The translations under genes were made by a program, and so were the position numbers. This document shows, piece by piece, positions 1-23,571 of a DNA stretch of 23,571 bases; position 1 is the first letter of the stretch; each line of letters starts with the position of its first letter. This DNA comes from a virus, in the IMG/VR virus record IMGVR_UViG_3300017971_000771, positions 1 through 23,571 of that record; one strand, written 5' to 3'. The notes under the pieces are model-generated. The model worked only from the letters and a program-made list of their open reading frames with translations, had not been told where the DNA came from and ran no database searches.

Positions 1-55
1 GAGTGCCGTCCTCACACGGCGGAAGGCGGGAGTTCGAATCTCCCCCCGCCCACCA
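1..55 (+). tRNA. tRNA-Val(CAC), 3' part
   Basis: The window begins inside this gene. The anticodon stem CCGTC/GGCGG (6-10 and 18-22, one G-U pair) encloses loop CTCACAC with anticodon CAC at 13-15 and the conserved T33 before it. A 5-base variable loop follows, then T-stem GGGAG/CTCCC around loop TTCGAAT (28-44), acceptor strand CCCGCCC (45-51), discriminator A (52) and an encoded CCA (53-55). The D arm and 5' acceptor strand lie outside the window. Anticodon CAC predicts valine. Confidence 0.85.
28..55 (+). other. Putative attachment site at tRNA 3' end
   Basis: A tyrosine recombinase gene ends 9 bases beyond the tRNA and points at it, the classic layout of an element integrated into a tRNA gene; the T-loop to CCA segment is the usual core. 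The other junction is not in the window, so core limits cannot be seen. A short direct repeat AGTGCAA follows the tRNA (55-61 and again about 70) and could belong to an arm site. Confidence 0.45.
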
Positions 56-63
56 GTGCAACG

Positions 64-1164
64 TCAGTGCAAGTCCGTTTTTGGTGCTGCAGACTCGTAG
101 AGGCTTACAACATCAACCTCACCGATCTGAATATAGCGCTCCATTGCCCTAGAGCTTATCCCGGCTGCCTCCTTCACCATTTTGTAGGGAAACTCCTTAG
201 CCAGGGCAGTAGCTGACGTGTGCTTGGTTCCGGGATATAGCGGAACACCCTCTATTCCCAGCTCGTCACAGGCCTTTCCCCAGGCATTATAAAGGTAATC
301 CCTACCAAAGCGCTTCCCACCCTTGAACGATAGCAGGTACTGATCAGGGTTCCCGCCTGTGACCCGACGAAGTATCTCAACGTGACGGTCTATGAGCTTA
401 ACCTTCTTCGGGTCATCCTGTTCTTTGGGTTTGGGAACCGTCAACCATCCACCCTTCAGGTCAAGATCCCTAACTCTTACCTGCCTCAGTTCGCCCGGCC
501 TGATCTTCGGATAGGTAGACAGTAGCTCGACGCCGACACCAGTCATGGGCTCGTGATTAAACAACCTATAAGTAGTTTTCACAACTTCTGCCTGGCTGAC
601 TTTATCGAGAACCTTTCTCATACCCATCCTCTTACTACACTTGGGCACCTTGGGAAGCTTATCGAGGAAGCCACGGTCAATACACCACCTCATGAAAGCC
701 TTAAGGAACCCAAACATGTCATAGGCCGTCTTTGGAGCTAGGTCCAGCCCCACCTTCATGTCTTCTAGTACACCGTAATCTATGTCGGTGACCGGGATGT
801 TCCCCAGGTGCTTCTCAAGATTAACGTAATGGTTACGGTAGCGCCTGAGGGTTGAGGATCTAATGTCACGAGAATCGAGAACGTCAATGAACCTCTCGCA
901 CAGCCTAGAGAAGCCGATAGGCGAATCCTTCCTGTAGGCTGCGGGATTGAGAGTACCGTCGCTGGCCTTATTCCTGTACTCCCAGAGGTATGTCTGGGCC
1001 TCTTGGTAGTTGCCCACCATGGGTCCGTAGACAGTGCCAAACTTGGCCCTCATTTTTGTAGCCCTTTGGTCTGGGTGATCAGGACAGGTGCAACCATCGA
1101 CTTTGTTATCCTTGAAGTTCTTACCGCAATGGCATTTCTGAAGAGAATAAATACCACCGATCAC
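64..1164 (-). CDS. int: Tyrosine recombinase (phage integrase)
   Basis: Site-specific recombinase expected to integrate and excise the element at the adjacent tRNA-Val. With a GTG start at 1164 it has 366 residues. An N-terminal Cys/His cluster (C11, C13, C25, C27, H30) precedes a SAM-like core-binding domain (about 85-160). The catalytic domain shows R222 in RPGEL, a Lys-rich beta region, a box reading PGTKHTS where most integrases have HxxRHT (Lys replaces the second Arg, His kept), and the nucleophile Y344 in MERYIQ. The start is chosen because AAAGGAGG lies 5 bases upstream and a promoter at 1195-1224 overlaps the longer reading frame (to 1239), making the upstream GTG unlikely. Desulfobacterota-like by recall of the family, not by search. 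Confidence 0.93.
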   Translation of the reverse strand: MIGGIYSLQKCHCGKNFKDNKVDGCTCPDHPDQRATKMRAKFGTVYGPMVGNYQEAQTYLWEYRNKASDGTLNPAAYRKDSPIGFSRLCERFIDVLDSRDIRSSTLRRYRNHYVNLEKHLGNIPVTDIDYGVLEDMKVGLDLAPKTAYDMFGFLKAFMRWCIDRGFLDKLPKVPKCSKRMGMRKVLDKVSQAEVVKTTYRLFNHEPMTGVGVELLSTYPKIRPGELRQVRVRDLDLKGGWLTVPKPKEQDDPKKVKLIDRHVEILRRVTGGNPDQYLLSFKGGKRFGRDYLYNAWGKACDELGIEGVPLYPGTKHTSATALAKEFPYKMVKEAAGISSRAMERYIQIGEVDVVSLYESAAPKTDLH

Positions 1165-1194
1165 GGCGGCCTCCTTTCTCTCCCGCCTAGTACC

Positions 1195-1224
1195 ATTGTA
1201 TCTTTTTTTATACATTTTTGTCAA
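1195..1224 (-). promoter_or_regulatory. Promoter of the integrase
   Basis: On the minus strand TTGACA (1219-1224) and TACAAT (1195-1200) are separated by 18 bases. Transcription would start near 1188, leaving a short leader with AAAGGAGG in front of the GTG at 1164. This gives int a promoter of its own, separate from the leftward operon upstream. Confidence 0.65.
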
Positions 1225-1251
1225 CCCCTTTGAGTTCACTTTTGTATACGG

Positions 1252-1281
1252 CTTTTAAGTAGTATATATACTACTTAAAAG
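1252..1281. repeat. 30-bp perfect palindrome between operon end and int
   Basis: CTTTTAAGTAGTATA is followed directly by its own reverse complement, a perfect 30-bp palindrome. It sits 11 bases after the stop of the pentapeptide-repeat gene and upstream of int. It could be a hairpin ending the leftward operon (no clear T-run follows) or a protein-binding site. Its centre AGTATATATAC recurs in the loop of the hairpin at 21441-21489. Confidence 0.7.
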
Positions 1282-1291
1282 AACTCATCCT

Positions 1292-1906
1292 TCAACGCCT
1301 CTCTGGATCGTTCATTTCGTTGGCATTCCATAAAATCAACGCCACTTCCTCATGGGGACATCTAAAGCCCCACCACCAGATTGCTCTGCGTGAAAGGATG
1401 TAGCAGAATCCCCCCACCAAAGATGATTGCAAAATGACAAGTCCACGACCACTCTCACCGTCAGGAGTCAATGCTTTAAAATTTTCTGCTGCTTTTTGGA
1501 GCCCACCTTCTTCCCAGATCTTGAAAACATCAGGAGCCAAAGTAATGGCTTCATCTATGGACTTGACCGTTTTGTAGTCATGCTTGGCCCCGGACAGGTC
1601 GACTCTGTCCAGGTTGGCCCCGGACAGGTCGGCCCCGGACAGGTTGGCCCAGGACAGGTCGGCCCTGAACAGGTTGGCCCTGGACAGGTCGGCCCCGGAC
1701 AGGTCGGCCCCGGACAGGTCGGCCCTGAACAGGTTGGCCCCGGACAGGTCGGCCCCGGACAGGTTGGCCCAGGACAGGTCGGCCCCGGACAGGTCGGCCC
1801 CGGACAGGTTGACGTTTTCTCTAACTGCCTGTCGCACCAACTCCTTGATGTCTTTGGCCGTGACTTCAAAGAGGCATTCCCTTGTACAACGGTGTAAAAT
1901 TTTCAC
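1292..1906 (-). CDS. Pentapeptide-repeat protein
   Basis: 204 residues from a GTG start at 1906, with AAGGAG 10 bases upstream. Residues 1-30 form a Cys-containing leader, then about 15 tandem pentapeptides of the A(D/N)LSG type (roughly 31-107) predict a right-handed quadrilateral beta-helix. The C-terminal half is non-repetitive and includes a Trp-rich segment (RAIWWWGF). Some pentapeptide proteins mimic DNA and inhibit gyrase (Qnr, MfpA, phage examples), but many have unknown roles, so only the fold is assigned. It is the last gene of the leftward operon before the palindrome at 1252-1281 and starts just after a truncated ligase gene. Confidence 0.88.
1590..1811 (-). repeat. 15-bp tandem repeat encoding the pentapeptides
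   Basis: About fifteen copies of a 15-bp unit, on the plus strand GGACAGGTCGGCCCC with variants (tt for tc, tgaac for cggac), encode the beta-helix of the protein at 1292-1906. Near-identity at DNA level means copy number can change by slippage or recombination. The repeat also creates long open frames on both strands that are artefacts. Confidence 0.9.
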
Positions 1907-1912
1907 GGTAAT

Positions 1913-2092
1913 CTATCTCCTTACTCCTCGAGGGGTCTGCCTTTTGCTTCTGGCATGTGGCATTCCAGTGTCGTCAACCATGAAGCTGATCTGGCTGCCA
2001 TCCACTTTCTCTTGGAAAATCACGGCCTCCTCGAATATCTCCCGGACGGCTCGATGCCCTAAGTTATAGATCTTAGGATAGGAGTTAATCAT
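1913..2092 (-). pseudogene. Truncated RNA-ligase-type nucleotidyltransferase, N-terminal fragment
   Basis: A 59-codon frame starts with ATG at 2092, overlapping the preceding stop (ATGA), and ends TAG at 1913. It begins MINSYPKIYNLGHRAV and contains EKVDGSQISF around K29, matching nucleotidyltransferase motif I (KxDG, the adenylated lysine) and the start of phage RNA ligases of the RNA_ligase family (typically YPKIxxLGHRAV...EKVDGSQFSF...RSK). The match runs to about RSK (residue 50), then a dozen unrelated codons and a stop. All later ligase motifs are missing, so it cannot be an active ligase; it is a decay product, or at best a repurposed peptide. Family recognition is from memory. Confidence 0.72.
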
Positions 2093-2313
2093 TTATCCCC
2101 CCTCTTCTGTTTCTGTTGGCCTATGCGCTTTTTAGTGAGAAGTCTTGGCTTCGGCCTCTCCATGGGGGAGAAGGCGCAGCCAACTGTTCTAGTTTTACGG
2201 CAAACATCCTCGTAGACCGAACAGTATTTGTTTCCCAGGTTTTTATGGGTACGAATTTTATGGCACCCATCGCAGTATCCTGGAATGATTATGTTTCTCC
2301 CTGGAGTTGACAT
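2089..2313 (-). CDS. Small Cys-rich protein, putative zinc-binding
   Basis: 74 residues, not recognised as a family. C14-x2-C17 is followed by C31 and C38, a likely four-Cys zinc site, then a very basic tail (KPRLLTKKRIGQQKQKRG) that could bind nucleic acid. AGGAG lies 6 bases before the ATG at 2313. The stop overlaps the start of the ligase remnant by 4 bases (ATGA), so the two are translationally coupled. A GGCGCC hairpin (2338-2353) stands in its leader. Confidence 0.7.
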   Translation of the reverse strand: MSTPGRNIIIPGYCDGCHKIRTHKNLGNKYCSVYEDVCRKTRTVGCAFSPMERPKPRLLTKKRIGQQKQKRGDK

Positions 2314-2337
2314 CCTATTCTCCTGGCTGGGGAGGGG

Positions 2338-2353
2338 GGCGCCGTTAGGCGCC
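2338..2353 (-). repeat. GGCGCC hairpin in the leader of the 2313 gene
   Basis: GGCGCC, loop gtta, GGCGCC, extendable by a G4/C4 outer stem across a 2-base bulge. It lies 25 bases upstream of the ATG at 2313. No T-run follows on the minus strand, so an mRNA structure is more likely than a terminator. The same 6-bp arms recur at 16481-16497. Confidence 0.55.
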
Positions 2354-2409
2354 TACCCCGTAGTTGTAATCACTAGAAGTTCAGAAGTAGATTTCGTAGG
2401 AACGCCCAT

Positions 2410-2547
2410 TTAGATCCCCACTGCATCAGCTATCTTTATCGCTACCGCTATAGCCGCAATTCCGGAAAGAAATCCAATCATCCCCGCCAGTACTAGAATG
2501 GCCACGAGAGGCGTCGCAACCAGCTTAGCTATCTTCTTTGACTTCAT
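2410..2547 (-). CDS. Small hydrophobic membrane protein
   Basis: 45 residues from ATG at 2547, chosen because GAGGAG lies 7 bases upstream; a longer in-frame start at 2595 has no such site. MKSKKIAK gives a positive N-terminus, followed by about 35 mostly hydrophobic residues (ATPLVAILVLAGMIGFLSG, then AAIAVAIKIA) that could make one long or two short membrane segments. The first 23 bases overlap the end of the preceding gene. Size and topology would fit a holin-like or inner-membrane effector protein, but no lytic enzyme is nearby and no function is assigned. Confidence 0.65.
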   Translation of the reverse strand: MKSKKIAKLVATPLVAILVLAGMIGFLSGIAAIAVAIKIADAVGI

Positions 2548-2830
2548 TGAAAAACTCCTCAAAGTTATCAAGAGCTTCCTTCCCGAAAGCAACACAATCC
2601 CCCATCAACCAACTCATACTTTCCATATTGGGAGCAAGGTTGGTCATTGGGCAATAGGCGCAATCCCCATCATGGTCTTCATCATCCTCACCCGGAACCC
2701 CGAAGGGGAAACGTTCACGAAAAACATATTCCCTCCTATCAGCCGTGCAAAACGGGCATTCAAGTTCTTTAAGGTTAAGGGCGGTGAGATCCCTAGCCCT
2801 ACAGAGCATAAGTTCCATGTACTTATTCAT
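2525..2830 (-). CDS. Small Cys-rich hypothetical protein
   Basis: 101 residues, not recognised. Two CxxC pairs (C25/C28 in ECPFC and C57/C60 in CAYC) are separated by an acidic Asp/Glu stretch (GEDDEDHDGD) and suggest a zinc ribbon; the C-terminus is acidic (FEEFFNEVKEDS). GGGAG precedes the ATG at 2830, and the start overlaps the previous stop by 4 bases, so translation is coupled. Part of the leftward operon. Confidence 0.75.
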   Translation of the reverse strand: MNKYMELMLCRARDLTALNLKELECPFCTADRREYVFRERFPFGVPGEDDEDHDGDCAYCPMTNLAPNMESMSWLMGDCVAFGKEALDNFEEFFNEVKEDS

Positions 2831-3099
2831 TCGGCACTCCCATTGGCGCTCGGAACGAGCGCACGAAGTTCTTCTTGAGGCAAAAATTTACTTGAGTAAA
2901 CCAAGGCCGGATTGGCAACAAGGGCGTCTTCCCTCGCCTTCCTGGCTGCCCTAGCTGCCAGTAAGGAGTTGCCTAGGGTGGCCTCGGTGTGGCGTTCTGG
3001 CATATCGCTGAGGCGCCCATGTGGATCTCTGCCCCGATAACACAGATCGCAAAGCATCCTGTTTTCTGTAGGCTTTCCACAGTAACTGCAATCTCTCAC
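2827..3099 (-). CDS. Small zinc-ribbon-like protein
   Basis: 90 residues from a GTG at 3099 with AAGGAGG 5 bases upstream. C4/C7 (CSYC) and C17/C20 (CDLC) make a compact N-terminal zinc ribbon; the rest is an Ala/Arg-rich, probably helical region (SLLAARAARKAREDAL). The GTG overlaps the stop of the membrane protein gene upstream. Such mini-ribbons often bind nucleic acid or protein partners, but no family is recognised. Confidence 0.78.
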   Translation of the reverse strand: MRDCSYCGKPTENRMLCDLCYRGRDPHGRLSDMPERHTEATLGNSLLAARAARKAREDALVANPALVYSSKFLPQEELRALVPSANGSAE

Positions 3100-3236
3100 A
3101 TATCCCTCCTTTTGAATATTACGGGGGGGCTGTCATCCCGGCGTATTGCCTGGTCGAGTCGGTCAAAGACGAGAACCAGTAACACCCAAGCACTGATCAC
3201 CATAATGACAAGCTCACCCCAACCACTCCCACTCAT
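3096..3236 (-). CDS. 46-aa single-pass membrane protein
   Basis: ATG at 3236 (weak AAGGA upstream) begins a 46-codon frame ending TGA at 3096, overlapping the GTG of the next gene (GTGA). Sequence: MSGSGWGE, a hydrophobic segment LVIMVISAWVLLVLVF (about residues 9-24), then a charged tail rich in Arg and Asp. One transmembrane helix is clear; topology N-out/C-in would follow the positive-inside rule. No homologue is recognised. It fills the gap between two genes of the operon without spacing. Confidence 0.6.
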   Translation of the reverse strand: MSGSGWGELVIMVISAWVLLVLVFDRLDQAIRRDDSPPVIFKRRDM

Positions 3237-3245
3237 GTTTTATCC

Positions 3246-3857
3246 TTATTCGATGGGTTCAAGGGTTTCTGGATCTACCTCGACACCGTCAAACTCTTCC
3301 TTTACCATCTCGACGGTATAGCCAAGCTTCTCCAGCTGATCCAAAACAAACTGCTTGTACTCCTTCTCGACCACTGCCTGGCTACCCTTCCAGTAGGTGT
3401 AGTACCTGGCAGCAACCTTGAAGAGGGTAGGATCTCCCTGAGCTGTCTGGCCAATCAACGGGGCACTAAGTGAGTGCCCGGCCAACTCAGTGAGGGAGTA
3501 GAGGTATCTGCAAAAGTTCTTGTAGTTGAACTTGTTCTTTCTCAACCAAGCACGGATTTCATCGATCTTCTTCCGCCCGTCAGGCTTTTCGTCCTGGAGG
3601 GAGCCACCTACAGTTACATCACCCTTGGTGACGGGATCAAATAAGTCGATGCCACCGACATGTTCGCTAGACGTGTCGTTTTTTTCGGATTTTGTGGACT
3701 CACCTGGTTTATTTTCTGGCTCACTTGATGACTCTGACTCAGCTTGTGGCTCATTTTCTGAACCGGGTGATCCAACAACCGTTCCCTCGGGAAAAGTGAG
3801 ATCTAGAGCAATCTCGATAATCACCTTGTTTCCCTCAATTCTCACAGCATGTGCCAT
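3246..3857 (-). CDS. Hypothetical protein with acidic Ser/Glu linker
   Basis: 203 residues from ATG at 3857 (AAGGAG 7 bases upstream; the ATG at 3875 has no site). A short beta-rich N-terminus (MAHAVRIEGNKVIIEIALDL), a low-complexity linker rich in Ser, Glu and Pro (about 30-70), and a helical C-terminal domain with many aromatics (RYLYSLTEL, KVAARYYTYW). The last residues are again acidic. Not recognised. It lies directly downstream of the Cas4/RecB-like nuclease with 49 bases between, so a role with that nuclease in recombination is possible by position only. Confidence 0.75.
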   Translation of the reverse strand: MAHAVRIEGNKVIIEIALDLTFPEGTVVGSPGSENEPQAESESSSEPENKPGESTKSEKNDTSSEHVGGIDLFDPVTKGDVTVGGSLQDEKPDGRKKIDEIRAWLRKNKFNYKNFCRYLYSLTELAGHSLSAPLIGQTAQGDPTLFKVAARYYTYWKGSQAVVEKEYKQFVLDQLEKLGYTVEMVKEEFDGVEVDPETLEPIE

Positions 3858-3906
3858 ACGATAACTCCTTCTCATGTGTTAAGTTTTGTGATACTGAGAA
3901 TAAAAT

Positions 3907-4839
3907 TTAAGCTGCCTTTGAGAAATGTTTCTTGGGTAAGATCCCCTTGTTTTTCTCCATCTCTTTACAGTAGAACCTTACCGGGCAATAGTCATCTGAT
4001 TGACACCTACGCCCTTCCCAGGTTTCGAATTTAGTACAGATTCTGGGCATCCCAGTTTCGAAAGCATGGTCACAGTCTGCCTGTAGTTGCGAGTAGAAAT
4101 CCAAGACTCCCTTGTCCGGCAGCCTCTTGACTGGTATGAGATAGGTATTCTTCTCGATGCCCCTGCTTGTAGCTATGTAGGTATTACCGTCCCTGGCTAT
4201 CGCATAAACGTTCATACGTGATATTGGGAACCCGTGTTTCTCCACGACGATCCTATATCTGTTGAGCTGAAGTTCGGTATCATACATCTCGGGAGGCTTC
4301 ATCCCAGGCTTTAGTGGGTATTTGATTTGGCCCTTCCTCTTTCCTGACCTGTACGTGACAGGCCCACCATCCTTATCGGTAATGGGATTGTCTTTGTCTT
4401 CATCGATCCCGAGAGCTTTGGCGCACTTAAAGCTGCCCCATGTCTTATAGTCATATAAGAGGTAGAAGCCAAGTTCCTCCTCGTCTGGCTCCAGTAAGTC
4501 CGGAATACCCTTGATCAGGTCGTCTGAAAAACCCTCCTCACTAACAAAGCCCCTTACTAAACGGTGTATACTTAATTTATCGTGAGTGCCGACACCAACG
4601 GAGATCCAGGCCATCCCATCTGGAGAGATTGCATAGTCACATTTCTGTTTGAGAAATGTGACACGAGGGCCAGTCCCGGCCTGTGAAGGTGTAACGGCCT
4701 TCCAGGGCCTTTGGTTAGCACACATCCTCAGGTAGGGCATAGTGGCGCATCTGTGATTCATCCTGCAACCACGCACCGATAGACATCTACCGATCTCAAT
4801 CTTTTCCTCGTCTGGACAAATAAACCACCTGGCTGGCAT
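3907..4839 (-). CDS. Cas4/RecB-like PD-(D/E)XK nuclease with Cys cluster
   Basis: 310 residues. Likely an exonuclease acting in phage recombination or DNA processing. Visible motifs: GIPDLL (D114), the DxK pair in LLYDYKTW (D130, K132), a QLNRY motif (Q191) typical of Cas4/RecB nucleases, and four C-terminal cysteines (C268, C279, C285, C291) that resemble the Fe-S site of Cas4. An extra N-terminal region with five cysteines is unusual. The start at 4839 has GAGGAGG 4 bases upstream; an in-frame ATG at 4893 has no ribosome site and would be nearly leaderless relative to the promoter at 4903-4931, so I prefer 4839 (alternative: 328 residues). First gene of the leftward operon, under the putative repressor operator. 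Confidence 0.82.
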   Translation of the reverse strand: MPARWFICPDEEKIEIGRCLSVRGCRMNHRCATMPYLRMCANQRPWKAVTPSQAGTGPRVTFLKQKCDYAISPDGMAWISVGVGTHDKLSIHRLVRGFVSEEGFSDDLIKGIPDLLEPDEEELGFYLLYDYKTWGSFKCAKALGIDEDKDNPITDKDGGPVTYRSGKRKGQIKYPLKPGMKPPEMYDTELQLNRYRIVVEKHGFPISRMNVYAIARDGNTYIATSRGIEKNTYLIPVKRLPDKGVLDFYSQLQADCDHAFETGMPRICTKFETWEGRRCQSDDYCPVRFYCKEMEKNKGILPKKHFSKAA

Positions 4840-4902
4840 TATACCTCCTCGGCAAAGCTTCGATCTCGTGAGATAGTTATAAATTTCCTTCATCTACTTC
4901 TT

Positions 4903-4931
4903 ATAATATCACCGATGTGATACCCTGTCAA
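4903..4931 (-). promoter_or_regulatory. Leftward promoter with operator in the spacer
   Basis: On the minus strand TTGACA (4926-4931), a 17-base spacer and TATTAT (4903-4908). The perfect 16-bp palindrome TATCACATCGGTGATA covers 4907-4922, inside the spacer and touching the -10. A bound protein would block RNA polymerase. The initially transcribed AAGAAGTAG is shared with the promoters at 17194 and 18270. Confidence 0.85.
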
Positions 4932-4959
4932 GAAGAAAAGGGGGCACTAATATGCCCCC
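4932..4959 (-). terminator. Terminator of the repressor gene
   Basis: On the minus strand GGGGGCA, loop tattag, TGCCCCC, then TTTTCTTCTT: a 7-bp GC stem and a T-rich tail starting 6 bases after the repressor stop. The next bases are the TTGACA of the nuclease promoter, so termination and initiation are packed back to back. Confidence 0.8.
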
Positions 4960-4964
4960 AGTTC

Positions 4965-5321
4965 CTACTTTATATCCTTGTAGAGATCTTTGATCTGGTT
5001 CTTTATTAAGTCCAAAATCCCCTTCTTTTCAGGCTTGATCTCATCAGTTGCGAGAAGCAATTCTAGTTGCTTCACAATCTCTTGTTCCTCGGGCACCGGA
5101 ACCTCCTTGACCCAATGCTCATGAGGTACTTTGAAATACTGGCATATCTTAAAAAGCGTTTCACGACCTATAGACTTCCTTTTCCCCCTCATGAACATAG
5201 ACATGAGAGATTGAGTTATTCCTATCTCTTCAGCAAGCATCTGTTCAGTCAACCTCTTCTCAACCTTCTCCCGTTCCAGGGCTTCCCTTATCTTGTCAAA
5301 ATCATACCTGAAGCGTTTCAT
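4965..5321 (-). CDS. HTH (XRE/Cro-CI type) repressor
   Basis: 118 residues. A helix-turn-helix lies at about 28-65 (MLAEEIGITQSLMSMFMRGK, then a second helix pair), the typical XRE fold with QSLMSMFMRG as recognition helix. The C-terminal 50 residues are charged and helical (dimerisation likely); there is no S24 peptidase domain, so it is not a LexA-cleavable CI type. It sits between two promoters carrying 16-bp TATCAC-type operators, the position of a lysogeny repressor. A run of eight G in front of the ATG serves as ribosome site. It is probably read from the leftward promoter at 5459-5487. Binding to the palindrome is inference. Confidence 0.85.
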   Translation of the reverse strand: MKRFRYDFDKIREALEREKVEKRLTEQMLAEEIGITQSLMSMFMRGKRKSIGRETLFKICQYFKVPHEHWVKEVPVPEEQEIVKQLELLLATDEIKPEKKGILDLIKNQIKDLYKDIK

Positions 5322-5383
5322 ACCATCCCCCCCCTAACGTGCGCCTTTAACCCCCCTTTCTGTGATAGTTTGTGATTTTTCCC

Positions 5384-5412
5384 TTGACTCACTTTCATAT
5401 CGGTGATAATCT
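5384..5412 (+). promoter_or_regulatory. Rightward early promoter with operator-like spacer
   Basis: TTGACT (5384-5389), 17 bases, TAATCT (5407-5412). The spacer contains TTTCATATCGGTGATA (5393-5408), matching the palindrome of 4907-4922 at 14 of 16 positions with one half-site intact. It would transcribe the replication operon from 5500. A doublet TGTGATAgttTGTGAT (5361-5376) just upstream could be a second binding site. Confidence 0.72.
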
Positions 5413-5458
5413 AATAATTAGAGGGTAACAGCTAAACCGTTGCCTTCTCTTTAATTTC

Positions 5459-5487
5459 AGGATATCACTCCACTGAACACCTGTCAA
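5459..5487 (-). promoter_or_regulatory. Leftward promoter likely serving the repressor
   Basis: On the minus strand TTGACA (5482-5487), 17 bases, TATCCT (5459-5464). It points into the repressor gene with a leader of about 130 bases that crosses the rightward promoter, so the two promoters face each other. A TATCAC half-site lies at its -10 edge (5463-5468), which may allow self-control. Confidence 0.55.
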
Positions 5488-5499
5488 GGGGAAAATTGC

Positions 5500-6915
5500 A
5501 TGTCACAATTCTTCGAAGCAGAACAGCAACTTATGGTTAATGTACTTCACGGAAGTGATTTAACGGTAGGTATAGAAGATCTGTCTCAAGGTAGTCATAG
5601 AGTCATACTAGGGGCGGCCCGAGAGCTGTTTTCGGATGGAATAACCCCAGACCTGGTTACGATACACGATAAACTCAAGAAAAACAACAGGCTCCAGGAT
5701 GCCGGAGGGGCATCATACCTGGCCAAGCTCATGGAGGCCTACCCGGTAAAAAACGTTGAGCCATATGAGAATATCGTGAGGGAGGGGGCGCTAAGGAAAC
5801 GAATAGGACGACACGCACAAGAACTACTTATGGGAATAGAGGAGGGGATGTCAGGCGAAGAGCTTTTAGCCAAAGCTCAACGTGACCCACTAAACTTCCT
5901 CTCTATGGGGAAGCGTGGTGAAACCTTCGAGCTTCAAGACTACATGTTTGAGATGGTCGACGAAATTAGATCTAGGCAGGAAGGAAAGATCTCCGGCCTC
6001 CAAACACCGTGGTATAGACTCAATGACTACACAAACGGCCTACAGCCAGGCGACCTCATAATAGTAGCCGGGCGCCCCTCTATGGGAAAAACAGCACTGG
6101 CCACTCAAATAGCCACCCATGCAGCCCAGACATCGGGCCCGGTATTTATAGGATCTCTTGAGATGAGCAAGTCATCTCTTTGTGAGAGGATATTATCAGC
6201 CAAGTCAAGGATAGACAGCAACAGGCTGAGAAGCGGCAAGCTGAGTCACCGTCACATTGAGGATCTGGTGTCTGCAGCTGAAGCCTACCAGGACTACTCC
6301 CCCATACTTGTAAATGACACCCCAAGGCTAACCCCAAGTGAGGTCAGGTTGCTGATAACTAAGGCCTACAGAAAATATAACGGCCTGTCATGTGCCGTGG
6401 TTGACTATCTAGGGTTAATGGATGACGAGAACGAAAGCTCAAACCGGGTACGAAACGTGGGTCTTGCAACCAAACTTATGAGAGCAACAGCTAAAGAGCT
6501 TAACATCCCCGTTGTCCTAGTTTGCCAGCTAAACAGGTCTTGCGAGATGCGAGATGACAAACGTCCTACACTTAAAGACCTTCGTGAGTCAGGAGAAATA
6601 GAGCAAGACGCAGACGTTGTTGTAATGCTGTACCGAGATGAGTATTACTGTAATGACTGTTCTGCCAACAAATGTGAAAGGGGCCACTCAGGCGAAGCAG
6701 AAGTACTTATAAGGAAACAACGGAACGGCCCCATAGGCGCATTCACCTTAACGTGGATTGCAGAGCACACTACGTTCCACAATTTCTCACCAGGAGGATA
6801 CATAGAGAATGAGGGCGAACTTCAAACTGACCGAGGAATCGATACCGAATCAGTGCCCCCATTGCCAGAAGAAGATCCCGAAGAAGTTCAAGGTGACCCT
6901 ACCCTCCCCTTTTAG
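5500..6915 (+). CDS. dnaB: Replicative DNA helicase, DnaB type
   Basis: 471 residues, the usual DnaB length. The N-terminal domain (about 1-100) is the primase/loader-interacting DnaB-N fold; the RecA-like C-terminal domain carries Walker A GRPSMGKTA (191-199), Walker B around VVDYLGLM (300-307), the VCQLNRS motif (341-347) and the ADVVVMLYRDEYY segment (371-383). It unwinds DNA ahead of the phage fork. A small Cys insert (C384, C387, C392) follows the DEYY motif. The ATG follows AGGGGA at 8 bases. First gene of the rightward operon behind the operator-bearing promoter; it shares the operon with the initiator at 8386 and SSB at 9366. The acidic C-terminus overlaps the next gene by 107 bases. 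Confidence 0.95.
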   Translation: MSQFFEAEQQLMVNVLHGSDLTVGIEDLSQGSHRVILGAARELFSDGITPDLVTIHDKLKKNNRLQDAGGASYLAKLMEAYPVKNVEPYENIVREGALRKRIGRHAQELLMGIEEGMSGEELLAKAQRDPLNFLSMGKRGETFELQDYMFEMVDEIRSRQEGKISGLQTPWYRLNDYTNGLQPGDLIIVAGRPSMGKTALATQIATHAAQTSGPVFIGSLEMSKSSLCERILSAKSRIDSNRLRSGKLSHRHIEDLVSAAEAYQDYSPILVNDTPRLTPSEVRLLITKAYRKYNGLSCAVVDYLGLMDDENESSNRVRNVGLATKLMRATAKELNIPVVLVCQLNRSCEMRDDKRPTLKDLRESGEIEQDADVVVMLYRDEYYCNDCSANKCERGHSGEAEVLIRKQRNGPIGAFTLTWIAEHTTFHNFSPGGYIENEGELQTDRGIDTESVPPLPEEDPEEVQGDPTLPF

Positions 6916-6997
6916 GGGTGGAAGGCCAGTGGAACTCTGGTTAGAAATCGATGAAACCCTTAAGGAAGGAGAGTGGTATGTCAGATCCAATAGGTAG
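6809..6997 (+). CDS. Small zinc-ribbon-like protein overlapping dnaB
   Basis: 62 residues with one CPHC knuckle (about 16-19) followed by a beta-rich stretch (KKFKVTLPSPF...VELWLEID). AGGAGG lies 11 bases before the ATG, inside dnaB. The frame overlaps the last 107 bases of dnaB and the first 20 of the next gene. The ribosome site and the clear CxxC support it, the size of the overlap weighs against it. No family recognised. Confidence 0.55.
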   Translation: MRANFKLTEESIPNQCPHCQKKIPKKFKVTLPSPFRGGRPVELWLEIDETLKEGEWYVRSNR

Positions 6998-7475
6998 GCA
7001 CAAACTCCACACCCACCCTGCGATGGAGGTGTTGCATAAAATACCCGACGACCATGTTATTATCGATGCAGATAAGTATAGAGAAGCCAGGAAGTTCGAA
7101 GAAGAGATAATAAGTCTTGAGAAGATGGTTAACCTCCTCGAAACCAAACTGGCAATGGTCGAAGAGGAAGGGTACGAAGCTAAGCAGAAACTGTACGAGG
7201 CTAGACAGGATCTCAAATTCAAAAAATACCACATCGCATCCTTAGATCATTGGGTTGAATCTGAGCAAGATAATGTCCAGCGCTTAACAGAAGTGATAAA
7301 AAGCTATATACGGGCCCGAGTGAATGTTACCCAGTGTAGGCAGGAGCGCTTTAAGAGACTTTGTCAGTCGTGCCCTGAATATGATCGGGGGTGCCGGGTT
7401 TACTCCAACTACTTCGAGGCCTGGATAAATCTGCAAATATCGGTGCTAAAGGGGGAGGCAAATGAAAGGACTTGA
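6978..7475 (+). CDS. Coiled-coil protein with C-terminal Cys cluster
   Basis: 165 residues from ATG at 6978 (AAGGAG, 6-base spacing). Residues 35-110 are heptad-rich and charged, a coiled coil (REARKFEEEIISLEKMV and similar). The C-terminal part holds cysteines in C-x(11)-C-x2-C-x6-C order (TQCRQERFKRLCQSCPEYDRGC), a possible zinc site. Not recognised. It sits between the helicase and the acyl-carrier-like gene, with a 14-base overlap to the latter. Confidence 0.75.
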   Translation: MSDPIGRHKLHTHPAMEVLHKIPDDHVIIDADKYREARKFEEEIISLEKMVNLLETKLAMVEEEGYEAKQKLYEARQDLKFKKYHIASLDHWVESEQDNVQRLTEVIKSYIRARVNVTQCRQERFKRLCQSCPEYDRGCRVYSNYFEAWINLQISVLKGEANERT

Positions 7476-7866
7476 TAGTCACCTATTTATATGTAGAGAG
7501 GATGAAGAGGAGCTTCTTAGCGTAGAACAGCTTGTTTTAATGGTCTTGGAGTATTGCGAGCTTCTTGAGAAAGCAAACAAGCAGTGTAAGGAAAAAATAA
7601 ACACCCCAAGGAGAGTCAAGGCCCTTATAGCTCAGCAGCTCAACCTTGATATTGATCAAGTATCACTATCCTCCAGGCTTAAGACAGACCTTAACGCCGA
7701 CTCCATGGATTTAGTTGAAATTGTGTTTGCCCTGGAGGACGAATTCAATATCGAAATCTCCGACGCAGAAGTTGAGCGCATTAAGACCGTTGCCGGTTGG
7801 GTCTATGTAGTAGATCCACTCAAGAACTACACCAAAGCGCAGAAAGGAGGGAGACAGAAGTTATGA
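7462..7866 (+). CDS. Acyl-carrier-protein-like protein with N-terminal extension
   Basis: 134 residues. Residues 48-120 match the ACP fold: RVKALIAQQLNLD, then LKTDLNADSMDLVEIVFALE, then EFNIEISDAEVERIKTV. The motif ADSMD puts a phosphopantetheine-accepting serine at S81 (canonical DSL/DSM). Residues 1-47 are an extra acidic helical segment not found in standard 75-80-residue ACPs. ACPs carry acyl groups on a 4'-phosphopantetheine arm in fatty acid and related synthesis; why a replication operon carries one is unknown. The start has GGAGG 3-4 bases upstream and overlaps the previous gene by 14 bases; the stop overlaps the next start (ATGA). Confidence 0.82.
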   Translation: MKGLDSHLFICREDEEELLSVEQLVLMVLEYCELLEKANKQCKEKINTPRRVKALIAQQLNLDIDQVSLSSRLKTDLNADSMDLVEIVFALEDEFNIEISDAEVERIKTVAGWVYVVDPLKNYTKAQKGGRQKL

Positions 7867-8075
7867 TTGAAACCACATCGAGAACCATAAATATTTCAGG
7901 CAAAGATTACGAGGGCAATATAAAGATAATAAAACTCCGAAATGAAGTCTTGCTAGAGATTCATGGGAAATATAAACACAGAAACAAGTGCAACGTAAAA
8001 AACCTCGGCCTATACCTCCAGTCGATAGGACAAGACATATTACAGGGGCTGTTGAGCGGTAACCTGTCTGAGTGA
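7863..8075 (+). CDS. Small hypothetical protein
   Basis: 70 residues, beta-rich N-terminal half (MIETTSRTINISGKDYEGNIKIIKLRNEVLLEI) and a helical C-terminal half (GLYLQSIGQDILQGLL). The ATG overlaps the stop of the ACP-like gene by 4 bases, so it is probably translated by coupling. No family recognised. A structured spacer follows. Confidence 0.68.
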   Translation: MIETTSRTINISGKDYEGNIKIIKLRNEVLLEIHGKYKHRNKCNVKNLGLYLQSIGQDILQGLLSGNLSE

Positions 8076-8077
8076 AG

Positions 8078-8168
8078 GCTGGTTTCTCACAGTCGAGCGT
8101 GTTAGCGAATCACTAACGAGCCGAAAGAAGCACACGAGCTGGTTTCTCACAGCTTAAGTGCTTGTGAG
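8078..8168 (+). repeat. Structured spacer with 15-base direct repeat
   Basis: GCTGGTTTCTCACAG occurs twice, at 8078-8092 and 8138-8152, exactly 60 bases apart. Between them GTTAG/CTAAC (loop cgaatca) and CGTGT/ACACG can pair. The second copy begins a hairpin CTCACAGC / GCTTGTGAG with loop ttaagt. It fills the gap before the GTG at 8185 and could be a leader RNA, a processing site, or a DNA site such as an origin near the initiator gene. Confidence 0.55.
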
Positions 8169-8184
8169 GCGAGAGGAGGCTTGC

Positions 8185-8376
8185 GTGAAGTACAAGAAAT
8201 ACATCCTCTTTGACTATGTGAACTGCTACCCACACCCAAACGGTGGGCTGTGGGATATTTCTGACTCTTTTGACACCCTTGAGGAGGCTCTCGACCACCT
8301 AAATACTGGATACTATGATGTAGCTTACGTTGTAGACAGAGACACCTGGGAAGTGGTTTGGGAAGATATCCTATAA
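8185..8376 (+). CDS. Small hypothetical protein
   Basis: 63 residues from a GTG at 8185, chosen because GAGGAGG lies 5 bases upstream. Aromatic and acidic (KYKKYILFDYVNCYPHPN at the start, VVDRDTWEVVWEDIL at the end), with a predicted alpha/beta mix. Ends 9 bases before the initiator gene. No family recognised. Confidence 0.72.
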   Translation: MKYKKYILFDYVNCYPHPNGGLWDISDSFDTLEEALDHLNTGYYDVAYVVDRDTWEVVWEDIL

Positions 8377-8385
8377 GAGGTAATT

Positions 8386-9279
8386 ATGCCCGAAATAGAC
8401 CTAACAGGCGATGGTCTTGGCTGGATCAAGCTACACCGCAAGATCATGGACGGAGAGATCTGGGTTAACGAGATCCTATTTCAGATCTTTATATACTGTT
8501 GCATGAGGGCTAACCATACCAAGCAGTGGGTGACCATTACAGTAGGAAAGGGCAAGAGACAGATAATGTGCCCGAGAGGTACTTTCTTGTTTGGGAGAAA
8601 GGCAGCCTCAGAAAAGATGCCCCACATACCCCCGTCAACTATCTGGTATAACATGAAAAGACTGGAAAAGATGGGGATGGTTAACATCAAAGTTGACAGC
8701 CAATATTCCTTGGTAACAGTGATAAACTATGACGTTTACCAGGGTGAGGGTGAAAAAGTTGACAGCAAAGTTGACAGCCGTTTGACAGCCGTTGAACAGC
8801 CGTTTGACACAAGTAAGAATGATAAGACCGAAGAGAAGGAGAATAAATTAAAACTCTACACTCCTCAGTTCGAGGAGTTTTGGAAACTCTGGAAGAGTAT
8901 CGATCACCCAGGTCGTTCCGACAAACGTCGAACGTCTGAAAAATATCGATCACTAACCCTTAAGGGTATACAGCATCAGACTATCTTAAACGAGTTGGAG
9001 AGGTACATAGATGCTGAAGCACCTAAGCTGAGAGAAAGGGCCCGGCGCAGCGGCGAGTCCAAGCCTACCCAGTTTATACCTAATTGCGGGAAGTGGCTGA
9101 ATAGGTTTAATGACTGGAAGAGCGACGGGCAGGAGGCGGCAAGGGGCAAGAAGGACTACGCTGACGAACTCCTCGAACGAGGGATGATCTCAGAGGAGGA
9201 GTGGGAGGTTAGAAAGAAAGCAACGAAGGCCCCGAAGGGGATGCTTGAGCGCCCCGGAGGGGCTGGGGGAGGCTTTTAA
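8386..9279 (+). CDS. Phage replication initiator / replisome organiser
   Basis: 297 residues. The N-terminus GWIKLHRKIMDGEIW is typical of phage replication proteins of the O/DnaD-like type, followed by a winged-helix region (about 65-115, with PSTIWYNMKRLEKMGMVNI as recognition part). The middle (about 125-160) is a hydrophilic linker and the C-terminal part (EEFWKLWKSIDHPGRSDKR... PTQFIPNCGKWLN) resembles helicase-loader tails. It probably recognises the origin and loads the helicase from 5500. GAGG lies 5 bases before the ATG. Three near-copies of GTTGACAGC at 8759-8800 in the linker could be iteron-like, as in lambda O. Confidence 0.8.
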   Translation: MPEIDLTGDGLGWIKLHRKIMDGEIWVNEILFQIFIYCCMRANHTKQWVTITVGKGKRQIMCPRGTFLFGRKAASEKMPHIPPSTIWYNMKRLEKMGMVNIKVDSQYSLVTVINYDVYQGEGEKVDSKVDSRLTAVEQPFDTSKNDKTEEKENKLKLYTPQFEEFWKLWKSIDHPGRSDKRRTSEKYRSLTLKGIQHQTILNELERYIDAEAPKLRERARRSGESKPTQFIPNCGKWLNRFNDWKSDGQEAARGKKDYADELLERGMISEEEWEVRKKATKAPKGMLERPGGAGGGF

Positions 9280-9292
9280 ATAATAATTGCTT

Positions 9293-9305
9293 AGGAGGTG
9301 ATAAG
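9293..9305 (+). promoter_or_regulatory. Orphan consensus Shine-Dalgarno sequence
   Basis: AGGAGGTGATAAG is almost fully complementary to the 16S 3' end but has no start codon at useful distance (only GTG overlapping it, and a TTG that opens a 3-codon frame). The next gene starts 60 bases on with its own site. It may be a relic or a ribosome standby site. Confidence 0.45.
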
Positions 9306-9317
9306 ACCCCTTTTGAG

Positions 9318-9360
9318 TTTGTGAAAAAATCACAAAGCATAACCATCAACATTTAGGAGG
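9318..9360 (+). repeat. Leader repeat, copy 1 (before SSB)
   Basis: 43-base block starting with hairpin TTTGTGA-AAAAA-TCACAAA (9318-9336), followed by GCATAACCATCAACATTT and AGGAGG. The same block stands before the gene at 9852 with two mismatches. Position suggests an mRNA leader or operator controlling both genes together. Confidence 0.85.
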
Positions 9361-9365
9361 ATTTT

Positions 9366-9782
9366 ATGGCAAAAGCAAGGTTTAATCAGCACATCATTAT
9401 TGGAAACCTCGGGCGAGATCCTGAGATCACCTACACCCCTAGCGGCCTCGGTATTGCCAAGCTCAATGTGGCCACCAACGATGGCTATTACTCCTCTAAG
9501 AAGCAGGAGTGGGTAGATCGCACCACGTGGCACAACTGTGAGATGATGGCCAAGAAGGACATCGAGAGTGTTGGGGGGCTCCGGAAGGGAGACAGTGTTC
9601 TTATCATTGGTAGCAAGAACACTGACAGCTGGGAAGGTCGTGACGGCCAGCGTCAGTACCGGGATAAGATCAAGATCTCAGTCGTCGCCAAGGTTATTAG
9701 CATTGATGATCTTGAGAAGGAAACCCCTCGCAATCCGGCACCCGACTATGGCAGCGGGCCCGATGACGATATTCCTTTCTAG
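9366..9782 (+). CDS. ssb: Single-stranded DNA-binding protein
   Basis: 138 residues. OB-fold SSB with typical sequence features: FNQHIIIGNLGRDPEI at the start, a central WVDRTTWHNCEMMAK (TxW motif), GDSVLIIGS, and an acidic tail ending DDDIPF, the conserved tip that recruits replication partners. It coats single-stranded DNA at phage forks, with the helicase at 5500 and initiator at 8386. AGGAGG lies 7 bases before the ATG, at the end of a 43-base leader repeat that recurs before the next gene. Confidence 0.96.
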   Translation: MAKARFNQHIIIGNLGRDPEITYTPSGLGIAKLNVATNDGYYSSKKQEWVDRTTWHNCEMMAKKDIESVGGLRKGDSVLIIGSKNTDSWEGRDGQRQYRDKIKISVVAKVISIDDLEKETPRNPAPDYGSGPDDDIPF

Positions 9783-9803
9783 GGAGTATCACAGCTGTTA
9801 ACC

Positions 9804-9846
9804 TTTGTGAAAAAATCACAAAGCATAACCATCAGCATCTAGGAGG
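9804..9846 (+). repeat. Leader repeat, copy 2 (before 9852 gene)
   Basis: Second copy of the 43-base block, with the hairpin arms TTTGTGA/TCACAAA at 9804-9822 and the AGGAGG at its end. Differences from copy 1 are A to G and T to C near the 3' side. Both copies are followed by an AT-rich 5-base spacer and ATGGC. Confidence 0.85.
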
Positions 9847-9851
9847 TATTT

Positions 9852-10115
9852 ATGGCTTGGCATCACCCAAACACCACTGAATTTCCGGAGTGGGTAGTAG
9901 ATGTGGGTAACAACCACTTCCATAAGTGCCTCACTATTGTGCAGCGGATGAATCCAACCCCCGAAAACCTAACGGTGATTAGGGGGTTGATTGACTCCCT
10001 AGAGTATGAGTACCTCGACAAGAGGCGCATCCTCGACGTTCAAGAGGGAATCGGATCTGATAGCACAGCAGTGAAAAAGGCACTGGAGAAGAGAGATGCA
10101 GAAGAACGAGGATAG
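9852..10115 (+). CDS. Small hypothetical protein sharing the SSB leader
   Basis: 87 residues (MAWHHPNTTEFPEWVVDVGNN at the start), mostly helical, with an acidic/basic C-terminus. AGGAGG at 5-6 bases. It has the same 43-base leader as ssb, so it is probably expressed with it, which hints at a replication-related role. The last 20 bases overlap the next gene. No family recognised. Confidence 0.8.
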   Translation: MAWHHPNTTEFPEWVVDVGNNHFHKCLTIVQRMNPTPENLTVIRGLIDSLEYEYLDKRRILDVQEGIGSDSTAVKKALEKRDAEERG

Positions 10116-10479
10116 GAGATTCCACAACGGAGAACAAGCACTAACCTTCTGGTTTGAGTTTAGTAAGCTAGTTGATGAATTCGGTATGCCATCACTGGCC
10201 CTAAATGATGAAGTAGTTATAGGTAACTTGCCGCGATCTTGGGATTATCCCGACTGGTGGTACGATTGGGTGAGTATAGATAAGGCCTTCGGTAACATTG
10301 GTGATGCTGACCTTGGAATCATCAACGACTTCTTCAAGCAGGGGTTTCAATACTCCAAGCAGGGCATGTCACAGTGGCGCTACAAGAGGAAGTGGCAAGG
10401 CGTAACACAAAGAGCTTTCAGACTCGTACCTGAGGGTATGAAGTCCAAGGAGAAAAAACGATGGAGAAAAATGAAGTAG
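10096..10479 (+). CDS. Hypothetical protein, possibly a sigma-like or ArpU-type regulator
   Basis: 127 residues. Contains aromatic motifs FWFEFSKLVDEFGMPS and SWDYPDWWYDWVSIDKAFG followed by a helical segment (NDFFKQGFQYSKQGMSQW) and a basic tail (KSKEKKRWRKMK). The order 'FWFE...MPS...Yd..W.DWl.ID.A' resembles small phage proteins with an HTH-like C-terminus that regulate late genes, but the match is weak and from memory. It overlaps both neighbours (20 and 19 bases). Confidence 0.7.
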   Translation: MQKNEDRRFHNGEQALTFWFEFSKLVDEFGMPSLALNDEVVIGNLPRSWDYPDWWYDWVSIDKAFGNIGDADLGIINDFFKQGFQYSKQGMSQWRYKRKWQGVTQRAFRLVPEGMKSKEKKRWRKMK

Positions 10480-11015
10480 AAGACACTGGAGTGATGAGAA
10501 CCTTTGGGAGTGGTGCAACCAGGGACACTGCCACCGACAAGCCTGAATTCGGTGGCTTTCTCAGCCCTATGGTTTTGAGGGCCTTCGGAGAGTACATGCA
10601 CAAGAATCGCAAGCAAGCAGACGGCAGCTTACGCGCCAGCGACAACTGGAAGAAGGGCATCCCCCGGAGGGTTTATATTGAGAGCTTGTTGCGCCATGTA
10701 GTAGATGTTTGGGGCTACATAACAGGTGACGACAGCCGAGACATAACATACGATGAAGTCCTCGATGCTCTTTTGGCAGTAATCTTCAACGCCCAAGGAC
10801 TGGCAAGAGAGATCATAATTGGAAGGGACACGGGTAGCCCACCAGTAGAGATTGGGGTTCCACCCCTCTCCGATGAGATCCAGAGGGCAGAGAAAATCAA
10901 GGAAGACCTTTTCAGTCAGATTTTTCCTGATATATGTGACAGGTACTCTCCTCGTGAGGGGTGCGATAATTGTGAGATTGAACCACTGACCCCAGGTGAT
11001 GACGTAGCGGAATAG
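10461..11015 (+). CDS. dATP/dGTP diphosphohydrolase-like protein
   Basis: 184 residues. MRTFGSGATRDT, then FGGFLSPMVLRAFGEYMHKN and the DNWKKGIPRRVYIESLLRHVVDVWG block are the signature of the phage family annotated as dATP/dGTP diphosphohydrolase N-terminal domain (MazG-related all-alpha fold). Members are thought to act on purine dNTPs in some phages, and related enzymes (MazZ) support Z-DNA phages; no PurZ or DatZ partner is in this window. A Cys motif (CDRYSPREGCDNCE) lies near the C-terminus. AAGGAG lies 8 bases before the ATG. Last gene of the rightward operon. Confidence 0.82.
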   Translation: MEKNEVEDTGVMRTFGSGATRDTATDKPEFGGFLSPMVLRAFGEYMHKNRKQADGSLRASDNWKKGIPRRVYIESLLRHVVDVWGYITGDDSRDITYDEVLDALLAVIFNAQGLAREIIIGRDTGSPPVEIGVPPLSDEIQRAEKIKEDLFSQIFPDICDRYSPREGCDNCEIEPLTPGDDVAE

Positions 11016-11033
11016 ATCGAATCGTGTGATAAC

Positions 11034-11129
11034 TGCTTCTTTGTTGTATAGTATGTCCACGTTTCATGGACACACTATGATTTCAATTGATATTACCCCA
11101 TTTAGACCATACATTATCCTGTAGAAGCA
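11034..11129. repeat. Nested inverted repeats between convergent operons
   Basis: A 12-bp stem with one mismatch, ATAGTaTGTCCA (11048-11059) and TGGACAcACTAT (11067-11078), loop cgtttca, lies inside an outer pair TGCTTCT (11034-11040) / AGAAGCA (11123-11129). No T-run follows the stem. This 145-base stretch holds no credible gene. Confidence 0.6.
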
Positions 11130-11160
11130 AGTATGCCTCGTTAACGTAAAAACCCAAAAC

Positions 11161-11204
11161 AAAAAAAAGAGCCCAGAGGGTTTTATCCCTCCGGGCTTTT
11201 TCCT
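11161..11204. terminator. Bidirectional terminator
   Basis: An eight-A run, then AGCCC-ag-AGGG, loop ttttat, CCCT-cc-GGGCT and TTTTTCCTTTT. Two 4-5-bp GC stems around a small internal loop, with a T tract on either strand. It separates the rightward replication operon (ends 11015) from the leftward AAA+/VWA operon (ends 11206). Confidence 0.85.
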
Positions 11205-11205
11205 T

Positions 11206-11289
11206 TTAGCCGTAGATTAGTAACAGGGGCAGGGCGACGGCCATAAACCCCAGCCAAAACCAGATCCAACCTTTTGTGCTTATGCTCAT
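11206..11289 (-). CDS. 27-aa membrane peptide
   Basis: ATG at 11289 with AGGAGG 5 bases upstream, overlapping the preceding stop (ATGA). MSISTKGW is followed by IWFWLGFMAVALPLLLIYG, one clear transmembrane segment reaching almost to the C-terminus. Last gene of the leftward operon, immediately before the terminator. Unknown function. Confidence 0.62.
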   Translation of the reverse strand: MSISTKGWIWFWLGFMAVALPLLLIYG

Positions 11290-11555
11290 GACTCCCTCCT
11301 TTCCTCACTGACATGTTTTCGTGATTCTCTCCCGTGCTCGCACCAGTCCTCATGCTGGTGCCTGTTGGCTTCGTATGACCCCTGCATTTCCACCAGGTTA
11401 CCGCATACTTCACAGTGTATAACATTTGAGAAGTAGTTGTCACAAAGAGGTTCACCGAAGTTAAGTTCTTGAAGTCCTGGGTTTTCATCAGCGAATTCAA
11501 CCATCTGCTGACATGCCTCATAGTTGTCTAGGTATTCATGATCCATCTCTTGCAT
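11286..11555 (-). CDS. Small acidic zinc-binding-like protein
   Basis: 89 residues from ATG at 11555 (AAGGAGG, 9-base spacing; a longer frame to 11594 lacks a site). An acidic helical N-terminal half (MVEFADENPGLQELNFG) and a Cys/His region (VIHCEVCGNL...HQHEDWCEHG) that could hold one zinc. Not recognised. Overlaps the 27-codon membrane gene by 4 bases. Confidence 0.75.
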   Translation of the reverse strand: MQEMDHEYLDNYEACQQMVEFADENPGLQELNFGEPLCDNYFSNVIHCEVCGNLVEMQGSYEANRHQHEDWCEHGRESRKHVSEERRES

Positions 11556-11556
11556 T

Positions 11557-11628
11557 TTATTCAGCCTCCTTCCATTCACAGACTCGATAAACATCCTCGG
11601 AATGGAGCCAGATCACTGACCCCATCAT
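11557..11628 (-). CDS. Possible 23-aa peptide
   Basis: A frame MMGSVIWLHSEDVYRVCEW... ends just before the start of the next gene; a GTG at 11667 could extend it to 36 residues. No good ribosome site is visible. The amphipathic IWLHSEDVYRV looks protein-like, but the evidence is thin; the stretch could equally be the leader of the 11555 gene. Confidence 0.28.
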   Translation of the reverse strand: MMGSVIWLHSEDVYRVCEWKEAE

Positions 11629-11651
11629 GAGGGGGCACACGCCCCACTCTG

Positions 11652-11858
11652 TTACAGCCTTTCCCACTTAATACAGTGGGTTTTTACAGCCGTGTTTCCG
11701 ATTTCAACGGCGTCGATCACCTCAACTTCATCCCTGCACTTGTCAAGCGCATTAAGGACAGCCCGTTCAGGACAGGGATCGCTGGAGACGAACTCCATCT
11801 TTATCCTTTCGCCTTCTGTTTCAAAGATGACCCTTACGCTATAGATTGCTTCCACCAC
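11652..11858 (-). CDS. Small alpha/beta hypothetical protein
   Basis: 68 residues from a GTG at 11858 with GAGGAGG 7 bases upstream. Alternating beta strand and helix (AIYSVRVIFETEGERIKMEF, PERAVLNALDKC, EVIDAVEIGNTAVKTHCI) suggest a small beta-alpha-beta fold. Directly downstream of the VWA gene with a GC hairpin between. No family recognised. Confidence 0.75.
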   Translation of the reverse strand: MVEAIYSVRVIFETEGERIKMEFVSSDPCPERAVLNALDKCRDEVEVIDAVEIGNTAVKTHCIKWERL

Positions 11859-11872
11859 AATTAGACCTCCTC

Positions 11873-11890
11873 GGGGCCCTTTCGGGCCCC
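11873..11890 (-). repeat. Intercistronic GC hairpin
   Basis: On the minus strand GGGGCCC-GAAA-GGGCCCC, a 7-bp stem closed by a GAAA (GNRA) tetraloop, 7 bases after the VWA stop and directly before the GAGGAGG of the next gene. One of four such junction hairpins in this operon. Confidence 0.8.
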
Positions 11891-11897
11891 TTCCATC

Positions 11898-13532
11898 TTA
11901 GTATTCATCGTAGTAAGCCACCTCACCAAATGGTGGCTCGAACTGTTTATACCGGGGGAACCTGGTAATCAACCAGAGGGTTTCAAAGTCCGGTTCCCCT
12001 GGGAATGTTGAGCATTCACCGTCAGTCATATAGATGACGCCCACCGGGGGATCGTAGTCCATATTTTCCTCGATCCACTGGTATCCCGGCCTGAAGCAGG
12101 TACCTCCACCCTCGAAGGGAAAACCACCCTCCGGTAGATCCTGAAGTGACTCAAACTCCTCAATGTGGTTCACCTGGGTATTTACGCACATTATGGTGAC
12201 CTTGAAGTCTCCGAACTGTTGCAGGATGTTTTTGGTTTCCGATACCAGGATCTTCTGATCCCTGGTGCCCATAGACCCAGACTCGTCAAAGATGATCACA
12301 AAGTGGCCCATGGCTGTAGCCTCTAGGGATGGGAGGAAGAAGCCACTATGGGAGTATCTGGGGTTTGGCCTCATAAAGTTGTAATCAGAGGCCATCTTAT
12401 CCACGAACCACCTGGCAAGTACTTCTCTCCAAGGAAGTCTGGGATTGGCATGGGCGTCCATCAGAGATCTGGCAAAACCAGGCTCTTTACCCTCTGAACT
12501 TGAGGAGATCTGATAAGCCTGTCTTTGAATCTGCTTCCATCTCTCGGCTTCCTGATCCATCTCTTGCTCGGTGGCCTCTCTGGCCTCACCTGTTTCAGGA
12601 TCTTTGCCCTGGAAGTCCCTTACTTCTCCCCACTTGGAGGGATGCGGTTTTTCATATTGTCCAGCATCTTCTCCGTCTCCTTGCCCATCTCCATTGACTT
12701 GTGAAGTATCCGGTGGCTGTTTTGGCTCTCCTCCAGGGCTTGAACCCCCTTCAGTAGGTCCGTTATCAGTGTTTCCTGGCCTTCCACCTTGTCCTCCAGG
12801 TTCTCCAGGGCTCCCCATACCTGATGAAGTCTCCCCGTCTCCCTCTCCAGCTTCTCCACCCTCTCCAGCATCTGTATCAGACCCTTCTCCGCTTCCACTC
12901 TCGCCTTCTTCAGCTTCTTCACTTCCTCCACCAGACTGCCCATCTTCATTGTTAGCTGGGGGATCTGAATTACTCTGTTCACCATTTCCGTCAGAGCCTT
13001 TTCCATCGTCTCTCTGTCCATATTCTTCACCTCCTTCATTGGTTTGCTCTGACTCACCAGAAGTATTTTCAGAGTCATTGTCAGCCTCTGAAGGATCAGG
13101 TGAGTCTTGTTGTTGATCTTGCTTGTCTTGCTTCTGGCGCTCATCTAGCAGGATCTCATAAACCTGCTCGACTGACATATCCTCAAAGCGCCCATCAACG
13201 AGAACACCGTCAATTAGTTTAAACCCAGCCTTCTGCAGCCAGAGGTTTATGACATAGTCTCCAGCCTCGTTGTAGAGCTGGTGATCCTTGTCACCCCTTC
13301 TCACATGATGCAGAAAGCCGCCATGGCCGGGGATCTCATGGACTATAAGGAACTTCAATTCATCAAGGTCACAAGCATCGATGAATCGAGGGTTATACCC
13401 CATGGTCACACCGTCAAACCAGGCTGTTTCGCATGCCGGGTCTTCGGCGAACTCAGCTCTCAGTACTTGTAATGCAAAGTAATGGTGAGAGCTAATGAGC
13501 CCACCCACTGCTTCTTTCAGCTTTGAGTGCAT
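11898..13532 (-). CDS. Putative metallopeptidase-VWA protein (CobT-like partner of MoxR)
   Basis: 544 residues. The N-terminal domain (1-130) resembles the putative metallopeptidase domain of the DUF2201/COG3864 type: LKFLIVHEIPGHGGFLHHV (H65, E66, H70, H75, H76) and YNEAGDYVIN (N88, D92). The zinc motif reads HExxxH, one residue longer than HExxH. Residues 131-300 are a very acidic Gly/Ser/Glu/Gln linker. The C-terminal domain (about 405-544) is a VWA fold with MIDAS residues DESGS (416-420), T478 and D504. AAGGAGG precedes the ATG. In MoxR-VWA systems the VWA protein delivers substrates to the AAA+ ring; the target here is unknown. The linker gives false frames on both strands. Confidence 0.88.
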   Translation of the reverse strand: MHSKLKEAVGGLISSHHYFALQVLRAEFAEDPACETAWFDGVTMGYNPRFIDACDLDELKFLIVHEIPGHGGFLHHVRRGDKDHQLYNEAGDYVINLWLQKAGFKLIDGVLVDGRFEDMSVEQVYEILLDERQKQDKQDQQQDSPDPSEADNDSENTSGESEQTNEGGEEYGQRDDGKGSDGNGEQSNSDPPANNEDGQSGGGSEEAEEGESGSGEGSDTDAGEGGEAGEGDGETSSGMGSPGEPGGQGGRPGNTDNGPTEGGSSPGGEPKQPPDTSQVNGDGQGDGEDAGQYEKPHPSKWGEVRDFQGKDPETGEAREATEQEMDQEAERWKQIQRQAYQISSSSEGKEPGFARSLMDAHANPRLPWREVLARWFVDKMASDYNFMRPNPRYSHSGFFLPSLEATAMGHFVIIFDESGSMGTRDQKILVSETKNILQQFGDFKVTIMCVNTQVNHIEEFESLQDLPEGGFPFEGGGTCFRPGYQWIEENMDYDPPVGVIYMTDGECSTFPGEPDFETLWLITRFPRYKQFEPPFGEVAYYDEY

Positions 13533-13557
13533 AACTAACTCCTCCTTTTTGTTGGTG

Positions 13558-13618
13558 TTTTAAGCCTCTCTAAGAATGCCCTCGTAAGTCGGTGAGGGCA
13601 TCGAACAAAGGCCTAAAA
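13558..13618 (-). repeat. Two-tier intercistronic inverted repeat
   Basis: Inner arms ATGCCCTC (13576-13583) and GAGGGCAT (13594-13601); outer arms TTTTAAGCCT (13558-13567) and AGGCCTAAAA (13609-13618) with one mismatch. The outer arm includes the stop codon of the 13613 gene. Confidence 0.75.
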
Positions 13619-14494
13619 AAGTCCTTTCATCTTTTCTAGGATCTCGTCAGCTTCATCCTTGGCCTTTTTCCGGTAAACATGATCCTCTCGAAGCATGGCA
13701 GGATCAGCTGTTGCCAGCTTGTCGTAGATCTCCTTGCCCACCTGCTCTAAGTCCGGATCTCCGGTAATGTTCAGTAGTGGGAGGATCTCACAAAGCTCTG
13801 CTATGTTCCCGGTGAGGGTATCTCTGAAGATCTTCTTGTCGTCATCCGGGCCAAAATTGATCCTCTCAGCCATATGGGAGACTACTTTGTAAAGTCTTTC
13901 CCATGCAGCCCTGATACCCTGGTGGATTAGATCTTTCTCCCGTTCTGAGGCTGCAACTGCAAGCTCCTGGAGCTTTTCCTTGGGAAGGTTGACTCTCCAG
14001 TCCTTACTATCTGCCAGGTTACCGTAGTGGATCTTGAATCTGTACTTAGCTCTCAGTTCTGATGGGGTAGGGTAGTCTGACTCATCAAAACTACTTCCCA
14101 TACGTTCAGATCCATTCTGATAAAGCGCATCGAAGAAAATCTCATACCGCTCTATCATGTAATCTACATCCTTCCAGAACTTCCGTTCCAGCTCGCCCAT
14201 CTTGGTCTGGAAGATCTCAATCTGATCAGCTCTTACCAGGCCTACACCGTTTGCAGTCCAGGGTACCGAAAGCCGATCCCTCAGCTGATAAGCCTCCAGA
14301 CGTGCTTTGATGGGCCCGTCAATAATGTCCTTGGGGATGATGAATTTGTTCACCCGCACGGCATCATCAGCGCAACCTATGCTATCGATTAGCGACTGGG
14401 TTTCCTTTTTTCCAAGCTTCCGGCCTGAGTAGCAGGTGCTTTCTACCTGTACCGTCATTGCCATTGATCTTAGATCACCTTTGATTTTTTTCAT
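13613..14494 (-). CDS. DUF3150-like protein of the MoxR-VWA module
   Basis: 293 residues, mostly alpha-helical. The N-terminus (VQVESTCYSGRKLGKKE), the VNKFIIPKDII segment and the PWTANGVGLVRADQIEIFQTKM block follow the layout of phage DUF3150 proteins, commonly found between CobS-like AAA+ and CobT-like VWA genes. The middle is a long helical region (ERKFWKDVDYMIERYEIFFDAL) and the C-terminus is charged. Function unknown; the invariant position suggests a scaffold or substrate adaptor. AAGGAGG lies 5 bases before the ATG. The family is recalled, not searched. Confidence 0.78.
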   Translation of the reverse strand: MKKIKGDLRSMAMTVQVESTCYSGRKLGKKETQSLIDSIGCADDAVRVNKFIIPKDIIDGPIKARLEAYQLRDRLSVPWTANGVGLVRADQIEIFQTKMGELERKFWKDVDYMIERYEIFFDALYQNGSERMGSSFDESDYPTPSELRAKYRFKIHYGNLADSKDWRVNLPKEKLQELAVAASEREKDLIHQGIRAAWERLYKVVSHMAERINFGPDDDKKIFRDTLTGNIAELCEILPLLNITGDPDLEQVGKEIYDKLATADPAMLREDHVYRKKAKDEADEILEKMKGLF

Positions 14495-14528
14495 GTCTTC
14501 CTCCTTTATCCTCTTGTTTTTGTTAAGC

Positions 14529-14597
14529 TAAACCATCCTAGAAGCGCTCACAAAATATATCATTAGATATACTCTGGGAGCGCCGAAGCATGGTTTA
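14529..14597 (-). repeat. Three-tier intercistronic inverted repeat
   Basis: Three concentric arm pairs: TAAACCAT/ATGGTTTA (14529-14536, 14590-14597), GCGCTC/GAGCGC (14544-14549, 14578-14583) and TATATC/GATATA (14556-14561, 14566-14571) around loop atta, with internal loops of 6-7 bases. The outer arm holds the stop codon of the ATPase gene. Confidence 0.82.
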
Positions 14598-15638
14598 ATT
14601 CTGCAGCTCTGGGTTTTCGGTGGCCCACTGGATATAGGCCTCGGTGAATTGAAGCTTCTTGTCTCGCCGGGTGGCAGAGGTCACCAGAAGCTTCTCGAAC
14701 TCCTGACCTAAGCGTTTGGAATACTGCATGATCGAAGACCAATTTTCACCATTTGCCAGCTCTGCTAGTGCCAATGTTAGTGCAAAGTGAATGTCAACCT
14801 CATCGGGCACGGGAGCTGTATCTGGCGACCGGATGCAGATCCGTGGATCTATCATCCTGTTTGCTATCGATTTGAATGCCATAAAGTCCTGGGCAAACTC
14901 AGCTCCAGCGGCGCCTTCGATCACTGTGCCAAGGATCTCGTCTTCATCCTGCCAGTCGTGGGCCCACTTTGAGACGTTCGCCACCGTTCTAGGGCTGGGA
15001 GTGTTTACCATGTCCCTAGAAGCGTTTGGCTTGAAGAGCATCTCTGGCTTCCTCATGATGTAGGCCCTTACTAGATAGTGGATGCTGTTTTTTTCTGCCC
15101 ACTCGTTCCATCCAAGAGGATCAGGTACCAGCTCAACGATGGTATCGAAGCGGCTCTTTACGGGTTCTAGGATGCTTTGAACTCCTGCTAGGTCTTCCTT
15201 TCTGTTAGTAGCAGCAACAAACCGGACAACTTCAGCTATCCTTTGGTTGTTAACTTCCCGGCCAAGCAAGAGCTGCATGGCTGCTGCCTGAACAGCTGCA
15301 GTGGCTTGGCCAAGGTCATCAAAGAAGACCACGGTCAACACGTTCGCATCGATCATCTTTTTAAGGTAGCCGAACGGTAGGAATCGAGCTTCACCATTTA
15401 CCAGTGCTGGAAAACCCTTGAAGTCAGTGGGATCTGATACCACTGGGTGCAGGATGATCAGGTTAATTTCTTTGCCGGACTCCCGGATCAGCTCAACGGC
15501 CCTTTTTACCAGATCTGTTTTACCTATCCCCGGAGCGCCAGAGATCAAAACTTGCCTACCCTTGATGATTGCCTTCACTAGGATCTTGATCAGAGTTTTT
15601 GGCCTCACCTGGGGCGCTGATTTTACTTCCTTTTTCAT
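14595..15638 (-). CDS. MoxR/CobS-type AAA+ ATPase
   Basis: 347 residues. Walker A SGAPGIGKT (33-41), Walker B VVFFDDLGQA (102-111), sensor 1 AATNR (141-145) and a following arginine-rich segment (LEPVKSRFDTIVEL) mark a MoxR-family AAA+ ATPase of the CobS/NirQ kind. These form hexameric rings that remodel client proteins with a VWA partner, which here is encoded two genes downstream. AAGGAGG lies 5 bases before the ATG. The client is unknown. Confidence 0.92.
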   Translation of the reverse strand: MKKEVKSAPQVRPKTLIKILVKAIIKGRQVLISGAPGIGKTDLVKRAVELIRESGKEINLIILHPVVSDPTDFKGFPALVNGEARFLPFGYLKKMIDANVLTVVFFDDLGQATAAVQAAAMQLLLGREVNNQRIAEVVRFVAATNRKEDLAGVQSILEPVKSRFDTIVELVPDPLGWNEWAEKNSIHYLVRAYIMRKPEMLFKPNASRDMVNTPSPRTVANVSKWAHDWQDEDEILGTVIEGAAGAEFAQDFMAFKSIANRMIDPRICIRSPDTAPVPDEVDIHFALTLALAELANGENWSSIMQYSKRLGQEFEKLLVTSATRRDKKLQFTEAYIQWATENPELQN

Positions 15639-15688
15639 TGTCTCCTCCTTATGATAAGTAGTTTTCCTAACTTATTTCCAACCACCTA

Positions 15689-15705
15689 CCAGGCCTTCAG
15701 CCTGG
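15689..15705 (-). repeat. Intercistronic hairpin upstream of the AAA+ gene
   Basis: CCAGGC, loop cttca, GCCTGG, between the stop of the 15897 gene and the ATPase ribosome site. Further pairing (AACC/GGTT) could extend to the stop codon, mirroring the two downstream junctions, but the outer arms are weak. Confidence 0.55.
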
Positions 15706-15717
15706 CGCATAGCGGGT

Positions 15718-15897
15718 TTAAGCCATATTTAGCCGCTTTTTGTGGCGATCTATTATGGATCTTCTTTTCTGATCAAGCTCTTCCATCTTTTCGATGTAGT
15801 TTTGCTTAACCATGCGCCTTTGCAGCTCTATGGCATCATACTCTTCCCGCTCTGCTTCGCTCATGTCATCCCGGATTATTTGTTCTAGTGATCTCAT
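15718..15897 (-). CDS. Small coiled-coil protein, first gene of the AAA+/VWA operon
   Basis: 59 residues from ATG at 15897 (GAGGAG upstream) to TAA at 15718. MRSLEQIIRDDMSEAEREE is followed by a charged helix (IELQRRMVKQNYIEKMEELDQKRRS) with heptad character and a basic end. Likely a single long helix or coiled coil. It leads the operon and could be an adaptor or regulator of the ATPase; that is position-based inference. Confidence 0.68.
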   Translation of the reverse strand: MRSLEQIIRDDMSEAEREEYDAIELQRRMVKQNYIEKMEELDQKRRSIIDRHKKRLNMA

Positions 15898-16084
15898 GAC
15901 TTACTCCTCTGGCTGTTAGTTGGGTTAAAGGCCTAGCAGATGATTGGATGGAAGGAGAGGAAAAGGAGTTAGCGGAAGGTTTCAGAGGTGCGAAGGTTTT
16001 CTACGCCTAGCATTCTCCTCGTTTAGTGCTTCCTACCTGTTGACTCTGATCAGTTCAGCATCCCCTAATCCGTCTGCAGCCAAG

Positions 16085-16250
16085 CTCAAAACCGGGAGGC
16101 AGTCTTTTCGGGTGTTTTAGCCACTAGAATCAAAGCTGGTGAGCGTCCTGGCCTACGGGCAAAGGCCATTCTCCCGTTGCGCTCCGTGCTCTTATATAAG
16201 GTAGAGCGCTTTCTGTTCACTGAACCACCAGGTACACAATGCACCCGGCG
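16085..16250 (-). ncRNA. Candidate structured RNA
   Basis: Read on the minus strand from an extended -10 (TGCTATATA, 16257-16265): hairpin CCGGGTGCA/TGTACCTGG (9 bp, loop 16237-16239), GTTC/GAAC with 3-base loop, GCGCTC/GAGCGC (16179-16209) around CTTATATAAG, GGCCT/AGGCC (16150-16167) and a long-range CGGGAG/CTCCCG pairing (16171-16176 with 16093-16098). No terminator was found. Each helix is short; the claim rests on their number. Confidence 0.35.
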
Positions 16251-16256
16251 CCATCC

Positions 16257-16265
16257 TATATAGCA
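16257..16265 (-). promoter_or_regulatory. Possible leftward extended -10 promoter
   Basis: TGC-TATATA on the minus strand fits an extended -10, with no good -35 upstream. It would drive the structured-RNA region and perhaps the AAA+/VWA operon beginning at 15897. Confidence 0.4.
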
Positions 16266-16325
16266 AGTGTTATGCCACATTTGTGATATTCGCCGTTTTT
16301 GACTCAACCATGCTAATCTACGGCT

Positions 16326-16472
16326 TGACAAAAAATATCAAAACACCTAAAAAAGTCTGGATTTGTGACAATAATTGTCAACAAATGACAAAAGATGTCA
16401 CCTCGGATCACCGCGAAAGTGACAAAAAAGTGACACTGTGTGGTATAATTAAGGTAGGATGAGAAATTGACA
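16326..16472. promoter_or_regulatory. Array of TGACA/TGTCA boxes, probable operator region
   Basis: Eight boxes: TGACA at 16326, 16366, 16386, 16420, 16431, 16468 and TGTCA at 16376 and 16396. Two form 15-bp inverted repeats with 5-base spacing (16366-16380 and 16386-16400), starting exactly 20 bp apart. They overlap the promoter at 16444, as expected for a multi-site regulator, and differ from the TATCAC operator. Confidence 0.65.
16441..16449 (+). promoter_or_regulatory. Rightward extended -10 promoter
   Basis: TGG-TATAAT (extended -10, consensus hexamer at 16444-16449) with a weak -35-like GTGACA 19 bases upstream. It lies within the TGACA box array and points to the rightward small-gene operon, with a leader of over 300 bases. 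Confidence 0.55.
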
Positions 16473-16480
16473 ACAGGGAA

Positions 16481-16497
16481 GGCGCCGCCAGGGCGCC
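16481..16497 (+). terminator. GGCGCC hairpin followed by a short T-rich tail
   Basis: GGCGCC, loop gccag, GGCGCC, then CCCTTTGTTTG. The weak tail allows a terminator or attenuator for transcripts from 16444. The arms equal those at 2338-2353. Confidence 0.4.
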
Positions 16498-16677
16498 CCC
16501 TTTGTTTGTACCTAGTGAGAGTGTGGGTACTCGCACGAGTTCCCCAAAACCCCAAATCCCCAAGGATCTTGCACTGTTATAAATGGTGCAGAAGCTCACA
16601 CACACGTGGGAAATACTTATTGTAATGGTGGAGTCGTAGGATAAATGGTTCTAACAGGCCCCCCTACCCTCCCCCAC

Positions 16678-16705
16678 TTGACCCATCCAACCACCCATAT
16701 ATAAA
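16678..16705 (+). promoter_or_regulatory. Rightward promoter of the small-gene operon
   Basis: TTGACC (16678-16683), 16 bases, TATAAA (16700-16705), about 80 bases before the first ATG of the operon (16784). No operator palindrome is visible in the spacer. Confidence 0.5.
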
Positions 16706-16783
16706 AAGAGAGGTTCCCCTGTGTAGACTTGGAGCCTCATTTTTGACTTTAGGGAACCCATATCCTAGGCGTAGGAGTCCCAA

Positions 16784-16942
16784 ATGGCGCCGAAATTCTG
16801 CGAAAATTGTTTAGATTCAGGCCGGAAAAGGGATGCAGAATTTGTGTGTCCCCACTGTAGAACTTATTTTTGCCATGAATGTAGGGATAGACTTGAGGGC
16901 GTCTGTGATGTTTGCCCTCCCCCACTAGTAAGATTCACATAG
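16784..16942 (+). CDS. 52-aa protein with double zinc-finger pattern
   Basis: ATG at 16784 with AGGAG upstream. Four CxxC-type pairs are seen: C6/C9, C22/C25 (CPHC), C30/C33 (CHEC) and C41/C44 (CDVC), enough for two interleaved zinc sites, a RING- or B-box-like cross-brace by spacing. Cross-brace zinc fingers usually mediate protein contacts. No family recognised. First gene of the rightward small-gene operon. Confidence 0.75.
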   Translation: MAPKFCENCLDSGRKRDAEFVCPHCRTYFCHECRDRLEGVCDVCPPPLVRFT

Positions 16943-16953
16943 GAGAAAGCACC

Positions 16954-17190
16954 ATGATGATCGATGCAACCTACACCAATGATTCATTAGTGGTCACCTT
17001 CAGGGATTCCCAGACAGGTGAGCAAAAAAGTTGTTCCATCAACCTGGAGCAAGCCAACAAGATGACTGTGGACGAGGCAATCAGCACCCTCGTCGCCTCG
17101 CTCCAGAAGCAGCTCGGCGTAGTTGAGCCTGAAGATGCGACCTTGGAGTCCCCCCGAGAGTACCTTGAGAGGGTAGGGGCTATCAGATAG
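16954..17190 (+). CDS. Small hypothetical protein
   Basis: 78 residues from ATG at 16954 (AGGAG, 8 bases). Beta-rich N-terminal half (MIDATYTNDSLVVTFRDS) and a helical C-terminal half (VDEAISTLVASLQKQL...PREYLERVGAI). No family recognised. Followed by an operator-bearing promoter. Confidence 0.75.
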   Translation: MMIDATYTNDSLVVTFRDSQTGEQKSCSINLEQANKMTVDEAISTLVASLQKQLGVVEPEDATLESPREYLERVGAIR

Positions 17191-17193
17191 TTC

Positions 17194-17222
17194 TTTACAA
17201 CGTATCACATCAGTGATAAAAT
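17194..17222 (+). promoter_or_regulatory. Promoter with repressor-type operator in the spacer
   Basis: TTTACA (17194-17199), 17 bases, TAAAAT (17217-17222). TATCACATCAGTGATA (17203-17218) is the operator of 4907-4922 with one change. The following GAGAAGTAG is shared with the promoters at 4903 and 18270. Confidence 0.82.
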
Positions 17223-17236
17223 GAGAAGTAGAGACA

Positions 17237-17443
17237 ATGAAATTTTGTGCCATCGACTGTCAGCCATGCAATCCTATATGCAGCCAGGACAACATCAAGA
17301 ACTGTCCGGCACTATGCAACCCGAGACGTGAGCTGGCGAGGAACCTTTGCGATGTCTGCCAAAGTTATAGACCTAGACGAGTATCGAAGAAAGAAAGCCG
17401 CAGAAAAAAGCGGGAAAAGTCTAAGGGGGCTAGGCTTGCCTGA
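17237..17443 (+). CDS. Cys-rich small protein
   Basis: 68 residues, ATG about 8 bases from the predicted transcription start, so nearly leaderless. Cysteines at 4, 8, 11, 15, 23, 27, 38 and 41 make a dense metal-binding pattern; the C-terminal third is extremely basic (KKESRRKKREKSKGARLA). The C-terminal 92 bases overlap the next gene in another frame. The Cys pattern and operator-promoter support it; the overlap makes the C-terminus less certain. Confidence 0.6.
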   Translation: MKFCAIDCQPCNPICSQDNIKNCPALCNPRRELARNLCDVCQSYRPRRVSKKESRRKKREKSKGARLA

Positions 17444-17588
17444 TGATTTCAGTCCGTTTGTCGGCCCCGATGATCAACCCGAAGATTTTGGCTTAACGGG
17501 CTTAGGGATCTATCTGGGAGGAGATTCCGATGAAGGGAGTAAGAAAAAATTTCCACAGACCCACAAGGGCCCACAAAGTGAAGACTAA
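17352..17588 (+). CDS. Small protein beginning with a VIDLDEYRRKK motif
   Basis: 78 residues from ATG at 17352 (GAGGA 9 bases upstream). MSAKVIDLDEYRRKKAAEK resembles the opening of many small phage-encoded proteins; the rest is acidic with Gly/Asp stretches (FVGPDDQPEDFGLTG). Unknown function. It overlaps the genes on both sides in other frames, 92 bases upstream and 59 downstream. Confidence 0.68.
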   Translation: MSAKVIDLDEYRRKKAAEKSGKSLRGLGLPDDFSPFVGPDDQPEDFGLTGLGIYLGGDSDEGSKKKFPQTHKGPQSED

Positions 17589-17646
17589 GTACTACAGGCC
17601 CAAGGAGAAAGAGAACCTTCGCAAGGAAGAGACAGACGAAGACTAA
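17530..17646 (+). CDS. 38-aa basic peptide
   Basis: ATG at 17530 with GGAGGAG 6 bases upstream, one of the strongest ribosome sites nearby. MKGVRKNFHRPTRAHKVKTK is very basic and the tail is acidic (KEETDED). It may bind nucleic acid. It overlaps the end of the previous gene in another frame. Confidence 0.6.
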   Translation: MKGVRKNFHRPTRAHKVKTKYYRPKEKENLRKEETDED

Positions 17647-17739
17647 TGGAATAACTACAGTTTTCTTTCTATATTCTAGAATTCAGAATTTGAAGGGAAA
17701 TCTTAATAATATTGTTTAAGTAGGGAAAAACAATAAAAA

Positions 17740-17754
17740 ACGCTCGAAGAGCGT
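17740..17754 (-). terminator. Leftward terminator without a leftward gene
   Basis: On the minus strand ACGCTC-ttc-GAGCGT followed by TTTTTTATTG is a textbook intrinsic terminator, yet no leftward gene is seen to its right. On the plus strand the same hairpin sits directly before the AGGAGG of the 17766 gene, where it may affect translation. Confidence 0.6.
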
Positions 17755-17765
17755 AGGAGGCTTAA

Positions 17766-18221
17766 ATGAGTGGTTGCCCTGGATTTAATAAGTGGCGTAG
17801 ACGTTGGACTTCTCTTCTTTTTGCAGTTCTTCTTAGTCTCATGCTTATCGGCGGTATGCTTACTTGTTCTGCCTTCGGCCCTGACCCCTTCCCGGTGGTT
17901 ACTGAGGAGGCTGTCGAGTCTGTTCCGTTCGTAGTGAAGAATGGCAGTGAGTGCTTGTCCTTCGACTTTGTGGTTTACGAGGTCGATGATGGGGTGGAGA
18001 TTCCCGTTGCTGGCTACCTTCTGAACCCTGGCGATAGGATTGAGTTCATGGTCCCTCCTGGGGATTACTGTGTGTATGTGTTGGCTAAGAGGGGAGGGGA
18101 GGTTGTTGGTGACGTCTTGATGTGTTCGGGGATTCCCCTAGAAGGTATTCCGCCAGACTCTAAGTCTACTCTCTTTCTTGACGATGACGGCAGGTACTGT
18201 GCCAAGAATTATGGTGCATAG
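17766..18221 (+). CDS. Secreted or lipoprotein-like protein, candidate moron
   Basis: 151 residues. A basic N-terminus (NKWRRRWT) leads to hydrophobic SLLFAVLLSLMLIGGML and a cysteine in GGMLTCSAFG that could be a lipobox, though Thr at -1 is unusual. The mature part is beta-rich with cysteines that could pair (ECLSF, DYCVYV, MCSGI, YCAKN). Expected outside the cytoplasmic membrane. Codons end in T more often than in neighbouring genes and the gene is isolated by spacers, so it looks like a later-acquired lysogenic conversion gene; its effect is unknown. AGGAGG lies 5 bases before the ATG. Confidence 0.75.
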   Translation: MSGCPGFNKWRRRWTSLLFAVLLSLMLIGGMLTCSAFGPDPFPVVTEEAVESVPFVVKNGSECLSFDFVVYEVDDGVEIPVAGYLLNPGDRIEFMVPPGDYCVYVLAKRGGEVVGDVLMCSGIPLEGIPPDSKSTLFLDDDGRYCAKNYGA

Positions 18222-18269
18222 GGGCGATGGTAGGTGCTAGACTGTCGGATTCCTCCAGATATTTTCTTC

Positions 18270-18298
18270 TTGACATAATATCACATCGGTGATAGTAT
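18270..18298 (+). promoter_or_regulatory. Promoter with repressor-type operator in the spacer
   Basis: TTGACA (18270-18275), 17 bases, TAGTAT (18293-18298). The perfect TATCACATCGGTGATA lies at 18279-18294. Same layout and same GAGAAGTAG initial sequence as at 17194. Confidence 0.87.
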
Positions 18299-18318
18299 GA
18301 GAAGTAGGAGGTAGGGAG

Positions 18319-18495
18319 ATGAACGAGCATCCATGCCGGGTTTGTATTTGTCTGAGTCTTTCCGAGAGGAAAAAGAGAAGTCTTCACCCATGGTTCGTGA
18401 GTCATTCTACTAACTGCTCTCAATGGTGCGAGGAATTCAAAGAATGGAAAAAATGCAGAAAGCAGCTTTCAACCTTGGCAAGGTCAGAACGGTAG
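18319..18495 (+). CDS. 58-aa Cys-rich protein
   Basis: ATG at 18319 with GGAGG upstream, only about 14 bases from the predicted transcript start. Cysteines at 6, 9, 11, 33, 37 and 46, with basic stretches (SERKKRSLHPW), a probable zinc-binding protein. Overlaps the next gene by 52 bases in another frame. Confidence 0.66.
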   Translation: MNEHPCRVCICLSLSERKKRSLHPWFVSHSTNCSQWCEEFKEWKKCRKQLSTLARSER

Positions 18496-18692
18496 GGGAG
18501 GTTGTCAAACCAAACCCCCTAACCACCCTGGTCAGGTTCGATCCTTTTGATTTCTCCGAGGAAGAGAAGCTTGAGCTTATGGTAGTTGGGTACTCATTTA
18601 ACAAGCTCGTACTCGACATGGAGGAAGCTGGAATTACCCACGAAGGGATCATAAAAAGGCACAACATTAAGCACAGCGTAGTTTTTATCTGA
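18444..18692 (+). CDS. Small hypothetical protein
   Basis: 82 residues from ATG at 18444 (GAGG 10 bases upstream; a longer frame to 18423 lacks a site). A basic N-terminus (MEKMQKAAFNLGKVR), then FDPFDFSEEEKLELMVVGYSF and a helical C-terminus (VLDMEEAGITHEGIIKRH). No family recognised. Confidence 0.72.
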   Translation: MEKMQKAAFNLGKVRTVGEVVKPNPLTTLVRFDPFDFSEEEKLELMVVGYSFNKLVLDMEEAGITHEGIIKRHNIKHSVVFI

Positions 18693-18703
18693 AAGGAGGG
18701 CTA

Positions 18704-18931
18704 ATGAGTCGTCAAAATTTCTTTGACTCAGGCTATCACCCTCTTGGGCCACGTGCCTATGAGGTTGCTGAAGAGAAACAAAGGTTTGAGGAATCAAGGA
18801 TCAGCGAGGATTGTTCTTTCTGCACGGTTCATCCGACATTCATGAATGGTCTTTGTGTTCATTGCTATTACGGAAAAACAGGCCCGACTAAGAACAACTT
18901 GGAGGCCACTAATGGAGAAGAATCCAAGTAA
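18704..18931 (+). CDS. Small zinc-ribbon-like protein
   Basis: 75 residues, AAGGAGG 5 bases before the ATG. CSFC and CVHC (about C37/C40 and C51/C54) form a compact four-Cys zinc ribbon. The N-terminus is polar. The end overlaps the next start by 20 bases. No family recognised. Confidence 0.76.
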   Translation: MSRQNFFDSGYHPLGPRAYEVAEEKQRFEESRISEDCSFCTVHPTFMNGLCVHCYYGKTGPTKNNLEATNGEESK

Positions 18932-19343
18932 GTGGTGTGGCGAGCTTAAGTGCTACACGGGCCCCTATGTTTGCAAGTCGTGCCAGAAGGCCTGTGATAA
19001 CCCGATACCGCTACCAAGGAAAAAAGGAGCGAGCAGTGGCAAACCTAAAACTAGAACCAGCACAATTCATAAACGAGCAAGAGCTATTAGAGTTCTTGAA
19101 CGCCACTTCAAATCAGATCGCTTCGTTAAGGCGCCGGGGGATGCCTTATTTGCAAGTTGGGAACAACCTCAGGATGTATTTCGTTCCTGCGTTATTGGAT
19201 TGGATGACGACTCACGGCAGAAATCAGCTGGACGTAAAAAAGTATCTCGACCTGTAAAAAATGAACCCACAGTTCCCTCTGGAAAACTCTCCAGACCTCC
19301 TGTGCATTCTGGGAGACAGTGGAGACAAGGTTTAAAAAAATAA
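18912..19343 (+). CDS. Cys-rich protein with long basic C-terminal region
   Basis: 143 residues from ATG at 18912 (GGAGG, 6 bases). The first 40 residues carry WCGELKCYTGPYVCKSC and ACDN, a likely zinc site. The rest is Arg/Lys/Ser-rich and runs in a second frame across the whole HTH gene at 19036-19257. Either this is a truly nested pair or the C-terminal region is a fortuitous open frame behind a short real gene; the N-terminal part is supported by its ribosome site and cysteines. Confidence 0.5.
   Translation: MEKNPSKWCGELKCYTGPYVCKSCQKACDNPIPLPRKKGASSGKPKTRTSTIHKRARAIRVLERHFKSDRFVKAPGDALFASWEQPQDVFRSCVIGLDDDSRQKSAGRKKVSRPVKNEPTVPSGKLSRPPVHSGRQWRQGLKK
19036..19257 (+). CDS. Small helix-turn-helix protein, possibly excisionase-like
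   Basis: 73 residues from a GTG at 19036 with AAAGGAG 6 bases upstream. INEQELLEFLNATSNQIASLRRRGMPYLQVGNNLRMYFVPALLDWM is split here as the MerR/AlpA-type winged-helix (HTH_17) layout used by excisionases and small regulators: helix 1 around 10-18, recognition helix around 20-33, wing around 36-45. It may regulate or direct excision by the integrase at the far left, but that is inference. Nested in another frame inside the gene at 18912. Confidence 0.75.
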   Translation: MANLKLEPAQFINEQELLEFLNATSNQIASLRRRGMPYLQVGNNLRMYFVPALLDWMTTHGRNQLDVKKYLDL

Positions 19344-19380
19344 GTATCAGAGCAGGGGGCTGTTGTATTTGAGGAGATAT

Positions 19381-19590
19381 ATGAGGGGTAAAAAAGCGAA
19401 GCTTCTCAGGAAGATAGCATATACCCAGAGAGTTGGAAAAGCCATAGTCACCCTAGACTTCCGTGACCGTGAATACGACTGGGTAGACCCACCTGGCCGA
19501 TGGCGCAGCCTGAACAAGACTTGTATAGCTGACGAACAGCGGTTTATGTATCAGGCCCTAAAAGGGCGACGGGGGTTGCCTCCGGTATGA
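19381..19590 (+). CDS. Small basic hypothetical protein
   Basis: 69 residues from ATG at 19381 with GAGGAG upstream (4-base spacing; a TTG at 19363 is an alternative start). The N-terminus is very basic (MRGKKAKLLRKIAYTQR) and the middle has VTLDFRDREYDWVDPPGRW. No family recognised. Ends in ATGA overlap with the next gene. Confidence 0.7.
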   Translation: MRGKKAKLLRKIAYTQRVGKAIVTLDFRDREYDWVDPPGRWRSLNKTCIADEQRFMYQALKGRRGLPPV

Positions 19591-19802
19591 TCTGCCCAAG
19601 CTGTTCCCAATGGCAATCTGGTCCACGGGAGATGGAGGAGACTAGATTGGGAAATCCATGCTGTAATCGTTGTGGTCATATAGAGTTCCCAGGAGTTGGA
19701 GAGTGGAAAAGTGGAGGCCCCATAAAGTCAAAACTGGTGGATAGGTCGAACTGTGATTGTGATCGCTGTGTCCAGAGGCCTGTGCAAATGAGGTTGCTTT
19801 GA
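19587..19802 (+). CDS. Small Cys-rich zinc-binding-like protein
   Basis: 71 residues; the ATG overlaps the preceding stop, so translation is probably coupled. CPSC (3-6), CCNRC (25-29) and CDCDRC (57-62) give up to eight cysteines in three clusters, a double zinc site. Not recognised. Confidence 0.73.
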   Translation: MICPSCSQWQSGPREMEETRLGNPCCNRCGHIEFPGVGEWKSGGPIKSKLVDRSNCDCDRCVQRPVQMRLL

Positions 19803-20023
19803 CACCGTGGAAACGATTCAAGGAGCTTACAGGGAAGAGCAGCTGGAATTCCCATTTAGATTGTCCTGGGTGTCCGGCTTGGGCCTCAAACGTGAAGCGA
19901 TGTTATTGGAGTCCCGCATTCTTGGCAAGATCAAAAGGAAGCTTGAAGGGTGTAAAACTAGCTTCGATTCCCCAAGGGAAACTATCCCAATGCCCCTTGA
20001 TTGAATATGCGAGGTTGTTTTGA
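19799..20023 (+). CDS. Small Cys-containing protein, TTG start
   Basis: 74 residues. TTG at 19799 overlaps the previous stop (TTGA), with GAGG upstream. Contains CPGCPAWASNVKRCYW, a Cys/aromatic motif typical of metal sites in this cluster, and ends IEYARLF. A competing frame from GTG at 19807 (65 residues, no cysteine pair) is less convincing; only one is likely real. Confidence 0.55.
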   Translation: MTPWKRFKELTGKSSWNSHLDCPGCPAWASNVKRCYWSPAFLARSKGSLKGVKLASIPQGKLSQCPLIEYARLF

Positions 20024-20121
20024 TAGACCCAATAAGTATCAAAGTTGGTCTGGCCCTGGTGATGGCGGTGATAATTTTTATCTTAGTTGAAGAGTTTTTC
20101 GCTTTCTGGAAGGATTTATAA
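20020..20121 (+). CDS. 33-aa membrane protein, TTG start
   Basis: TTG at 20020 overlaps the previous stop (TTGA), with the GAGG of GAGGTTG upstream. The frame runs to TAA at 20121, which overlaps the next ATG. IDPISIKVG leads into LALVMAVIIFILVEEFFAF, one transmembrane helix. Unknown function. Confidence 0.6.
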   Translation: MIDPISIKVGLALVMAVIIFILVEEFFAFWKDL

Positions 20122-20366
20122 TGCCCATCTATGAGTACGAATGCGATACTTGCGGTTTCGTCGTTGAGGAATTCTTCCCGGTAATTCCGCTAGAGGTTCC
20201 ATCCCATCTTGATAAGTCTTGTGATAGATGTATGGGTAAATCTTTCAGGAAAACCATTTCAGCCCCCAACTTCCACCTCAAGGGCACATGCTGGGCCAAG
20301 GACGGTTACAGCATGCAGTATCAAGATGGAAGCAGGGTGGTTTCTATAACTGAACCTGATGAGTAA
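20121..20366 (+). CDS. FmdB-family zinc ribbon protein
   Basis: 81 residues. MPIYEYECDTCGFVVEEFF is the FmdB family signature (CxxC in the first 12 residues), followed by a second pair CDRC and GKSFRKTISAPNFHLKGTCWAKDGYS, as in the CxxC-CxxC-SSSS domain. Such proteins are putative regulators and are common in phages of anaerobes. No change in key Cys is seen. Start overlaps the previous stop (TAATG). Confidence 0.9.
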   Translation: MPIYEYECDTCGFVVEEFFPVIPLEVPSHLDKSCDRCMGKSFRKTISAPNFHLKGTCWAKDGYSMQYQDGSRVVSITEPDE

Positions 20367-20375
20367 GGAGATCTC

Positions 20376-20711
20376 ATGGAATTTCCAACTTGTGGACTTT
20401 GCTTTTTCTTCAACGAGGTGAGACAGAGGGACGAAAAAACAGGTGAGGAAACATCTACGGGGATGGGTTTCTGCAATGCCAATCCGCCGAAGGTCTACCT
20501 GTTTCCTGGCCCAGCACCAAAGGTGGCAATGGGAGCCGGGAACCAAACGGAGATGAGTCTTCAGCCTAGAAACCTGAGGCCAGCAGTTGGTTCTGAAGAT
20601 CTTTGCTGTAGGTTCTTCATTCCACGGGAAGGGGAAGAGCTTACTATCGGGAATTCCGATGACAAATGCAACCGCTCAGAAGGAGATGCCTGTAGTGATT
20701 GCAAATCATAG
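20376..20711 (+). CDS. Cys-rich hypothetical protein
   Basis: 111 residues, AAGGAG 7 bases before the ATG. Cysteines at 6, 9, 33, 77, 78, 98, 106 and 109 (CGLCFFFNEV at the start, LCCRFF near the end, CSDC at the tail). The pattern suggests a metal site. The N-terminal 'CGLCxFF' is often seen in short phage proteins of unknown role. Confidence 0.78.
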   Translation: MEFPTCGLCFFFNEVRQRDEKTGEETSTGMGFCNANPPKVYLFPGPAPKVAMGAGNQTEMSLQPRNLRPAVGSEDLCCRFFIPREGEELTIGNSDDKCNRSEGDACSDCKS

Positions 20712-20916
20712 GTGGACGAGGATACACAATAGCAAACCCTTAGACAAGGTTGCTGCCGCAAGATTCAAGGCACGTAAGTCTATCATAAAAAACAAGGACT
20801 TCCTTGCCGCCTGTTCGGCGGCACTTGTTGATCCGACGCCTAGACAGGCGAGAAAGTGGAACAATGGAAAAGGAAGAGCTTTTTTATTCAGAAGTGTTGC
20901 CCGAAAAAGTTCCTGA
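20695..20916 (+). CDS. Small basic protein
   Basis: 73 residues from a GTG at 20695 (AAGGAG 9 bases upstream). Highly basic (RWTRIHNSKPLDKVAAARFKARK..., ARKWNNGKGRAFLFRSVARKSS). Earlier in-frame starts at 20659 and 20686 exist but have poor ribosome spacing. Possible DNA- or RNA-binding protein; no family recognised. Overlaps its neighbours in other frames. Confidence 0.55.
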   Translation: MIANHRWTRIHNSKPLDKVAAARFKARKSIIKNKDFLAACSAALVDPTPRQARKWNNGKGRAFLFRSVARKSS

Positions 20917-21118
20917 GTTCTATATTGACTTTGACACTGACAGGTACGCAGCCGGGTGGAATTATAGGTGCTCCAAATGTGGGAGACTAACACGCTCTAT
21001 TGCTACCTACTTCCCCTGCAAGAATCAGCTTATCACAACAAAAATAGTTTGCATGTGTTGCAATGCCAAGTGGAGGCTTAGTATCGAATACAAGGTGCCA
21101 GAAGGGAGCATGCATTGA
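20864..21118 (+). CDS. Small zinc-ribbon-like protein
   Basis: 84 residues from ATG at 20864 (a longer frame exists, weak ribosome site). CSKC and CMCC pairs (about C35/C38 and C61/C64) make a four-Cys zinc ribbon; the N-terminus is acidic (MEKEELFYSEVLPEKVPEF). No family recognised. Its stop overlaps the next TTG start. Confidence 0.72.
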   Translation: MEKEELFYSEVLPEKVPEFYIDFDTDRYAAGWNYRCSKCGRLTRSIATYFPCKNQLITTKIVCMCCNAKWRLSIEYKVPEGSMH

Positions 21119-21345
21119 AACTCGAAGAGCTTATTGTCAGGACTAGAAATGAAATTCCCTGCCCGAATTGTAGGAATGACGATGGTATCTCGACGGGCTT
21201 GATATGCATTGGGTCTTTACCGAGTGGGAGGCCAAAGCTTGTCCCGTGCTCACTTTGCCGGGGCGCCACAACCGTGAAGGAGAGGACGATCCAAGAGTTT
21301 GCTGAGATGATGCAGATGCAAGGGGTGCAACCACATGAATGGTAG
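21115..21345 (+). CDS. Small zinc-ribbon protein, TTG start
   Basis: 76 residues. TTG at 21115 overlaps the previous stop (TTGA) with AAGGGAG upstream. CPNC (about 16-19) and CSLC (45-48) with Gly-rich spacing resemble a DnaJ-type zinc finger. The C-terminal helix (IQEFAEMMQMQ) is amphipathic. Last gene of the small-gene cluster; a terminator follows. Confidence 0.75.
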   Translation: MKLEELIVRTRNEIPCPNCRNDDGISTGLICIGSLPSGRPKLVPCSLCRGATTVKERTIQEFAEMMQMQGVQPHEW

Positions 21346-21395
21346 CCTGTGATAAATAACCCCTGTTAACGGATCGGTGGCTGAGAACAGCTGAA

Positions 21396-21432
21396 GGGCG
21401 GTGACCTGGTGAGGCGAGAGCCGTCCTTTTTA
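21396..21432 (+). terminator. Terminator of the small-gene operon
   Basis: GGGCGGT (21396-21402) pairs with GCCGTCC (21420-21426) over 7 bp with two G-U pairs, followed by TTTTTAT. A small inner stem CCT/AGG sits in the loop. It ends the small-gene operon, 51 bases after the last stop. Confidence 0.7.
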
Positions 21433-21440
21433 TGAAAACC

Positions 21441-21489
21441 AAAGCACTTCTAGTAAGATAGTATATATACATCTTACTAGAAGTGCTTT
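21441..21489. repeat. 19-bp perfect inverted repeat with TTTTTATTT tail
   Basis: AAAGCACTTCTAGTAAGAT (21441-21459) and its exact complement (21471-21489) flank the loop AGTATATATAC. The tail TTTTTATTT makes it look like a strong rightward terminator, yet it stands only 16 bases before the next ATG, where it may instead be a protein-binding site or late-gene control element. Confidence 0.75.
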
Positions 21490-21505
21490 TTATTTGGAGA
21501 CAACG

Positions 21506-22474
21506 ATGGGCAAATCTTCAAGCATACAGTCACACACTGACAAGTACTCCTTGATTGGTGCGCTAGACCCAGACACCGATGAGATAAAGCCAGTAAAACT
21601 AGGTGACGGCACCGTTCTTGGCTTGGGTGTCCAGCTGTATGTTTGGGACTCAGACAGCCTGGCATGGGTAAAGATGCAGCAGCCCACCATTGAGGCTGGC
21701 GATCTATATGTAGCGGTAGATCAGGTTGAGGCAAAGCTTGATACGGTTAACGCAAACCTCGGTACCATGGAAACCACACTCAATGCTATCCAGGCTGCCG
21801 TTGAATTAATAGACAATGCCATAGCTGGCAGTGAGATGCAAGTTGATGTTGTAACTTCTGCCCTTCCTTCTGGTGCTGCTACCAGTGCCAATCAGGGTAC
21901 CATCATCACGGCACTGCAGAAGATAGATGATATCCAGAACGCTCTCAAGTCTGTAGATACAGATGAGCTAGTTTCTAGGTTAACCGACTCAGCAGGGACG
22001 GAAATCAACCCGGCCAAAGAGGATGGAAACCTCTCAAGTATTAAGACCGCTGTGGAGATTATTGATAACTTTATTTCTGGGTCAAGGGGCTTGGTGACAG
22101 AAGATAATAGCGCTGCGATCAAGACAGCTGTGGAGGCGTGTCAGACAGCACTTGAGCTGCTAGATAATGCAATAGCTGGTAATGAGTTGCAGGTTGATGT
22201 AGTCTCTTCAGCTCTTCCGAGTGGTGCGGCCACCTCAGCCAAACAGGACACTCTCATTTCAGCAGTTCAGGACCAGCGCGACAACTACCGATACACAGGC
22301 TTCCTAGAGGACGGCACAGACGCTTATGTCGGATACGAGGATGAGGATGGAAACTACTTTATAGAGAAGCATCCATCCTCAGGGCTAACAACCTTCACCG
22401 CTGGTAGTGGTGGAATCCCTGCTACGGGTACGTGGACGGGATTAAGCTACACTAGCTTCGCGGATACGTTCTAA
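21506..22474 (+). CDS. Virion or tail-associated protein with internal repeats
   Basis: 322 residues from ATG at 21506 (GGAG upstream). The middle part has repeats: VELIDNAIAGSEMQVDVVTS and LELLDNAIAGNELQVDVVSS, each followed by ALPSGAATSA, plus a third, diverged copy (VEIIDNFISGSRGLV). The C-terminus is Tyr/Asp-rich (DAYVGYEDEDGNYFIEKHP) and ends in Gly/Thr-rich beta sequence. Such repeats are common in phage tail spikes and adaptors, but no specific family is recognised. Its stop overlaps the next start (TAATG). Confidence 0.7.
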   Translation: MGKSSSIQSHTDKYSLIGALDPDTDEIKPVKLGDGTVLGLGVQLYVWDSDSLAWVKMQQPTIEAGDLYVAVDQVEAKLDTVNANLGTMETTLNAIQAAVELIDNAIAGSEMQVDVVTSALPSGAATSANQGTIITALQKIDDIQNALKSVDTDELVSRLTDSAGTEINPAKEDGNLSSIKTAVEIIDNFISGSRGLVTEDNSAAIKTAVEACQTALELLDNAIAGNELQVDVVSSALPSGAATSAKQDTLISAVQDQRDNYRYTGFLEDGTDAYVGYEDEDGNYFIEKHPSSGLTTFTAGSGGIPATGTWTGLSYTSFADTF

Positions 22475-23571
22475 TGGCAGGTAGGATGATTACAAACTTG
22501 GGTGCTATTGTAATAGTGAAGCACCGTGCCGACGTGATCCTGGCTAAGGACGGGAATGGTCTGCAGCTGACTGATGACGGCGGGAATCTAGGTATCACTG
22601 TGGCAGATGGCGGAAATGTCTTAATTGGTACAGCAGAAGCTGTAGGTATAGCAGGGCAGCTTCAAGTTTTTGGTACTACTTTTGCTGCTATAACACTTAG
22701 AGATACAGACAATGATACAGAGGGTATGTTGTATCAATATTCTGGTGGAATGATAGTAGGGTGTTACTCTCAACATGATCTTTACTTGAGGACTAATAAT
22801 ACTAATAGGGTCTTTATAGACAAGACACAAGCCCTTGTTTGTATTAACGAGACTGCTAATGCCAGTATGACAGTGGGGCTAACAATAAATCAAGGTGCGA
22901 ACGATGACGAAATCCTAGCATTTAAGTCTAGTGATGTGGCGCATGGGGCTACTAGTATTACTGAGGCAGACTCATATGCTTCTTTCAAGAAAGTGTCCGC
23001 TGGTAGTGGTGGCTTACTCTTCCAGGCTTTTGGGGGAGGTGTTAGTGCTGTACAGTTTAACCTGTACGCTACTTCAGATAACACCACTAAGAGTTCGGCT
23101 GGTTACGGTCCTGCTCACTTTAAGATAATGAAGATTGCTGGTGGTGTAGGAGGGGCTGTTGGGGCCAATGCCAACTTATTATCTATAGCGAATAACACCT
23201 CCACCAAATGGATTCTAGACGAAGACGGAGACACCTGGCAGAGTGGCGGCGCAATTATAACTGGTCATGTTTGCATCGGCGAAGATAAATCTCCTGGCGC
23301 TGCCTTAGAGGTAACTGAGAATAGTACCTATAATAGTGAGTCATCAGCAGGATTACGAATCACAGAGGGTACTTCTGATGTTGGTGTATTACTAGGAGCC
23401 GATAAAACTAATAATATAGCTTATATCCAGGCGTTAGATCCTGCTACTAGTTATGCAACAAGACCTCTAGCATTGATGCCAAATGGAGGGATGGTTGTCT
23501 TGGGTGGTTACGGTACGTTTACCAACGCTAACATGAATACAGGGCTTACTATAAGTCAGGGAGCCAATGAC
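22474..23571 (+). CDS. Tail-fibre-like structural protein, 3' end outside the window
   Basis: The ATG at 22474 overlaps the previous stop; 366 codons are open to the window edge. Gly/Ala/Thr/Asn-rich beta sequence such as VGLTINQGAND, SYASFKKVSAGSGGLLF and GGVGGAVGANANLLS indicates a repetitive beta-structured fibre or decoration protein. TVGLTINQGAND and a second copy, TGLTISQGAND at the window edge, show internal duplication. Expected on the virion surface; receptor binding is plausible only by type. Confidence 0.72.
   Translation, partial: MAGRMITNLGAIVIVKHRADVILAKDGNGLQLTDDGGNLGITVADGGNVLIGTAEAVGIAGQLQVFGTTFAAITLRDTDNDTEGMLYQYSGGMIVGCYSQHDLYLRTNNTNRVFIDKTQALVCINETANASMTVGLTINQGANDDEILAFKSSDVAHGATSITEADSYASFKKVSAGSGGLLFQAFGGGVSAVQFNLYATSDNTTKSSAGYGPAHFKIMKIAGGVGGAVGANANLLSIANNTSTKWILDEDGDTWQSGGAIITGHVCIGEDKSPGAALEVTENSTYNSESSAGLRITEGTSDVGVLLGADKTNNIAYIQALDPATSYATRPLALMPNGGMVVLGGYGTFTNANMNTGLTISQGAND

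Follow-up and report, generated by a model that had tools for sequence, protein, structure and literature searches.

What is the role of a viral gene set that combines a MoxR/CobS-like AAA+ ATPase, a DUF3150 protein and a metallopeptidase-like protein with a VWA domain? Such a triad is encoded in the window analyzed here, i.e., a stretch of 23,571 nt (positions 1 to 23,571 of IMG/VR record IMGVR_UViG_3300017971_000771). Two explanations of the phage ATPase/VWA pair have been published: one casts it as a chaperone for virions, the other as an aid to vitamin B12 synthesis. An earlier sequence-only reading of the window regarded the triad as a coherent phage gene set and suggested that it may remodel a host or virion protein.

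Organization of the locus

The three ORFs lie on the minus strand exactly where they had been placed before (Table 1), and the description of their ribosome sites as strong holds, as AAGGAGG immediately precedes the ATG of each gene. The strong terminator at 11,197–11,170 suggests that the triad and two small genes form one operon. Promoter candidates, as a class, did not stand above shuffled sequence.

Table 1. Features of the triad locus, in positions of the window
Feature	Position	Strand	Basis
MoxR/CobS-like AAA+ ATPase, 347 aa	14595..15638	-	AAA_5 above cut-off, phrog_1297
DUF3150 protein, 293 aa	13613..14494	-	Orthologue alignment, profile comparison, predicted fold
Metallopeptidase-like domain, disordered acidic/Gly-rich linker and VWA, 544 aa	11898..13532	-	DUF2201_N, DUF2201, phrog_1314
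Zincin-like DUF2201_N domain, N-terminal, residues 3-190	12963..13526	-	Pfam; folded confidently to about residue 145
Zinc motif altered to HEIPGH (HExxH plus one inserted residue)	13323..13340	-	Alignment
Disordered linker, residues 157-282	12687..13064	-	pLDDT <50
VWA domain, residues 412-539, MIDAS intact (DxSxS, T, D)	11916..12299	-	Pfam and alignment
Small ORF, 68 aa, probably same operon	11652..11858	-	No Pfam match
Small ORF, 102 aa, probably last operon gene	11286..11594	-	No Pfam match above cut-off
Strong intrinsic terminator, 11-bp stem, T8 tail, ends triad transcript	11170..11197	-	
Weak sigma-70-like promoter candidate 5' of ATPase gene, 9/12	15651..15680	-	

Features of the three proteins

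The assignment of the first protein to the MoxR/CobS type was confirmed by its matches to AAA_5 (29.4 bits against a Pfam cut-off of 22) and phrog_1297 (1.5e-58). It displays Walker A (GAPGIGKT), Walker B (VVFFDDLGQ) and sensor 1 (ATN) motifs and an arginine-finger region (SRF); among its relatives, the Walker B DDLG is retained in 95/95 sequences and the Walker A pattern in 89/95. The bpMoxR model scored 16.5 bits, i.e., below its cut-off of 27, and PADLOC returned only a weak mads_8 match. Phage and cellular ATPases are interspersed, with at least seven forced switches between them.

The middle protein had been called DUF3150-like, which our comparisons support by an indirect route. A Pfam search with the window protein itself gave no match, DUF3150 (PF11348) included; yet 12 of the 19 sequences in its orthologue alignment match this family (best 2.8e-9), and hhalign links the window-type and IncC-type DUF3150 profiles (probability 95.7, E 8.5e-9). 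The predicted structure is mostly helical (pLDDT 94.5, pTM 0.87) and resembles that of an annotated DUF3150 phage protein (TM 0.85). Judged through its orthologues and profiles, the middle protein is homologous to DUF3150. Neither a fold search (best E 0.31) nor a sequence search against the PDB gave a significant or convincing counterpart, and no VMAP or STAND match was found by Pfam. Searching viral contigs and GenBank phages with the window protein alone returned no homologues due to its divergence, and these were reached via the ATPase loci instead. As the Pfam DUF3150 model proved too narrow in whole genomes, a purpose-built alignment was used there.

The third protein was read previously as a putative metallopeptidase with a VWA domain. 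This architecture stands, given the matches to DUF2201_N (PF13203; 4.7e-35, 122 bits against a cut-off of 23.2), to the DUF2201 VWA domain (PF09967; 1.5e-11, 44.9 bits against 26.4) and to phrog_1314 (2.7e-86); the PHROG label of this family, "HNH endonuclease," was rejected, as its domains are those of DUF2201. The catalytic part of the claim fares worse. The same N-terminal domain can be aligned across 98 family members and the zinc motif is canonical in 84 of them, but in the window HExxHxxxxH is replaced by HEIPGHGGFLH, which has one extra residue. The inserted Gly faces a gap in 97 of the 98 alignment rows and rests on the single window sequence, as a degenerate search for HEIPGH in other viruses retrieved one unrelated protein. 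The motif is altered in 12/87 rows through at least ten changes, i.e., it decays repeatedly. In turn, the MIDAS DxSxS (D416, S418, S420) is invariant (98/98), and T478 and D504 are kept in 96 and 97 of the 98 members, respectively. From the alignment, peptidase activity appears to be dispensable and has probably been lost in the window's protein.

Linkage of the three families and their genetic context

Comparison of gene neighborhoods in relatives bore out the coherence of the set. All 67 non-redundant ATPase loci contain the VWA gene and 64 contain all three genes, while starting from DUF3150 alone both partners were found in 25/25 well-flanked loci. The families co-occur far beyond chance, and DUF3150 is a near-obligate third component of the ATPase/VWA set. 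As the ATPase loci show three different gene orders, this linkage is not mere inheritance of one arrangement. The distribution of the triad is patchy and mobile.

The clade of the window is truly phage, with a terminase gene in both nearest relatives; there the triad makes up an operon of its own, which faces replication as well as virion genes. The triad of one phage group runs in the direction of the helicase, DnaB, primase and initiator genes (59/59 non-redundant instances) and opposite to the terminase, portal and head genes (42/43). Families homologous to the window ATPase and VWA protein are present in Bacillus phage G and Atu_ph07, and N4-like phages (Schitoviridae) are among the matches of both proteins.

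The view of the triad as a phage gene set has, however, to be widened, as it is also found on conjugative plasmids and transposons, where it sits in the backbone. In Burkholderiaceae conjugative plasmids it is flanked by the PRTRC cassette on one side and by T4SS genes on the other; it also occurs on Rhodovastum and Simplicispira plasmids, and in Chitinophaga together with CTnDOT-type TraG/J/M genes. A remote form, whose homology to the window-type triad is supported by profile comparison, resides on plasmids of the IncP-7 and IncC types and their relatives, where it is close to, adjoins or is embedded in blocks of ssb, RecT/Bet and lambda-exonuclease genes; DNA methyltransferase genes are also among its neighbors. 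Alignments between the IncC and window types are weak outside the N-terminal half of DUF3150 and the P-loop region, and the VWA proteins can be aligned over the VWA domain only. By a crude search, SSAP or exonuclease genes lie near 3/63 viral and 5/26 genomic window-type loci; as a minority of loci show it, such a tie is not claimed for the whole family. Deletions in the corresponding region of SXT reduce transfer 10-fold or less, a figure for the region as a whole (PMC2791158). Uncharacterized backbone genes of widespread plasmids, for which 969 of 1118 records are conjugative, are now linked to phage genes, which opens the search for the client to laboratory plasmids that are easy to handle.

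Proposed role of the triad

The presence of the triad in viruses and conjugative plasmids alike suggests that it aids mobile DNA soon after arrival in the cell, and not the building of virus particles or the making of B12. We give an even chance to the reading that the operon encodes one three-part, ATP-driven remodeller acting in the DNA phase of the element, and not in virion assembly or cobalt insertion. The MoxR/CobS-like ATPase would form a ring that cooperates with the VWA protein. The MIDAS of the latter, with Mg bound, may grip an acidic residue in either the client or DUF3150, which most likely serves as an adaptor or scaffold. The energy of ATP would then be used to pull apart the client or alter its shape, with the zincin-like domain in a secondary part, possibly binding or clipping the client. 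The stage could be replication, recombination or the settling of the element in its host, presumably early in the case of the window's phage, and the client may be a DNA-processing nucleoprotein complex that belongs to the element itself, or a host factor opposing the element. Counting against this reading are the small share of window-type loci with nearby recombination genes, the separate operon in the window's own clade, the remoteness of the IncC-type triad and the limited loss of transfer in the SXT deletions.

DUF3150 as a near-obligate third part, together with the occurrence of the triad on virion-less plasmids, makes both published explanations unlikely for the triad. In virion assembly or maturation, an ATPase-VWA chaperone would build structural proteins or trim them via its peptidase domain. 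This role was proposed for the ATPase/VWA pair already known from jumbo phages, namely the homologous group 2.2 pair devoid of DUF3150 (Iyer et al., 2021; PMC7824862). The analogy drawn there was with Acidianus two-tailed virus, whose p618 interacts with p892, an interaction linked to tail growth (PMC3893208). For the triad such a role seems quite unlikely, considering the carrier plasmids and transposons without a virion, the phage group in which the triad shares its direction with replication genes and opposes head genes, and the repeated loss of the zinc motif; the earlier idea of virion protein remodelling thus finds little footing. Highly improbable is a cobalt-chelatase helper, in which viral CobS/CobT-like proteins would use the host CobN to raise cobalamin and hence nucleotide synthesis, as proposed in the literature for the CobST pairs of tailed viruses (PMC8651126). 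The ATPase and VWA protein are of this general kind, but no CobS or CobT model matched in an NCBIfam search at E up to 0.1, and CobST lacks DUF3150. The sequence-only reading had remarked on the lack of CobN in the surroundings of the triad; here CobN was found in 0/17 virus records (the window and 16 related ones), although some of these records may be incomplete and the triad might rely on the CobN of its host. Moreover, plasmids of E. coli retain the IncC-type triad, and no CobN-family match was obtained in the E. coli control genome.

Two further explanations tie the triad to conflicts. It could be a MoxR-VWA conflict system carried to exclude competitors, in which detection of an invader by the third protein would set free the peptidase joined to VWA. 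The layout of MoxR, VWA with peptidase and a third protein is that of iSTAND/VMAP systems (PMC7159879; PMC12839542), and the patchy, mobile distribution would fit. We nevertheless find this unlikely: the peptidase domain is constant rather than swapped like conflict effectors, and often catalytically broken as judged by its motif; the third protein bears no sign of VMAP or STAND, the PADLOC match is weak, and the triad occupies a backbone position in conjugative elements. A narrow counter-defence role, in which one defence or nuclease complex of the host would be extracted or degraded while the element establishes itself, suits phages and plasmids equally and agrees with the plasmid linkage to ssb, RecT/Bet, exonuclease and DNA methyltransferase genes, which are typical entry-phase functions. 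It is rather doubtful; a text search of a survey of plasmid leading-region anti-defence genes did not find the triad named. A wider version of the preferred DNA-phase remodeller strikes us as rather unlikely too: AAA-DUF3150-VWA would be a general establishment machine of mobile DNA, passed among tailed phages and conjugative elements of no fewer than three kinds. On newly entered DNA it would actively take apart a nucleoprotein or defence complex of the host, or else load and clear filaments of SSB or annealing proteins. If true, it would add a so far undescribed protein-remodelling step to DNA invasion, involving a DUF3150 fold absent from the PDB.

Comparison with known systems

RavA-ViaA, NorQ-NorD and CbbQ-CbbO are host systems of two parts with known clients and are not known to possess a metallopeptidase domain. 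In these, a MoxR ATPase and its VWA partner perform ATP-driven activation of client complexes (PMC3893208). CobS-CobT and the viral CobST share with the window an AAA+ ATPase acting with a MIDAS-bearing VWA protein (PMC8651126); the window differs by the addition of DUF3150, by its DUF2201 domains and by the lack of CobS/CobT model matches and of CobN. MoxR-vWA ternary conflict systems likewise consist of three parts, with VWA fused to a peptidase-like domain (PMC7159879), yet the third part of the window set is DUF3150 instead of VMAP/iSTAND, and there are no swapped effectors.

The jumbo-phage pair is closer, having the same kind of ATPase and the same domain order in the metallopeptidase-vWA protein, but no DUF3150 was detected adjoining it, and its published virion-assembly role is at odds with the triad on plasmids. 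Among N4-like phages, gp24-gp25 of G7C match the ATPase and VWA profiles and are located between RNA polymerase and dCTP deaminase genes; this pair is also without DUF3150, and the gp25 family is mislabelled as "HNH endonuclease." The pCAR1 ORF100-103 region and its IncC/IncH/IncT/SXT/R391 relatives (PMC2642839) are remote in sequence, have a longer VWA protein without DUF2201 similarity and are often linked to ssb-RecT/Bet-exonuclease genes. Still, they unite AAA, DUF3150 and HExxH+VWA proteins in one block, and their DUF3150 is homologous to that of the window type.

The Triad and Its Genomic Surroundings

The 23.6-kb virus fragment carries genes encoding an integrase, a DnaB helicase, a DnaD-like loader and an SSB. 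Its two nearest relatives, with ATPases 51 and 49% identical, are found on records of 54.9 and 47.6 kb, both containing a terminase large subunit; thus, the window clade represents tailed phages. The gene positions and the ATPase/DUF3150-like/metallopeptidase-VWA identities proposed by the sequence-only reading were borne out, with AAGGAGG preceding each gene. For the middle gene, the assignment comes from orthologues: 12 of 19 sequences in their alignment match DUF3150, while the window protein itself has no Pfam family match. In the third protein, a disordered acidic/glycine-rich linker joins the metallopeptidase-like domain to the VWA domain, which matches solved VWA structures. The terminator position suggests that the triad transcript also covers both small ORFs.

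Features of the window discussed in the text
Feature	Position	Strand	Remarks
Pentapeptide-repeat protein, 204 aa	1292-1906	-	E 4.1e-35; adjoins integrase
Possible PD-(D/E)XK nuclease, then 209-aa protein without any family	3246-4893	-	nuclease match weak, E 0.0019
Acyl carrier protein-like gene	7462-7866	+	PP-binding E 2e-11; phrog_5934; within replication region
Strong terminator	11197-11170	-	3' of two small ORFs
Small ORF	11594-11286	-	suggested on triad transcript
Small ORF	11858-11652	-	suggested on triad transcript
Metallopeptidase-like + VWA protein gene (third)	13532-11898	-	DUF2201_N domain, VWA domain
DUF3150 protein gene (middle)	14494-13613	-	orthologue alignment matches DUF3150
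MoxR/CobS-like AAA+ ATPase gene	15638-14595	-	AAA_5 above cut-off; phrog_1297 match
Gene-poor stretch, ~1.2 kb	15640-16900		several TGACA-like motifs; upstream of triad, between divergent units

The gene-poor stretch is a possible regulatory or origin region, and the candidate nuclease with the adjacent 209-aa protein could form an exonuclease/annealing pair. Pentapeptide-repeat proteins can mimic DNA. The predicted DUF3150 model (pLDDT 94.5) resembles mainly DUF3150-type viral models, and a fold search against the PDB gave no counterpart. The window copy lacks many residues kept in >80% of relatives (W22, D28, G46, R69, R85, P159) and therefore evolves fast. The VWA family phrog_1314 is mislabelled "HNH endonuclease" in PHROG, its domains being DUF2201; the label recurs in many GenBank phage records.

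Linkage and Distribution

Among 67 non-redundant, well-flanked ATPase-seeded loci (mechanical gene calling; many contigs metagenomic), a VWA gene lies within 7 kb in all 67, and DUF3150, as well as the full triad, in 64. The order AAA-DUF3150-VWA prevails (n=49), followed by AAA-VWA-DUF3150 (n=8) and DUF3150-AAA-VWA (n=7). Seeding with DUF3150 recovered both partners in 25/25 loci with at least 3.5 kb of flank on each side and in 39/42 overall, the other three missing only the ATPase in the flanking DNA examined. That the gene order shifts while no component drops out points to a single functional unit, in line with the earlier view of a coherent system. The only isolated phages in the phage collection with a window-kind DUF3150 are the 65,014-bp Planktothrix/Synechococcus phages (locus L174, 8643-13100), which are suited to experiments.

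The triad is rare in bacteria. Seed genomes counted, it is present in 3/250 genomes of one Burkholderia-containing order and in 2/247 from the Chitinophaga phylum, where one of the two matches is weak. On Burkholderiaceae plasmids it adjoins the PRTRC cassette (ParB, ThiF, proteins A, B, C, E, F) or lies between the cassette and type IV secretion genes; at two such loci (L175, 4301-20203; L176, 5216-20140) it is a few kb downstream of the cassette. In Rhodovastum it is plasmid-borne, with ParB and toprim genes nearby; a conjugative plasmid of Simplicispira has it together with PD-(D/E)XK nuclease, RecT and SSB genes; and in Chitinophaga it stands between CTnDOT-type TraG, TraJ, TraM genes and a downstream ParB-like gene. 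In an ATPase tree built by a quick method, phage and cellular copies are intermixed, with at least seven changes forced by well-supported branches. The range across phages and conjugative elements is unexpectedly wide.

A remote form resides on pCAR1 and IncC-type plasmids. A publication on pCAR1 (PMC2642839) lists its AAA-DUF3150-VWA set as ORF100-103 and describes strong transcription as well as conservation in R478, Rts1, SXT and R391; tblastn with the pCAR1 DUF3150 matched 1118 records of plasmids, and conjugative ones account for 969 of these. Comparing profiles of window-type and IncC-type proteins speaks for homology of DUF3150 (prob 95.7, E 8.5e-9) and of the ATPase (E 4.8e-6); the VWA proteins have in common only the VWA domain (E 1.8e-4) and an N-terminal HExxH. 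The two forms are remote kin rather than close orthologues. Besides pCAR1, eight plasmids have an exonuclease gene that adjoins the AAA and DUF3150 genes or is enclosed by them; annotation shows RecT/Bet in five of the eight, SSB in four and no VWA neighbour in one. In IncC, AAA is followed by an unknown gene and then by ssb, bet, exo, DUF3150 and VWA. Recombination genes were found near 3/63 viral and 5/26 genomic window-type loci by a crude search; a specific recombination link is firm only in IncC-type plasmids. SXT deletions in the triad-like region lowered transfer 10-fold or less, except s063 (PMC2791158), which would make a strong transfer role unlikely. The client question is now approachable in laboratory plasmids.

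Possible Role of the Triad

MoxR/VWA systems are regarded as chaperone-like activators of dedicated complexes (PMC3893208). The MIDAS site DxSxS is invariant in 98/98 VWA proteins, whereas HExxHxxxxH is intact in 84/98; the zinc motif is altered in 12/87 tree rows through at least 10 changes, and in the window reads HEIPGH, one residue longer than HExxH. The conserved chemistry would thus be ATP plus MIDAS, and proteolysis looks dispensable. Being near-obligate, DUF3150 is probably a machine part, and may serve as adaptor or scaffold of the ATPase-VWA machine.

Virion assembly, published for a jumbo-phage ATPase-VWA pair (PMC7824862), is quite unlikely here, as plasmids carry the triad without a virion. 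In one group of 17 non-redundant phage loci, which are related and hence amount to one or few independent observations, helicase, DnaB, primase and initiator genes are co-directional with the triad (59/59) and terminase, portal and head genes opposite (42/43). Together with the virion-less elements, this favours action in the DNA phase over a part in building virions. The window clade has the triad as an operon of its own that faces replication and virion genes alike, so its timing there may be early or late. A phrog_62-type DNA helicase gene is often nearby, mostly 3' of the VWA gene (locus L104, 13848-15218, and 22 further viral loci, one phage group). Cobalamin support, published for viral CobST (PMC8651126), is very improbable: CobS/CobT models gave no match, CobN, whose presence elsewhere in the phage the first reading had named as contrary evidence, was not found in the 17 virus records searched, which may include fragments, and E. 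coli plasmids keep the remote form although the E. coli control genome has no CobN-family protein.

The triad would be best described, from its domains and linkage, as a MoxR-VWA machine, a known class, in which DUF3150 as near-obligate third part appears new. Identity with the MoxR-VWA conflict systems (PMC7159879, PMC12839542) is rather unlikely: the three-part layout is common to both, but the third part differs and swapped effectors are theirs only.
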